The position numbers and the translations under genes are program-made. Below, piece after piece: positions 1-64,000 of a stretch of DNA of 64,000 nt; positions within the stretch are counted from its first letter, which is position 1; each line of letters opens with the position of its first letter. Below the pieces are notes generated by a model. That model was given only the letters and a program-made list of their open reading frames with translations. It ran no database searches and had not been told where the DNA came from. This stretch comes from Methyloversatilis sp. RAC08 (GTDB lineage Bacteria > Pseudomonadota > Gammaproteobacteria > Burkholderiales > Rhodocyclaceae): contig NZ_CP016448.1 in assembly GCF_001713355.1 (NCBI RefSeq), positions 2,356,001-2,420,000 on the forward strand, read 5' to 3'.

Positions 1-57
1 CGCATTCGTACGCTGCACGGGTTGGGCTATCTGCTGGAGAAGCCGGATGCGCCCTGA
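1..57 (+). CDS. Response regulator, C-terminal end only (partial)
   Basis: Only the last 18 codons are inside the window. They read IRTLHGLGYLLEKPDAP before TGA. The I-R-T-x-x-G-x-G-Y-x-L pattern is the final hairpin of the winged-helix DNA-binding domain of OmpR/PhoB-type response regulators. The stop overlaps the start of the following histidine kinase by 11 bases, so the two form a translationally coupled two-component pair. The receiver domain and the target genes cannot be judged from here. Confidence 0.8.
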   Translation, partial: RIRTLHGLGYLLEKPDAP

Positions 58-1432
58 ACGCACCCCGCTCAGACTGCGTCTGCTGCGCTGGCTGCTGCCA
101 CCGGTGCTCGCGCTGACCGCACTGTGGATCTGGGCCACCCACGGCATCGTGCTGCACTTCGCCAACCTGGCCTATGACCGCGCACTGGAAGACACGGTGC
201 GCACGCTGGCCGGCCGCATCCGGCCGGCGCTTGGCGGTGTTGATGTCGATCTTCCGCCGGCCGCACGGCAGATGCTCGTTTTCGACGAGATCGACACCGT
301 CTATTACAGCGTCACCGACCGCAGTGGGCGTGCATTGGCCGGCAGTCACATACTGCCCGGCAATTCAGCCGACTCCGGCGGCGGGACCGTCATCTACGAC
401 GGCAGCGTGGAGGGTCAGAGGGTGCGTCTGGCCGAGTTCGTGGTGCGCAGCGAACAAGCCGGTCAGGAACTGTTCGTACGGGTCGCCGAAACGCTGAAGA
501 AGCGGGAGGTGATGGCACAGGAGGCCACCGCGTACATGCTCGCGCCGCAGGCCGTGTTCGTGGCCGGCCTGATCCTGCTGCTCTGGTACGGCGTGGGCCG
601 GGGTATCGCGCCGCTGCATCGCATCAGTCGCTCGATTGCCCAGCGCAGCCACGCCGATCTCGGACCGATCGACGAAACCGACCTGCCGGCGGAAGTGTAT
701 GACCAGGTCCATGTGATCAATGAGCTGATGGCCCGGCTGGGTCGCACGATCGTTGCCCAGCGACGCTTCATCGCCGATGCAACCCATCAGTTGCGTACGC
801 CGGTCACCGTGTTGCGGACCTTGGCCGAGCTGGCCTTGCGCACGCCCGACGGGGCGCAGCGCGAGCAGGTGATGCGCGATCTGGAAGCGGCCAGCGCGCG
901 CTTGTCGCGCGTGGCAAATCAGTTGCTCAACCTCAGTCGGGCGGAAGCCGGTGCAGCGGTGGCGCGCGATCCGATAGACCTGCGCGAGCTGGTCGAGGAT
1001 GTGGTCGCCGCCGCGATTCCCACTGCAGTCGCGTGCGGCACCGACGTGCGGATGGAATCCGCGTCCGACCTGCCGTTGCTGCACGGCGATCGCGTGCTGC
1101 TGCCGGAAATGCTGGCCAACATCATCGACAACGCGTTGCGCTACACACCGTCGGGTGGCCAGGTGGTCATCCGGGCCGACGCACACGAGAAGGGCGCGCT
1201 GATCAGCGTCAGCGACAGCGGTCCGGGCATCGCGCCGGCCCAGCGAACGCTCGTGCTCGGCCGCTTCGGCCGCGGCAAGGGCGAGCGCCGGGAAGGCAGC
1301 GGTCTGGGGCTCGCCATTGCGCGCGAAATCGCGCTCGCCCACGGCGGTCATCTCGACCTGCTGGACTGCGCGAAACTCGGCGGACTCCGGGTGGATATCT
1401 TTCTGCCGACGCCGACATCCGAGGCCGCCTGA
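47..1432 (+). CDS. Sensor histidine kinase, TctE/QseC-like
   Basis: Inner-membrane sensor kinase of 461 residues that should phosphorylate the response regulator ending just upstream. A first membrane segment lies at about 12-34, a periplasmic sensor region at 35-163 (resembling the 2CSK N-terminal domain of TctE-type kinases), and a second membrane segment at about 165-184. The dimerisation/phosphoacceptor box FIADATHQLRTP places the phosphorylated His at 247. The ATPase domain shows the N box (NIIDNALRYTPSGG), the G1 box (DSGPGIAP) and the G2 box (GSGLGLAIA). TctE relatives respond to tricarboxylates and QseC relatives to other signals; nothing here fixes the ligand, and no tricarboxylate transporter is adjacent. 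Family assignment is secure, signal unknown. Confidence 0.9.
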   Translation: MRPERTPLRLRLLRWLLPPVLALTALWIWATHGIVLHFANLAYDRALEDTVRTLAGRIRPALGGVDVDLPPAARQMLVFDEIDTVYYSVTDRSGRALAGSHILPGNSADSGGGTVIYDGSVEGQRVRLAEFVVRSEQAGQELFVRVAETLKKREVMAQEATAYMLAPQAVFVAGLILLLWYGVGRGIAPLHRISRSIAQRSHADLGPIDETDLPAEVYDQVHVINELMARLGRTIVAQRRFIADATHQLRTPVTVLRTLAELALRTPDGAQREQVMRDLEAASARLSRVANQLLNLSRAEAGAAVARDPIDLRELVEDVVAAAIPTAVACGTDVRMESASDLPLLHGDRVLLPEMLANIIDNALRYTPSGGQVVIRADAHEKGALISVSDSGPGIAPAQRTLVLGRFGRGKGERREGSGLGLAIAREIALAHGGHLDLLDCAKLGGLRVDIFLPTPTSEAA

Positions 1433-1501
1433 CAGCAATCGCCTGCGCGTCCGGTCTTGACGGCTATCCCTCTGAGTACTGTCGCGTTACGCTTCCAGCC
1501 C

Positions 1502-1972
1502 ATGAAATCCGCCGTCCTGCTTCTCGCTTCCCATACTGCCGTGCTCGGCATCGGCTTTGCGCTGGGCATCTACGCGCTGCCCATCCTGACCGCACCCGCG
1601 CCACCCACCGCGGCCGAAGCCGCGTCGGCTGCGGGTGGCGCGATGTTCACCGGCGAGTTCCGGCGCGACCTGAAGGACAGCGATCTGCTGCACTGGGGCG
1701 AAGGCAGGGTGTCGATCGGTCGCGAGCGCATCGCGCTGACCGGCCGGCTGGCACCCGGGCCGGATTACAAGCTCTACCTGTCGCCCGAGTTCGTCGAGAC
1801 CGAAGTCGATTTCGCGCGCCTGAAATCGGCCATGGTGCGCGTGGGCGACGTGCGCACCTTCGACAACTTCGTCGTCGAGGTACCGCCTGCTATCGATGTC
1901 GCGCGCTACACGACAGTCATCGTCTGGTGCGAGTCCTTCGGCCAGTTCATCACCGCCGCCCGCTATCGCTGA
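1502..1972 (+). CDS. DM13-domain membrane-anchored protein
   Basis: A 156-residue protein with one N-terminal membrane segment (about 4-25), followed by an Ala/Pro-rich linker and a DM13 domain (about 50-156). Typical DM13 features are visible: GPDYKLYLSP, the VGDVRTFDNF stretch, and the C-terminal VIVWCESFGQFITAARY with its single conserved Cys. DM13 domains are thought to take part in electron transfer or cell-surface redox reactions, but bacterial members are essentially uncharacterised. I chose the ATG at 1502 because it begins the hydrophobic leader; an upstream in-frame start at 1457 would add 15 non-conserved residues. It lies 70 bases after the kinase gene and may be co-transcribed with it. 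Confidence 0.8.
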   Translation: MKSAVLLLASHTAVLGIGFALGIYALPILTAPAPPTAAEAASAAGGAMFTGEFRRDLKDSDLLHWGEGRVSIGRERIALTGRLAPGPDYKLYLSPEFVETEVDFARLKSAMVRVGDVRTFDNFVVEVPPAIDVARYTTVIVWCESFGQFITAARYR

Positions 1973-1994
1973 TGTCATCGGACCCCGCGCTGCG

Positions 1995-3314
1995 TCACGG
2001 CACGAATGTCAGTCCGAGGCCGATCACCACGCCCGACATGAACAGCGTGATCAGGCAGTAGCCCATGATGTCCTTCGCGCGCAGGCCCGCGATGGCCAGC
2101 GCGGGCAGGGCCCAGAAGGGCTGGATCAGGTTGGTCCAGGCGTCGCCCCAGGCCACCGCCATGGCCACGCGCGGCAGGTCGGCGCCCATGCTGGCGGCGG
2201 CCTCGACCATGATCGGTCCCTGTACCGCCCACTGACCTCCGCCGGACGGCACGAATATATTCACCAGACCGGCGCTGAGGAATGCAAACAGCGGCAGCGT
2301 GGTGTCGGTCGACACGGCAACGAACACATTCGAGATCGTCACCGCAAGCCCCGAGCCGACGATCATGCCCATCAGGCCGGCATAGAACGGAAACTGCACG
2401 ATGATGCCGCCCGAACCGCGCGCGGCGTCGCCGATCGCCGCCAGAAAGCGGCTGGGTCGGCCGTGCAGCATGATGCCGAGGAACAGGAACATGAAATTGA
2501 CGATGTTCAGGTTCAAGGTGCCGGCGCTGACCAGGAAGTAGTAGCCGGAAAACACCAGACCCATGATGCCGACCGACTGCGCCAGCAGGATGCTGTTGTC
2601 AAGCCGCGCAGCCGGCGTGTCGGTGCTGGTGTCGGGCACGAATTCGACATCGACCAGCAGCGCCGGATCGACCGTCACCGTGTTTTCGGGGCGCGGCATC
2701 ATCAGCCGGTTCAGTATCGGCACGCAGATGAACAGCGCCAGCACGATGAGCAGGTTGAAGGTCGAGAAGATCGTGTCGCCGGTGGCGATGACGCCGGTGC
2801 GGGCGGCGAGGAAGTGGTCGGCCGTGGCGAGCGTGAGTGGCACCGAGCCTGACAGACCGCCATGCCAGATGACGAAGCCGCTGTAGGCGCTGGCGATCAG
2901 CAGACGGTAGTCGACGCCCGCCACGCCGCGCGCCAGCTGGCGCGCGAACATCGCGCCGATGACCAGGCCGAATCCCCAGTTGAGCCAGCTCGCCAGCAGC
3001 GACACCACACTCACCAGCAGGATGGCCTGCCCCGGCGTGTGCGCCAGTTCTGCGATGGCTTCGAGAATGCGGCGGAAGAACAGCGTCGTCGCCAGCACCC
3101 AGCCGGTCACGAGTATCAGCACCATCTGCATCGAAAACTGCAGCAGGTTCCAGAACCCCTTGCCCCAGTGCTCGAGCATCGCCACCGGCGACTGTCCCTC
3201 GACACCGATGCCGGCCGCGAACACGAGCAGCGTCAGCAGCAGCACCAGCACGAACGGATCGGGCAGCCATCTTTCAACCAGCCGGACGGACAGCGACGTG
3301 ACACGTTGCAGCAT
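1995..3314 (-). CDS. atoE: Short-chain fatty acid transporter, AtoE family
   Basis: A 439-residue polytopic membrane protein of the AtoE family, which in E. coli imports acetoacetate/butyrate-type short-chain acids. Family traits are the N-terminal VERWLPDPFVLVLLLTLLVF, the SWLNWGFGLVIGA segment, and the PSGGGQWAVQGPI and WGDAWTNLIQPFWALP motifs near the C terminus. Length matches the family. The ATG at 3314 follows an AGGAG ribosome site. No acetoacetyl-CoA transferase or thiolase gene is adjacent, so the gene stands alone and the substrate is inferred only from the family. Confidence 0.88.
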   Translation of the reverse strand: MLQRVTSLSVRLVERWLPDPFVLVLLLTLLVFAAGIGVEGQSPVAMLEHWGKGFWNLLQFSMQMVLILVTGWVLATTLFFRRILEAIAELAHTPGQAILLVSVVSLLASWLNWGFGLVIGAMFARQLARGVAGVDYRLLIASAYSGFVIWHGGLSGSVPLTLATADHFLAARTGVIATGDTIFSTFNLLIVLALFICVPILNRLMMPRPENTVTVDPALLVDVEFVPDTSTDTPAARLDNSILLAQSVGIMGLVFSGYYFLVSAGTLNLNIVNFMFLFLGIMLHGRPSRFLAAIGDAARGSGGIIVQFPFYAGLMGMIVGSGLAVTISNVFVAVSTDTTLPLFAFLSAGLVNIFVPSGGGQWAVQGPIMVEAAASMGADLPRVAMAVAWGDAWTNLIQPFWALPALAIAGLRAKDIMGYCLITLFMSGVVIGLGLTFVP

Positions 3315-3456
3315 GGGAATCTCCTGTTTATATTTTTCGCGCCGGCCATCGAGGGCGGGCGGTCGGCGTGCGCAGACATGCCGCGCAGCGTGAGGATAGC
3401 CCAGTCGTCACCGGTGTGACGTCGAGCTCTTCCCGATCCGGACAGGTGCATGCTGC

Positions 3457-3804
3457 ATGGACCCCGTCACCTGGTCGAACAGCGAGAGGAAGATTGCTCG
3501 ACAGGCTTTCTACACGGCGCTGTCGCGCGAAGAGGCATCGCTGCTGGCGGATTTCAAGGCGCGCGCCGCGGCGGCGGCGACGCAGGATGACATGTGGGCG
3601 GTCTACCGGTTTCTGGCCGAGCGGGACGGCTACATGGGCAGGAAGTATGAATTCCGTTACTCGGAACTGATTTCCCTGTTTGTGCTGCTGCGCGCAGAGG
3701 GCTGGCTGGACGAAGCCGATCTGGCGGGTCTGCGCGATGACAAGCTCACGATGATCCGCGAGGGGTGCGCGCGCTGGCAGCGTCATTTCGAGTGCGGCGA
3801 CTGA
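3457..3804 (+). CDS. FRP-like protein (fluorescence recovery protein homologue)
   Basis: A 115-residue, apparently all-helical soluble protein. From memory of the family, its pattern fits the cyanobacterial fluorescence recovery protein along most of its length: W(S)xxE near the start, REEASLLADFKA, DDMWAVYRFLAER, KYEFRYSELISLF and the final LRDDKLTMIREG. In cyanobacteria FRP accelerates relaxation of the photoactivated orange carotenoid protein. No OCP-like or carotenoid gene lies in this window, so the job must differ or the partner is elsewhere. The functionally important Trp is kept (W47), but the Asp and Arg I recall four and ten residues after it in the Synechocystis protein are Arg and Asp here. 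Divergent from the transporter gene upstream. Confidence 0.75.
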   Translation: MDPVTWSNSERKIARQAFYTALSREEASLLADFKARAAAAATQDDMWAVYRFLAERDGYMGRKYEFRYSELISLFVLLRAEGWLDEADLAGLRDDKLTMIREGCARWQRHFECGD

Positions 3805-3827
3805 TCGCCGCGCCAAGCGGCGATCAG
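3801..3827 (+). terminator. Perfect 11-bp hairpin at the end of the FRP-like gene
   Basis: CTGATCGCCGC, a five-base loop (GCCAA) and GCGGCGATCAG form a perfect stem. The stem includes the gene's own TGA stop codon (3802-3804). There is no T run after it, so it is a weak candidate for intrinsic termination. Its place between two converging genes suggests an end signal for one or both. Confidence 0.5.
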
Positions 3828-3837
3828 GCGCACGTCA

Positions 3838-4776
3838 TCAGGTCTTTTCAGAGTCCAGCCAAACCTCGAGCCCCTGTGCGTTGAGTTCGATGTCCAGCCC
3901 CCATACGGCCATCGCCTCGTCACGCGTGAGCGGGCTGCCGTGGGCGCGCAGTTCGTCCATCAGATAGGCGGACAGCGCGGCCAGCAGCGCCTGCTTGCGG
4001 CCGTCACCGGCACTGGCGGCCGCCCTGGCGATCGCCACGTGGGCGTCGATGCGCGACAGCAGCGCGCGGCCCAGCGTCGGTACGCCGGTCACCTTGCCGT
4101 AGTGGGTCAGGAACATCGCCTCCGGCTGCCGCGACAGCAAACGCTCGACCGACGCGCGCATCGCGACCGGATCGAACTGAACCGGCGACGTGGTCGGGAA
4201 GATGAAGGCGCGGCCATCGACCGTGCATTCCGGGTAGGCCAGGCCGAAGGTGTCGCCCGTAAACCAGCCCTGCGAGCGCGCGTCCCAGATGCAGTGATGG
4301 TGCTTCGCGTGGCCCGGCGTGTCGATGAATTCGAGCGTGCGGCCGTTGAAGTCGAGCACGTAACCGTCATGCGTTTCGATCACGCGCGCCGCGTCGACCG
4401 GCAGGATGTCGCCATACATGTCGGCCATCGCCTGCGCGCCATAGACGTCCGTGGCACCCGTAATCAGTTTCGACGGATCGATCATGTGGCGCGCGCCGCG
4501 CGGATGCACCACCAGCTGCGCATTCGGAAAGGCGCGCATCGCTGCACCGGCGCCGCTGGCGTGGTCCAGATGCACGTGGGTCAGAATGACGTAGCGCAGC
4601 TTGTCGGCGGCGATGCCCTTGTGTGCCAGTGCGGCCAGCACATTGGGCAGCGAATGGCCGGTGCCGCAGTCGACCAGCGCCGCTTCGTCACCGGCGCGCA
4701 GCAGGTGGATGGATGCCATGCCGTGGCGGAGCAGTGCAGCGTCGATGGCGGATATGTCGTGCTCGTAATCGATCAT
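3838..4776 (-). CDS. MBL-fold metallo-hydrolase
   Basis: A 312-residue soluble metallo-beta-lactamase-fold hydrolase. The metal-binding signature is THVHLDH (His67, His69, Asp71, His72), with a further His in DTPGHAKHH and an Asp in FTGDTFG. A C-terminal helical extension of about 100 residues follows the core. The start codon overlaps the stop of the thioesterase gene in an ATGA, so the two are translationally coupled; together they may act on thioester or related substrates, but that is inference. Glyoxalase II-like activity is one alternative. Fold secure, substrate unknown. Confidence 0.85.
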   Translation of the reverse strand: MIDYEHDISAIDAALLRHGMASIHLLRAGDEAALVDCGTGHSLPNVLAALAHKGIAADKLRYVILTHVHLDHASGAGAAMRAFPNAQLVVHPRGARHMIDPSKLITGATDVYGAQAMADMYGDILPVDAARVIETHDGYVLDFNGRTLEFIDTPGHAKHHHCIWDARSQGWFTGDTFGLAYPECTVDGRAFIFPTTSPVQFDPVAMRASVERLLSRQPEAMFLTHYGKVTGVPTLGRALLSRIDAHVAIARAAASAGDGRKQALLAALSAYLMDELRAHGSPLTRDEAMAVWGLDIELNAQGLEVWLDSEKT

Positions 4777-5285
4777 TCATTCACCTCGCCGGCTTTCGCC
4801 TGTTCGGCCTGCATCAATTCATGGAAGCGCTGATCAAACTCGAGGCGCATCTGCCGGCGCACCTTGGCGGCGGTCTGGCGCCGCCGCTGGTCCGGCGTGG
4901 CCGGTGTCAGTTGCGGCACGCGGCACGGGCGGCGCGCCTCGTCCATCGCCACCATGGTCAGGTAGCAGGTGTTGGTGTGACGCGTCGTGTGTTCGCGGAT
5001 GTTTTCCGTCATCACCTTGACGCCGACTTCCATCGACGTCGTACCGGTGAAGTTGACCGACGCGAGGAAGGTGACCAGTTCGCCGACGTGGATCGGGCTG
5101 CGGAAGATGACCTGATCGACCGACAGTGTCACCACATAGGTCTGCGCAAAGCGCGCGGCGCAGGCGTAGGCCACCTGATCGAGCAACTTGAGCAGCGATC
5201 CACCGTGCACATTGCCGGAGAAGTTCGCCATGTCGGGCGTCATCAGCACCGTCATCGTCAGTTCGTGTTTCGGAAGTTCGGTCAT
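4773..5285 (-). CDS. Acyl-CoA thioesterase, hotdog fold (YciA/BACH type)
   Basis: A 170-residue cytosolic thioesterase that should hydrolyse acyl-CoA to the free acid. The hotdog signature is NVHGGSLLKLLDQVAY with Asn/Gly/Asp in the usual active-site region, followed by VTLSVDQVIFRSPIHVGELV. The last 40 residues are charged and helical (RRRQTAAKVRRQMRLEFDQ), longer than the minimal family. It is the first gene of a two-gene unit with the downstream MBL hydrolase (ATGA overlap). Confidence 0.85.
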   Translation of the reverse strand: MTELPKHELTMTVLMTPDMANFSGNVHGGSLLKLLDQVAYACAARFAQTYVVTLSVDQVIFRSPIHVGELVTFLASVNFTGTTSMEVGVKVMTENIREHTTRHTNTCYLTMVAMDEARRPCRVPQLTPATPDQRRRQTAAKVRRQMRLEFDQRFHELMQAEQAKAGEVNE

Positions 5286-5360
5286 CGTGGAAGGGCGCCG
5301 GCCGCGCGGCCGGTGAGTCGTGAGGTGGAAGGAATCGCCGCCGGGGAGGGCGGCTGCGGA

Positions 5361-5726
5361 TCAGCGATCCTGTTCGATGCGCCAGCCGGGCTGACGGTAG
5401 TCGCGCACATTGCCATACGGAGCCGTGGGATACACGCTGGTGCCGTAGGCATCTTCCTCGATGCGCACACCCGGTCGCGAATAGTCGCGAATCTGCGTGC
5501 CACGCAGAGTCGGATAGATGTGGGTCGCGCGGCTGCGCGCATTCGGCCGGATCAGGTCGCGCGGATGCTGGCCTATCATGCCGCCCGGTCCGGCACCACC
5601 GATACCGGCGCCCTGACCGTAGGGGTCGCCGCCGATCGGCGTGACGGGCACGTGGCCCATGCCGCCGGCCAGCGCGGCGGACGACGTCAGCAGCGCCGAC
5701 ACGGCGCACAGGGTGGTCAGTTTCAT
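5361..5726 (-). CDS. Small exported glycine-rich protein, unknown function
   Basis: A 121-residue protein beginning MKLTTLCAVSALLTSSAALA, a clear Sec signal peptide with probable cleavage after ALA. The mature part opens with a glycine-rich stretch (about 21-55). It then has three similar short units of the type R-(D/T)-(Y/I)-x-x-P-(G)-x-R-I-E, each joined by Y-P-T or a similar turn; the clearest pair is DYSRPGVRIEED and DYRQPGWRIEQD. I do not recognise the family. The ATG at 5726 was preferred because it gives the signal peptide and follows a GGAGA site; longer upstream starts lack both. Confidence 0.65.
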   Translation of the reverse strand: MKLTTLCAVSALLTSSAALAGGMGHVPVTPIGGDPYGQGAGIGGAGPGGMIGQHPRDLIRPNARSRATHIYPTLRGTQIRDYSRPGVRIEEDAYGTSVYPTAPYGNVRDYRQPGWRIEQDR

Positions 5727-5926
5727 GAAGGTCTCCCGGAGGGGGGGCGACGCCACAGATCCGCTGCAGCGTCGCCAAACACTTCTGAAGTCTAGTGGAA
5801 CATGCGCCGCGCGCTCATTACAAGCGCGCGCGTCGTGTGCGGTCTTGCCTGCGCGCCGCAGAGGTTGTGGACGGCGCGCGACAGCCAGCGCACGACATGG
5901 CGCGCGGATGTGGAATGATGCTGAGC

Positions 5927-6694
5927 ATGAACAGTTCAGGCCACAACCCCTTCGAGCCGGCGCCGCAGCCGGTCGCCCTGCCGGACGTGACGGCACCCGA
6001 ATCGCGCGGCCTGCCGGCCGGCCGCGGCCTTGAATGGCTGCGTCAGGGCTGGCAGTGTTTCCTGGCCGCGCCCGGCCTGTGGATCGTCATCACCGTCATC
6101 TGGACGGTCGTGCTGGTGGCGCTCAATGTGGTGCCGCTGTTCGGCACCATCGCAGCAACGCTGCTGGCGATGGTGACGCTGGGCGGCATCATGCAGGGTT
6201 GCCAGGCGCTGTCGCGCGGCGAACCGCTCGCGCTGTCGCATCTTTGGGCCGGCTTCGGCGAACGGGTCAATCCGCTGCTCGCGCTGGGCGGCTGGTATCT
6301 GGGTGCGATGGTGGCGGTCACCCTGTTCGTGCTGCTGATGTCGGCCATCGTCGCCGGGCTGGCCGGGCTCGCTGCATTCGCTGCGCTGCTGGTCGTATCG
6401 GCCGCGACCTCGCTGCTGCTGGTGATTGCGGTGATGCTGATGGCGCCCGTGCTGATGGCCGTGTGGTTCGCACCCGCGCTGGTGATGTTCCATCGCATGA
6501 CCGCCATCGAGGCGATGCGCGTCAGCTTCTACGCCTGTCTGCGCAATGCACCGGCCTTTCTGGTGTTCGCGCTGATCTACATCGTGCTGGTCGTGCTGGC
6601 GTCGATTCCGGCCATGCTGGGCTGGCTGGTGCTGCTGCCGGTCACCTTCGGCGCGATCTACGCCAGCTATCGCGACGTGTTCCGCCACGACTGA
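5927..6694 (+). CDS. BPSS1780-family polytopic membrane protein
   Basis: About 255 residues with a short Pro-rich cytoplasmic N terminus (NPFEPAPQPVALP), an amphipathic segment (GRGLEWLRQGWQCFLAAPGL), and about six hydrophobic segments. It ends in a Y(A)SYRDVF motif. This arrangement matches the BPSS1780 family of proteobacterial inner-membrane proteins, whose function is not known. Start codons at 5915, 5918 and 5927 are all in frame; 5927 gives the start closest to family members as I recall them, and no strong ribosome site distinguishes them. It converges with the photolyase gene. Confidence 0.75.
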   Translation: MNSSGHNPFEPAPQPVALPDVTAPESRGLPAGRGLEWLRQGWQCFLAAPGLWIVITVIWTVVLVALNVVPLFGTIAATLLAMVTLGGIMQGCQALSRGEPLALSHLWAGFGERVNPLLALGGWYLGAMVAVTLFVLLMSAIVAGLAGLAAFAALLVVSAATSLLLVIAVMLMAPVLMAVWFAPALVMFHRMTAIEAMRVSFYACLRNAPAFLVFALIYIVLVVLASIPAMLGWLVLLPVTFGAIYASYRDVFRHD

Positions 6695-6735
6695 GGCGCC
6701 GTTCAGGACTGTCGCACCGCCCGCCTGCCACACCC

Positions 6736-6766
6736 GTAGGTTGGGGTGAGCGCAGCGATGCCCAAC
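6736..6766 (+). repeat. REP-like 31-bp repeat, copy 1
   Basis: The sequence begins GTAGGTTGGGGTGAGCGCAG and continues CGATGCCCAAC. The same word recurs three times at 12112-12236. It lies in the 82-base gap between two converging genes (BPSS1780-family gene and photolyase). Similar GGTTGGGGTGAGC...CCCAAC words are common intergenic repeats in proteobacteria. Confidence 0.8.
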
Positions 6767-6776
6767 GCCACCGCCT

Positions 6777-8219
6777 CTACTCCACGCCCCCTTTCACTGC
6801 CTTGAACCGTTCCAGCGTCGCCTCGCGCGCCGCCGCGTGGTCCACCACCGGCGCCGGGTAGTCGCGCCCGATCACGCAGCCGGCCATCTGCTGTTCCAGC
6901 GCCGTCGCCAGCCAGGGCGCGTGGATGCGTTTCCGGTCGAACTTCGCGAGTTCCGGGCAGTAGCGGCGGATGAACTGGCCATCGGCGTCGAATTTCTCCG
7001 ACTGGGTGACCGGGTTGAAGATGCGGAACCATGGCTGGGCGTCGCAGCCGGTCGACGCGGCCCACTGCCAGCCGCCGTTGTTGGCCGCCAGATCGAAGTC
7101 GTTCAGCGTGCGCGCGAACCAGTGCTCGCCGCGCCGCCAGGAAATGCCCAGATCCTTGGTCAGGAAGGACGCGCTGACCATGCGCAGCCGGTTGTGCATG
7201 TAGCCGGTCTGCGCCAGCTGGCGCTGCGCCGCATCGACCAGCGGATAACCGGTGCGGCCTTCACACCACGCGGCGAAGCGCGCCTCGTCGTCCACCCAGC
7301 GCACGGCGTCGAATTCGGGCCGGAAGCTGCCGTTGAGCACGTGCGGGTTGTGCCACAGGATCTGGAAATAGAAATCGCGCCAGATCAGTTCGTTCAGCCA
7401 GCCTTCGGCACCGGCGCCACCGCGCGCATGCGCTTCACGCGCCAGCCGGCGCACCGATATCGTGCCGAAGCGCAGATGCACCGACAGATAGCTCGGTCCC
7501 TTGGTCGCCGGAAAGTCGCGCGTCTGCTTGTAGCGGTCGATGCGGTCGAGAAATTCGTCGAACAGCGTTTCGGCGCCGGATGCCCCGGTAGGCAGTTTCA
7601 GCGTTGCCAGATTGGTCGGCTCGAACCCCATGTCCGCCGGCGACGGAATGGCGGCTGCCGGCTGCACGGCGAATGCGGCTGCGTAACGGCGTACCGGATA
7701 GGCCTGAAGCTGATACGGCGTGAGCTTCTTCAGCCAGGCGTTCCTGTACGGCGTGAATACCGAGAACGGCTTGTGCGCCAGCGTCAGCACCTCGTCGCAT
7801 TCGAAGATGACCTGATCCTTGTACTGCTCGAAACCGATGCCATGGCGCGCCAGTTCGGCGCCGACTTCGGCGTCGCGTTGCTGTGCCACCGGTTCGTAGT
7901 CGCGGTTGCAGACCACGGTGTCCACACCCAGCTCGCGCGCCAGCGCGGGCACCAGGTCGCGCGCGCGGCCGTGGCGCACGATGAGGCCGCCACCGAGGTC
8001 GCGCAGGGCCGCGTCCAGCTCGACGATGGCGGCATGGATGAATTCCACCCGCCGATCGGCGCGCCAGCCTTCACGCAGCAGTTCGTCCAGTATTTCGGTG
8101 TCGAACACGAATGTGCACCACACCGGCCCGCCTTCGCGCAGCGCGTGGTACAGCGCCGCGTGGTCATCCACGCGCAGGTCGCGACGGAACCACACCAGCC
8201 GAGACGAACTCTTTGCCAC
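6777..8219 (-). CDS. phrB: Deoxyribodipyrimidine photolyase
   Basis: A 480-residue flavoenzyme that splits UV-induced cyclobutane pyrimidine dimers using light. The N-terminal antenna domain opens with SRLVWFRRDLRVDDH. The FAD-binding C-terminal domain carries ELIWRDFYFQILWHNP, TGYMHNRLRMVSASFLTKDL, NNGGWQWAASTGCDAQPWFR and FNPVTQSEKFDADG, all hallmarks of class I CPD photolyases, and the length is typical. I chose the GTG at 8217-8219 because it follows GGAGG at a good distance and yields the conserved N terminus; in-frame codons further upstream run into the yqgE region. Divergent from yqgE. Confidence 0.93.
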   Translation of the reverse strand: MAKSSSRLVWFRRDLRVDDHAALYHALREGGPVWCTFVFDTEILDELLREGWRADRRVEFIHAAIVELDAALRDLGGGLIVRHGRARDLVPALARELGVDTVVCNRDYEPVAQQRDAEVGAELARHGIGFEQYKDQVIFECDEVLTLAHKPFSVFTPYRNAWLKKLTPYQLQAYPVRRYAAAFAVQPAAAIPSPADMGFEPTNLATLKLPTGASGAETLFDEFLDRIDRYKQTRDFPATKGPSYLSVHLRFGTISVRRLAREAHARGGAGAEGWLNELIWRDFYFQILWHNPHVLNGSFRPEFDAVRWVDDEARFAAWCEGRTGYPLVDAAQRQLAQTGYMHNRLRMVSASFLTKDLGISWRRGEHWFARTLNDFDLAANNGGWQWAASTGCDAQPWFRIFNPVTQSEKFDADGQFIRRYCPELAKFDRKRIHAPWLATALEQQMAGCVIGRDYPAPVVDHAAAREATLERFKAVKGGVE

Positions 8220-8306
8220 ACCCACCTCCAGGATCCGATCGCGTTTTCGAGTCCCGAGAGTCGCACAGGTTCTGCGACAAACGCACAACACGGATAAAAT
8301 CCCGCC

Positions 8307-8885
8307 ATGCACGCGCACGCATCGACTTCCACGGTGAATCTCACCGGTCACTTCCTGATCGCCATGCCCGCCATGGCGGACAAGAATTTCGCCCGCACGC
8401 TCACGCTGGTGTGCGAACACAATGATCAGGGCGCGCTCGGTGTCATCGTCAACCGGCCGATCGACATGTCGCTAGAAGACCTGTTCGAGCGCATCGAGCT
8501 CACGCTCGAATCACCACGCTTCCAGGGCCAGCCGGTCTATTTCGGCGGCCCGGTGCAGACCGACCGCGGTTTCGTGCTGCACCGCCCGGTCGGCGAATGG
8601 CAATCCACGATCGACGTCGGCAACGGCCTCGGCCTGACCTCTTCGCGCGACGTGCTGCAGGCGCTGGGCAGCGAGATCGAGCCGGACGACGTGCTGGTCA
8701 CGCTCGGCTATGCCGGCTGGCAGGCGGGCCAGATCGAATGGGAAATGGCGCAGAACGCCTGGCTCACCGTGCCTGCCGACAGCGGCATCATCTTCGACCT
8801 GCCGCCGGAAGAACGTCTGGTCGCCGCGATGCAGCTGCTCGGCGTCGATTTCGCGTCGCTGTCCGACGTGGCCGGGCATGCCTGA
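8307..8885 (+). CDS. yqgE: YqgE/AlgH family protein
   Basis: A 192-residue protein of the YqgE/AlgH family (DUF179): [28 protein letters not shown] and [14 protein letters not shown] are the family signature. AlgH was first described as affecting alginate production in Pseudomonas; its biochemical role is unresolved. It is the first gene of an overlapping set with ruvX and pyrR, the same order as in many beta- and gammaproteobacteria. A TAAAAT hexamer just upstream of the ATG may be a promoter -10 element, which would give a very short leader. Confidence 0.93.
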
Positions 8886-9324
8886 ACCGGGTGGTCTTCC
8901 TGCGCGCGGTACCGTGCTGGCGTTCGATTTCGGCGAAAAACGCATCGGCGTCGCAGTCGGTGAGTGCGAACTGCGCAGCGCCAGCCCGCTTCTCACGTTT
9001 GAAGCCGAAACCAATGACGCCCGCTGGTCGGCGGTCGGCCGACTGCTCGATGAATGGAAGCCGGTCACACTGGTGGTCGGTCTGCCCTTGTCGCCCGACG
9101 GCGTACCGCACGACATGACCGCGCGCGCAGAACGCTTCGCGCGCCAGCTCGAAGGGCGCTACCGCCTGCCGGTGGTGCTGCAGGACGAGCGCTACACCTC
9201 GGCCGAAGCCGACAGCCAGTTGCGCGACGAAGGTGGCCTGCGCGACTGGCGCGACCGCAAGCAGAAACTGGACGCACACGCGGCCCAGCTCATCCTCAAG
9301 GACTATTTCGATGTCACTGCCTGA
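8878..9324 (+). CDS. ruvX: Holliday junction resolvase-like protein RuvX/YqgF
   Basis: A 148-residue RNase H-fold nuclease. The first catalytic Asp is in [33 protein letters not shown] and [13 protein letters not shown] are the other family blocks; the final Asp-containing segment is [15 protein letters not shown]. In E. coli YqgF takes part in pre-16S rRNA 5' end maturation and resembles junction resolvases. The ATG overlaps the end of yqgE by 8 bases, so the genes are coupled. Confidence 0.92.
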
Positions 9325-9802
9325 CGCAGAACACCTGCTGGTCGTACTGGCCGACCAGATACGCCCGCAGGTCACCGACGACACGGCGCTGGTCGGCCTG
9401 CACACCGGCGGTGTGTGGCTGGCGCAACGACTGCACGCACTGCTCGGCCTGGCCCATCCGATCGGCTCGCTCGACGTGAGCTTTTACCGCGACGACTACG
9501 CCAAGCGCGGGCTGGCGCGCGATACCCGCTCGTCGGCGCTGCCGTTCGAGGTGGAAGGCCGCCACCTGATACTGGTCGACGATGTGCTGCACACCGGCCG
9601 CACGGTGCGCGCCGCGCTGAACGAACTGTTCGACTATGGCCGTCCGCTGCGGGTCGAACTGGCCGTGCTGGTCGATCGCGGCGGCCGCGAACTGCCGGTG
9701 GCGCCGACCTACTGCGCCGCGACACTCAACCTGCCGCCCGGGCAACGCGTGAAACTGGCGCAGGACGGCAACACCCTCTCGCTGCGACTGACCGGGAGCT
9801 GA
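9311..9802 (+). CDS. pyrR: PyrR pyrimidine regulator / uracil phosphoribosyltransferase
   Basis: A 163-residue phosphoribosyltransferase-fold protein. The PRPP-binding loop is [19 protein letters not shown]; the [10 protein letters not shown] and [16 protein letters not shown] blocks are typical of PyrR. In Bacillus, PyrR binds pyr mRNA; in proteobacteria it precedes pyrB and its regulatory mechanism is less clear. No PyrR-type attenuator is obvious between pyrR and pyrB, because only two bases separate them. Its ATG lies inside the last codons of ruvX (14-base overlap). Confidence 0.92.
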
Positions 9803-9804
9803 CC

Positions 9805-10773
9805 ATGGCGCGCAACCCGCAACTGAACCGGCACGGCGAACTGCAGCACCTGCTGACCACCGAAGGCCTGCCGCGCGACGTCATCACGCGCATCCTCGAC
9901 ACCGCCGAGCCGTTCACCGTGGTGGCTGAACGCGAGGTGAAGAAACTGCCGCTGCTGCGCGGAAAGAGCGTGTTCAACCTGTTCTTCGAAAACAGCACGC
10001 GCACCCGCACCACCTTCGAAATTGCCGCCAAGCGCCTGTCGGCCGACGTGATCAACCTGAACATCGCGACCAGTTCGACCAACAAGGGCGAAACCCTGCT
10101 CGACACGGTGGACAACCTCGCCGCGATGCAGGCCGACATGTTCGTCGTGCGCCATGCCTCCAGCGGCGCGCCCTACCTGATCGCGCAGCACCTCGAAGCG
10201 ACCGGCCGCGACCACATCCACGTGATCAATGCCGGTGACGGGCGGCACGCGCATCCGACGCAGGGCCTGCTCGACATGTACACCATCCGCCACTACAAGC
10301 GCGACTTCACGCAGTTGTCGGTGGCCGTCGTCGGCGACATCCTGCATTCGCGCGTGGCGCGCAGCCAGATCCACGCGCTGACCACGCTGGGTGTGCCCGA
10401 CCTGCGCGCCATCGCGCCGAAGACGCTGCTGCCGGCCGACATCGACCGGCTCGGCTGTCGTGTCTTCCACGACATGGCCGAAGGCCTGCGCGGCGTCGAC
10501 GTCGTGATGATGCTGCGGCTGCAGAACGAACGCATGCAGGGCTCGCTGCTGCCCAGCCCGCAGGAATACTTCAAGTTCTTCGGCCTGACGCAGGAAAAGC
10601 TGGCGCTGGCCAAGCCGGACGCCATCGTGCTGCACCCGGGGCCGATGAACCGTGGCGTCGAAATCGATTCGGCGGTGGCCGACGGCAAGCAGGCCGTCAT
10701 CCTGCCGCAGGTCACCTTCGGCATTGCGGTGCGGATGGCGGTCATGGCGATGCTGGCGGGGGGCAATGCATGA
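9805..10773 (+). CDS. pyrB: Aspartate carbamoyltransferase catalytic subunit
   Basis: A 322-residue enzyme that makes N-carbamoyl-aspartate, the committed step of pyrimidine synthesis. The carbamoyl-phosphate site is [13 protein letters not shown]; also visible are [25 protein letters not shown] and [13 protein letters not shown]. The length suits the class that assembles with an inactive dihydroorotase-like partner rather than with a PyrI regulatory subunit. The next gene, which overlaps by 4 bases, encodes exactly such a partner. Confidence 0.95.
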
Positions 10774-12068
10774 AAATCCATATCAAGGGCGGTCACCTGA
10801 TCGACCCGGCGCAGGACATCGATGCGCCGACCGACCTTTACATCGCCGCCGGCAAGGTGGTGGCGCTGGGCGACGCACCGGACGGCTTCCACGCCAACCG
10901 CGTCCTCGACGCAACCGGGCGCATCGTCGCGCCGGGCCTGATCGACCTGTGCGCGCGGCTGCGCGAGCCGGGGCTGGAGTATCGCGCCACGCTGGAATCG
11001 GAAATGGCCGCCGCGGTCGCCGGTGGCATCACCAGTCTGGCCTGCCCGCCGGACACCGACCCGGTGCTCGACGAGCCGGGACTGGTCGAAATGCTGAAGC
11101 ACCGCGCACGCATGCTCAACCTCGCGCACGTGTATCCGCACGGCGCGCTGACCATGGGCCTGAAGGGTCAGCGGCTGACCGAAATGGGCGAATTGTTCGA
11201 CGCCGGCTGCATCGCGTTCAGCCAGGCGAACGTGCCGGTGGCCGACACGCAGGTGCTGTTCCGCGCCATGCAGTACGCCGCTACCTTCGGTTACACCGTG
11301 TGGCTGCAGCCGACCGACCTGCACCTGTCGTCCGACGGCGTGGCGCATGAAGGCGAAGTGGCCGCGCGGCTCGGCCTGACCGGCATACCGATACTCGCTG
11401 AAACGCTGGCCATCGGCCAGATGCTGCAACTGGCCCGCGCCACCGGCTGCCGCCTGCATCTGGCGCGCATTTCAAGCCGCGCCGGGCTGATGCTGATCGA
11501 TCAGGCGCGGCTCGACGGGCTGAAGGTGAGCTGTGACGTCGCCATCCACTCGCTGCACCTGTGCGATGTCGACATCGGCTACTTCGATCCGCAGTGCCGC
11601 ACCATTCCACCGTTGCGCGCGCAGTTCGACCGCGAGGCACTGCGCGCCGCGCTGGCCGACGGCCGCATCGACGCGCTGTGTTCCGACCACACGCCGGTCG
11701 ATGACGACGCCAAGCAGGTGCCGTTCGCCGAAGCCGAACCCGGTACCACCGGGCTGGAACTGCTGCTGCCGCTCACGCTGTCATGGGCGCGCGAAATGCA
11801 GCTGCCGCTGCGGCTGGCACTCGCCCGCATCACGTCGGACGCGGCACGCGTGCTCGGGCTGGACGCCGGACACCTGCGCATCGGCAGCGCGGCCGACATA
11901 TGCATCTTCGACGCCGATGCGCCGGTCATGATCAGCCGTGCGACGCTGCGCAGTCAGGGCCGCAACACGCCCTTCATCGGCCGGGAACTGCTGGGCAAGG
12001 TGTGCGCGACGCTGGTGTCGGGTCAGGTGGTGTACGAGACGCCCGCGAACGACAGGGCCGCCAGGTAG
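10770..12068 (+). CDS. pyrX: Dihydroorotase-like protein PyrC' (PyrX), probably inactive
   Basis: A 432-residue amidohydrolase-fold protein related to class I dihydroorotases. Active enzymes carry D-x-H-x-H near the start of the barrel; here the matching segment is [12 protein letters not shown], with Cys and Arg in place of both His. The FSDDG Asp ligand is replaced (AFSQANVPV). The CHIS-type His is Arg (LHLARISS). Only the last Asp remains ([10 protein letters not shown]). In Pseudomonas such PyrC' proteins serve as scaffolds for the PyrB dodecamer. The start overlaps the stop of pyrB (ATGA), consistent with co-assembly. A catalytic dihydroorotase must be encoded elsewhere. Confidence 0.88.
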
Positions 12069-12111
12069 AGGCGGCCACGCGCCTCCCGAAGTGCATGATC
12101 GAAGGCCTGTT

Positions 12112-12236
12112 GTTGGGCATCGCTGCGCTCACCCCAACCTACTTGCTGCCCCGTAGGTTGGGGTGAGCGCAGCGATGCCCGGCGAGCCGCCGCGGCACGT
12201 CGACCGTAGGTTGGGGTGAGCGCAGCGATGCCCAAC
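12112..12236. repeat. Cluster of three REP-like repeats in mixed orientation
   Basis: Three copies of the 31-bp word seen at 6736-6766. An inverted copy is at 12112-12142; a direct copy at 12153-12180 diverges at its last three bases; a direct copy is at 12206-12236. The first two face each other across 10 bases and could fold into a long hairpin. The cluster fills the gap between the converging pyrC' and yggT genes. Confidence 0.85.
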
Positions 12237-12287
12237 ACATCCCGCTGTGCCCCCGCCCCGGTGGAATGCCGCCGGTCTTCGCCCGCG

Positions 12288-12854
12288 TCACATGACCAGT
12301 GCGAAGATCTGCCGCGACGCCGCATCGATCAGGTAGAGCACGATCTGCAGCAGCAGGATGAGCACCAGCGGCGACAGGTCGACGTTGGCGATCGGTGGCA
12401 TGACGCGCTGGATCGGCTGCAGGAAGGGCCGAGTCAGCGCGCCCAGGATGCTGCCCAGCGGATTGCCGGGCGACACCCAGCTCAGCACGGCGGAGATCAG
12501 CAGCGCGATGATCAGGAACCACACCGACAGACGCGCCACTTCGAACAGCCCGCGCAGGAAAACCAGCGGAATCAGGTTGTCTGCGCCGAGGCCGCCTTGC
12601 AGTGTGGCCGCCAGCAACAGCAGCGCGACCTGCAGCAGCCAGGCCACGACGAAGGTCGCCATGTCGAGCCCGAACACCGCCGGAATCACCTTGCGCGCCG
12701 GCAGCACGGCCCAGTCTGTCGTCTGGATGACGAACTGGCCCAGCTGGTTGCGGAAACTGACACGCGCCCACTGCATGTAGAAACGGGCGAGCAGCAATGT
12801 GGTGACGAAGCCGGCGACGGCATTCAGGACGAGCAGGATCAGGTCGGTCAGCAT
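12288..12854 (-). CDS. yggT: YggT family membrane protein
   Basis: A 188-residue inner-membrane protein with two YGGT modules, each a pair of hydrophobic segments. The first has LLLARFYMQWARVSFRNQLG and the TTDWAVLPARKVIPAVFGLD turn; the second has SAVLSWVSPGNPLGSILGAL and RPFLQPIQRVMPPIANVDLSP. YggT is linked to osmotic tolerance in E. coli and to septum-proximal SepF/YlmG-type functions elsewhere; its role here is not known. It lies 54 bases downstream of proC on the same strand, the usual pairing. Confidence 0.92.
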   Translation of the reverse strand: MLTDLILLVLNAVAGFVTTLLLARFYMQWARVSFRNQLGQFVIQTTDWAVLPARKVIPAVFGLDMATFVVAWLLQVALLLLAATLQGGLGADNLIPLVFLRGLFEVARLSVWFLIIALLISAVLSWVSPGNPLGSILGALTRPFLQPIQRVMPPIANVDLSPLVLILLLQIVLYLIDAASRQIFALVM

Positions 12855-12908
12855 GGATTCGTGTTGAGGTGATTCAGCAAGGAAGGATGATGGGGCGGCG
12901 CTCGGCGC

Positions 12909-13721
12909 CTATTGCGCACCCAGCTGGTCACCCAGCTCGGCGCCGCGTGCTGCTGCAGCCGCGAGTGCGCGCACGATCGAGTCCGCCACACCGTCGGCAG
13001 ACATCGACTTAAGCGCCGCCTCGGTCGTACCGCCCTTCGACGTGACGCGTTCGCGCAGCGTGCCGGGCGACTCCGGGCTTTGCGCCGCCAGCGCGGAGGC
13101 GCCGGTGAAGGTGGCGACCGCGAGGCGGTGCGCCTGATCGGCGCTCAGGCCGAGCGCCTCGCCGCCGCGCACCATGGCTTCGATGAAGTGGAATACGTAG
13201 GCCGGACCGCTGCCCGACAGCGCGGTCACGGCGTCGATCAGGCGTTCTTCTTCCACCCACACCGTGCTGCCTACGGCGGCCAGCACCTGCTCCGCCTGCG
13301 CGCGTTCGCTGTCGCTGACGGCTGCGTCGGCGTACAGGCCGGTCACGCCCTGGCCGATCAACGCCGGCGTATTCGGCATCGCGCGCACGATGCGCGGGTA
13401 GCCGCCGAGCCAGCGCGACAGGTCGGCCGCGCGCAGGCCGGCCGCGATGCTCAGTACGGTCTGGTGGTCGAGCCCGGGCGCGAGTCCGGCGCACACCTCA
13501 CGCATCTGCTGCGGCTTGACCGCCAGCACGATCAGGTCGCAACGCAGCGCGGCCGCGTCCGCCGCTTCGATCGCCCGCACACTGAAGTCGTGTGCCAGTC
13601 GGGCGCGCGCCTCGGCCTGCGGTTCGACCACGCAGATACCCGCCGCGTCGCCGCCGCGTCGGACCCAGCCGCCGATCAGCGCACTGGCCATATTGCCGCC
13701 GCCGATGAAAGTGATCTGCAT
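12909..13721 (-). CDS. proC: Pyrroline-5-carboxylate reductase
   Basis: A 270-residue cytosolic enzyme that reduces pyrroline-5-carboxylate to proline with NAD(P)H. The Rossmann fingerprint is ITFIGGGNMASALIGGW; IVRAMPNTPALIGQGVTGL and ALSGSGPAYVFHFIEAM are the signature blocks, followed by RERVTSKGGTTEAALKS. The ATG at 13721 begins the nucleotide-binding strand; an in-frame codon 30 bases upstream would only add non-conserved residues. yggS, often found directly before proC, is instead at 34.1 kb. Confidence 0.95.
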   Translation of the reverse strand: MQITFIGGGNMASALIGGWVRRGGDAAGICVVEPQAEARARLAHDFSVRAIEAADAAALRCDLIVLAVKPQQMREVCAGLAPGLDHQTVLSIAAGLRAADLSRWLGGYPRIVRAMPNTPALIGQGVTGLYADAAVSDSERAQAEQVLAAVGSTVWVEEERLIDAVTALSGSGPAYVFHFIEAMVRGGEALGLSADQAHRLAVATFTGASALAAQSPESPGTLRERVTSKGGTTEAALKSMSADGVADSIVRALAAAAARGAELGDQLGAQ

Positions 13722-13742
13722 GCCCACCCCGTCAAAGGTCAC

Positions 13743-13761
13743 GGCCCGCAAAAAGCGGGCC
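13743..13761 (-). terminator. GC-rich hairpin between metallopeptidase and proC
   Basis: GGCCCGC, a five-base loop and GCGGGCC form a perfect 7-bp stem. It lies downstream of the metallopeptidase stop and just upstream of proC on the same strand. On that strand no T tract follows the stem (the T run is in the loop), so termination is only a possibility. Confidence 0.35.
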
Positions 13762-13826
13762 GAAGAACAATATGGTAACCGCAGCGGGCGGATGGGCGGA
13801 ACGACCTTTGCCGCCCGCCGGGCGGA

Positions 13827-16334
13827 TCAGCGCAGCGTGAAGTTGCGACCCGGCTGCGCAGCCTTCACGGCAGTCACCGACAGATAGGGTGGGTTCGCTG
13901 CGGCTGAGGGCAGGATGATGCCGCTCCAGCCGTTCGGTACGGTACAGGCATAGCTGCCATTCGCGGCGCTTGCACCGCAATTTGCACCGTTGCTGCCGAG
14001 CATGACGAGTTTCGCGACCGGTTTTCCGGCGCGCGTCACCGTCCCGCTGATCTGTACTGTGGTACTGATGAAATTCAATCCGTTCTGCGTCGTCTTCACC
14101 GCGGTCAGCGTGCGCGAGGTCGGCGTGACAGCCCCGGCCGGCATGTTGGGCGCCACCGTACCGCTCCAGTCCCATGGAACCGTACAGCGATAGGTGCCGC
14201 CGGAATCGGTCGCGCTGCACGAGACGCCATTGCTGGCAATGACTGCAGTATTGGGTAGCGGCTTGCCTGCTCGACTGATGGTGCCGCTGATGGTCTGTCC
14301 GGGCAGCACGAAGTTGCGGCCGGTCTGCGCCGCGCTGATCTTGCTGAAACTGAAGTTGCCCGGCGTTGCACGGCCGGCCGGCACGTTCGGGGTGATGACG
14401 CCGCTCCAGTTCTGCGGCACCACGCAGGCCCAGGCGCCGGTGCTGCCGCTGGGCGTGCAGTTGCCACCGTTGCTGGCGCTCAGCGCGACACCGGCCACCG
14501 GCTTGCCGACGCTGGAAATCGTGCCCGATATCTGGAAGGTACCGGCCACCATGGCGGGACTGAAGGCGGCGATTGCACTGCGATTGTTGTTCAGTGCCAG
14601 CGTGTTGTGCGCACTGGTTGCCGTACCGACCGGTGCACCGCAGGCAAAGCTGCCGCCGCAGTTCTTCTGGTCAGGGTTGGAAAAGCGCCCGATCACCGGC
14701 GAGATGTAGCTCATGACGGAGCCAAAGCTGCCGCTGCGTCCGAAGCCGAAGGCGTAGTCGTGGCTGCCCTTGCCGCCGCCCTGCCGCGCGACGGTATCGC
14801 GGTCGTGCATCAGGCCCATGTTGTGGCCGAGCTCGTGCGTGAAGGTGTAATCGGTGCAGTAGTAGCTGGTACCCGCTACATCACGGCCGTCGCTGACCAC
14901 CGAATAGCCGTAGGCGGCGTAGGCCGAAACCGGTGCGCCGTTATAGCCGCCGACATAGCCGACACCGCAATTGCCGCCTTGTGCGTTCATGTTGAAGGGG
15001 CGCACCAGGGTTACCAGATCGGCACCCAACTTCTTGCGCAGCGCCGGTACGCCGGCGAAGTTTCCGGTACCGCGCGCCAGCGCGGTCAGTGCGTTCGAGT
15101 TGGACGTGGTATCTGGCTCGCCGACCAGCTCGCTGCCGACCAGACGGACGCGCATGGCAACGCCGCTGTCGATGTAAGCCTGATTCGACAGCGCGACCAA
15201 CTGCGCGATGCGGGTCGCCCACAGGCTGCCGTTGCGTGTCTTGAAGCCGGCCGTGTACAGCACCAGCACATCCACCGTGGTGGCGCTGGCCGACGTTTGG
15301 GTTGTCGGGGTGGTGGCGCTGCCGGCGGTCGTGGTGCTGCTGGCTGCCGCGGCGGTCGGCCCGTCCCCGGCAGCGCCTTCGGCCTCCATCGGGCCACCGG
15401 CAATGACTTCACCCACCGCATCGGCGTGGTCCGGCTCCAGTTGCGACAGACCGGAGCGCTGCGGATCGACCAGCCATTGCGAACCGCCATCGCTGACCAG
15501 CAGGATTTCGCCGGACGGCGTCAGGATGTTGCCGACGCTGCCGTTCGGACCCGATGTAATGATGACGCGGAACTCCTGGCCGTAATCCTTGAGGTGACCG
15601 ACCCACGTCGTGCTGTCGGTATCGCCCGGTTCGGTGCGGTCATAGGCCACGCGATAGTCGCCGTGGTCCGGAATCGACAAGGCCATGTCGGCGCCGGGCT
15701 CGAGCGCCGACATGGCGACCAGATCGACCGTGACCGGGTGGGCTACGTCGGCCGGCTTTCGCGGTTCCGGTTCGTCGGCGCCGCGCCTGGTGTCGCGCGC
15801 TTCATCGAGGACGGCGACAGACGGGGCGAACATCGCCGGCAGGCTTTCGACGGTCACCGGATCGGCCTGCGCCGCAAGGTCAGCACCGACCAGCTGTCTC
15901 CCGTCCACATGACCCAGCACATAGCCGCCATCCGGCGTGCGGATGACGCCCGAGGCGAGCGCGCCATCAAGGCGCAGACGAACCGGAAACTGCCGGCCGG
16001 CCGCAAGATGGCCGATCCACTGCACGCCATCCGGCTGGTCGATCGTCGAATCGAATACCACGTCGAGCCTTGCACCGTCGGGCAGTGCAAAGCGTAGTGA
16101 GTCGCCGCTGCGCGCAGCGCGCAGTCGCGCGAGGTCAATGCGAACCGGCCACATGCCGCCTTCCGACACGGCATCGGCAACGGCATCCAGCACAGGCGCT
16201 TGCGTGAGGACTGCAGGCGTCGCCGCGCAGGCAGACCACGACGAAAGCGCGAGGGCGCATGCCAGAACAAGGCGCGACGGCGCCGTGCGAGCGAGGCGGA
16301 AAGAGGATCTTGCGGGCAGATGACGATTAACCAT
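13827..16334 (-). CDS. Secreted reprolysin-like metallopeptidase with C-terminal repeats
   Basis: An 835-residue exported zinc protease. The leader is basic then hydrophobic (RLVLACALALSSWSACA). A propeptide-like region follows to about 390, then an Ala/Thr/Ser-rich linker. The catalytic domain carries HELGHNMGLMHD (zinc ligands His500, His504, His510; catalytic Glu501), followed about 40 residues later by a Met in SVMSYISP that fits a metzincin Met-turn. Three tandem repeats of 76-80 residues end the protein (about 600-679, 680-759, 760-835). Each begins ISGT(I/V)-x-x-x-GKP, has two Cys about 12 apart, and has a W-S-G motif. They may be adhesive or substrate-binding. Targets unknown. The start at 16334 was chosen for the signal peptide. 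Confidence 0.85.
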   Translation of the reverse strand: MVNRHLPARSSFRLARTAPSRLVLACALALSSWSACAATPAVLTQAPVLDAVADAVSEGGMWPVRIDLARLRAARSGDSLRFALPDGARLDVVFDSTIDQPDGVQWIGHLAAGRQFPVRLRLDGALASGVIRTPDGGYVLGHVDGRQLVGADLAAQADPVTVESLPAMFAPSVAVLDEARDTRRGADEPEPRKPADVAHPVTVDLVAMSALEPGADMALSIPDHGDYRVAYDRTEPGDTDSTTWVGHLKDYGQEFRVIITSGPNGSVGNILTPSGEILLVSDGGSQWLVDPQRSGLSQLEPDHADAVGEVIAGGPMEAEGAAGDGPTAAAASSTTTAGSATTPTTQTSASATTVDVLVLYTAGFKTRNGSLWATRIAQLVALSNQAYIDSGVAMRVRLVGSELVGEPDTTSNSNALTALARGTGNFAGVPALRKKLGADLVTLVRPFNMNAQGGNCGVGYVGGYNGAPVSAYAAYGYSVVSDGRDVAGTSYYCTDYTFTHELGHNMGLMHDRDTVARQGGGKGSHDYAFGFGRSGSFGSVMSYISPVIGRFSNPDQKNCGGSFACGAPVGTATSAHNTLALNNNRSAIAAFSPAMVAGTFQISGTISSVGKPVAGVALSASNGGNCTPSGSTGAWACVVPQNWSGVITPNVPAGRATPGNFSFSKISAAQTGRNFVLPGQTISGTISRAGKPLPNTAVIASNGVSCSATDSGGTYRCTVPWDWSGTVAPNMPAGAVTPTSRTLTAVKTTQNGLNFISTTVQISGTVTRAGKPVAKLVMLGSNGANCGASAANGSYACTVPNGWSGIILPSAAANPPYLSVTAVKAAQPGRNFTLR

Positions 16335-16654
16335 GGCGGACACACTCCAGACCGGTGACAGGGTGTTACCGGTGCGGCCCGCGCGTGCCCGCCACGTCAC
16401 GGGACGGAGCGGATGATGACTGGCGGTCCCGCTGTCATCCCGTGCGAGCACGGATTAGACCGGTAACTTTGCGTACCCGGCTTTCGCGCGGGCTTGCCTT
16501 TTTCAGATTCAGCATTGTTTTCGGCCTGCCGGAAGGCGTCTTGACCGGAACTTCGACAACAACTGTGTCGTCGCACAATCGGCCGCGCGCACCAGCGGTT
16601 GAACGGGTCCGACAACCCGGCAGAAGAGCATTTGTTTGCTGATACGATTGAAAG
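16335..16654. other. Divergent intergenic region with ACCGGT-centred repeats
   Basis: This 320-base gap separates the divergent metallopeptidase and MarR-type genes and must hold both promoters. A hairpin at 16352-16372 (CCGGTGACA, loop GGG, TGTTACCGG, one G-T pair) sits just before the metallopeptidase start. Its GTTACCGGT half recurs inverted as ACCGGTAAC at 16459-16467. These could be operator or mRNA-leader structures. I cannot assign -35/-10 elements with confidence. Confidence 0.4.
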
Positions 16655-17176
16655 ATGCCTCAGAAATCCCGCCAATCCCGCCCTTCCGGTTCCGAAGCCG
16701 CCTCTGACGCAAGCCCCGAAACGACGCACCTCACGCCGGTGACGGCGCAGCTGTGCTTCACGCTGTATTCGTCATCGCTGACGATGACCAAGGCCTTCAA
16801 GCCGCTGCTCAACGAGATCGGCCTGACTTACCCGCAATACTTGGTGTTGCTTGCACTCGGGGACGCCGGCCGGGCGCTGACCGTGTCGGCGCTGGGCGAA
16901 CAGCTGTTTCTCGATTCCGGCACGCTGACACCGTTGCTCAAGCGCATGGAATCGGCAGGGCTGCTCAACCGCTGCCGGTCGACGGTCGACGAACGCCACG
17001 TCGAACTGAGTCTGACCGAAGCCGGCCAGGACACGTGCCGGCGCGCCCGGGCGGTTCCGGTGGCGCTCGGCCCGGCCACCGGCTGCTCGGCGCGCGAACT
17101 GTCCGAACTTGTATCCGCATTGCAGGGCGTGCGTTCTGCGCTGACGCGCCACCTCGATGCGGTGGCCGGCGACTGA
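16655..17176 (+). CDS. MarR-family regulator, OhrR-like
   Basis: A 173-residue winged-helix DNA-binding protein. The region TAQLCFTLYSSSLTMTKAFKP resembles the first helix of OhrR proteins, and Cys34 sits where OhrR carries its peroxide-sensing Cys. The winged-helix core follows (GLTYPQYLVLLALGD, LGEQLFLDSGTLTPLLKRME, then RSTVDERHVELSLTEAG). OhrR represses organic hydroperoxide reductase genes until oxidised. No ohr gene is adjacent, so the target is unknown and self-regulation from the upstream gap is likely. The first 25 residues are a charged, non-conserved tail. Confidence 0.8.
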   Translation: MPQKSRQSRPSGSEAASDASPETTHLTPVTAQLCFTLYSSSLTMTKAFKPLLNEIGLTYPQYLVLLALGDAGRALTVSALGEQLFLDSGTLTPLLKRMESAGLLNRCRSTVDERHVELSLTEAGQDTCRRARAVPVALGPATGCSARELSELVSALQGVRSALTRHLDAVAGD

Positions 17177-17198
17177 ACACGACAGCAGTGGCAGGAAT

Positions 17199-17228
17199 GA
17201 AAAGGGGCCGCTTTCGCGGCCCCTTTTC
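17199..17228. terminator. Bidirectional terminator hairpin
   Basis: GAAAAGGGGCCGC and GCGGCCCCTTTTC pair perfectly over 13 bp around a TTTC loop. The A/T ends of the stem give a T run in both directions. It lies between the converging MarR-type and PEP-CTERM genes and probably serves both. Confidence 0.85.
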
Positions 17229-17245
17229 AAGTACATCGGGTTGGC

Positions 17246-18223
17246 TCAGCCGCGCCGGACACGCCGCGCCGCGACACCGGTCAGCGCCAGTCCGGCCAGC
17301 AGCAGTGCGTACGACGACGGCTCGGGCACGGCGAGCACCGCCACACCGCGCATCTGCGACGGGCTGAACGGCAGGTTGGGATCGAAGTCCTGTTGCGCGC
17401 GGATCACTTCCACCACACCACTGCCATCGAGCGTCATGCTGAGGATGCGACCGGCGCCCAGCGTGGAGTTGCCGGCCGGCGTTGTGAACAGCGCCTGCAG
17501 CGCCGACACGTAAATCGTGTCGTCGGTGACGTCGATGCCATTGAGGAAGCCCAGCCCGCTGGCCAGCGTCGTGAGGTCGCTGCCGTCGAGGTTGCTGCGC
17601 TTCACGAAGCCATCGGTCGTCGTCAGGTAGATGTGGCTGGCAGTGACTTCGAAGTCATACGAGGTCAGGCCGGTCAGCAGCGTCTGCACGTTCGAGCCGT
17701 CGAGGTTCGAGCGCATCAGGCGGTTCGACGTGCCGACCTGACTCCAGAAAACGCTGTCCGCGGTCACGTCGATGGCGAACGGCGATGTCAGGCCGCTCTT
17801 GAATACGTCGGCGGGCGGGAATTGCAACGATGGGTCGAGCGTCAGGATGTCGCCCGAATTCTGCCGCGTCACGTACAGCAGACCGCCCTGAAGATCGATG
17901 TCGTAGGCGCCGGAAATGTTGTAGGACTTCAGATCCGAACCGTCAGGCAGCGAAGACACGACGCGATTCAGCTGCTGGTCCGGCCACCAGATGCGTCCGC
18001 CGACGAACTCGACGCCATTCGGCCCCTTGACGCGGGTTGGATCGGTCACCAGCGCGCTGGACATGCCGCCGGGTACGGTTGCCGTGTTGATCGAACCGAC
18101 CGTGGCGAATGTCGGCGTGAAGCGCTGAAACGTTTCCGACCACACCAGCTGGTCGGCCGCCACGGAGGCAAAGCTGCTGCAGGACAGCGCAAGCGCGAGG
18201 AACTGACGACCCCGTTTTTTCAT
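17246..18223 (-). CDS. PEP-CTERM sorted beta-propeller-like protein
   Basis: A 325-residue exported protein. The N-terminal signal is RGRQFLALALSCSSFASVAA. The body is built of short repeats in which MRSNLDGSN-, KRSNLDGSD- and SMTLDGSG-type units recur with a spacing of about 40-45, typical of six-bladed LDL-receptor/NHL-like propellers. The C terminus is VPEPSSYALLLAGLALTGVA followed by an Arg-rich tail (RRVRRG), the PEP-CTERM sorting signal processed by an exosortase. Such proteins are linked to exopolysaccharide or floc formation. No exosortase gene is in the window. Confidence 0.88.
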   Translation of the reverse strand: MKKRGRQFLALALSCSSFASVAADQLVWSETFQRFTPTFATVGSINTATVPGGMSSALVTDPTRVKGPNGVEFVGGRIWWPDQQLNRVVSSLPDGSDLKSYNISGAYDIDLQGGLLYVTRQNSGDILTLDPSLQFPPADVFKSGLTSPFAIDVTADSVFWSQVGTSNRLMRSNLDGSNVQTLLTGLTSYDFEVTASHIYLTTTDGFVKRSNLDGSDLTTLASGLGFLNGIDVTDDTIYVSALQALFTTPAGNSTLGAGRILSMTLDGSGVVEVIRAQQDFDPNLPFSPSQMRGVAVLAVPEPSSYALLLAGLALTGVAARRVRRG

Positions 18224-18679
18224 TTTTGGTGATCTCCGAGTCTGAATGGCGACAAATGTTTTCGCCCGGAGACGCCGGTAGCAAGCGGCATTCCTTCGTG
18301 CAGGAAGAGTTGAGTCGCAAGGGCTTGGCCGGCCCTGACGATCCGGTGGGCCACTGCTTCGACCAACGCAGCGGCTCAGGAATCTCTATTTTCGAGAACG
18401 GGTTATCGCGTTACTGTATGTATTGAAAATTCCATCGGCGTATGTCATATGGGGCTGGCGTCGAGCGGTGTCTGCTGTGGTCAATGAATTCGCGAGCGCC
18501 GAACTGTCTTGATGAACGCGTTGTGTAAAAAAAGCCGACATATCGTCAGCGCAGTGCAAGTCGCGGCGACATGTCCGATCGACAGGATTACGGCGGCTTC
18601 TCGCCGACTGGATCGCGGCCGCCGCTCCCACAGCAGGCTCCCACAGGAACAGCCCCCGCAAGGACCGCCGCCGCGCGCC
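18224..18679. other. 456-base intergenic region upstream of the PEP-CTERM gene
   Basis: This gap lies between the end of thiC and the start of the PEP-CTERM gene, both on the minus strand, so it should contain the promoter of the latter. Base composition is lower in GC around 18380-18560 than in the flanks. Apart from the short repeat at 18611-18645 I see no gene, RNA or clear promoter in it; the open frames here show no recognisable protein. Confidence 0.5.
18611..18645 (-). repeat. TGTGGGAGC-type short repeat pair
   Basis: On the minus strand the word TGTGGGAGC occurs twice, 13 bases apart, and the second copy runs into GGCGGCCGCGATC. This TGTGGGAGCGGC...GCCGCGATC form resembles the REP-type elements found dispersed in Pseudomonas and relatives. 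It lies just after the thiC stop. Confidence 0.5.
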
Positions 18680-20762
<2,083 letters not shown>

Positions 20763-20885
20763 GTGTGCGAGCTCAAAGTACCCTGCCCGCGGCGCCAGCG
20801 CAAGCGGCGCAGTTCAAGCGGGCGGTCTAGCGTGCCGTAAACCCATCATCGTCCCGAACGGGACAGGGCTGACGCGAGACCTGCC

Positions 20886-22433
20886 ATGCAAAAGACACCC
20901 GCTCTGACTTCCTCCCTGATCGCTGCCGTGCTGTGCAGCGCGCTGGGCGTTTCCCATGCGGCCGACTGGCACGTCGTGGCGACCGACCGCGGCAAGACGA
21001 TCGAAATCGATCGCGACAGTGTGCTGCGTGCCGAAAGCGGCAAGAAGGTGGCCTGGGGCCGGCTGGTGCTGAGCGACGCCGACGCGCAGAAGACCGGCTA
21101 CGCGATGGTGCAGGCGCTGAACCGCTACGACTGCCAGAGCCTGCGCTTCGCCACGATCAAGCGCGTCTATCTGGACGCCAACCACAAGATATTGCGCGAG
21201 GAACGTGCCGGCTCGGACAGCGATATCGCGCTGTTGCCCGGCACACTGGACGAAAAGCTGTTCCGCGAAGTGTGTCAGCCGCCGGGTGCCGAGGAATTGC
21301 GGCAGGTCGCCGAGCAGGCGGGCCGCGCAGCACTGACGGCGGCGAATGCGGCCGAGGGGCAGGGCGGTATTCAGCGTACCGAAATGGTCAGCATCAAGCC
21401 CGACCTGCGGGAAGCTGCGGCGCAGGCGCGCAGCGAAATGGCTGCGGCTCCGAAGGCTGCTGCGCCGAAGCCGGACAGCGCCGAGAGGGTGACTACCCCG
21501 GCCGGTCTGAAGGAAAAGCTGGCTGCAGCGGACAAGCCGGCGCCAGCCCGGTCGGTCGAACCGGTCGCTGAAAAGGCGATCGCCCCGGCCGCGAAGCCCG
21601 CACCGCCTGTCATGCGCAGCGAGATTCCGCTGCCGCCGCCGTACCGGCCAAAACCGAGGCCGATGCAGATGGCTGCCCTGTCGCCCGACGTCAATGCGGG
21701 GCCCAAGCCGAAACCCAAGGCAGCGGCGGAAGAGTCCCCGCACCCGGCTGCGCACGGCGACATTCACTGGGCTTACGAAGGCGAGTTCGGACCGCAGAAC
21801 TGGGGCAAGCTCAAGCCGGAATGGGCGCAGTGCAGCGAAGGCCGCACGCAATCGCCGATCGACATCCGCGAAGGCATCAAGGTTGACCTGCCGCCGATCA
21901 GCTTCGACTACAAGACAAGTTACTTCACCATCATCGACAACGGCCATACGGTGCAGGTCAATGTCGGCGAGGGCAGCAGCTTTACCCTGTCGGGCAAGCG
22001 CTACGACCTGGTGCAGTTCCATTTTCACAAGCCGGCCGAAGAACGCATCAATGGCAAGAGCTACGAAATGGTCGCCCATCTCGTGCATCGCGATGTGGAC
22101 AACAAGCTCGCGGTGGTTGCCGTTCTGCTGGACCGCGGCGACGAAAGCGCGATCTTCAACACGCTGTGGGCCTATCTGCCGCTGCAGAAAAACGTGGAGT
22201 CGACGCCGGACGTGAGCATCGACCTGGCGAAACTGCTGCCGGAAAAGCGCGAATACTTCACCTACATGGGTTCGCTGACGACGCCGCCGTGTTCGGAGGG
22301 TGTGACCTGGATCGTGCTCAAGCAGCCGCACCTCGTGTCGGCCGAGCAGATCGGTGTGTTCGGTCATCTGTACAGGAACAATGCGCGGCCGGTGCAGGCG
22401 GCGAATTCGAGGCTGATCAAGCAGTCGCGGTAG
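20886..22433 (+). CDS. Exported alpha-carbonic anhydrase with N-terminal extra domain
   Basis: A 515-residue periplasmic or surface protein. The signal peptide ends near SHAADW. Residues about 26-140 resemble the surface-adhesin E-like domain (short mixed domain with Cys in YDCQS and REVCQPP). A long Ala/Pro/Lys-rich linker follows (about 140-285). The C-terminal 220 residues are an alpha-class carbonic anhydrase with RTQSPIDI, a proton-shuttle-type His in DNGHTVQV, zinc ligands in QFHFH and AHLVH, and SLTTPPCSEGVTW including the Thr that orients the zinc-bound water. It should interconvert CO2 and bicarbonate outside the cytoplasm. The fusion is unusual. Confidence 0.9.
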   Translation: MQKTPALTSSLIAAVLCSALGVSHAADWHVVATDRGKTIEIDRDSVLRAESGKKVAWGRLVLSDADAQKTGYAMVQALNRYDCQSLRFATIKRVYLDANHKILREERAGSDSDIALLPGTLDEKLFREVCQPPGAEELRQVAEQAGRAALTAANAAEGQGGIQRTEMVSIKPDLREAAAQARSEMAAAPKAAAPKPDSAERVTTPAGLKEKLAAADKPAPARSVEPVAEKAIAPAAKPAPPVMRSEIPLPPPYRPKPRPMQMAALSPDVNAGPKPKPKAAAEESPHPAAHGDIHWAYEGEFGPQNWGKLKPEWAQCSEGRTQSPIDIREGIKVDLPPISFDYKTSYFTIIDNGHTVQVNVGEGSSFTLSGKRYDLVQFHFHKPAEERINGKSYEMVAHLVHRDVDNKLAVVAVLLDRGDESAIFNTLWAYLPLQKNVESTPDVSIDLAKLLPEKREYFTYMGSLTTPPCSEGVTWIVLKQPHLVSAEQIGVFGHLYRNNARPVQAANSRLIKQSR

Positions 22434-22547
22434 AGGGCCTCGGCGCGGTCGTTTGCATGGCGCATGGCGCAACTCGGGCGTGTACTTCCTCGTCCCGGCC
22501 CTGCATCGAATCCAGCCAGCGCTGCCTTCAAGTCGGTCAGCTGCGTC

Positions 22548-22596
22548 GAAAATGAAAAAGCCTCCATGACGGGTCCGCTGGAACCGTCATGGAGGC
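22548..22596 (-). terminator. Intrinsic terminator of ahcY
   Basis: Plus-strand bases 22560-22596 form a 13-bp perfect stem (GCCTCCATGACGG / CCGTCATGGAGGC) with an 11-base loop. Read on the minus strand it is followed at once by CTTTTTCATTTTC, a T-rich tail. It lies about 60 bases beyond the ahcY stop. Confidence 0.9.
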
Positions 22597-22656
22597 GATC
22601 GTTATCCGGGTCGATCCGGGCCGGGAGGGAACCCCGCCAGCCCGACCGGACGTCGA

Positions 22657-24066
<1,410 letters not shown>

Positions 24067-24071
24067 CTACG

Positions 24072-24105
24072 GGCTCCTTTGCAAGGGCAGGTGTGCTCAC
24101 CTGCC
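24072..24105 (-). promoter_or_regulatory. Leader hairpin and ribosome site of ahcY
   Basis: On the minus strand GGCAGGTG, loop AGCA and CACCTGCC form an 8-bp stem (24086-24105). The AAGGAG ribosome site follows at 24072-24077. The stem's AGGTGAGC (24095-24102) is exactly complementary to GCTCACCT in the 3' arm of the upstream SAH aptamer (24140-24147). A second small stem CCTT/AAGG would cover the ribosome site. These could be the switching parts of the riboswitch. Confidence 0.55.
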
Positions 24106-24137
24106 ATCCGCCACCGGACAATTCCGGCACTGCGGGT

Positions 24138-24233
24138 TCAGGTGAGCGCCGTTACAAATGTGCCCGCGACCGGCGACGGTCTGGCGGGGTCCGAGCCTGG
24201 GGGCCTTGCGGCACCTCGCAGCGCTCCTCGGAA
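24138..24233 (-). promoter_or_regulatory. S-adenosylhomocysteine (SAH) riboswitch
   Basis: On the minus strand the conserved pieces of the SAH aptamer appear in order: CCGAGGAGCGCTGC, then CCCAGGCTCGG, and after an extended variable region AACGGCGCTCACCT. The CCGAG/CTCGG and GAGCGC/GCGCTC pairings close the structure. SAH riboswitches are known upstream of ahcY in proteobacteria, where SAH binding turns expression on. The aptamer begins about 10 bases after a TATAAT hexamer. Confidence 0.93.
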
Positions 24234-24240
24234 GCAAGCG

Positions 24241-24246
24241 ATTATA
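24241..24246 (-). promoter_or_regulatory. Promoter -10 element (TATAAT) for ahcY
   Basis: A perfect TATAAT on the minus strand, placed so that transcription would begin at about 24234, at the first bases of the SAH aptamer. No good -35 match stands 16-18 bases upstream. Confidence 0.6.
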
Positions 24247-24374
24247 ACGTCGCACCGGCCATCGACTCGGGCATTTGCCCGCGCCAATGATGCGACGCTG
24301 GCAACAGAGTGGCGAAAACCGCAATACGTTCCCGACACGTCCGCATTTACGGCATCACCGAGCGCAACTTGAGC

Positions 24375-25916
24375 ATGAATCACGAAAATCACGACATTTC
24401 CAGCAGCGCGACACCCATGGCAGCGTCGCCCCCTGCCGGTCACGTCCTCGGCGATCTCATCCGCAACCTCGCCGCCGGGCTGGGCAGTCTCCTGCTGTCG
24501 GCTCGCGCTCCGGTCGCTGTCCGCGCCGGCGTGCTGGCATGGGTGATGCTGGAAATCGTCGGTCTGATGACAAGTCTTGGCTTCGAAGCCGCCCGCAGCG
24601 GCAGCGACGGGCGTATCGACCCGGGCGCGTTGCCCGGTCAGCTGTTTCACCTGCCCTGGCTGCTGCTGTGTGCCTGGCTGGTGACCCGCCGGCCGCATCG
24701 GACTGACGCGCTGATGCAGGCCGTGGTGGTGCTGGCCGCGCTGTGGATATGGATCGACGTGATGTGGAATCTGGTTGCCTTGCTGCCGGCCGGGTTCTGG
24801 GACAGTCTGGGTGACCATGCGCAGTGGCTGTGGTGGGCGCCGCTGGGCTGGGGCATCGTGGCGTCGACCGTCGCGCTGTGCCGGCTGCAGGGCGCGACCG
24901 GCTTCCGGCGTGCCGGCGTGCTGAGCGCGGTGCTGCTGCTGTTGATACTGCCGCAGATTGCGGTCGGCCCGCAGGCCCCACTCTGGCTGGCGAATGCGCC
25001 CGCACAGGATCCGGCCGAAGCCGCACGCTGGCAGCAGGCACGCAGCGAAACCTTGATCTACCGGCAGCCCTTGCTGCTGACCGAGGCGCTGGCGCGGCTG
25101 GAACCCGGTCAGCCGGGCAAGACCGACCTGTTCCTGCTGGCGGTCGCCGGCCATGGCGCGCAGGATGTGTTCCTGCGCGAGGTGGAAAAGGTCGAGCGTC
25201 TGTTTGCGGAACGCTTCGGCACCGGCGGGCGCAGTGTCGTGCTGGCCAACAACCCGGGCACCGTGCTGACGCGCCCTCTCGCCACGGTCAGCGCGCTGGA
25301 ACGCAGCCTGCAGATCATCGCGCAGCGCATGAACGATGATGAAGACGTGCTGTTCGTCTTTCTGACATCCCACGGCGCCGAAAACCACCTGTTCGACCTC
25401 AGCCTCTGGCCGTGGGAGCTGGAACAGCTGACGCCGCAACGGCTGGCCGGACTGCTTGATGGAGTGGGTATCCGCAATCGCGTGATCCTGGTGTCGGCCT
25501 GCTACTCGGGCGGCTTCGTGCGGCCGCTGGCCGGTCCCGACACGCTGGTGATGGCCGCCGCACGCGCCGACCGCAGCTCGCACGGCTGCTCGCACGAGGC
25601 CGACTGGACTTTTTTCGGCCGTGCCTTCTTCGACGAGGCGCTGCGCGAAACCACGTCTTTCACCGAGGCCTTCGAACGCGCGCGCGCCGCAGTCGCCAAG
25701 CGCGAAGCGGCCGAAGGGCTGGAGCCGTCGGAACCGCAGATGGCCGTAGGGGAGATGATCAGGACGCGGCTCGACGATCTGGCTGCCGCGTGGCAAACCG
25801 CGCAGGACCTGCACCCCGCGCAGGCGTCTGGCACTGCGAGCGTCGAAGCTGAGCGACCGCTCTGCGACGGAGAGCCCGCACGACGAAAGTGCGCTGACCC
25901 TGCGAACCGGCGTTGA
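24375..25916 (+). CDS. Membrane-anchored C13 (legumain-family) peptidase
   Basis: A 513-residue protein. The N-terminal half has about five hydrophobic segments (between roughly 45 and 200) including LPWLLLCAWLVTRR and WWAPLGWGIVASTVALC. The C-terminal half is a caspase/legumain-like cysteine peptidase domain with the catalytic His333 in FLTSHGAENH and catalytic Cys376 in LVSACYSGGFV, the usual H-G and A-C-Y-S-G spacing of family C13. The orientation of the peptidase domain and its substrates are unknown. The ATG at 24375 was chosen because upstream in-frame residues overlap the ahcY promoter region. The C-terminal tail of about 40 residues is low-complexity. Confidence 0.82.
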   Translation: MNHENHDISSSATPMAASPPAGHVLGDLIRNLAAGLGSLLLSARAPVAVRAGVLAWVMLEIVGLMTSLGFEAARSGSDGRIDPGALPGQLFHLPWLLLCAWLVTRRPHRTDALMQAVVVLAALWIWIDVMWNLVALLPAGFWDSLGDHAQWLWWAPLGWGIVASTVALCRLQGATGFRRAGVLSAVLLLLILPQIAVGPQAPLWLANAPAQDPAEAARWQQARSETLIYRQPLLLTEALARLEPGQPGKTDLFLLAVAGHGAQDVFLREVEKVERLFAERFGTGGRSVVLANNPGTVLTRPLATVSALERSLQIIAQRMNDDEDVLFVFLTSHGAENHLFDLSLWPWELEQLTPQRLAGLLDGVGIRNRVILVSACYSGGFVRPLAGPDTLVMAAARADRSSHGCSHEADWTFFGRAFFDEALRETTSFTEAFERARAAVAKREAAEGLEPSEPQMAVGEMIRTRLDDLAAAWQTAQDLHPAQASGTASVEAERPLCDGEPARRKCADPANRR

Positions 25917-25933
25917 ATCGGCAGCCGGTAGCT

Positions 25934-25951
25934 GCGGGGGCGCACCCCCGC
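25934..25951. terminator. GCGGGGG/CCCCCGC hairpin between converging genes
   Basis: A 7-bp perfect G/C stem with a CGCA loop lies between the end of the C13 peptidase gene and the end of the lipoprotein gene. There is no T run on either side, so its role as a terminator is tentative. Confidence 0.35.
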
Positions 25952-25958
25952 CTGACGC

Positions 25959-26333
25959 TTACTTCTTGCGTGTGGCCTTGAACGGGAAGTCGAGGCCGGA
26001 CACCCACATCGCGCCGGTGATTTCGTCGCCGCTTTCGTGCTGCTTGGCGTCGACCTTCACCTTCATGCCCGAATAGATGAACTCGCCGTCGATCTTGTTG
26101 GTTTCGCTGTCGAAGGTGAAGCGGTCCATTGCCAGTTCGCTGCCATTGGCTTTCATCAGCACCGAAAAGGACTTGGGATCGGCGTTCGGGCCGGTGATCG
26201 TCAGCGTGCCGGTCACGTCGCCTTCCGGCGTTTCGAGGACCTGATAGTCCCACTGCCCGGCCGGCGTGGGTTTCATCGGCGAACAGGCGGCAAGCGCAAG
26301 AACGCTGAACAGCAGGCAGAGCAGTTTTTTCAT
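25959..26333 (-). CDS. Small lipoprotein, DUF3617-like
   Basis: A 124-residue predicted lipoprotein: leader MKKLLCLLFSVLALAACSP with the lipidated Cys at 17. The mature part contains a beta-rich domain (GQWDYQVLETPEGDVTGTL, then FTFDSETNKIDGEFIYSGMK, then ITGAMWVSGLDFPFKATRKK). It looks like a small calycin-type or DUF3617-like fold, but I do not recognise the family securely. It would be lipidated by Lgt, encoded 600 bases away on the same strand. Confidence 0.75.
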   Translation of the reverse strand: MKKLLCLLFSVLALAACSPMKPTPAGQWDYQVLETPEGDVTGTLTITGPNADPKSFSVLMKANGSELAMDRFTFDSETNKIDGEFIYSGMKVKVDAKQHESGDEITGAMWVSGLDFPFKATRKK

Positions 26334-26466
26334 GGTCTTCAGTCTCCGTCGTTATGAAGGTCACCCTGTAACGCGGTGATCCGGGCGTCGCGCATCGCGC
26401 CGCTGCGGCCTCATGGTGCCGCAGGCTCGCCGAAGCGGCAAGCCTCCCTCATCACATGCCGTGACC

Positions 26467-26928
26467 TCAACCGAGCGCGGCGATCACCTCGGGCGGCGCC
26501 TGCACCAGTTCGATCAGCACGCCTTCGCCGCACAGCGGAAACTGCTCGTTGCCTTTCGGGTGGATGAACACGATGTCGAAGCCGGCGGCGCCGCGGCGGA
26601 TGCCGCCCGGCGTGAAGCGCATGCCCTGCGCCGTCATCCACTCGACCGCCTTCGGTAGATCATCTACCCAGAGACCGACATGGTTCAGCGCCGGCTCGTC
26701 GACACGCGGCTTCTTCGACGGGTCGAGCGGCTGCATCAGATCGACTTCGACCCGGGTCGGCCCGGTGCCGAGCACGGCGATGTCCTCCACGACGTTCTCG
26801 CGTTCCGACGTGAAGTCGCCTTCCAGATCGAGGCCGAACACATCGACCCACAGATGCCTCAGTTTCATGCGGTCCGGACCGCCGATGGCGATCTGCTGCA
26901 GGCCGAGGATGCGGAAAGGTCGGTTCAT
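26467..26928 (-). CDS. VOC-family protein (glyoxalase/methylmalonyl-CoA epimerase fold)
   Basis: A 153-residue vicinal-oxygen-chelate protein with two beta-alpha-beta modules. Likely metal ligands are the Glu in [10 protein letters not shown], the His in [10 protein letters not shown] and the Glu in LIELVQAPP; the first position is Gln (LQQIAIGG) where many family members have His. The pattern is nearest to methylmalonyl-CoA epimerase or lactoylglutathione lyase relatives, but no propionate or glyoxalase genes are adjacent. The ATG at 26928 follows GGAGTG and lies 11 bases after lgt, so the two are probably co-transcribed. Confidence 0.8.
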
Positions 26929-26939
26929 GGATTCACTCC

Positions 26940-27743
26940 TCAAGTACGGCGATACGCCAGAGTCATCATCACGATGCCTGCGGCGACCATCGGCAGGCTG
27001 AGCCACTGGCCCATCGACAGGCCGCCGGCCAGCAGGCCCAGAAAATCGTCCGGCTCGCGGCCGAACTCGGCCAGAAAACGGAAGCCGCCGTAGCCGATCA
27101 GGAACAGGGCGCTGACCGCCGCCATCGGTCGCGGCTTGCGTGCGAACCACCACAGCAGCGCGAACAGCGCGAGTCCCTCGCCGGCGAACTGATACAGCTG
27201 CGACGGGTGGCGCGGCAGTGCATCGACGGTCGGAAAGATCATGGCCCAAGGCACATCGGTCACGCGCCCGACCAGTTCGGCGTTGATGAAATTGCCCATA
27301 CGCCCGGCCGCCAGTCCGAGCGGTACCAACGGCGCGATGAAGTCGGTCAGCTGGAAAAAGCGCCAGTCCATGCGGCGCGCAAACAGCGCTGCCGCGATCA
27401 GTACGCCGAGAAAGCCGCCGTGGAAACTCATGCCGCCGGACCAGATGGCCGGTATTTCGTGCCAGTTCTCGAGGTAGTACGCCGGCTTGTAGAACAGCAC
27501 ATAGCCGAGTCGCCCGCCCAGCACCACGCCCAGCACGCCGAAGAACAGCAGGTCATCGATCTGCTTCGTGTCGAGCGTGGGGACGCCCTGTGCGGCCAGC
27601 CGTCGTGCATGCATGCGGCCGAGCAGCATGAAGCCGACGAAGGCCAGCAGATACATCAGCCCGTACCAGCGCACGGCCAGTGGGCCAAGTTCGAAGGCGA
27701 TCGGGGAAATCGTGGGGTGGATCAGGAAGTCGGAGGCGGCCAC
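26940..27743 (-). CDS. lgt: Prolipoprotein diacylglyceryl transferase
   Basis: A 267-residue inner-membrane enzyme that adds diacylglycerol from phosphatidylglycerol to the lipobox Cys of prolipoproteins. It has about seven membrane segments. Signature stretches are [15 protein letters not shown]-like residues near the start ([19 protein letters not shown]), [32 protein letters not shown] with the essential His, and [20 protein letters not shown]. Translation appears to begin at GTG (27741-27743). The later step of lipoprotein maturation, lnt, is also in this window at 60.1 kb. Confidence 0.95.
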
Positions 27744-27898
27744 GTCAGGAGCTTGGGGAAGCGCAACAAAGGTCGCAGTCTAGCGGGTCAGCCCGCTGGA
27801 CAGTGCGGGCGCACAGGTCCGGCGCTGTGCCGTCGGCGCGCCTTGCCCTGCGTCGCGCTGGCTGCGCGTGTGACGTGCTCATCGAATGCGAACACGCC

Positions 27899-28549
27899 CT
27901 AGCCGTTGCAGCCCAATGTGAAACGCTCGTCCATCAGGGCTCTGCGCCGGGCACGGAAGTGCTCTGCCGCCGGCACGTCATGCGGCTGTCGCGTGGCGGC
28001 GTCGATGGCCTTCACGGTTTCGTCGATCGACGCACAGCGGCTGTCGGTCGACGGGCGGCGGGCGACGTCTGCACCCGGCACCGACTGCGTCGCGGCATGC
28101 CGGGCACGCTCCGCGCGCACCCGGGCCAGCTGCTCGGCGTAGCTGCGGTCGGGTGACAGGCCGGCACTGGGCGGTGGAAGCGCCACGGTCCGGGCCTGCT
28201 CGCCGCAGGGAGTATCGGCGTACACCGTGCGGCCGGCGACCGTGCATTTGTAGATCGCGTCGCCGCGAATGGCGGGTTCGGTCGGCGGAGTCGGACGGGC
28301 ATTCGCCTGCGGAGGTGCAGCGGACGGTACCGGTGAAGCCGGCGTCACCTCGGTCGGCTGCGTGACGGTGGGCTCCGGCAGGTCGGCGCGCGCCAGCCAT
28401 TCGATGGTCAGCCACAGGCCGACGATCGAGCTGATCGCGGCGATCACCGCCAACGTGCGCACGTGGCGGTCAGCGGACGGGGGCAGAAACTGATGGCTTC
28501 GGTCCATCGGTGCTGGAATCGGTAGCCAGTCGTTCAACTGGAAGGCCAT
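27899..28549 (-). CDS. DUF4124-containing membrane-anchored protein
   Basis: A 216-residue protein with one membrane segment (about 32-52), a Pro/Ala/Thr-rich linker, and a short DUF4124-type domain (about 95-120) with the usual two Cys: IYKCTVAGRTVYADTPCG. A charged helical C-terminal region ends in a third and fourth Cys (SRCASIDE and LGCNG), which suggests disulfides in the periplasm. DUF4124 function is unknown. ATG codons at 28549 and 28507 are both possible; the later one gives a shorter N-terminal tail. Confidence 0.78.
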   Translation of the reverse strand: MAFQLNDWLPIPAPMDRSHQFLPPSADRHVRTLAVIAAISSIVGLWLTIEWLARADLPEPTVTQPTEVTPASPVPSAAPPQANARPTPPTEPAIRGDAIYKCTVAGRTVYADTPCGEQARTVALPPPSAGLSPDRSYAEQLARVRAERARHAATQSVPGADVARRPSTDSRCASIDETVKAIDAATRQPHDVPAAEHFRARRRALMDERFTLGCNG

Positions 28550-28617
28550 GACGATAGCCGATGTTGTCGGCGCATGTGTTCTCGCTGCGTCGTCGGGAGC
28601 AGACCGGGGCGCCGGAT

Positions 28618-29802
28618 TCAGGCCGGGCCGGGCGCCGGCTGCCAGTGCCGAGCGGCATCACCGGTCATCGGGCGTGCGATGAAATAGCCTTGCGCGAGGT
28701 CGCAACCGATCGACGTCAGGTAGTCGAGCGCGCCCTGATCCTCGACGCCCTCTGCCGTGAGTCGCAGGCCGAGGCTGTGGCCGAGGTCGACGATGGAGCG
28801 GATGACGGTGCGCGATTCCTGCGATGCCATGGCGTTCATGACGAAGGATTTGTCGACCTTCATTTCCGAGAAAGGCAGTCGGACCAGTTGCACCATCGAC
28901 GAGTAGCCGGTGCCGAAGTCATCGATCGACAGCTGAAAGCCGCGCATGCGCAGCCGGGTCAGCAGATCGAGCGAAGTGACCGGGTCGTCCATCGCACTGG
29001 TTTCGGTCAGTTCGAGAATCAACTGGCCGGGAGACACGCCGTAGGTGAGGCACAGGCTGGAAATGAACTCAGCCAGCTGGAAGTCGATCAGGCTGCGGGC
29101 GGACAAGTTGACCGACAGCGATAGCCGGGTGCCCGGACAGGTACCGGAAAACCACGCCAGCGCCTGTTCGAACACCTGTTCGGTCAGCGGGTCGATCAGA
29201 CCTGTGGTTTCGGCAAGCGGAATGAAGCGGTCCGGCATGATCAGCCCTGCCTGCGGGTGCTGCCAGCGCACCAGTGCTTCGAAACCCGCGAGCTGATGGC
29301 TGCCGCAGACGATCTTGGGCTGATAGGCGAGCACGAATTCACGGGCTTCGAGCGCCCGGCGCAGTTCGGCCCGATCGGGCACGAAGGCTGCGTCACCGGC
29401 GGCGGTGCCGTCCGGCGCCCTCGCGGTCGGTGGCTCGATGGCGAGCAGGCTGCGCAGCGCGGCCGGTGAAAAGGGTTTCGACACGATGCCGGTCACGTTC
29501 AGGCCATGTTCGGTCGCCGACCGTTTCGCGGCATCGAGAATGCGACCGCCGACGCCGCTGGTGATGATGATCTGTGCCCGGCAGCCCTTGAGGGCGAGCA
29601 TGCGCATGACCTCGACGCCATCCATGTCCGGCATGACTAGATCGATCGCGATATGAGTGGGTTGCCACTGATCGCATGCCTCGAAGAACTGCACCGGTTC
29701 GCAGGCGATCCGGGTTTCCAGACCGGTTTCTTCAGCGATCCATGCAATCGTCTGTGCGACCGCGAGGTCGTCGTCAAGTACCAGCAGTCGGCCGTTCAAC
29801 AT
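28618..29802 (-). CDS. Response regulator with EAL (c-di-GMP phosphodiesterase) output
   Basis: A 394-residue cytosolic protein. The receiver domain (about 1-125) has the acidic pair at Asp10-Asp12, the phosphoacceptor Asp54 in AIDLVMPDMDG and the conserved Lys in VSKPFSP. The EAL domain (about 145-385) keeps the catalytic signature GFEALVRW, the metal/general-base region DDFGTGYSS, and VKIDKSF-type KVDKSFV, so it should hydrolyse c-di-GMP to pGpG. It lies 28 bases downstream of a very large hybrid kinase on the same strand and is the obvious output partner. Lower c-di-GMP would favour motility, in keeping with pilTU close by. Confidence 0.92.
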   Translation of the reverse strand: MLNGRLLVLDDDLAVAQTIAWIAEETGLETRIACEPVQFFEACDQWQPTHIAIDLVMPDMDGVEVMRMLALKGCRAQIIITSGVGGRILDAAKRSATEHGLNVTGIVSKPFSPAALRSLLAIEPPTARAPDGTAAGDAAFVPDRAELRRALEAREFVLAYQPKIVCGSHQLAGFEALVRWQHPQAGLIMPDRFIPLAETTGLIDPLTEQVFEQALAWFSGTCPGTRLSLSVNLSARSLIDFQLAEFISSLCLTYGVSPGQLILELTETSAMDDPVTSLDLLTRLRMRGFQLSIDDFGTGYSSMVQLVRLPFSEMKVDKSFVMNAMASQESRTVIRSIVDLGHSLGLRLTAEGVEDQGALDYLTSIGCDLAQGYFIARPMTGDAARHWQPAPGPA

Positions 29803-29830
29803 GTTGCGGTGCTTTCTGACAGAAGCATGT

Positions 29831-32800
29831 TCATCGTGAGCCGGACAGTGCCAACCTGACTTTGTACGCCAGTTCGGCGCGCCGGTAGGGTTTGTTCAGC
29901 AGGTGCACGCCCTTGTCGAGCCGCCCCTGATGCACGATCGCGTTCTCGGTGTAGCCTGAGGTGTACAGCACCTTGAGTTGTGGTCGGACGCTGTGCGCCG
30001 CTTCGACGAGCTGCGGGCCGTTCATGCCGCCCGGCATGATGACATCGGTGAACAGCAGGTCGATGTGCGCCCGGGCACGGATGATCTGCAATGCATCCGG
30101 TCCGTTGGTCGCTTCGATCACCGTGTAGCCAAGGCCGAGCAGCAGGTTGTTCGCATGTTGACGCACCAGTTCATCATCTTCGACCAGCAGCACGGTTTCG
30201 TGGCCGCCCTGGGCTTCGCCGTCAGTACCCGCGTCGTGGGGTCGGTCGTCCGACCAGTCGTCCGAAAGGTCGGCGCGCGGCAAATACATCTTGACCGTGG
30301 TGCCCTGGCCGACCTCCGAGTACACCTTTACGTGGCCACGCGACTGCTTGACGAAGCCGAATACCATGCTGAGCCCCAGTCCGGTGCCCTTGCCCTTCTC
30401 CTTGGTGGTGAAGAAGGGCTCGAACACGCGTGCAAGATGTTCGTGCGCGATGCCGGTGCCGGTGTCCGACACGGCGACCAGCACGTACTGACCGGGCGAC
30501 AGATCCGGATAAGGGGTGCCATGCGCCTCGTCGAGCCAGGCATTGGTCGTTTCCATCATGAGCCGCCCGCCGCCTTTCATGGCATCGCGCGCATTGATGC
30601 ACAGGTTGAGCACGGCGCCTTCCAGTTGTGACGGATCGACCAGCGCGCGCCACAGGCCGGGCCCGTGACGGAATTCGATCTCGATGTTCTCGCCCAGCGT
30701 ACGGTGCAGCATGTCGTGCATGCCGAGCAGCACGGCATACGTATCCACCGATCTGGGTTCCAGCGCCTGCCGGCGCGAGAAGGCGAGCAGGCGATGCGTG
30801 AGGTCGGCGCCTCGCTGCGCGGCCGTACGTGTCATTTCGGCCAGCAAGCGCAGGCGATCGTTGTCGCCCAGCTTTTCCATCAGCAGTTCGGCGTTGCCCA
30901 GGATGACGGTCAGCAGATTGTTGAAGTCATGCGCCACGCCACCGGTCAGCTGGCCGACGGCTTCCAGACGCTGTGCCTGCTCGAGCTGCGCTTCCACGGA
31001 GAGTCGGTGCGTGATGTCGGTGTTGATGGCCAGTACTGACCTGGGATTGCCGTCGGCGTCGGTCAGCAGCGTCCAGTGGCCTTCCACCGTCAGCAAACTG
31101 CCGTCCTTGCGGCGTTGCGTGATCTCGCCGGTCCATTCGCCGGTGACGATGACCTGCTGCGTGGCGATCCGGAACGCCGTGTCATCCGGGTAAAACAGGT
31201 CGTTGATGCGCTGTCCGATCGCTTCGTGAGCTGGCCAGCCGTAGATGCGCTCGGCGCTCTTGTTCCAGTACAGCACCCGGTGATCGACGCTGCGCACGAT
31301 GATTGCGTCCTGCGCCTTGTCGAGCAGGGAGGCCTGCTCGCGGATGCGCGCGTCGGCATGCTGGCGGTCCAGCTCCGCCGCGGCGCGGGTCGAGAATATC
31401 CGCAGCGTCGAGCTCACGAAGTCGGCGTCATCGAGGCGGTGACGGAACAGCACGAACAGGCAGCCGATCACCCGGCCCTCGCAATCGACCAGCTGACGCC
31501 CGACACAGGCCTCCACGCCGGGGTCGATCAGCGAGGCAGACATGCCCGCACGCGCCGAGACACCGCTGTGCATCACCGACTGTTCGTCGTGCAGCACGGC
31601 CTCGCAAGGCGTCTGGCGGATGTCGTATTCGGCTGCCGGCATGGTTTCGCCATCACGCACCCCGGCGATGATCCGCACCATCGGTGGATCACCAGGCTGC
31701 AGGACAGCCATGAAGCCCGCGTCGGCACCGAGCGCCTCCGTCATGTTGCGAACGAGCTGTTCGAAGAACTCGTTGCCGGAGCTGGCCGACACGGCGGCTG
31801 CCACCTTCAGTACCGCCGATTGCAGACGACGTCGCTCCTCCTGCGCACGGATGCTGCCGATGCCGAATGCGAGATCGTTGGCCAGCCCCTGCAGCAGGGC
31901 CAGTTCTTCTTCGGCGATCGGTCTCACTTCGTCGGCGTAGAGGGACAGCACGCCGAACGTCCGCCGCTCGTTCTTCAGCGGCAGCCATACGCCGCCCTTG
32001 TAGCCTCGCGCTGCGGCCGCGGCCGACCAGGTACGGAAGCTATCGTCACGGCTGAGGTCATCGCTGACGATGGCTTTTCCGCTGCGAATCACGCGACCCG
32101 CCGGACCCTTTCCGTCGATGCGGTTTTCGTCCCATGACAGATGGATGCTGTTCAGGTAGCCATCCGTCCAGCCAGCCTGGCACTGCACGGTGACGGGTTT
32201 TTCCGGGGTATCCATCGCGTAGCCGACCCAGGCCATCCTGTAGCCAGCGCCGTCCACCGCGATGTTGCAGATTTCGTGCAACAGGTCCTGTTCGTTCTGG
32301 ATGCGTATCAGTGCCTCACTGCAGCGGCTGCGCAGATGCAATGCACGCGTGCGCTGCATCAGCAGTCGCTCGGAACGGTCGCGTTCCGTGATGTCGCGCA
32401 TCGCCACCACGGCACCGAGTTTTCGCCCGGACACCGTTGAGATGGCCTGTCCATTGCACTGGACCAGTCGTGGCGGACGACCGGCTGGTGCGATCACCAT
32501 GGGCGCGTCCTTGACGATTTCGCCACGCAGGGCGCGGAACAGCGGAATGTCGGCCTTGGCAAGCGGTGTCACGCCATCGGTCATGAACAGGCTGTAATGC
32601 GCGCCCCACTCTTCCGGAGGCAACGGCTCCTGTGGCAGGCCGTGCAGATTGCGGGTCACGCGGTTGAACACCGACAGCGTGCCGTGTTCGTCGCAGGCCA
32701 CGATACCTTCCGACAGGCTTTCGAGCAGCGCATCGAGAAATTCACGTTCGTGCTCGCGCTCCTGTTCGAGCTGCTTGCGCTGGGTGATGTCGCGGAAATA

Positions 32801-33997
32801 GACCGTCAGGCCATCGTCCGATGGATAGGCGCGAACTTCGAACCAGGACGCCAGCGGCGTGTAATAGGTATCGAACTCGACCGTCACATTGTGCGCGACG
32901 GCGCGCCGGTAGGCATCGCCGATCTCCGAGATTTCGGTGCCGGGAAATTCGTCCCACAGGCGCTTGCCGACGATGGCGTTCGTGTCGCGCGTCAGCAGGC
33001 GCCCCGCTTCGCGGTTCATGTAGGTGAAGCACCAGTTCTCGTCGAGCGCGAACACGCCGTCCGTCATGCTTTCCAGCGTGGCCGACAGCCGGCTGGCCAG
33101 GCGCCTCGTCTCTTCGGTGGCACGCTTGCGCGCTGAAATGTCCTGGAATGCGCCGTGCACCTGAACCACGCGACCCTCCCGGTCAAGGCCGGCACGTCCG
33201 ATGGAACGCACCCACACCCGCTGCCCGCGGGCGGTGATGATCTGCAGTTCCTCGTCGAAGGGTCGGCCCTGTGCAAGGCAGGCATCGAAGGCATCCGTGA
33301 TGAGCGAGCGCCACTCCGGCGCATAGAAATCAAGCGCCTGGTCGACCGTAAACCGGGTGTCACGCGGCACTTCATGGATGGCATACACCTCGTCCGAACA
33401 GTTCAGCTGCTGCGTTGCAACGTCGAACGCCCAGGTGCCGATTCCGGCCATCCGCTGCGTGGCCTGAAGCTGGTCGGCGAGGCGTTGTCGCTGCGCCTCG
33501 ATCTGCCTGTTCTGCTGCTGAAGCTCGATGCGCGCCATGATCTGGGTCGCCAGCGTGTCCAGCGCATCGAGCTGTTCAGGTGAAAGTGTGTGCTGCCGGG
33601 TGTCCATCACGGCCAGGGTGCCGATCGCGAAACCGGACAGCGTGCGCAGCGCCACGCCGGCGTACATCCGGACATGCGGCTCGCCACGCACCAGCGGGTG
33701 GTCTGACAAGCCTGCTGACTGATCGATATCGGAGATCACGAACGGACTGCCGGTGCTGAGCGTGCGCTCGCAGAAAGCTGCCGCGCGCGGAAACTCGAGT
33801 GGTCCGGCAATGCCTACCACCGATTTCAACCACTGGCGGGATGCGTCGATGAAACTCGTGAACGCGATCGGCGTGCCGCACACCTGGGCAGCGAGCCGGG
33901 TCAGGCGGTCTATCTGCAAGTCGGGAGGGGTGTCGAGCACTGCGCAGGCGGTCAGTGCTTCAAGCCGGCGGCGCTCTGCGTGATCAGTCTGGCTCAT
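29831..33997 (-). CDS. Hybrid sensor histidine kinase with multiple GAF and PAS domains
   Basis: A 1388-residue cytoplasmic kinase without membrane segments. Domains read in order: GAF (about 20-165), PAS (185-300), PAS (305-420), PAS (425-545), GAF (560-720), GAF (725-890), PAS (895-1010), HisKA with phosphoacceptor His1023 in GGVAHDFNNLL, HATPase (N box LNLCINARDAM, G1 VSDTGTGIA, G2 GTGLGLSMVFGF), and a C-terminal receiver with phosphoacceptor Asp1318 in LLFTDVIMPGG. The C-terminal receiver and the adjoining REC-EAL protein suggest a phosphorelay acting on c-di-GMP. Seven sensor modules imply integration of several intracellular signals; ligands cannot be read from sequence. Confidence 0.92.
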   Translation of the reverse strand: MSQTDHAERRRLEALTACAVLDTPPDLQIDRLTRLAAQVCGTPIAFTSFIDASRQWLKSVVGIAGPLEFPRAAAFCERTLSTGSPFVISDIDQSAGLSDHPLVRGEPHVRMYAGVALRTLSGFAIGTLAVMDTRQHTLSPEQLDALDTLATQIMARIELQQQNRQIEAQRQRLADQLQATQRMAGIGTWAFDVATQQLNCSDEVYAIHEVPRDTRFTVDQALDFYAPEWRSLITDAFDACLAQGRPFDEELQIITARGQRVWVRSIGRAGLDREGRVVQVHGAFQDISARKRATEETRRLASRLSATLESMTDGVFALDENWCFTYMNREAGRLLTRDTNAIVGKRLWDEFPGTEISEIGDAYRRAVAHNVTVEFDTYYTPLASWFEVRAYPSDDGLTVYFRDITQRKQLEQEREHEREFLDALLESLSEGIVACDEHGTLSVFNRVTRNLHGLPQEPLPPEEWGAHYSLFMTDGVTPLAKADIPLFRALRGEIVKDAPMVIAPAGRPPRLVQCNGQAISTVSGRKLGAVVAMRDITERDRSERLLMQRTRALHLRSRCSEALIRIQNEQDLLHEICNIAVDGAGYRMAWVGYAMDTPEKPVTVQCQAGWTDGYLNSIHLSWDENRIDGKGPAGRVIRSGKAIVSDDLSRDDSFRTWSAAAAARGYKGGVWLPLKNERRTFGVLSLYADEVRPIAEEELALLQGLANDLAFGIGSIRAQEERRRLQSAVLKVAAAVSASSGNEFFEQLVRNMTEALGADAGFMAVLQPGDPPMVRIIAGVRDGETMPAAEYDIRQTPCEAVLHDEQSVMHSGVSARAGMSASLIDPGVEACVGRQLVDCEGRVIGCLFVLFRHRLDDADFVSSTLRIFSTRAAAELDRQHADARIREQASLLDKAQDAIIVRSVDHRVLYWNKSAERIYGWPAHEAIGQRINDLFYPDDTAFRIATQQVIVTGEWTGEITQRRKDGSLLTVEGHWTLLTDADGNPRSVLAINTDITHRLSVEAQLEQAQRLEAVGQLTGGVAHDFNNLLTVILGNAELLMEKLGDNDRLRLLAEMTRTAAQRGADLTHRLLAFSRRQALEPRSVDTYAVLLGMHDMLHRTLGENIEIEFRHGPGLWRALVDPSQLEGAVLNLCINARDAMKGGGRLMMETTNAWLDEAHGTPYPDLSPGQYVLVAVSDTGTGIAHEHLARVFEPFFTTKEKGKGTGLGLSMVFGFVKQSRGHVKVYSEVGQGTTVKMYLPRADLSDDWSDDRPHDAGTDGEAQGGHETVLLVEDDELVRQHANNLLLGLGYTVIEATNGPDALQIIRARAHIDLLFTDVIMPGGMNGPQLVEAAHSVRPQLKVLYTSGYTENAIVHQGRLDKGVHLLNKPYRRAELAYKVRLALSGSR

Positions 33998-34138
33998 GAC
34001 GCTTCCGTGAATGAATGTCGACAGATCCCGCGCCCCTGACTGAACGGACCGCGCCTTTCGGTCATTTCTAATCTACCTTGAATCGGCCGACAAGCTGCCT
34101 GATTTGGCTACGCACTTCTACCTGAAATCGCCAGCGGG

Positions 34139-34828
34139 TCATACGCGCGCACCGAACAGTGCGCTGCCAACGCGCACGATGGTCGCGCCTTCGGCGATGG
34201 CGGCTTCCAGATCCTGCGACATGCCCATCGACAGTGTGTCCAGATCATGTCCGGCCGCGTTCAGTTCTTCGAGCACCTGCCGTAAATGGGCAAAACGTTG
34301 ACGCTGGAGAACGACATCGTCGGTCGGTTCGGGAATGGCCATCAGGCCGCGCAGTTTCAGCCGGGGCAGTCGCGCCACCGCGTCAGCGAGCGCGCGCACG
34401 TCGGCTGGCGTCACGCCGCTCTTCGAAGCCTCGCCGCTGACGTTCACCTGTATGCATATGCACAGTGGCCGTTTGTCGATCGGTCGTTGCTCGGACAGCC
34501 GCTGTGCAATCTTCTCGCGGTCGATAGCGTGCACCCAGTCAAACCAGGTCGCCACCGGCCGCGTCTTGTTGCTCTGGATTGGCCCGATGAAGTGCCAGTC
34601 GAGCGCGTGACCCGCTGCGGTCAGCCGCTCCGCCTTGTCGCAGCCTTCCTGCACGTAGTTCTCGCCGAACGCCCGCTGACCGGCTGCCGCTGCGGCGAGG
34701 ATGTCCGCATCGGGTTTGGTCTTGCTGACCGCCAGCAGCGAAATGCTCGCCGGATCGCGACCGCAGGCGTGAGCCGCTGCCGCGATGCGGTGCCGAACTG
34801 CTTGCAGGTTGTCTGAAATGTTCATCAT
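34139..34828 (-). CDS. yggS: YggS-family PLP homeostasis protein
   Basis: A 229-residue PLP-binding TIM-barrel protein (YggS/PROSC/PLPBP family) that buffers vitamin B6 in the cell. The PLP Lys is in LLAVSKTKP; further signature blocks are RAFGENYVQEG, WHFIGPIQSNKTR and LSMGMSQDLEAAIAEGATIVRVGSALFG. It is divergent from pilT, an arrangement common in gamma- and betaproteobacteria, but here proC and yggT are not next to it. Two adjacent ATG codons start the frame. Confidence 0.95.
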   Translation of the reverse strand: MMNISDNLQAVRHRIAAAAHACGRDPASISLLAVSKTKPDADILAAAAAGQRAFGENYVQEGCDKAERLTAAGHALDWHFIGPIQSNKTRPVATWFDWVHAIDREKIAQRLSEQRPIDKRPLCICIQVNVSGEASKSGVTPADVRALADAVARLPRLKLRGLMAIPEPTDDVVLQRQRFAHLRQVLEELNAAGHDLDTLSMGMSQDLEAAIAEGATIVRVGSALFGARV

Positions 34829-34914
34829 AATGCCCTGAATTTCATCGATTTATCTCTGGCCGGAAAGCACCTGTTCGTGCTGCCCGGCGCGTCGCAACAG
34901 CTCCGAGGTCACGC

Positions 34915-35958
34915 ATGGACATCACCGAACTGCTCGCGTTTTCCGTCAAGAACAAGGCGTCCGACCTGCACCTGTCGGCCGGCCTGCCACCGATGATCCG
35001 CGTGCATGGCGACGTGCGACGAATCAACCTGCCGCCGATGGAGCACAAGGATGTGCACGGCATGATCTACGACATCATGAACGACACCCAGCGCAAGGTG
35101 TATGAAGAGCACCTCGAGTGCGACTTCTCGTTCGCGGTGCCCAATCTGGCGCGCTTCCGGGTCAATGCCTTCGTTCAGAACCGTGGCGCCGGCGCGGTGT
35201 TCCGGACCATTCCGTCGAAAGTGCTGACGCTGGAAGAGCTGAACGCGCCGAAGATCTTCAAGGAGATCGCCAATACGCCGCGCGGCATCGTGCTGGTGAC
35301 CGGACCGACCGGCTCCGGCAAGTCCACGACGCTGGCGGCCATGGTCGATTACGTGAACGAAAACGACTACGGCCACATCCTGACGGTGGAGGACCCGATC
35401 GAATTCGTGCATGAATCGAAACGCTGCCTGATCAATCAGCGCGAAGTCGGGCCGCATACGCTCAGTTTTGCCAACGCGCTGCGCTCGGCGCTGCGGGAAG
35501 ATCCGGACGTGATCCTGGTGGGCGAAATGCGCGACCTGGAAACCATCCGGCTGGCGCTGACCGCCGCCGAAACCGGTCATCTGGTGTTCGGCACCCTGCA
35601 CACCTCGAGTGCCGCCAAGACGATTGACCGTATCGTTGACGTGTTTCCGGCCGAAGAGAAGGAAATGGTGCGGGCCATGCTGTCCGAGTCGCTGCGCGCC
35701 GTCATTTCGCAGACGCTGCTGAAGACCAAGGATGGTGCCAGCCGCGTTGCGGCGCACGAGATCATGGTCGGTACGCCGGCCATCCGCAACCTGATCCGCG
35801 AAAACAAGATCGCGCAGATGTATTCCGCGATCCAGACCGGTCACAACGTGGGCATGCAGACGCTGGACCAGAATCTGACCGATCTGGTGCGCCGCAACGT
35901 GATATCGAACGCCGAAGCGCGCACCCGCGCACAGAACAAGGACGCCTTCGCCGGGTGA
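34915..35958 (+). CDS. pilT: Twitching motility ATPase PilT
   Basis: A 347-residue hexameric ATPase that powers retraction of type IV pili at the cytoplasmic base of the machine. The N terminus MDITELLAFSVKNKASDLHLS is diagnostic. The Walker A loop is GPTGSGKSTT, the Asp box is EDPIEFVH, Walker B is REDPDVILVGEMRD and the His box is ETGHLVFGTLHTSSAAKTIDR; the C-terminal AIRNLIRE motif needed for retraction in other PilT proteins is present. It precedes pilU by 80 bases on the same strand. Pilus structural genes lie outside the window. Confidence 0.97.
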   Translation: MDITELLAFSVKNKASDLHLSAGLPPMIRVHGDVRRINLPPMEHKDVHGMIYDIMNDTQRKVYEEHLECDFSFAVPNLARFRVNAFVQNRGAGAVFRTIPSKVLTLEELNAPKIFKEIANTPRGIVLVTGPTGSGKSTTLAAMVDYVNENDYGHILTVEDPIEFVHESKRCLINQREVGPHTLSFANALRSALREDPDVILVGEMRDLETIRLALTAAETGHLVFGTLHTSSAAKTIDRIVDVFPAEEKEMVRAMLSESLRAVISQTLLKTKDGASRVAAHEIMVGTPAIRNLIRENKIAQMYSAIQTGHNVGMQTLDQNLTDLVRRNVISNAEARTRAQNKDAFAG

Positions 35959-36038
35959 CCGGCGTCGACCGGACGTACAGCCGGCTACACTGGACACGTC
36001 GGCAGCATCAATTGCGTCAATCGCAGCGGAGAGCGTAG

Positions 36039-37172
36039 ATGGAAAGAGATCAGGCACTGAAGTTCATGTACGACCTGCTGCGTCTGATGGCGACCAAACG
36101 CGGGTCGGACCTGTTTGTGACGGCCGGCTTCCCGCCGGCCATCAAGGTCGACGGCCGCATCATTCCGCAGTCCAACCAGTCGCTGACGCCGCAGCACACG
36201 GCCGAACTGGCGCGCGCCATCATGAATGACCGTCAGGCGGCGGAATTCGAATCGACGAAGGAATGCAATTTCGCGATCTCGCCGGCCGGCATCGGCCGCT
36301 TCCGCGTCAATGCCTTCGTGCAGCAAGGCAAGATCGGCTGCGTGCTGCGCACCATCAATGCCAAGATTCCGACGCTGGACGAACTGGGCCTGCCGACGGT
36401 GCTGAAGGACGTCGCGATGGCCAAGCGCGGGCTGACCATCTTCGTCGGCGGTACCGGTACCGGCAAGACCACGTCGCTGGCCGCGCTGGTCGACTGGCGG
36501 AATACGAACAGCTACGGCCACATCATCACGATCGAGGACCCGATCGAGTACGTGCACGAACACAAGAACTGCGTCGTGACGCAGCGCGAGATCGGGCTCG
36601 ACACGGCAGACTGGGAAATCGCGCTGAAGAACACGCTGCGCCAGGCGCCCGACGTCATCCTGATGGGTGAGATCCGCGACCGCGAAACAATGGAACACGC
36701 GATCCAGTTCGCCGAAACCGGCCACCTGTGCCTGGCCACGCTGCACGCCAACAGCGCCAATCAGGCGATCGACCGCATCATCAACTTCTTCCCCGAGAAC
36801 AAGCGCGAACAGTTGCTGATGGACCTGTCGCTGAACCTGCGCGCGATGATTTCGCAGCGTCTGGTGCCGATGAAGGAAGGCAAGGGGCGCGCGGCCGCCA
36901 TCGAGGTGATGCTCAATTCACCACTGATCGCCGACCACATCTTCAAGGGCAATGTGGGCGAGATCAAGGACGTCATGAAGCGCTCACGCGAGATCGGCAT
37001 GCAGACCTTCGATCAGGCGCTGTTCGATCTGTACGAGGCCGGTCGCATCAATTATGAAGACGCGCTGCGCAACGCCGACTCGGTGAATGACCTGCGGCTG
37101 CAGATCAAGCTCAACAGCAAGGAAGCGCAGGACCGCAACCTCAACGTGACGTCAGGGCTGGATCTGGTCTGA
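36039..37172 (+). CDS. pilU: PilT-like ATPase PilU
   Basis: A 377-residue accessory retraction ATPase. It shares the PilT layout (N-terminal GSDLFVTAGFPPAIKVDG, Walker A GGTGTGKTTS, Asp box EDPIEYVHEH, Walker B APDVILMGEIRDRETM, His box ETGHLCLATLHANSANQAIDR) but is longer at the C terminus, as PilU proteins are. PilU acts with PilT to increase retraction force in other bacteria. It is probably co-transcribed with pilT. Confidence 0.95.
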   Translation: MERDQALKFMYDLLRLMATKRGSDLFVTAGFPPAIKVDGRIIPQSNQSLTPQHTAELARAIMNDRQAAEFESTKECNFAISPAGIGRFRVNAFVQQGKIGCVLRTINAKIPTLDELGLPTVLKDVAMAKRGLTIFVGGTGTGKTTSLAALVDWRNTNSYGHIITIEDPIEYVHEHKNCVVTQREIGLDTADWEIALKNTLRQAPDVILMGEIRDRETMEHAIQFAETGHLCLATLHANSANQAIDRIINFFPENKREQLLMDLSLNLRAMISQRLVPMKEGKGRAAAIEVMLNSPLIADHIFKGNVGEIKDVMKRSREIGMQTFDQALFDLYEAGRINYEDALRNADSVNDLRLQIKLNSKEAQDRNLNVTSGLDLV

Positions 37173-37217
37173 GCCGGCGTCTGTCGCAGCGCTCGCGCCG
37201 CGCAGGGCCGGTGATGT

Positions 37218-37595
37218 TCAGATCCGCTGCGCCAGTATCAGCCCCCACACCAGAACCAGGTTCAGCAGTGCCAGCATGACCGCCGCCGAGCCGATGTCCT
37301 TGGCGCGTTTGGCGAGGCGGTGGTTTTCCAGCGATATGCGGTCCACCGTGGCTTCGATCGCCGAATTCAGCAGTTCCACGATCAATACCAGCAGCACCGA
37401 AAAAGCCATCAGCGAGCGCTCGATGCCGGTGTTGCCCAGCCAGATCGCGAGCGGAATCAGCACGGCGGCGGCGATCACTTCCTGCCGGAAGGCGTCTTCG
37501 TGGCGGAACGCTGCGCCCAGCCCTTCTGCGGAGTAGCGGGTGGCGTTGAGCAGCCGGCGCAGGCCGGTCTTGCCCTTGAACGGACTTTCTTCCAT
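37218..37595 (-). CDS. dgkA: Diacylglycerol kinase
   Basis: A 125-residue trimeric inner-membrane enzyme that phosphorylates diacylglycerol to phosphatidic acid, recycling lipid from envelope glycan synthesis. Three membrane segments are visible, with the catalytic signature ELLNSAIEATVDRISLE and the following HRLAKRAKDIGSAAV. The N-terminal amphipathic region (TGLRRLLNATRYSAEGL) is typical. Converges with pilU. Confidence 0.95.
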   Translation of the reverse strand: MEESPFKGKTGLRRLLNATRYSAEGLGAAFRHEDAFRQEVIAAAVLIPLAIWLGNTGIERSLMAFSVLLVLIVELLNSAIEATVDRISLENHRLAKRAKDIGSAAVMLALLNLVLVWGLILAQRI

Positions 37596-37624
37596 CTGCG
37601 GTGACCGGGTGGTTGGGTGGCCGC

Positions 37625-38128
37625 CTACCTCAGCGCGGCCAGGGCGGCGTCGTAGTCGGGCTCCTGCTTGATCTCCGGCACCAGTTCGGCGTGGAGCACC
37701 CCGTTATTCGGGTCGAGCACGATGACGGCGCGAGCAGTCAGCCCGGCCAGTGGTCCGTCGAGTATCTCGACGCCGTAGTTCGCCATGAATTCGCGGCCGC
37801 GCAACGTGGACAAAGACACCACATTGGACAGGCCTTCGGTTTCGCAGAAGCGCTTCATCGCGAAAGGCAGGTCGGCCGAAATCACCAGTACAACCGTGTT
37901 GTTCATTTTGCCAGCCTGCTCGTTGAAGCGACGTGTCGATGCCTGACAGACCGGCGTATCGAGGCTCGGCACGATGTTGAGCACCTTGCGCCGGCTGCCG
38001 AAGCTGGCCAGTGCAACGTCGGCCAGATCGGTACCGACCAGCGTGAACGAGGGCGCCCGCGATCCCGGAGCGGGAAAATGACCGGCGAGATGGATGGGCG
38101 TGCCGGCCAGCAATACGGTCTGGGTCAT
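37625..38128 (-). CDS. tpx: Thiol peroxidase Tpx
   Basis: A 167-residue atypical two-Cys peroxiredoxin that reduces lipid and other hydroperoxides using thioredoxin. The peroxidatic Cys61 is in [16 protein letters not shown] and the resolving Cys95 in KRFCETEG. Length and motif spacing are those of Tpx. It is the last gene of a same-strand run beginning with aroQ, but may have its own promoter in the 48-base gap upstream. Confidence 0.96.
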
Positions 38129-38176
38129 CGCAGTGTCCTCGGTGGCGGTTGAGGGTCCGGCGCGGGTGCGCCGGGT

Positions 38177-39565
38177 TCAGGGATAGAAGGCGTACAGGCG
38201 GTAGCCGCTGGCGCCGGATGCCGCCGGGTCGACCAGCACACCGACCATCTGTTCCGAAGCCGGGGCGAAACCCTTCGTGCGGACGTCCGGGGGCAGGAAT
38301 TCCGCCGGCGTGAGCACGCGCCGTACGACGGCACGGTCGCCGGTATCGGTCAGCGTCAATTCCAGATGCGGCCATTCCTGCTCGAAGGCGGCTGTATTGC
38401 GCAGCAGCGCCGACAGACGCAGCAGCGGCTCGCGGCCCGGTTCCGGCGTCAGTTCCGACGCTTCGATGCTCACCTTGTCGGGTTCGCGCGGCGCCGGCAC
38501 GCTGCAGCCGACGCGTGCGCAGGCCTGCTCGAGCAAAGGTTTGAGCGTCGGCTGGGCCACTGCAATATCGGTGCGGAAGTGATAGGCCAGCTGGCCAGCC
38601 GCAAGCAGCACGAGCAGCACGCAGCCGGCAATCCACAGGGCCGTTCGGAGCCCGCCGCGCGTCGCCGGCGCTTCGTCGCCGTACAGCTCGCGCCGGATGC
38701 GCTGCATGGCCGGATCGCGCACCGGTTCAAGCGCCGGCGGCGGATCGAGCAGCGGGTCTTGCGCAGGCGCAGGGGTCGGGGCAGGCACCTCGTCGCGTGC
38801 GGTGCCGACGACGGCGTAGTCCGGCGAGCGGACTGCAGTGTCTGCAGCACCCTCAACGGCTGCCGCGACCAGCGCGTCTTCTGCCGGCAAACCTTGCGGA
38901 AGTGACGTATCCGCCGGATCTGTCAAATCCGCCGTCGGGGCCGGCTCGTCGGCAGCGTCCAGTTCGAAAATGTCGAGCGGCTGGGTGACGTCCGGGTCGG
39001 GTTCGTGCGCGGCAGCCGGTTCGGGGGGCGTGACCGGCGACGGTTCGGACAGCGAGGGCATGCCCCAGTAGTCGGTGGTGCGTGCGACCAGCGCGTCCAT
39101 GCTGCCACCCGGTTCGGGCATTGGCTGGCCGGGAGGCTCCGCAAGGTCAGCCGGCTCGGTCAACAGTTCCGTGGTGACGGCAGACGGCTCGGTGCTCACC
39201 CGGACCTCGGGCGCATCGACCACGTTCAGCGTGGCATGGCTTTCTTCGGGTGGTGCAGGCGGGCGGTCAGTCTCGTCAGTCGCTGAGGCCGCGAAGATGC
39301 GTGAAAAGTCGCTGACGGGCGCATCGCCAACTTCAGCGGCCGTGTCCGCAGCGAACGTGGCCAACGCCGGCGACATCGGTGGGATCACCGGCGTGCTGCC
39401 CGTGGCGACCGGACCGGCCGCGCGCAGGGCGGTGATGTCGACCATCGCGTCGAGCGCATCGAATACCGCGTGGCAGCGGCCGCAGCGCACGCGGCCCTCG
39501 CGTGCCCGGATCTGCACCGTATCGACGCGGAAGACGGTAGCGCAGGCCGGGCAGCGGGACAACAT
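38177..39565 (-). CDS. Zinc-ribbon and DUF3426 membrane protein
   Basis: A 462-residue protein. The N terminus is a MJ0042-type zinc ribbon (CPACATVFRV, then CGRCHAVFDAL, four Cys). A long acidic, Pro/Ala-rich disordered region follows (about 60-310), then one membrane segment (LWIAGCVLLVLLAAGQLAYHF), and a periplasmic DUF3426 domain at the C terminus with disulfide-type Cys in EQACARVGCSVPAP. The family is common next to prmA in betaproteobacteria and is of unknown function. Its ATG shares one base with the prmA stop (TGATG). Confidence 0.88.
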   Translation of the reverse strand: MLSRCPACATVFRVDTVQIRAREGRVRCGRCHAVFDALDAMVDITALRAAGPVATGSTPVIPPMSPALATFAADTAAEVGDAPVSDFSRIFAASATDETDRPPAPPEESHATLNVVDAPEVRVSTEPSAVTTELLTEPADLAEPPGQPMPEPGGSMDALVARTTDYWGMPSLSEPSPVTPPEPAAAHEPDPDVTQPLDIFELDAADEPAPTADLTDPADTSLPQGLPAEDALVAAAVEGAADTAVRSPDYAVVGTARDEVPAPTPAPAQDPLLDPPPALEPVRDPAMQRIRRELYGDEAPATRGGLRTALWIAGCVLLVLLAAGQLAYHFRTDIAVAQPTLKPLLEQACARVGCSVPAPREPDKVSIEASELTPEPGREPLLRLSALLRNTAAFEQEWPHLELTLTDTGDRAVVRRVLTPAEFLPPDVRTKGFAPASEQMVGVLVDPAASGASGYRLYAFYP

Positions 39566-40491
39566 CAGAGGCGTATCCCGGTCAGCAGCACCCAGCCGTC
39601 GCGCTCGCCGGCAACCTCCAGTTCGAAGGCCGGGCGATAGGCATCGCGCACCATGCCAGTCTGGGCGGACAGGATGCCGGACAGCGCAATACGCCCGCCT
39701 CTGCGTGTCAGGCTGCAAAGCAGCGGCGCCAGCACGGTCAGCGGATTGGCGAGGATATTGGCCACCACGATGTCCGCCTGATGGTCGATGGTTTCGCGCG
39801 AATGCATCAGTTCGAGCGTGGCGCCGTTACGCTCGGCGTTGTACCGCGCGGCGTCGAGGGCGTGCGGGTCGATGTCGGTGCCCGTTACCCGTGCCGCACC
39901 GAGCCGCGAGGCCGTCAGCGCCAGGATGCCCGAACCGCATCCGTAGTCGATGACGGTTTCGCCGCCGCGGATTTCGTGGTCCAGCCATTCCAGACACAGA
40001 CGGGTTGTCGGGTGCGAACCGGTGCCAAAGGCCATGCCGGGATCGAGCGTGATGTTGATCGCCGCCGGATCGGGCTGGGCGTGCCAGGAGGGCACGATCC
40101 ACAGCCGGTCCGACACGCGGATCGGGTCGAACTGGGCCTGTGTGAGGCGCACCCAGTTCTGCTCGTCGAGCTGTGAGGTCGTGTAGGGCGGCGGCGCGGT
40201 CAGACCGGCCGCCTCGGCCGCTTCGGCCATGGCGGAGGCGAGGTCGGCGTCACGCTCGAACAGCGCATGCAGACGCGAATGCGGCCACAACTCGACCGCC
40301 ACCGGCAGGCCTGGCTCGCCGAACTGGGGTTTCTCATCCGGCGTGCCGGCATCGGCATCCTCGATGTCGACCGACAGTGCGCCGGCATCGAGCAGCGCGT
40401 CCGACAGCGCTTCTGCGTGAAGCGAATCAGCCAGCAGTGTGACGGTGGTCCAGCCGCCTGCCGTATCCACGGGCTGTTCGTCGACGTTCAT
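39565..40491 (-). CDS. prmA: Ribosomal protein L11 methyltransferase
   Basis: A 308-residue SAM-dependent enzyme that trimethylates ribosomal protein L11. The N-terminal L11-recognition domain is followed by the methyltransferase core with [22 protein letters not shown], the SAM-binding loop [20 protein letters not shown], and [10 protein letters not shown] (N-P-P-like motif). It overlaps accC by 4 bases (ATGA) and is coupled to the zinc-ribbon gene downstream. Confidence 0.95.
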
Positions 40492-41849
40492 TTCGCTTTG
40501 GCCAGGACCTGATCCGCCAGCTTCTGTTCGAGGTAGTGGATGCTGGTGCCGCCATCGACGAAGCGTGCGTCCTGCATCAACTCCTGGTGCAGCGGGATGT
40601 TGGTCTTGATGCCGCTGACGATCATTTCCGACAGGGCAATGCTCATGCGGCGGATCGCCTGGTCGCGCGTGTCGCCGTAGGTGATCACCTTGCCGATCAT
40701 CGAGTCGTAGTAGGGCGGCACGGTATAGCCCTGATAGACGTGCGAATCGACGCGCACACCCGGGCCGCCCGGCGGGTGATACCCGGTGATCTTGCCCGGA
40801 CTGGGCGTGAACTTGTACGGGTCTTCGGCGTTGATGCGACATTCCAGCGCATGGCCGGTCAGCTTGATGTCGCGCTGCTTGAAGCGCAGCTTTTCGCCGG
40901 CCGCCACGCGGATCTGCTCCTGTACCAGATCGATGCCGGTGATCAGTTCGGTCACCGGGTGCTCCACCTGGATGCGGGTGTTCATTTCGATGAAATAGAA
41001 CTCGCCGTTCTCGAACAGGAACTCGAAGGTGCCGGCACCGCGATAGTTGATGCGCCGGCAGGCCTCGGCGCAGCGCTCGCCAACGCGCGCGATGATGCGC
41101 GCCGGAATGCCGGGCGCCGGTGCTTCCTCGATGATCTTCTGGTGCCGCCGCTGCATGGAACAGTCGCGCTCGCCCAGATAGACGGCGTTGCGGTGTGCGT
41201 CGGCCAGCACCTGGATTTCGATGTGGCGCGGGTTTTCGAGAAACTTCTCCATGTACACGGAGGGGTTGTTGAACGCAGCCCCCGCTTCCGTACGCGTCAT
41301 CTGCACCGCATTGAGCAGGGCCGCTTCGGTATGTACGGTACGCATGCCGCGTCCGCCGCCACCGCCGGCCGCCTTGATGATGACCGGGTAGCCTATCCCC
41401 CGCGCGATGCGGATGATTTCCTTCGGGTCTTCGCCGAGGGCGCCCTCGGAACCCGGCACCACCGGCACGCCGGCTTCCTTCATCGCGTCCTTGGCCGACA
41501 CCTTGTCGCCCATCAGCATGATGGTTTCAGGACGCGGACCGATGAACACAAAACCACTGCGCTCGACCCGCTCGGCAAAGTCGGCGTTTTCGGACAGGAA
41601 CCCGTAGCCCGGGTGAATGGCTTCCGAATCGGTCACCTCGGCCGCCGAAATGATGGCCGGGATGTTCAGGTAGGACTGGCTGGACGGCGCCGGGCCGATA
41701 CATACCGACTCATCGGCCAGCTTGACGTATTTTGCTTCGGTGTCGGCTTCGGAATGCACCGCCACCGTGCGGATGCCCAGCTCGCGGCAGGCACGCAGGA
41801 TGCGCAATGCAATCTCACCGCGGTTTGCGATCAGTATCTTTTCAAACAT
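40488..41849 (-). CDS. accC: Biotin carboxylase subunit of acetyl-CoA carboxylase
   Basis: A 453-residue ATP-grasp enzyme that carboxylates biotin on AccB with bicarbonate. The N-terminal domain starts [20 protein letters not shown]; the Gly-rich ATP lid is [12 protein letters not shown]; catalytic residues lie in [16 protein letters not shown], which includes the Glu and Asn metal ligands, and ECRINAED follows. The length is that of the free bacterial subunit. It lies 16 bases after accB and overlaps prmA. Confidence 0.97.
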
Positions 41850-41865
41850 CGTATTGGGTCCGCGC

Positions 41866-42321
41866 TCAGCCGATGATGAACAGCGGCTGGCCGTATTCGA
41901 CCGGCTGGCCGTTCTCGACCAGTACCGCCTTCACGACGCCGGCGGCGTCCGATTCGATCTCGTTCATGAGTTTCATCGCTTCGATGATGCACAGCGTTTC
42001 GCCGACCACGACGGTCTGACCGATATCGACGAATGATTTTCCGCCGGGCGAGGACGAGCGATAGAAGCTGCCCACCATCGGCGACTTCACCACGTGGCCC
42101 TCGGGCTGTGCTGCCTCGACCGGCACGACCGGCAGGGCGGCAACGGCAGCGGCCGGTGCCGCTTGCTGCTGCTGCGGCTGGCTCGATACGTAGGTGGTCT
42201 GCATGGTGGGTGGCAGGTGCTTTGCAATGCGTACCTTTTCTTCGCCCTCGGTGACTTCGAGTTCCGAAATACCCGATTCCTGTACCAGATCAATCAGTTT
42301 CTTGAGTTTGCGCAAATCCAT
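41866..42321 (-). CDS. accB: Biotin carboxyl carrier protein of acetyl-CoA carboxylase
   Basis: A 151-residue carrier. The N-terminal segment ([18 protein letters not shown]) is followed by a flexible Gln/Ala/Pro-rich linker (about 45-75) and the biotinyl domain with biotinylated Lys117 in EAMKLMN and the preceding thumb-containing [14 protein letters not shown]. It works with AccC in the first half-reaction of malonyl-CoA formation. Position between aroQ and accC is the conserved proteobacterial order. Confidence 0.97.
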
Positions 42322-42376
42322 GATTTTCCCCGCAAGAACCGCCCACGTGCGTGGCGCGGTGTTTGTGCATGTTTAA

Positions 42377-42895
42377 TTATTTTGTGGTGTCGAGCCGGCG
42401 GAGTGCGAACTCCAGAGCGGCTTCATAACCGTAGGCACCGAGTCCGCAGATGACGCCGACGGCGATGTCCGACAGGTAGGAGTGGTGCCTGAACGCTTCC
42501 CGTGCATGGACGTTCGACAGGTGAACCTCGATGAACGGGATGCTGACCGACGCGAGGGCGTCGCGAATGGCCACACTGGTGTGGGTGTAGGCGGCCGGGT
42601 TGATGAGGATGAAATCGATGTGTTCGGCCCGCGCGTGCTGGATGCGCGTGACCAGTTCGCCTTCATGGTTGCTCTGGAAACATTCGATGACCACACCGCG
42701 CTCCAGCGCAGTCACTTTCAGCCGGGCATCAATGTCGGCCAATGTCAGATGACCGTAGATGTCGGGTTCCCGCGAGCCCAGAAGATTCAGGTTGGGGCCG
42801 TGCAGGACAAGTATGCGACGCTTCTCGGCCAGCTTCTCAATGCTGTCCGGCTGCGCGGCAGTTTTTGACGCCTTGCGGCGAGTTGTAGGCTGCAT
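42377..42895 (-). CDS. aroQ: 3-Dehydroquinate dehydratase, type II
   Basis: A 172-residue dodecameric enzyme of the shikimate pathway. The catalytic loop is [17 protein letters not shown] (with the active-site Tyr); [26 protein letters not shown], and [11 protein letters not shown] are the other conserved blocks. The first 30 residues ([17 protein letters not shown]) are a basic, non-conserved extension relative to the common form, so a shorter start is possible. First gene of the aroQ-accB-accC-prmA unit. Confidence 0.93.
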
Positions 42896-42948
42896 GGCTG
42901 CAAGTTTGCCGGACTTGGCTGCAATTTGTCCAGCCGGCGAAAGTGCGC

Positions 42949-43488
42949 TCAGCGCAACCGTGCCAGCAGAATGGCTTCCAGTTCCTCTTCCTTGTAGGTG
43001 CCCAGCTTGCGTTCGACCACACTGCCGTCGGGTGCAAATATCACCGTGAATGGCATGCCCTGAGCTGAATTGCCCAGTTCTGCGGAAATCTGTATGGCGT
43101 CTGAACCGCCGATCAGCAGCGGATAGTCGATTGCCTCTTCCTGCAGGTATTGGCGCACGTTGTCTGCGCTGTCGATGCTGATGCCGACAAATTGCACGCC
43201 GCGATCGCGCAGTCGTCCGGCAATGCGCGAAAAACCGGGCATTTCCTCGCGGCACGGCGGACACCAGGTGGCCCAGAAATTGACCACCAGAAGCTTGCCG
43301 CGCCATGCCGAGAAGGGCATTTCGGTGCCGCTGGCGTCGGCCAGCTGGAGCACTTCGAGACGGTTGGCGCCAATGGTGGTCGCCGCTGCGTCAAGCTTCG
43401 GTTGCCGCGACAGGGCGCTCCATACGCCAGCGGCGCCGGCGGCCAGCACGACGGCGGCGATCAGGGTGCGTCGCAGCCAGATGTTCAT
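42949..43488 (-). CDS. TlpA-like membrane-anchored thiol-disulfide oxidoreductase
   Basis: A 179-residue thioredoxin-fold protein with an N-terminal membrane anchor (about 7-25). The active site WATWCPPC gives Cys76 and Cys79, and the cis-Pro lies in QGMPFTVIF. The domain should face the periplasm, reducing disulfides for cytochrome maturation or similar tasks; the partner is unknown. Its start overlaps the stop of the upstream gene in an ATGA. Confidence 0.9.
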
Positions 43489-44042
43489 TCCTCGATCTCC
43501 TCGTTATCCAGCAGGGCGCGCAGCGATTCGGCGCGCAGCCGCTCGCGCCCTTTCGAGCGTTCAAGACCGGCCGGGAAAACCGCCAGTTCCACCGGCAGGT
43601 CATCCCACTCGAACAGCAGCGTGGTTTCGGGGCTGTTCCGGTCAGGACGGCGCGGGTCACGCGAATCGAAATCGACACCGTTGTTGAGCAGGAACAGTTC
43701 GACTTCCTTTGCACTGTCGGCGAATACCTGCAGTTCGATTGCCGTGAAGCGTCCCGCTGTTCCATCCACCAATCCGCCGGTGGCGTAGGGGTTGAAGCGC
43801 ACGAGTTCGGCCATCAGCGTAACGGCGGCGCTGCGCAGCATGCGCAATTGCTCCGGCTGTTCGTCGGCCAGATACAGTGCTTGGTAGGTGCGCACTGCCT
43901 CCTCGATTTCGAGGTTGGTCGGCAGCTCCTCGTTCGGGCCGATGCCGAGCTGACGTGCTGCCTTGCGTTTGGCGAGCCCGTAGTCACGAATGCCTTCTTC
44001 GGCGATCAGTCGCGCGGCAGTGCTTGCAATCTGCCGTCTCAT
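43485..44042 (-). CDS. Conserved hypothetical protein, divergent from mpl
   Basis: About 185 residues, soluble, mostly helical in the N-terminal half (RLIAEEGIRDYGLAKRKAARQLG, then LPTNLEIEEAVRTYQALY) and strand-rich in the C-terminal half (FTAIELQVFADSAKEVELFLLNNGVDF). Proteins of this type are regularly found next to mpl in betaproteobacteria, and some are annotated as nucleotidyltransferase-like, but I see no convincing catalytic motif and leave the function open. In-frame ATG codons at 44111, 44057 and 44042 are possible; 44042 fits the start of the conserved part. It is coupled to the TlpA-like gene. Confidence 0.72.
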   Translation of the reverse strand: MRRQIASTAARLIAEEGIRDYGLAKRKAARQLGIGPNEELPTNLEIEEAVRTYQALYLADEQPEQLRMLRSAAVTLMAELVRFNPYATGGLVDGTAGRFTAIELQVFADSAKEVELFLLNNGVDFDSRDPRRPDRNSPETTLLFEWDDLPVELAVFPAGLERSKGRERLRAESLRALLDNEEIEE

Positions 44043-44130
44043 GTTGCTGGGGCGCATGGCGGATGCTGCAGAGGGTGGGCGCGTGCCCGGGTTGATAGAA
44101 TCTGCGGCCATTCTGTCACATCACCCAGCC

Positions 44131-45483
44131 ATGCACATTCACATCCTCGGCATCTGCGGCACCTTCATGGGCGGTGTTGCCGCGCTGGCGCGCGAGGCCG
44201 GACATCAGGTCAGCGGCTGCGATGCAGGCGTCTATCCACCGATGAGCACGCAACTCGAACAGCTGGGTATCGACCTGATCGAGGGCTACGATCCGGCGCA
44301 GATCGATCTAAAGCCCGACCTGTTCGTCGTCGGCAATGCCGTGTCGCGTGGCAATCCGCTGCTGGAAGCCGTGCTGGATCGCGGGCTGCCCTATGTGTCC
44401 GGGCCACAGTGGCTGGCGGAACACGTGCTGGCCGGGCGCTGGGTGCTCGCGGTCGCCGGCACACACGGCAAGACGACGACGACTTCGATGCTGGCCTGGA
44501 TGCTTGAGGATGCCGGACTGAAGCCCGGTTTCCTGATCGGCGGCGTGCCGCTGAATTTCGGTGTCTCGGCGCGACTGGGCGACGCGCCGTTCTTCGTGAT
44601 CGAGGCGGATGAGTACGACACCGCGTTCTGCGACAAGCGCTCGAAATTCGTCCATTACCGGCCGCGTACCGCCATCCTGAACAATCTCGAGTTCGATCAC
44701 GCTGACATCTTCGCTGATCTGGCCGCTATCGAGACTCAGTTCCACCACCTCGTGCGCACCATGCCTGCCAGCGCCCGCATCATTGCCAATGGCGCTGAAG
44801 AATCCTTGCGCCGCGTGCTGGCGCGCGGCGTCTGGAGCGACGTCGAGTGGTTCAATACGCCGGCTGGCTGGCAGGTTACGGGGGCCGGACAGGTGCTGCA
44901 CGTGCGCGGGCCGGCAGGCGAGGACGTTGCGGGCCGGCTTGCGATGCCCGGCATGCACAACGCGAACAACGCGCTGGCGGCCATGCTCGCGGCGCGCCAT
45001 GCCGGCGTGCGGCCCGAGCATGCGCTCGAATCGCTGGCGACATTCCGGGGCATCCGTCGGCGGCTGGCGCGTATTGGCGAGGCGGCCGGCGTGACGGTCT
45101 ACGATGACTTTGCGCACCACCCGACCGCGATCGAAGAAACGATCCGCGCGCTGCGCACGGAGGTCGGTGCGGCGCGCATCCTGGCCGTCATCGAGCCGCG
45201 ATCGAACACGATGAAGCTCGGCGTGATGAAGGCCCGCCTGCCGGCTGCGCTCGAATGTGCCGACCTGACCTTCTGTCTCGGCGGCGATTCCCTGGGCTGG
45301 GATGCTGTCGTTGCGCTGGCTCCGCTGGGGCGGCGCGCGCGGGTTGCGCCATCGGTCGATGCGCTGCTCGACCAGTTGATGAATGCGGTGCATCCCGGCG
45401 ACCATGTGCTCGTGATGAGCAACGGCGGCTTCGGCGGCATCCACCGCAAGTTGCTGAATCGACTTGATCCGTCAGCGGTGTGA
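44131..45483 (+). CDS. mpl: UDP-N-acetylmuramate:L-Ala-gamma-D-Glu-meso-DAP ligase
   Basis: A 450-residue Mur-ligase-fold enzyme that reattaches recycled murein tripeptide to UDP-MurNAc. The first nucleotide-binding segment is MHIHILGICGTFMGGVA; the ATP loop is VAGTHGKTTTTSML; the substrate/metal segment is EADEYDTAFCDKRSKF, characteristic of Mpl rather than MurC; the C-terminal domain has VYDDFAHHPTAI. It is monocistronic and divergent from the hypothetical gene. Confidence 0.95.
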   Translation: MHIHILGICGTFMGGVAALAREAGHQVSGCDAGVYPPMSTQLEQLGIDLIEGYDPAQIDLKPDLFVVGNAVSRGNPLLEAVLDRGLPYVSGPQWLAEHVLAGRWVLAVAGTHGKTTTTSMLAWMLEDAGLKPGFLIGGVPLNFGVSARLGDAPFFVIEADEYDTAFCDKRSKFVHYRPRTAILNNLEFDHADIFADLAAIETQFHHLVRTMPASARIIANGAEESLRRVLARGVWSDVEWFNTPAGWQVTGAGQVLHVRGPAGEDVAGRLAMPGMHNANNALAAMLAARHAGVRPEHALESLATFRGIRRRLARIGEAAGVTVYDDFAHHPTAIEETIRALRTEVGAARILAVIEPRSNTMKLGVMKARLPAALECADLTFCLGGDSLGWDAVVALAPLGRRARVAPSVDALLDQLMNAVHPGDHVLVMSNGGFGGIHRKLLNRLDPSAV

Positions 45484-45518
45484 GGTCTGCGTCTCGCGTT
45501 TTGCGCCGCTGCGATATT

Positions 45519-45548
45519 GATAAGCGAGGGGGCGTGTGCTAGCTTATC
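45519..45548. promoter_or_regulatory. Inverted repeat GATAAGC-N16-GCTTATC
   Basis: Two 7-base arms in inverted orientation (45519-45525 and 45542-45548); extending the arms by three bases gives one mismatch. It lies about 35 bases after the mpl stop and 60 bases before the DUF2244 gene that precedes the oxidase cluster. It could be an operator or a hairpin ending the mpl transcript; there is no T run after it. Confidence 0.4.
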
Positions 45549-45607
45549 GATTGCCAAGCGGCCCGCAGTGGTCGTATCAGGGGAGCTCCACTTCCGAGGC
45601 AGTCCAC

Positions 45608-46078
45608 TTGTCTGCAGTTCTCAGCCAATCCAGCGAGTTCAGCATTGAAGCCCGCCGCAATTGTTCGATGTCGCCGCGCGCGCTCCTGACTTTTTTCCTG
45701 GTCACATGTGCGCTGTCGATGGCGATAGCGGCTGCGTGGGCGGCAGTGGGCGTGTGGTGGGTGTTCCCGTTTGCCGGGCTGGAGATCAGCGCGCTCGGGC
45801 TTGCGTTCATTGCGTACGGGCGCAGGGTTGGTGACTTTGAACGCATTCATCTCGACGACGAGCGTTTGCTCGTCGAGGTGTGCGAAAAAACGCGTGTGAG
45901 CCGATACGAGTTCGCACCGGCATGGGCAAAAGTTGAAACGCGGAAGGTCGGTTTCGGTTCGGAAGTCGTTGTGCGGTGTCGCGACAGACAAGTGACGGTC
46001 GGTCGCTACCTCGACGAAAAAGGTCGTGCGAAACTTGCACGTGACCTCGCTGGAAAATTGCGGGAAAGACGTTTTTAG
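45608..46078 (+). CDS. DUF2244 membrane protein
   Basis: About 156 residues with two membrane segments (roughly 25-65), flanked by conserved DUF2244 features: EARRNCSMSPR before the first segment, FPFAGLEISALGLAF in the second, and a C-terminal cytoplasmic domain with FERIHLDDERLLVEV and YEFAPAWAKVE. Function unknown, but the family usually sits directly upstream of cytochrome oxidase genes, as here. The start is uncertain: TTG at 45608 follows GAGG, whereas an upstream GTG at 45536 would lie within an inverted repeat. Confidence 0.75.
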   Translation: MSAVLSQSSEFSIEARRNCSMSPRALLTFFLVTCALSMAIAAAWAAVGVWWVFPFAGLEISALGLAFIAYGRRVGDFERIHLDDERLLVEVCEKTRVSRYEFAPAWAKVETRKVGFGSEVVVRCRDRQVTVGRYLDEKGRAKLARDLAGKLRERRF

Positions 46079-46152
46079 CTGTTTGTTGCTTGGCCGTTGT
46101 CTGGAATCACCGTTTCACAGAACCAATCACAACATAAATCTGGGGTTGCACT

Positions 46153-47295
46153 ATGGCGCTATCAAGAGGTGGCTTGCCCATTGCCCGTCGGGCCTGGGCA
46201 GCGATGGGTTTGTTTCTGCTTTCGGGCATTGCCCGGGCGGAAATGAAACTGAATCTGCAGGAGCCGATCACGGCGCTCGGTCGCGACGTATACGACCTGC
46301 ACCTGCTGATGACCATCGTCTGTGGCGTCATTTTCGTCGCCGTTTTCGGTGTGATGTTCTGGTCGGTGTTTGTGCACCGCAAGTCCGCCGGTTACAAGGC
46401 AGCGACCTTCCATGAAAGTACGACGGTCGAAATTCTCTGGACCATCGTTCCAGTTTTCATCCTGCTCGGCATGGCGTGGCCCGCGACGAAAACCATCCTC
46501 GCCATGCGCGACACCACCAACGCCGACATCACGATCAAGGCAACGGGGTATCAGTGGAAATGGGGTTATGACTACCTGAAGGGCGAGGGCGAAGGCATCA
46601 GCTTCGTCAGCACGTTGTCCACCCCGCAGCCGCAGGTGCGGAATGAAGTCCCCAAGGGCGAGAACTACCTGCTCGAGGTCGACAACGAGCTCGTCGTCCC
46701 CGTCGGCAAGAAGATCCGCATTCTGACGACCGCGAACGACGTCATCCACGCGTGGTGGGTGCCTGCGCTGGCGGTCAAGCAGGATGCGGTACCGGGCTTC
46801 ATCCGCGATACATGGTTCCGCGCCGAAAAGACGGGCACCTACCGCGGGCAGTGTGCGGAGCTGTGTGGCAAGGAACATGGCTACATGCCCATCGTCGTCA
46901 AGATCGTGACCGAGGAAGAGTACGCGGCATGGGTCGACGGCAAGATGAAGGCAATGGCGGCTGCAGCCGACGATCCGAACAAGATGTACCTCGTCGAAGA
47001 ACTGACCCCGCGCGGAGAAAAGGTGTTTGCTGCCAACTGCGCAGCCTGTCATCAGGCAAACGGTCAGGGCCTGCCGCCTGCCTTCCCGGCGCTTGTCGGT
47101 TCCAAGGTCGTGCTCGGTCCGCAGGACGGACAGATCGACATCCTGCTGAACGGAAAGTCGGGCACGGCGATGGCAGCCTTCAAGCATCTGAGCGACACCG
47201 AGCTGGCAGCCGTGATCACATACACCCGGAACAGCTGGGGCAACGCCACCGGCGAAGTCGTTCAGCCGTCGGATATCAAGGTGGCGCGCGAGTAA
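46153..47295 (+). CDS. ctaC: Cytochrome c oxidase subunit II with fused cytochrome c domain
   Basis: A 380-residue subunit. A signal peptide (ending near GIARA) is followed by two membrane segments and the CuA domain, whose ligands are in CAELCGKEHGYM (Cys234, Cys238, His242, Met245), with the upstream His in HAWWVPAL. A C-terminal class I cytochrome c domain follows, with NCAACH (Cys296, Cys299, His300) and a likely axial Met in GTAMAAF. Electrons would pass from cytochrome c through this domain to CuA. The fused haem is typical of caa3-type and many betaproteobacterial aa3 enzymes. Confidence 0.95.
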   Translation: MALSRGGLPIARRAWAAMGLFLLSGIARAEMKLNLQEPITALGRDVYDLHLLMTIVCGVIFVAVFGVMFWSVFVHRKSAGYKAATFHESTTVEILWTIVPVFILLGMAWPATKTILAMRDTTNADITIKATGYQWKWGYDYLKGEGEGISFVSTLSTPQPQVRNEVPKGENYLLEVDNELVVPVGKKIRILTTANDVIHAWWVPALAVKQDAVPGFIRDTWFRAEKTGTYRGQCAELCGKEHGYMPIVVKIVTEEEYAAWVDGKMKAMAAAADDPNKMYLVEELTPRGEKVFAANCAACHQANGQGLPPAFPALVGSKVVLGPQDGQIDILLNGKSGTAMAAFKHLSDTELAAVITYTRNSWGNATGEVVQPSDIKVARE

Positions 47296-47346
47296 GCGAC
47301 CGTCTCCGAACCTTCAGTCAACATTCTAGATTTTCAGGAGATCAAC

Positions 47347-48933
47347 ATGGCTGCGATTCCGGGCGGTGCCGACCACGCGCACGATCACGACCACCATCAG
47401 CCCAGCGGCATCATGCGCTGGGTGACTACGACGAACCACAAGGACATCGGGTCGATGTACCTGTGGTTCAGCTTTGCGATGTTCCTTGTCGGCGGCGTCA
47501 TGGCGCTCGTCATCCGCGCCGAGCTGTTCCAGCCCGGCCTGCAGGTGGTCGATCCCGACCGCTTCAACCAGATGACGACGCTGCACGGTCTCATCATGGT
47601 GTTCGGCGCGATCATGCCGGCCTTCGTCGGCTTCGCGAACTGGATGATTCCGCTGATGATCGGCGCGTCCGACATGGCGTTCGCACGCATGAACAACTGG
47701 TCGTTCTGGCTGCTGCCGCCGGCTGCCATCCTGCTCACGTCGTCACTGCTCGTGCCGGGTGGTGCTGCGGCATCAGGCTGGACGCTGTATCCGCCGCTGA
47801 CCGTACAGATGGGTATCGGCATGGACATGGCGATCTTCGCGGTCCACATCCTCGGCATTTCGTCGATCATGGGTTCGATCAACATCGTGACGACGCTGCT
47901 GAACATGCGGGCGCCGGGCATGACGCTGATGAAGATGCCGCTGTTCTGCTGGACCTGGCTGATCACGGCCTATCTGGTCATCGCAGTGATGCCGGTGCTG
48001 GCGGGAGCGGTCACGATGATCCTGACCGATCGTCACTTCGGCACCAGCTTCTTCAACGCGGCCGGTGGTGGTGACCCGGTGCTGTACCAGCACATCTTCT
48101 GGTTCTTCGGCCACCCCGAGGTTTACATCATCGCGATCCCGGCTTTCGGCGTCGTGTCGCAGGTGATTCCCGCCTTCTCGCGCAAGCCGTTGTTCGGTTA
48201 CGCATCGATGGTCTATGCCACCTCGTCGATCGCCATCCTGTCCTTCATCGTGTGGGCTCACCACATGTATACGGTGGGCATGCCGGTCGCCGGTCAGCTG
48301 TACTTCATGTTCGCCACGATGCTGATCGCCATTCCGACCGGCGTGAAGGTGTTCAACTGGGTGGCCACCATGTGGCGCGGTTCGCTGAGCTTCGAAACCC
48401 CGATGCTTTTCTCGATAGGCTTCCTGTTCCTCTTCACGCTGGGTGGCTTCTCCGGTCTGGTGCTGTCGATGACGGCGGTGGATATCCAGTTGCACGACAG
48501 CTACTACGTCGTGGCGCACTTCCACTACGTGATGGTCGCGGGCGCGCTGTTCTCCGCCTATGCCGGTGCCTATTACTGGCTGCCCAAGTGGACGGGCCAC
48601 ATGTACGACGAGAAACTGGGCAAGCTGCACTTCTGGCTGTCCATCGTGTTCTTCAACATGACCTTCTTCGTGCAGCATTTCCTCGGCCTCGCCGGCATGC
48701 CGCGTCGTATTCCGGATTACTCGCTGCAGTTCGCCGAGTTCAACATGATCTCGTCGATCGGTGCCTTCGGCTTCGGTCTGTCGCAGCTGGTGTTCCTGAT
48801 CGTCGTGCTGAAGTGCATCAAGGGTGGCGAGAAAGCTTCCGCCAAGCCGTGGGATGGCGCTGAAGGCCTTGAGTGGACGGTGCCGTCGCCGGCGCCGCAT
48901 CACACCTTCGAAACGCCCCCGGTCTTCAAGTGA
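47347..48933 (+). CDS. ctaD: Cytochrome c oxidase subunit I
   Basis: A 528-residue catalytic subunit with 12 membrane segments binding haem a, haem a3 and CuB. Diagnostic stretches are TTNHKDIGSMYLWFSFAMF, the haem a His in TTLHGLIMVF, WFFGHPEVYIIAIPAFG (CuB His, cross-linked Tyr and the D-channel Glu), VWAHHMYTVG (two CuB His) and DSYYVVAHFHYVM (haem ligands). It follows ctaC with a CAGGAGATC ribosome site and is translationally coupled to the next small gene. Confidence 0.97.
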   Translation: MAAIPGGADHAHDHDHHQPSGIMRWVTTTNHKDIGSMYLWFSFAMFLVGGVMALVIRAELFQPGLQVVDPDRFNQMTTLHGLIMVFGAIMPAFVGFANWMIPLMIGASDMAFARMNNWSFWLLPPAAILLTSSLLVPGGAAASGWTLYPPLTVQMGIGMDMAIFAVHILGISSIMGSINIVTTLLNMRAPGMTLMKMPLFCWTWLITAYLVIAVMPVLAGAVTMILTDRHFGTSFFNAAGGGDPVLYQHIFWFFGHPEVYIIAIPAFGVVSQVIPAFSRKPLFGYASMVYATSSIAILSFIVWAHHMYTVGMPVAGQLYFMFATMLIAIPTGVKVFNWVATMWRGSLSFETPMLFSIGFLFLFTLGGFSGLVLSMTAVDIQLHDSYYVVAHFHYVMVAGALFSAYAGAYYWLPKWTGHMYDEKLGKLHFWLSIVFFNMTFFVQHFLGLAGMPRRIPDYSLQFAEFNMISSIGAFGFGLSQLVFLIVVLKCIKGGEKASAKPWDGAEGLEWTVPSPAPHHTFETPPVFK

Positions 48934-49061
48934 GCGCGGCTGTGATTTCAAGCGAAGACGAGCTCCGCCGCCGCAACGTACGCACTGCGGTGTGGCTGGC
49001 GGGGACCGCGGTAGCGGTGTTCGTGGCCTTCGTGGTTCGTTACGGGTTGTCCGGCCAATGA
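48930..49061 (+). CDS. Cytochrome oxidase small assembly protein
   Basis: A 43-codon frame that begins with GTG overlapping the ctaD stop (GTGA) and ends overlapping the cox11 start. It encodes a short polar start (SSEDELRRRNVRTAVW) and one membrane segment (LAGTAVAVFVAFVVRYGLSG). Size, position and topology match the tiny cox-associated proteins found between subunit I and Cox11 in betaproteobacteria. A second GTG at 48942 would shorten it by four residues. The short overlaps at both ends argue strongly that it is translated. Confidence 0.8.
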   Translation: MSAAVISSEDELRRRNVRTAVWLAGTAVAVFVAFVVRYGLSGQ

Positions 49062-49651
49062 CAACTCCGGAACAGGGCGGGGCGGTGTCCGAAAGACGCA
49101 ACCGCTCGACGCTGGTGCGGTTGATCGTGTCCGCATTTCTGATGTTCGGCTTCGGCTACGCGCTGGTGCCGTTCTATGAAAAGCTTTGTCAGGTGCTTGA
49201 CGTCAACAACCTGAACAAGCAGGACAACAGTCTGCCATTCAACACCCAGGTCGACCGTTCGCGCAGCGTGACGGTCGAGTTCGACGCCAACCTGCACAAG
49301 CTGCCGTGGAACTTCAAGCCGGTGACCGGTTCGATGGTGGTGCATCCGGGCGAAGTCGTGACGATCGAGTATGAAGTGTCGAACACGCGGCAGAGCGCGG
49401 TGACCGGACAGGCGATCCCCAGTTACACGCCGTCGGCGGCGATGCAGTACTTCCAGAAGATGGAATGCTTCTGCTTCAAGCAGCAGACACTCGCGGCGGG
49501 CGAGGTGCGGCGAATGCCAGTGGCCTTCCTGGTGTCTTCATCGTTGCCGAAGGACATCAACACGATCACGCTCTCCTATACCTTCTTCGAGGTTCCCGGT
49601 GCGACAGCCGAAGCGGTCGGGCGTGATGGCAATGCAGGGGCAGGGGGTTGA
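49058..49651 (+). CDS. ctaG: Cytochrome c oxidase assembly protein Cox11/CtaG
   Basis: A 197-residue copper-delivery protein that loads CuB of subunit I. It has one N-terminal membrane segment (about 20-42, with ALVPFYEKLCQVL following) and a periplasmic immunoglobulin-like domain holding the copper motif KMECFCFKQQ. The VHPGEVVTIEYEVSN and LPKDINTITLSYTFFEV blocks are typical. Overlaps the small assembly gene by four bases. Confidence 0.95.
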   Translation: MTTPEQGGAVSERRNRSTLVRLIVSAFLMFGFGYALVPFYEKLCQVLDVNNLNKQDNSLPFNTQVDRSRSVTVEFDANLHKLPWNFKPVTGSMVVHPGEVVTIEYEVSNTRQSAVTGQAIPSYTPSAAMQYFQKMECFCFKQQTLAAGEVRRMPVAFLVSSSLPKDINTITLSYTFFEVPGATAEAVGRDGNAGAGG

Positions 49652-49842
49652 ACGTGGCCAGTATCTTCCGCAATGTCGTGACCGTATTGTCCGCATTCGC
49701 CGGAGTGCGGGGGAAGCGCAATCATGACGAAGCAGCGGCGTCGCTGACGCCAGTGCAAGTTATCATCACGGGCGTCGTGGCCGCCGCGTTGTTCGTGATC
49801 ACGTTGCTGGTGGTTGTGAGAGTTCTGATCAGTATTGCTTGA
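49648..49842 (+). CDS. DUF2970 small membrane protein
   Basis: A 64-residue protein of the DUF2970 family: FRNVVTVLSAFAGVRG, then a charged turn with HDEAA, and a C-terminal membrane segment (GVVAAALFVITLLVVVRVLI). The family recurs between cox11 and subunit III in betaproteobacteria and is probably linked to oxidase assembly, though untested. The start is TTG at 49648, overlapping the ctaG stop, or GTG at 49654. Confidence 0.82.
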   Translation: MNVASIFRNVVTVLSAFAGVRGKRNHDEAAASLTPVQVIITGVVAAALFVITLLVVVRVLISIA

Positions 49843-49869
49843 GAGAATAACGGGAAGGAAAATTAAAAA

Positions 49870-50736
49870 ATGAGTTCGAATACGCCTCACCAAGCACCGT
49901 ATTACTACGTGCCGTCGCCGTCGACCTACCCGATCACCGGTTCGGTCGCCTTGCTGCTGTTTGCACTGGGATCGGTGCTGACGATGAACGCGATCCAGGG
50001 GGGGGCTTACGTTCTGGGTGCCGGCATCCTGACACTGCTGTACATGATGTTCATCTGGTTCCGCAAGGTTGCCCACGAGTCGGAAGGCGGTCTGTACAAC
50101 AAGCGTGTCGGCATGTCGTTCCGCTGGAGCATGGGCTGGTTCATCTTTTCGGAGGTGATGTTCTTTGCGGCCTTCTTCGGCGCGCTGTTTTACGCACGTG
50201 TGCTGTCCATCCCGGATCTCGCGTCGCTCGAACATCAGGCCTTGCTGTGGCCGGAAGCCACGAACGCATGGCCGAATCCGGGTCCGGCCTACGATGGCGG
50301 CCCGTTCACCCCGATGGGCGCATGGGGCATACCGGCACTCAACACCTTCCTGCTGCTCACGTCCGGTGCCACGTTGACGTGGGCGCACCACGGCATGCTG
50401 CATGACAACCGCGGGCAGCTGAAGCTCGGTCTGTTTCTGACCATCCTGCTCGGCGTCGTATTCCTGGGTTTCCAAGTCTACGAATACATGCACGCCTACA
50501 GTGACCTGAACGTCAAACTGACGACCGGCGTGTTCGGATCGCTGTTTTACCTGCTGACCGGTTTTCACGGCTTTCACGTGACCATTGGTGCAACGATGCT
50601 GATCGTGATACTGTGCCGCGTCTTTGCCGGACATTTCACTTCAACGAATCATTTCGGCTTCGAAGCCGTTGCCTGGTACTGGCACTTTGTTGACGTCGTC
50701 TGGCTGCTGCTTTTCGTTGTGGTCTACTGGATCTGA
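49870..50736 (+). CDS. ctaE: Cytochrome c oxidase subunit III
   Basis: A 288-residue subunit with seven membrane segments that stabilises subunit I and binds lipids. Conserved blocks are YYVPSPSTYPITGSVALL, MSFRWSMGWFIFSEVMFF (with the conserved Glu), LLTSGATLTWAHH, LLTGFHGFHVTIGA and GFEAVAWYWHFVDVVWLLLF. It closes the subunit part of the locus and is followed by a strong terminator. Confidence 0.97.
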   Translation: MSSNTPHQAPYYYVPSPSTYPITGSVALLLFALGSVLTMNAIQGGAYVLGAGILTLLYMMFIWFRKVAHESEGGLYNKRVGMSFRWSMGWFIFSEVMFFAAFFGALFYARVLSIPDLASLEHQALLWPEATNAWPNPGPAYDGGPFTPMGAWGIPALNTFLLLTSGATLTWAHHGMLHDNRGQLKLGLFLTILLGVVFLGFQVYEYMHAYSDLNVKLTTGVFGSLFYLLTGFHGFHVTIGATMLIVILCRVFAGHFTSTNHFGFEAVAWYWHFVDVVWLLLFVVVYWI

Positions 50737-50804
50737 TGGAACGGAATTAGCGAGGAGGAGAGTGGGCCGGTATCAAACAAGAGCCCTTAAAAAATAAATA
50801 CTCG

Positions 50805-50832
50805 GCGCCGCACATCGTGCGGCGCTTTTTTT
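50805..50832 (+). terminator. Intrinsic terminator after ctaE
   Basis: GCGCCGCAC, loop ATC and GTGCGGCGC form a 9-bp stem followed by seven Ts, 68 bases beyond the ctaE stop. It should end the ctaC-ctaE transcript. Confidence 0.95.
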
Positions 50833-50907
50833 CGTGGATCCGATCCGGTGCCGAACTGCTTCGTGAAACGAGCGCTGGGGCGCCCGGCCGCGACACGAAG
50901 CAGTGGC

Positions 50908-51102
50908 TCACAGTTTTCCTTCGATGAGCCCGAAGCGGTAGCTCAGCGTCAGCGCGACGAACAGTGCGATCGACAGGCCGACCCGCAGCGCCAGCGCGCG
51001 CATCATCCGGCTTGAGTTCCCCGTATCGCGGAACAGGAAGAACAGTGCCGACCCCAGGCTGGCAATGATTAACAGCAAGACGACGATTACGAGATAGCGC
51101 AT
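50908..51102 (-). CDS. DUF2909 twin-transmembrane protein
   Basis: A 64-residue protein of two membrane segments (LVIVVLLLIIASLGSALFFL and GLSIALFVALTLSYRF) joined by a short loop with two Arg-rich turns (RDTGNSSRMMRALALR). It matches the DUF2909 family that recurs within cox loci of betaproteobacteria, and it is the only gene of the locus on the minus strand. Function unknown. Confidence 0.82.
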   Translation of the reverse strand: MRYLVIVVLLLIIASLGSALFFLFRDTGNSSRMMRALALRVGLSIALFVALTLSYRFGLIEGKL

Positions 51103-51153
51103 CAAACGATTCCCTTTTCAAGATGTCCAGTGTATCCCGGACATCTCACCGCA

Positions 51154-51876
51154 ATGACCCAGTTCACCTTCGCCCGTCGCACTTTCGTGATCCGATTCTG
51201 GCCCGCGCTGATCTGCGCGCTGGTCATCGCTGTCACGATAGCCGCGGCACAATGGCAAACCGCGCGCGCGCACTACAAGCAGGGGCTTCTCGCTGCCTAT
51301 GAACTCGCCCAGTCCGCACCCGCACTCGATGTCACGCAATGGGGCCCGGTCGCTCCGGCCGAGTATTCGAATGCCACGATCGAAGGTGTGTGGAAGGCCA
51401 GCGTGCTGATCTACGCCGATAACCGGGTACGCAATGGTCAGGTCGGTTACGGGGTATTCATGCCGCTGTGCCAGACGTCTGTGCGCTGTGTGCTGGTCGA
51501 TCGTGGCTGGGTACGCAGCGGTCGCCTGCGCGAAGACCTGCCGGCTGTTCCGACCGAACCCGGTGTGCAGCGCATCGAAGGCGTCGTGCTGCGTGCCGAG
51601 TCGAGATTTGTCGAACTGTCGGCGGATTCGGTCGAGGGCAAGGTGTGGCAGAACGTGACCGTTGATCGCGTCGCACGCGCCAGTTCGCTGGAACTGGCGC
51701 CATTCATTTTCGCGCAGCACGGTGGTCCCGAAGATGGTCTGACGCGCGAGCGCCTGAAGCCCGAGTTCGGTATCGACAAGCACATCGCCTACGCCGGCCA
51801 GTGGTACGCCTTCGCCCTCGTCACTGCGTTGTCCGGACTGTTCGCCGCCATGAAGAAAACAGGAGAGAAGTCTTGA
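51154..51876 (+). CDS. SURF1 family cytochrome oxidase assembly protein
   Basis: A 240-residue protein with one membrane segment at each end (about 12-32 and 212-232) and a soluble SURF1 domain between. Typical blocks are WQTARAHYKQGLL, LIYADNRVRNGQVGYGVFMPL, VDRGWVR and KHIAYAGQWYAFAL. SURF1 assists haem a insertion into subunit I. A longer start at 51130 is possible. Overlaps the next gene by four bases. Confidence 0.92.
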   Translation: MTQFTFARRTFVIRFWPALICALVIAVTIAAAQWQTARAHYKQGLLAAYELAQSAPALDVTQWGPVAPAEYSNATIEGVWKASVLIYADNRVRNGQVGYGVFMPLCQTSVRCVLVDRGWVRSGRLREDLPAVPTEPGVQRIEGVVLRAESRFVELSADSVEGKVWQNVTVDRVARASSLELAPFIFAQHGGPEDGLTRERLKPEFGIDKHIAYAGQWYAFALVTALSGLFAAMKKTGEKS

Positions 51877-52430
51877 ACGGCAAGAAGACGCTGGTTGTAA
51901 TCGGTCTGGTGTGCACGCTGCCACTGATCGCCTCGTACGCGCTTTACTATCTGTGGCGACCCGACAGCACGGTCAACTACGGGCAGCTGCTGTCGCCACA
52001 GCCTCTGCCGAAAGAGGCGCTGACGTCGATCGCAGGCAAGTCGTTCGATTTCGACAGCCTAAAGGGACGCTGGACGCTGGTGCTCGCCGACAGCGGCGCG
52101 TGCGATGCGCGCTGCGAACAATCGCTCTATTTCATCCGCCAGGTACGCAAGGCGCAGGGTGAGCACCAGGACCGCATCGAGCGCGTGTGGCTGCTCAATG
52201 ACGCGACATTGCCGCAGGCGAAGCTCGTTGAAGCAGTCGAAGGCATGCACATCGTGCGCGCCGAGGGCTCGGCCACGCTGGCTGCGTTGATCCGGGAGCC
52301 GGCGCATGCCCGAGCCATCTACCTGATCGATCCGCTCGGGCAGTTGATGATGCGCTACCCGGACGAGCCGGACCCGAAGAAGATGATCAAGGATTTCCAA
52401 CGACTGATGAAGTACTCGAGGCTCGGCTGA
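51873..52430 (+). CDS. SCO-like thioredoxin-fold membrane protein with CX3C
   Basis: A 185-residue protein with one N-terminal membrane segment (about 6-27) and a thioredoxin-like domain. Cys77 and Cys81 (SGACDARCEQSLYFIRQ) form the CX3C copper/thiol motif of SCO proteins, but the region of the third copper ligand (a His after the motif in true SCO) is not clear here. It is distinct from the SCO protein at 54.3 kb. Translation starts at TTG (51873), inside the SURF1 stop, after AGGAGA. Likely a redox or copper helper for CuA assembly. Confidence 0.85.
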   Translation: MNGKKTLVVIGLVCTLPLIASYALYYLWRPDSTVNYGQLLSPQPLPKEALTSIAGKSFDFDSLKGRWTLVLADSGACDARCEQSLYFIRQVRKAQGEHQDRIERVWLLNDATLPQAKLVEAVEGMHIVRAEGSATLAALIREPAHARAIYLIDPLGQLMMRYPDEPDPKKMIKDFQRLMKYSRLG

Positions 52431-53446
52431 TGAATACCTACCGCAAGCTGCTGCTCGCCACCCTGGCGATGACCTTCGCACTGATTGTGCTCGGCGCCTA
52501 CGTGCGACTGTCCGACGCCGGACTGGGTTGTCCGGACTGGCCCGGCTGTTACGGCCACGCCACCGTAACCCAGGCGTCGGATCACATATCCGCTGCGCAG
52601 GAGGCCGATCCGCACGGTCCGGTGACCTTTGCCAAGGCCTGGAAGGAAATGATCCACCGCTACTTTGCGGGCATCGTTGGCTTGTGCATCGTCGGCATCG
52701 CAGCGCTTGCCTGGCGCAACCGGCGCGATCCTGCGGCGTCGCCCTGGCTGGCGACAGCCCTGATAGGCGTTGTTGGTCTGCAGGCGATGTTCGGCAAGTG
52801 GACGGTCACCATGCTGCTCAAACCGGCCATCGTCACCGGCCATCTTATCGGCGGCCTGACCGTGCTCGCGCTGCTGGTCTGCCTGTACGCGCGTACGCTG
52901 GCACCCTCCCGCATCACCGTCAGTCCGGCGCTGCGCCTGTTCGCCATGTCGGCCTTCGTGGTGCTCGCAGCGCAGATCACTTTGGGCGGTTGGGTCAGCA
53001 CGAATTACGCGGCGCTGGCCTGTTCCGACCTGCCGACCTGCCGCGGTGCCTGGGTGCCGGAGATGGATATCGCCAACGGCTTCCACGTCATCCGAGAACT
53101 GGGCGTCGGTGCCGATGGCGAAACGCTGACCATCGAGGCCTTGACGGCGATCCACTGGATGCACCGGGTCGGCGCGGTCATTGCGACACTTGTGCTGGTA
53201 TCCCTCGCGTTCGGCCTGCGCAGAGCCGGTCACGCAGCGCTTTCGACGGCATTGCTGGTGATTCTGGTGCTGCAGGTGCTGCTCGGTCTGGCCAATGTCT
53301 GGTTCAGCCTGCCACTTCCGCTGGCTGCTGCGCACAACGGCGGCGCTGCGGCGCTGGTGATCGTGATGGTGCTGATAAACTACCGCCTTCGCGCGACCGC
53401 GCAGCAACGCTATTCCGGAGTTTTCCATGAAAGCCATGCGGCTTGA
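52430..53446 (+). CDS. ctaA: Haem A synthase
   Basis: A 338-residue inner-membrane enzyme (COX15/CtaA) that oxidises the haem O methyl group to the formyl of haem A. Eight membrane segments are arranged in two similar halves. Conserved features are the start [22 protein letters not shown], the haem-ligand His in [42 protein letters not shown] and [11 protein letters not shown]. One-base overlap with the preceding stop (TGATG). Confidence 0.96.
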
Positions 53447-54326
53447 TCTACCGCCCCTGTCGCTGAGGCTGGCCAATTACCTGCAGCTGACCAAGCCGCG
53501 CGTCGTCCAGCTGATCGTTTTCTGCGCGGTGATCGGCATGTTTCTCGCCGTGCCGCAGGGCCTGCCGCCGATGGGTGTGGTATTGGCCGCCACCGTGGGG
53601 ATCGGGCTGGTGGCGGGTGCCGCCGCCGCGATCAACTGTCTGGTGGAACAGAAGATCGACGCCGTGATGGCGCGCACGCGGGCGCGTCCGTTGCCGCGCG
53701 GCGAGGTCAATTCTCTCGAAACGCTGATCTTCTCGGGTGTGGTCGGCGGTGTCGGCCTGACCCTGCTTTACCACTGGGTCAATCCGCTGACCATGTGGCT
53801 CACGCTTGCGACCTTCATCGGCTACGCCATCATCTACACGATCGTACTCAAGCCGGCGACGCCGCAGAACATCGTGATCGGCGGTGCTTCCGGCGCGATG
53901 CCGCCGGTGCTGGGCTGGGCCGCGGTGACCGGCGAAGTGTCGTCCGATGCACTGCTGCTGTTCCTGATCATTTTCGCGTGGACGCCGCCGCACTTCTGGG
54001 CTCTTGCGCTCTATCGCACGCAGGAATACGCCAAGGCAGGGCTGCCGATGCTGCCGGTGACCCATGGTGCCGAATACACCCGGCTGCAGGTGTTTCTGTA
54101 CACCCTTATCCTGTTTGCGGTCACCCTGCTGCCGTTCGCCTCGCGCATGAGTGGCTGGATCTACCTCGCGGCAGCGATCGTGCTAGGCGGCATTTTCATC
54201 GCCTACGCCTGGCGCCTGATGCGCAATTACTCCGACGATCTCGCCAAGCGCACGTTCCGCTTTTCGCTCTGGCACTTGTCCCTGCTGTTTGCAGCGCTGC
54301 TGGTCGATCACTACATCCCGCTATGA
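53427..54326 (+). CDS. ctaB: Protohaem IX farnesyltransferase (haem O synthase)
   Basis: A 299-residue inner-membrane prenyltransferase that converts haem B to haem O, the substrate of CtaA. The first Asp-rich-type motif is [40 protein letters not shown] and [15 protein letters not shown] are the other signatures. Nine membrane segments. It overlaps ctaA by 20 bases and sco by four, so the three are coupled. The first ATG (53427) follows GGAG. Confidence 0.96.
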
Positions 54327-54907
54327 ACCGCCGCCTCTTCGCGACCGCGCTATTTGCTGTCGCACTGTCGGGTTGCAGTCCGTCCGGCCCCAGCTATCGA
54401 AGCATCGACGTGACCGGTGCCGAATATGGCCGGGGTTTCACGCTGACCGACCACACCGGTCAGCAGCGTACGCTGGCCGACTACAAGGGCAAGCTGGTCA
54501 CGCTGTTCTTCGGATTCACGCATTGTCCCGATGTGTGCCCGACCAGCCTCTCGACCATGAAGCAGGCGCTTGAGCTGCTTGGACCGGATGCGACAAAGGT
54601 GCAGGTGCTGTTCATCACGGTCGACCCCGAGCGTGACACGGCAGAGCTGCTGGCCGGCTATGTGCCGAAATTCGACCCGTCCTTCGTCGGTCTGCGCGGC
54701 GATGCTGCGGCGACTGCCGCCACGGCCAAGGAATACAAGATCTTCTACCAGAAGGTTGCTGGCAGTACCGAAGGGCAGTACACGATGGATCATTCGGCCG
54801 GTACCTACGTCCATGACGCGCAGGGCCGACTGCGGCTGTTCATCCGTCACGGCGAGACGGCTGCCAATATCGCGCAGGACCTGAAAACGCTGCTCGCAGC
54901 CAGCTGA
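54323..54907 (+). CDS. SCO1/SenC copper chaperone lipoprotein
   Basis: A 194-residue lipoprotein (lipobox ALSGC, lipid on Cys18). The SCO domain has the copper-binding Cys68 and Cys72 in [15 protein letters not shown] and the third ligand His in [11 protein letters not shown], with [10 protein letters not shown] between. It delivers copper to the CuA site of subunit II. The gene ends the oxidase locus at a terminator shared with rpoH. Confidence 0.95.
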
Positions 54908-54909
54908 AA

Positions 54910-54935
54910 AAAAAGCGACCCGGAGGTCGCTTTTT
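54910..54935. terminator. Bidirectional terminator between sco and rpoH
   Basis: AAAAAGCGACC, loop CGGA and GGTCGCTTTTT form an 11-bp perfect stem with T runs available in both directions. It lies between the converging sco and rpoH genes. Confidence 0.92.
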
Positions 54936-54970
54936 CTTGTCCAGCCGACGGGTCGCGACCGTAGTCCGGG

Positions 54971-55858
<888 letters not shown>

Positions 55859-55884
55859 GTTGCATTCCTCCCTTGCGTGCAAGA

Positions 55885-55911
55885 TTAGCACTCCTCGCTA
55901 TTGAGTGCTAA
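55885..55911 (-). promoter_or_regulatory. CIRCE element (HrcA operator) upstream of rpoH
   Basis: TTAGCACTC and GAGTGCTAA form a perfect 9-base inverted repeat with a 9-base spacer, the exact CIRCE consensus. It starts 27 bases before the rpoH ATG, a position that would overlap the start of the transcript. HrcA repressor bound here would release rpoH expression on heat shock. Confidence 0.95.
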
Positions 55912-56041
55912 CGGTCGAATCGGTTCATTGCGTCGCAATATGTAACGGGTCACTGCGCGCCGACTGCGACGGCTCGCTTTGGGGTTGGACCGGGGGGCAC
56001 GCTACAATCCGCTCATCAGTCACCGTCCTGTCAAACCGCCG

Positions 56042-56353
56042 ATGCGCATTCCGACTGCCCTGTTCCTGCTGATGTGCTGTCCGGTGATCGCGTTCGCCCA
56101 GTTGCGGGCGATTCCGCCGGACGCGATCAAGGCGAAGATGCAGCCGCCGCAGGACGGTCTGGTCGAAATGGGCAAGCATGTCTTCCGGCTGGCGCCCGGT
56201 GCCCACATACGTTCGACCGACAACCGCATCATGCTGCCGGTCATGATCACGTCCGAACAGGTCGTGCGCTACAAGCTGGACGCCAATGGTGACCTGTACC
56301 GCGTGTGGATCCTGTCGCCGGACGAGATCGACCTTCCGGCCCCCAAACAGTAG
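56042..56353 (+). CDS. Small exported protein of unknown function
   Basis: A 103-residue protein with a signal peptide ([20 protein letters not shown], probable cleavage after AFA). The mature part contains [27 protein letters not shown] and ends with [23 protein letters not shown], a pattern of short strands. No Cys occurs after the leader. I do not recognise it. It lies 32 bases upstream of miaB on the same strand. Confidence 0.7.
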
Positions 56354-56385
56354 GCAAGCATGACGATCCGGATGAATTCGCCCCG

Positions 56386-57735
56386 ATGAGCCGCAAGATT
56401 TACATCAAGACCTTTGGTTGCCAGATGAACGAGTACGACTCGGACAAGATGGCCGACGTGCTCGGCGAGTCCGAAGGTCTGACGCCGACCGATCGCCCGG
56501 AAGAAGCGGACGTGATCCTGTTCAACACCTGTTCGGTGCGCGAAAAGGCGCAGGAGAAGGTGTTTCATGATCTCGGTCGGGTCAAGCATCTGAAGAAGGA
56601 CAACCCGCGCCTGCTGATCGGCGTCGGCGGTTGTGTCGCCAGTCAGGAAGGTGCGGCCATCGTCGAACGCGCGCCCTATGTTGATTTCGTGTTCGGCCCG
56701 CAGACCCTGCACCGTCTGCCCGACCTGATCGCGAAGCGGCGCGAGAGCGGGCGGCCGCAGGTCGACATCAGTTTCCCCGAGATCGAGAAGTTCGATCACA
56801 TGCCACCGGCGCGCGTCGAAGGCGCCACCGCCTTCGTGTCCATCATGGAAGGCTGCTCGAAGTACTGCACTTTCTGTGTCGTGCCCTACACGCGCGGCGA
56901 GGAAGTGTCGCGCCCGCTGGACGACATCCTGACCGAGGTGGCGACGCTGGTCGCGCAGGGCGTAAAGGAAGTGACCTTGCTCGGCCAGAACGTCAATGCC
57001 TGGCGTGCGCCGATCAGCCGCGGCTCGGACGACATCGGCGATTTCGCCTTCCTGCTCGAATGCGTGCATGACCTGCCCGGCATCGAGCGCATGCGCTACA
57101 CGACCTCGCACCCGCGCGAAATGACGCAACGGGTGATCGACGCCTACGCGCGCCTGCCCAAGCTGGTGTCGCAGCTGCACCTTCCGGTGCAGAGCGGCTC
57201 CGACCGCATCCTCGCGGCGATGAAACGCGGCTACACGGCGCTCGAATACAAGGCGGTGGTGCGCAGGCTGCGCGCAGCGCGTCCCGACCTGTCGCTCAGC
57301 TCCGACTTCATCATCGGCTTTCCGGGTGAAACCGATGACGACTTCGAAAAGACGATGAAGCTGATCGACGATGTCGGTTTCGACAACAGCTTCAGCTTCG
57401 TCTACAGCGCACGGCCCGGCACGCCGGCCGCCGACATGGCGGACGATACTCCGACCGAGGTGAAGCAGGCACGGCTGGCGCGACTGCAGAAGCGCATCGA
57501 GGAACACACACAGGCGATCAGCCAGGCCATGGTCGGCACGGTGCAGCGCATCCTGGTCGAAGGGGCGTCGCGCAAGGACGCGCGCGAACTGGCCGGTCGC
57601 ACCGACAACAACCGCGTCGTGAATTTCAGCGGCCCGGCCCGGCTCATCGGACACTTCATCGACGTGCGCATCGAATCGGCGCTGCCGCACAGCCTGCGTG
57701 GCGCGGTGCTCACGCGAGAGGCGGTCGACGCTTGA
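56386..57735 (+). CDS. miaB: tRNA-2-methylthio-N6-isopentenyladenosine37 synthase
   Basis: A 449-residue radical-SAM methylthiotransferase acting on tRNA A37. The N-terminal domain holds one cluster through Cys in [23 protein letters not shown] and [10 protein letters not shown]; the SAM cluster is in [17 protein letters not shown]; a TRAM RNA-binding domain ends the protein ([15 protein letters not shown], then GHFIDVRI). The ATG at 56386 begins the conserved [10 protein letters not shown] region. It is the head of the miaB-phoH-ybeY-corC-lnt cluster. Confidence 0.97.
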
Positions 57736-58715
57736 AAACCAAACCGCTCGAGTTGCTGCTCGAACCGCTGGACAACACCCGGCTGGCCAATCTGTGCGGC
57801 GTGCTGGACGAAAACCTGCGCCAGCTGGAAACCGCCTACGACGTCGAGATCGCCCGCCGCGGCGAAAATTTCCGCGTCAGCGGCGATCCGGTGCAGTCGC
57901 AGCGGGCCATCGTTGCGCTGCGCCACTTCTACAGCGTCGCCAAGGACCACCTGAGTGTCGATGCCATCCAGCTCGGCCTGATCGAACTGTCGAACCGCGG
58001 GCTGCCCGAACCCGGAGCGCCGACGCTGCTGACGCGCAAGAGCAATCTGCACAGCCGCACGCCGCGCCAGGCGCAGTACCTCAAACAGATCCAGGAACAC
58101 GACATCACCTTCGGCATCGGCCCGGCCGGCACCGGCAAGACCTATCTGGCGGTGGCCAGCGCCGTCGACGCGCTGGAACGCGAAACGGTCGCGCGCATCG
58201 TGCTGACCCGCCCGGCGGTCGAGGCCGGGGAGCGGCTCGGTTTCCTGCCTGGCGATCTGGCGCAGAAGGTCGATCCCTATCTGCGGCCGCTGTACGACGC
58301 GCTGTACGAACTGATGGGATTCGAGCGCGTGGCGCGCGCCTTCGAACGCCAGGTGATCGAAATCGCGCCGCTGGCCTACATGCGTGGCCGCACGCTGAAC
58401 AACGCCTTCATCATTCTCGATGAGGCACAGAACACCACGCCGGAACAGATGAAGATGTTCCTGACCCGCATGGGCATCGGTTCCAAGGCGGTCATCACCG
58501 GCGACCTGACGCAGGTCGATCTGCCGCGCGGACACAAAAGCGGGCTGGGCGAAGCACGCAAGGTGCTGCACGACGTGCGCGGCATCGCCACGACCGAATT
58601 CCTCGCCGAGGATGTCGTACGCCATCCGCTGGTGGCGCGCATCGTGTCCGCCTACGAACGGTTCGAAGCGCAGCGCGAGGCCGAAGAAGCCATGCGCAGG
58701 GGACCGCGCGGCTGA
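57732..58715 (+). CDS. ybeZ: PhoH-like ATPase (YbeZ/PhoL)
   Basis: A 327-residue cytosolic ATPase. The N-terminal region resembles a KH-like RNA-binding module; the ATPase core has Walker [17 protein letters not shown], Walker [20 protein letters not shown], then [23 protein letters not shown]. In E. coli it is encoded next to ybeY and is linked to ribosome and RNA quality control. Start codon TTG at 57732 overlaps the miaB stop by four bases. Confidence 0.93.
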
Positions 58716-59167
58716 TGCGGCTGAACCTGTCGGTGCAGTACGCCTGCGCGCGCGACGGCTGTCCACCGCGCACCGATGTCCTGCGCTGGGTGCGTGCCGC
58801 ACTCGACGAGGAGGTCGTCTTGCGTGCCGACATCACGGTGCGCTTCGTCGACGCCGATGAAGGTCGTGCGCTCAATGTCGACTACCGCGGCCGTGATTAC
58901 GCGACCAATGTGCTGTCGTTCCCGTACGAGCAGGGCGCGCATCTGGCGGGTGATCTCGTCGTCTGCCAACCGGTGCTCGCGACCGAGGCAAGCGCACAGT
59001 GCAAGCCTTTCGCACAGCACGCTGCACACCTGATCGTGCACGGCACGCTGCATCTGCAGGGTCGGGACCACGAAACGTCGGACGCCGACGCCGAGGCGAT
59101 GGAGACGGAAGAACGGCGCATCCTGGCCGGTCTGGGTCTGCCTGATCCGTACGCCGACGACTGCTGA
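58715..59167 (+). CDS. ybeY: Endoribonuclease YbeY
   Basis: A 150-residue zinc-dependent RNase needed for 16S rRNA 3' end maturation and ribosome quality control. The metal site is [15 protein letters not shown] (three His). Other features are [26 protein letters not shown]. The ATG shares one base with the ybeZ stop. The two proteins are thought to work together. Confidence 0.95.
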
Positions 59168-59272
59168 AACCGGGCCTGCGACGGTGCGCTCTCGGCCTGC
59201 GACGCACGCCTGACTCGAAACCTGCACGCGGCTCGGGTTACACTTGGCCCGTGTTCGTTCTCCTCGCCCCGC

Positions 59273-60136
59273 ATGGACAGTAGTCCTTCCGCCCCGCATC
59301 GCCCGGGTTTTCTCGAACGGCTGAGCCATCTTCTGATGCGCGAACCGGAGGACCGGGACCAGTTGCTGGCGCTGCTGCACTCCGCCTTCGAACGCAATCT
59401 GCTTGACGCGGATGCCCTGTCGATCATCGAAGGCGCGCTCCAGGTGTCCGACATGCCGGTGCGTGACGTGATGATTCCGCGCGCCCAGATGGATTGCGTA
59501 GACATCGAAGACCCGCTGGAAAAGATCGTCGACACCGCGCTGCGCACCGCGCACTCGCGTTTCCCGGTCATCGGCGACAACCGCGATGACGTCATCGGCA
59601 TCCTGCTCGCCAAGGATCTGTTGCGGCTGGTGGCCGGCCACGACGACAGCCTGCGCGACATGTTGCGCCCGGCAGTGTTCATCCCCGAATCGAAGCGGCT
59701 CAACGTGCTGCTGCGCGAATTCCGCGCCAGCCGCAACCACATGGCCATCGTCGTGGATGAATACGGCGGTGTGGCAGGTCTGGTGACGATCGAGGACGTG
59801 CTGGAGCAGATCGTCGGTGACATCGAGGACGAGTACGACTTCGACGAGTCGGCCGACAATATCCGCATCGATCAGGCCGGGCGCTATCGCGTCAAGGCGG
59901 CGACCGAGATCGAGGATTTCAACGAGGTTTTCGCGACCGAGTTCGAAGACGACGCCTTCGATACGGTCGGCGGTCTGGTCATACATCAGCTCGGCCGCCT
60001 GCCCAAACGCGGTGAAGTCATCCAGCTGCAGGATCTGCGTTTCACCGTGCTGCGCGCCGACAGTCGGCGCGTGCACACGCTGATGGTGGATCGCATCAAG
60101 CCGGCCACGCCGATCGACGCAGCGTTGGTCGAATGA
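59273..60136 (+). CDS. corC: CorC/HlyC-family CBS-domain protein
   Basis: A 287-residue soluble protein, without the DUF21 membrane domain, of the CorC type associated with Mg2+/Co2+ efflux. Two CBS motifs are visible (VRDVMIPRAQMDCVDIEDPLEK and HMAIVVDEYGGVAGLVTIEDVLEQIVG) followed by a C-terminal CorC_HlyC domain (AGRYRVKAATEIEDFNEVF, then TVGGLVIHQLGRLPKRGEVI). It overlaps lnt by four bases, the usual order. Confidence 0.92.
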   Translation: MDSSPSAPHRPGFLERLSHLLMREPEDRDQLLALLHSAFERNLLDADALSIIEGALQVSDMPVRDVMIPRAQMDCVDIEDPLEKIVDTALRTAHSRFPVIGDNRDDVIGILLAKDLLRLVAGHDDSLRDMLRPAVFIPESKRLNVLLREFRASRNHMAIVVDEYGGVAGLVTIEDVLEQIVGDIEDEYDFDESADNIRIDQAGRYRVKAATEIEDFNEVFATEFEDDAFDTVGGLVIHQLGRLPKRGEVIQLQDLRFTVLRADSRRVHTLMVDRIKPATPIDAALVE

Positions 60137-61599
60137 AGCCGGTGGTCAGGCTGGCCGCAGCCGGTGCGGCCGGTCTGCTGGCGGTTGCCGGATTCGCGCC
60201 GCTCGGCCTGTTTGCGCTCCCGCTGCTGTCGCTCGCCACGCTGCTGTGGCTGACCGACCGTTGCGATCCGCGCACTGCCGCGCTGACCGGCTTCGTGTTC
60301 GGTCTGGGTTGGTTCCTCGGCGGCGTGTCCTGGGTGCATGTCAGCCTGCACGACTTCGGTGGCATGCCGATGGCGATTTCACTGCTCGCCACCTTCCTGT
60401 TCTGCGTCTATCTGTCCTTCTTCCCGGCGGCGGCCTGCGCAGCACAGTGCTGGCTGCGCCCCGGTCGCGTGCTTTACGCACCGCTGTTTGCCGGTCTGTG
60501 GGCACTGACCGAATGGCTGCGCGGCACGCTGCTGACCGGGTTCCCGTGGCTGGCCAGCGGCTATGCGCACGCGCCGCCGAGCCCGCTGGCGGGGTACGTG
60601 CCGGTGTTCGGCGTGCACGGCGCAGGCTGGGTCGCTGCATTGATTGCCGCCCTGCTCGCGGCGGCGGCGCTGCAGCGGATGACCTGGCGGCCGGCCATCT
60701 TGTCGCTGGTCGCGCTGCTGGCGGGTGGCGCGCTGCTCGGCGCCGTCCGCTGGACCGAGCCCACGGGCCGCACGCTGACCGTGAGCCTGCTGCAGGGCAA
60801 TGTGCCGCAAAGCCTGAAGTGGGTACCTGAACGTCTGCCCGACTCGATGCAGACCTATCTCGAGCTCGCGCGCACCTGGCCCGCCGATCTGGTCGTGCTG
60901 CCGGAAACCGCCATCCCGGTGCCGTACGACGAAATCGATCCGGCCTGGCTGGCCGAAGTGCGGCGCACCGGCGCCGATGTGCTCATGGGTGCCATCACCA
61001 TCGGTCGCGATGACGATGGCACCGCCCGCTACTTCAACAGCGCGGTCGCACTGGGCCGTGACGATGCGCGCTACAGCAAGTCGCATCTGGTGGCGTTCGG
61101 CGAATTCACGCCGCCGCTGTTCGCGTGGACGCTTTCGCTTTTGTCGATCCCAATGTCCGACTTCGGCCGCGGCGCGCCGGTGCAGCCGCCGCTCGATCTG
61201 GCGGGCGAGAAGGTCGCGGTGAACATCTGCTACGAAGACGTGTTCGGCGAGGAACTGATCGCCGCGGCGCGCGATGCAACGCTGCTGGTCAATGTGTCCA
61301 ATACTGCCTGGTTCGGCGATTCGCTGGCGCAGCCACAGCATCTGCAGATCGCGCAGCTGCGTGCGCTGGAAATGGGCCGGCCGATGCTGCGCGCCACCAA
61401 TACCGGCATGACGGCCGCGATCGGCGCCGACGGTCGCATCATCGCTGCGCTGCCGCCGTTCGAGCGTGCCGGACTGCGTGTCGAACTGTCCGGCCAGCAG
61501 GGCCTGACGCCCTTCATGCGCTGGGGCAATGCGCCGGTGGTCATCGGCGCGCTGCTGCTGATCGGGGCGGCGATGGTGCGGCGCAAGGCGAGCCGGTAG
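60133..61599 (+). CDS. lnt: Apolipoprotein N-acyltransferase
   Basis: A 488-residue inner-membrane enzyme that adds the third acyl chain to lipoproteins after Lgt and signal peptidase II. About six N-terminal membrane segments are followed by a nitrilase-like periplasmic domain with the catalytic triad: Glu in LVVLPETAIPVP, Lys in SKSHLVAFGEFTP, and Cys in VNICYEDVFGEEL. A final membrane segment (APVVIGALLLIGAAMV) ends the protein. Confidence 0.96.
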   Translation: MKPVVRLAAAGAAGLLAVAGFAPLGLFALPLLSLATLLWLTDRCDPRTAALTGFVFGLGWFLGGVSWVHVSLHDFGGMPMAISLLATFLFCVYLSFFPAAACAAQCWLRPGRVLYAPLFAGLWALTEWLRGTLLTGFPWLASGYAHAPPSPLAGYVPVFGVHGAGWVAALIAALLAAAALQRMTWRPAILSLVALLAGGALLGAVRWTEPTGRTLTVSLLQGNVPQSLKWVPERLPDSMQTYLELARTWPADLVVLPETAIPVPYDEIDPAWLAEVRRTGADVLMGAITIGRDDDGTARYFNSAVALGRDDARYSKSHLVAFGEFTPPLFAWTLSLLSIPMSDFGRGAPVQPPLDLAGEKVAVNICYEDVFGEELIAAARDATLLVNVSNTAWFGDSLAQPQHLQIAQLRALEMGRPMLRATNTGMTAAIGADGRIIAALPPFERAGLRVELSGQQGLTPFMRWGNAPVVIGALLLIGAAMVRRKASR

Positions 61600-61629
61600 A
61601 ATCCGCGCTTTCCGATTCGCTCAGTGCCC

Positions 61630-62580
61630 ATGTCCGCCGCACCCACATTCCAGGAAGTCCTGCTGCGTCTGTCCCGCTTCTGGGGCGACCAGAACTGCGC
61701 CCTGCTGCAGCCCTATGACATCGAGGTCGGTGCCGGCACCTTCCATACCGCCACCTTCCTGCGCGCCATCGGCCCCGAGCCCTGGCGCGCCGCCTACGTA
61801 CAGCCGTCGCGCCGTCCGAAGGATGGTCGCTATGGCGAGAACCCGAACCGGCTGCAGCACTATTACCAGTTCCAGGTCGCGCTGAAGCCATCGCCGCCGA
61901 ACATCCAGGAGCTGTACATCGACAGCCTGCGTGCGCTGGGGCTGGACCCGTCGCAGCACGACATCCGCTTCGTCGAGGACGACTGGGAATCGCCGACGCT
62001 GGGTGCCTGGGGGCTGGGCTGGGAAGTGTGGCTGGATGGCATGGAAGTCACGCAGTTCACCTATTTCCAGGAAGTCGGGTCGATTCCTTGCAAGCCGGTG
62101 CTCGGCGAGATCACCTACGGCGCCGAGCGCCTGGCGATGTATCTGCAGGGTGTCGAGAACGTGTATGACCTGGTGTGGGCGCCGGGCATCCGCTACGGCG
62201 ATGTCTATCATCAGAACGAGGTCGAGCAGTCGACCTACAACTTCGAACATTCGAATGTCGAGTGGTTGTTCAGGCAATTTGGCGACTACGAGTCGGAAGC
62301 GAAGCGCCTGATCGAAGTCGGCCTGCCGCTGCCCGGCTATGAGATGGTCATGAAGGCATCGCACAGCTTCAACCTGCTCGATGCGCGCGGCGCGATTTCG
62401 GTCACCGAGCGTGCCGCCTACATCGGTCGCGTACGCGCACTGGCGCGACTGGTGGCGCAGGCCTACTACGCGTCGCGCGAGCAGCGCGGCTTTCCGATGG
62501 CCGACCTGACGAGCCCGCGCCTGCGCGCACTGCTGGGCGAAGAAGAGTGCAGCCGCATCGAAGCGCTGCGCGCCGCCTGA
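61630..62580 (+). CDS. glyQ: Glycyl-tRNA synthetase alpha subunit
   Basis: About 316 residues. This subunit of the bacterial alpha2-beta2 enzyme carries the class II active site for glycine activation. Clear blocks are [64 protein letters not shown]-like [17 protein letters not shown] and a C-terminal region with [13 protein letters not shown]. An in-frame GTG six bases upstream (61624) is an alternative start. It precedes glyS by 51 bases. Confidence 0.96.
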
Positions 62581-62631
62581 TCATCGATTGCTTCGACACC
62601 GCCGGTCACGGCGGCTGATTCTGGACTGACT

Positions 62632-64000
62632 ATGCACGCCACATTACTGGTCGAACTGCTGACCGAAGAGTTGCCGCCGAAAGCGCTGTCGCGACTGGGC
62701 GAAGTGTTCGCCGACGGCGTTTTCAAGGCGCTGGTCGAGCGCAAGCTGGTCGCCGCCGATGCGCGCATGGACCGCTACGCCAGTCCGCGCCGCCTTGCAC
62801 TCACACTGCAGAACGTGACCGACCGCGCGCCCGATGCCGTGGTCGATGAAAAGCTGATGCCGGTCGCCGTCGCACTCGATGCCGACGGCAGGCCGACGCC
62901 GGCGCTGCTGAAGAAGCTTCAGGCGAAGAACATCCCGGTCGAGGCGCTGCCGCAGTTCACGCGCCGGATGGACGGCAAGAGCGAAACCCTGTTTTACGCG
63001 ATGACGGTGCCCGGCGCCGCGCTCGACGACGTACTGGCCGGCATCGTGCTCGACGCATTGAAGAAGCTGCCGATTCCCAAGCTGATGCGCTGGTCCGATT
63101 GCGACTTCCAGTTCGTGCGCCCGGTGCACGGGTTGGTCATGCTGCATGGTGATCGCATCGTGCCGGGTCAGGCTTTCGGCCATGCGTCCGGCCGCAGCAC
63201 GCGCGGCCACCGCTTCATGGGCGAGGGCGAGGTGACGCTGGCGGGCGCTGACGAGTACGCGCGCACGCTGTACGAACGCGGTTCGGTCATGGCCTCGTTC
63301 GAGGCGCGCCGCGCGCTCATCACGCAGAAGCTGGCCCAGGCCTGCACCGCGCTGGGCGAGGGCGTGCACCACGTCGACGACGCAGCGCTGGTCGACGAAG
63401 TGACGGCGCTGGTCGAGTATCCGGTCGTGTACGTCGCGCAGTTCGAACCGGAATTCCTGGCGGTGCCGCAGGAGTGCCTCATCCTGACGATGAAGGCCAA
63501 CCAGAAGTACTTCCCGCTGCTCGATGCCTCCGGCAAGCTGCTCAACCGCTTTCTCGTCGTGTCCAACATGCAGGTGGCCGATGCGCACAACATCGTGTCC
63601 GGCAACGAACGCGTGGTGCGCGCCCGCCTGTCCGATGCGCGATTCTTCTTCGAGCAGGACAAGAAGACACCGCTGGCCGGACGCATCACGAAGATGGAAT
63701 CGGTGGTCTATCACAACCGCCTCGGCAGCCAGTTCGACCGCGTCATGCGCATCCAGCGGCTGGCGACGGAAATCGCGCATCTGCTCGATGCCGATGTGCT
63801 GGCGACGGCGCGCGCGGCGCTGTTGGCCAAGGCCGATCTGATGACCGACATGGTGGGCGAGTTTCCGGAGCTGCAGGGCGTCATGGGGCGCTACTACGCG
63901 CAGTACGACGGCGAGACCGATGCCGTGGCGGCGGCGGTCGAGCAGCACTATCGCCCGCGCTTTGCCGGCGATGCATTGCCGGAAGGCGATGTCGCCTGCG
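62632..64000 (+). CDS. glyS: Glycyl-tRNA synthetase beta subunit (partial, 3' end outside window)
   Basis: The first 456 codons of glyS are present without a stop and run off the window edge; the full protein is usually about 690-700 residues. The N terminus [20 protein letters not shown] is diagnostic, followed by [67 protein letters not shown] and [18 protein letters not shown]. The start ATG lies in ACTATGCACGCC. The beta subunit supplies tRNA recognition to GlyQ. Confidence 0.95.

Follow-up and report, generated by a model that had tools for sequence, protein, structure and literature searches.

An FRP-like protein of Methyloversatilis sp. RAC08, from a genome in which OCP domains were not found, with clustered changes in an otherwise conserved stretch

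Introduction

The fluorescence recovery protein (FRP) of cyanobacteria contacts the orange carotenoid protein (OCP) through its head. R60 of FRP is described as highly conserved (PMC6155142), and F76, K102 and L106 are given as the states that contact OCP (PMC10172135). FRP-like proteins (FRPLs) have been reported in proteobacteria and acidobacteria, in genomes described as having no OCP, HCP or CTDH, and the structure of the P. borbori FRPL, a dimer, has been solved (8AG8; Steube et al. 2023, PMC10172135). The same report describes polar concentration of the P. borbori protein with a rising signal on starvation, and treats the role of FRPLs in bacteria without OCP as an open question.

Here we describe an FRPL gene, frpl, from Methyloversatilis sp. 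RAC08. It was found in a stretch of 64,000 nucleotides (contig NZ_CP016448.1, positions 2,356,001 to 2,420,000 of the forward strand), which we call the window. Because a solved FRPL from outside cyanobacteria has been in print since 2023 (PMC10172135), the presence of such proteins in bacteria without OCP is not a new observation, and the published picture of the origin of the FRP family is unaltered by our results. Among the titles and abstract openings covered, which took in few subscription journals, we recognised no second report on FRPLs as such or on a Methyloversatilis FRPL. What the genus offers is a small natural series of intact, broken and absent copies for studying dispensability and for finding the partner, and the clustering of changes on the presumed working surface adds to the value of that series.

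Family membership and fold

The frpl gene (3457 to 3804, + strand) encodes 115 residues between an ATG start and a TGA stop. A weak ribosome-binding-like GGACAGG (3440 to 3446, + strand), proposed from the letters only, lies 10 bases 5' of the start, and a promoter and terminator scan of 3200 to 3950 found none. The first-pass annotation had called the product an FRP-like protein outside cyanobacteria and proposed a search against the family profile. That search was significant, with an E value of 1.6e-16 and 60.9 bits against PF18032.6 (FRP; curated cut-off 26.6 bits) over positions 1 to 95 of the 99 in the profile, and it places the protein in the FRP family, broadly defined. Two NCBIfam matches were both far below cut-off. 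A sequence search of the PDB at E ≤ 1 returned only four entries, all FRP or FRPL, namely the P. borbori FRPL (8ag8, 4.7e-21), an FRP (5tz0, 2.8e-16) and Slr1964 (4jdq, 7.4e-10; 4jdx, 1e-9). The best named sequence match was a Methyloversatilis record (L012) with 93% identity, apparently from congener G377.

The AlphaFold monomer model, built with 28 aligned sequences, had a mean pLDDT of 92.4 and helices at residues 8-39, 43-63, 68-80, 86-89 and 94-113, the last three lying in the head region (residues 63-113; 3643 to 3795, + strand). Foldseek matched seven chains at E < 0.001, every one an FRP or FRPL. With VIA-align, the model overlaid Fremyella FRP 5TZ0 (Z 15.4, 1.2 Å, 103 residues), the P. 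borbori FRPL 8AG8 (Z 14.4, 2.0 Å, 105 residues) and Synechocystis FRP 4JDX (Z 14.4, 1.8 Å, 102 residues) and 4JDQ (Z 14.2), and the next best entry after the FRP and FRPL chains reached only Z 5.7. The superposition on Synechocystis FRP that the annotation had also proposed therefore succeeded as a comparison of monomers. Since the matched chains are the same relatives found by sequence, the fold search confirms the PDB sequence result and does not extend it. The eleven hydrophobic interface positions of FRP (PMC6155142) were read on the window protein at an offset of 3 from the published numbering. L, F, A, M, W or V occupies nine of these, and the two polar ones, E26 and Q43, count against a dimer. 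We propose that the frpl product, a small all-helical protein, most likely works as a homodimer, in which a long two-helix stalk would form the dimer and each subunit would carry a helical head.

The best solved match is the P. borbori FRPL, which shares the family, the fold, 41-42% identity and the conserved W and KY, and likewise comes from a genome in which no OCP domain was found. It differs in having REID at the concave stretch, an E/Q pair and F at position 76, against DGYMG, R/D and S in the window protein. The cyanobacterial FRPs (Slr1964, 4JDX; Fremyella, 5TZ0) share the fold and W50 with the window protein, whereas R60, H61, E62, I63, D64, F76, K102 and L106 are all altered in the latter. 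The FRPL of Ottowia thiooxydans (L043), the nearest tree row outside the genus, has 48% identity over the best segment and is of the FRPL type; it keeps RREIDRKYDY and lies at a path length of 1.52 from the window protein.

Search for OCP domains and OCP-contact residues

The annotation had noted that no OCP gene is in the window and suggested a genome search for homologues of its two domains, and the observation is borne out genome-wide. The OCP N-terminal domain (PF09150) was detected in none of the six non-cyanobacterial FRPL genomes, the window's included, and in both cyanobacterial controls. The same split was obtained for the C-terminal domain, again with two positive controls, using a single Synechocystis-type query whose scope stops short of distant NTF2-fold relatives.

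A true FRP is distinguished by Arg60 with F76, K102 and L106 and by an OCP in the same genome, and an FRPL by the lack of any OCP, HCP or CTDH homologue and by grouping with other FRPLs. In the alignment, the window protein has D57 in place of Arg60 and S73, M99 and G103 in place of the three contact states. Its genome gave no OCP in the N- and C-domain searches, and no OCP, HCP or CTDH homologue was found with the N-domain profile and the one C-domain query. The protein could still be an FRP with a latent ability to act on OCP, as its fold overlays that of true FRP and one Desulfobacteraceae FRPL is reported to act on OCP1 (PMC10172135). However, such an activity is barely credible for a protein with none of the three contact states, with Asp for R60 and from a genome where OCP domains were not found, the more so as the FRPL of P. 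borbori, which has one of these states, is reported to have virtually no effect (PMC10172135).

A role apart from OCP is likely for the window FRPL, as has already been argued for FRPLs in general (PMC10172135). The protein would not regulate OCP; most likely it is a stand-alone adaptor whose head and concave face bind a soluble partner, perhaps when cells starve, in line with the report on P. borbori.

The residue pair and the concave stretch

Aligned without gaps to Synechocystis FRP, whose residues were numbered from W50 (named in PMC6155142), W47 (codon 3595 to 3597, + strand) matches W50, R51 (codon 3607 to 3609, + strand) matches D54 and D57 matches R60. Trp occupies the first of these sites in every row of the alignment table. 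The annotation had described a kept Trp47 followed by an Asp and an Arg, at +4 and +10, replaced by Arg and Asp; the description is accurate and the departure from Synechocystis is real. Its interpretation as a swapped functional pair fared less well, for the letters are indeed reversed but the pair is doubtful as a unit, given M51 with D57 in G377 and the longer altered stretch.

Sites 51 and 57 read D/R in 53 and N/R in 9 of the 62 cyanobacterial rows. In the 14 other non-cyanobacterial rows the pair is D/R in six and E/Q in two, with Q/R, A/R, Q/A, E/R, S/R and K/C once each, K/C coming from a doubtful row (L011; 23.8 bits, below the family cut-off). Three further proteobacterial FRPLs have D/R, D/R and H/R, and the seven FRPLs found by profile alone have D/R in six and H/R in one. 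When 16 other non-cyanobacterial rows were compared, site 51 was changed with R57 kept in five and both sites were changed in three (E/Q, E/Q, Q/A). In these alignments D and R are the usual letters, with R57 the steadier of the two. Among the rows compared, R/D is confined to Methyloversatilis, where four of the five rows have it and the fifth, G377 (L002/L012), has M/D.

One explanation is a compensated charge swap, in which R51 and D57 would have been exchanged together and would keep a putative ionic contact of Synechocystis D54/R60. It agrees with the reversal of both letters against Synechocystis, with R/D in most of the Methyloversatilis rows, with the prevalence of D/R elsewhere (both in cyanobacteria and in the profile-found FRPLs) and with the fact that in other rows R57 is never altered while D51 is retained. 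Nevertheless, it is very improbable, as G377 combines M51 with a retained D57, site 51 alters alone in the Q/R, A/R, E/R, S/R and H/R rows, and the alterations extend across neighbouring sites. The two sites are not tied one to one, since five rows differ at 51 only and one congener combines M51 with D57. The residue swap looks like part of a clustered, genus-specific rewrite of the concave stretch and not an exchanged functional pair.

The rewritten stretch includes residues 57-61, DGYMG (codons 3625 to 3639, + strand), which hold D57 and for which other members mostly have R, R/H, E (or A/D), I and D; R57 and D61 are nearly always kept in other FRP and FRPL rows. The intact Methyloversatilis proteins have D-G-Y/V-M-G here. 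Of 40 positions conserved in 70% or more of 13 other FRPLs, nine no longer carry the usual letter in the three intact Methyloversatilis proteins, and five of the nine are consecutive, at residues 57-61. Altered conserved sites make up five of six within 50-62 against four of 34 elsewhere, a count biased by selection since a pattern scan spanning residues 58-66 (the scan of 72 loci) supplied nine of the 13 rows, which inflates conservation at 58-61. The doubtful row L011 was left out of this count, though it is among the 14 pair rows above. The clustering was also seen with only the seven profile-found rows (L007-L010, L124-L126), where altered sites numbered 6/7 at 50-62 against 7/41 elsewhere with a conservation cut of at least 5/7 (Fisher p 0.0008) and 3/4 against 3/28 with a cut of at least 6/7 (p 0.015), p values that are indicative only because the segment was picked after viewing the alignment. 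In these seven rows residue 57 is R in all, 61 and 51 are each D in six, 58 is R in five and 60 is I in five, and conservation is lacking at residue 59 (A, A, A, E, D, E, E). Within the genus the new letters are kept, D57 and G58 in 5/5 rows and M60 and G61 in the 4/4 readable rows, all from near relatives. One locus repeats another (L006 and L003, on two contigs of G376), and L002 and L012, which seem to be a single record, were counted once.

A local double frameshift as the origin of DGYMG was considered and rejected: over a 57-base stretch, gaps gained 0-8 points when the window was compared with nine FRPLs, within the 0-13 points gained among pairs of those nine. In the same region, the KY at 63-64 that is otherwise kept reads TF, MF or LF in three proteobacterial FRPLs (L124, L125, L126).

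With the rest of the core kept, the rebuilt stretch 51-61, concave and presumably facing a partner, may reflect a new, genus-specific partner, a suggestion that we consider unlikely and offer tentatively. If true, nature would have run an interface-rewiring experiment on a scaffold with a history of gaining partners that is known in cyanobacteria.

Distribution and phylogeny

In the window, frpl lies between a divergent short-chain fatty acid transporter gene (AtoE-like, PF02667; 1995 to 3314, - strand) and a convergent gene for a metallo-beta-lactamase-fold protein (MBL, PF00753; 3838 to 4776, - strand). Five of 13 Methyloversatilis genomes, the window's included, carry frpl, four of them above the family cut-off, and eight have no copy. 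The MBL neighbour is present in all 13, with 93-96% identity to the window's in the frpl-bearing genomes against 83-89% in the others, so within the genus frpl is limited to genomes near the window's by this measure. In broader samples, each counting the window's own genome, frpl occurred in 1/150 genomes of the family, 6/399 of the order (one below cut-off), 1/369 of the class and 4/398 of the phylum, and in 1/390 of the order to which Pseudomonas sp. CC6-YY-74 belongs, the one carrier being that genome itself; the samples partly overlap and miss known carriers, so that they show rarity, not absence.

A tree was built from 71 of 83 rows, leaving out broken, doubtful, duplicate and near-duplicate ones; it used 106 columns, many of its forks are unresolved, and its midpoint root serves for drawing only. 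The 55 cyanobacterial rows formed one group (88/90), and the window protein fell among 15 non-cyanobacterial rows (95/84), grouping with FRPLs and not with cyanobacterial FRPs. Three Methyloversatilis rows clustered together (100/100) near proteobacterial and acidobacterial FRPLs, and the stem leading to them measured 1.0 changes per site. The annotation had suggested an ancestral or repurposed member. An ancestral position is not supported, because of that stem among proteobacterial and acidobacterial FRPLs and the confinement of the gene to congeners near the window's genome; repurposing, in the sense of the likely non-OCP role, can stand. The patchy distribution suggests that frpl probably arrived sideways in one Methyloversatilis sub-lineage, with differential loss as the alternative. 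The GC content around the gene is 0.63-0.65 and not foreign. Carriage by phages or plasmids was also considered and rejected, as 145 pattern matches in viral_contigs included 0 relatives and there were 0 pattern matches in plasmids.

Selection and decay

Between pairs of the three intact Methyloversatilis copies, whole-gene dN/dS of frpl is 0.18-0.28, well below 1 and higher than in the neighbouring genes for AtoE (0.07-0.10), MBL (0.08-0.17) and ACOT (0.02-0.14). For the first 57 codons the three pairs gave about 0.63, 0.26 and 0.48, with few changes behind each figure. Intact frpl is under moderate selection as a whole, with weaker selection on the first half. In two species (G378 and G372; L100, L101) frpl, between the AtoE-like and MBL genes, carries the same 77-base frame-breaking deletion. 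In G378 this leaves an 83-residue frame that ends just past residue 80, with about two thirds of the head lost, and G372 has an additional one-base loss near codon 59 and GTG in place of ATG. Given the common deletion, frpl is not needed everywhere; some species retain it and others have a broken copy. The G376 copy (L098/L003) has a three-residue tandem duplication in the head (ADL repeated) and is otherwise intact. Two G376 contigs, C15 and C16 (L098, L099), showed no differences in a comparison of 18.9 kb that includes frpl; assembly redundancy is the probable cause.

These data bear on whether the gene is simply fading, that is, an FRPL acquired sideways that lost its original role and is drifting, with the altered stretch a product of relaxed constraint. 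The deletion common to two of five carriers, the further loss in one of them, the eight of 13 genus genomes without a copy, the stem of 1.0 changes per site, M51 in one congener and dN/dS values of 0.26-0.63 over the first 57 codons are all in keeping with it. The weak constraint in these codons led us to weight this explanation up and our preferred one down. We still regard it as somewhat unlikely, since whole-gene dN/dS of the intact copies is 0.18-0.28, 30 of 34 conserved sites outside the patch are unchanged in one or more of the intact proteins (three in all), and the new letters D57, G58, M60 and G61 are retained, albeit among near relatives.

Taken together, the explanation that we prefer and consider probable is that the protein is an FRPL, likely a homodimeric stand-alone adaptor with a non-OCP role, acquired sideways, rewritten in its concave stretch and dispensable in some species. 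On this proposal, frpl would have entered the Methyloversatilis sub-lineage sideways, the concave-face stretch around residues 51-61 would have been rewritten after arrival, and the gene would then have become dispensable in some species.

Gene neighbourhood

The AtoE-like gene adjoins frpl in all five frpl-bearing congeners. Four congeners without frpl were examined over the 6 kb on that side of MBL, and their long frames resemble one another but not those of the window. One further congener has an AtoE relative (L121; G373:C88) that is 79% identical and was matched in two pieces, the second of which contains an in-frame stop; no frpl was detected beside it in 3.2 kb. A partnership between AtoE and frpl was not adopted, as G373 has an apparently broken AtoE without a detected frpl, and the window AtoE frame has no counterpart at the non-Methyloversatilis loci compared (15-locus set). 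Conservation of the wider neighbourhood was likewise rejected as a clue to the partner: in an all-against-all comparison of the frames of 15 loci, the other loci share frpl itself with the window. Beyond frpl, many frames are common to the window and congener L098 only, and L102 shares one, at a distance of several kb. Common surroundings were also seen at three Pseudomonas loci (L014, L016, L023), and a few other pairs have single frames in common. Pfam searches on 25 frpl-near proteins elsewhere and five of the window returned unrelated families, nine of the 25 being unmatched; the families include carbamoyl-phosphate synthase, glutamate synthase, TerC, topoisomerase, TctC and LysE. There is no neighbourhood common beyond near relatives, which suits a stand-alone gene.

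Two other features of the window were recorded. A DM13 electron-transfer domain protein (1457 to 1972, + strand) is encoded beside a two-component sensor kinase (47 to 1432). A DNA photolyase-type gene (PF00875, PF03441; 6777 to 8420, - strand) lies 3 kb from frpl and is uninformative on OCP.
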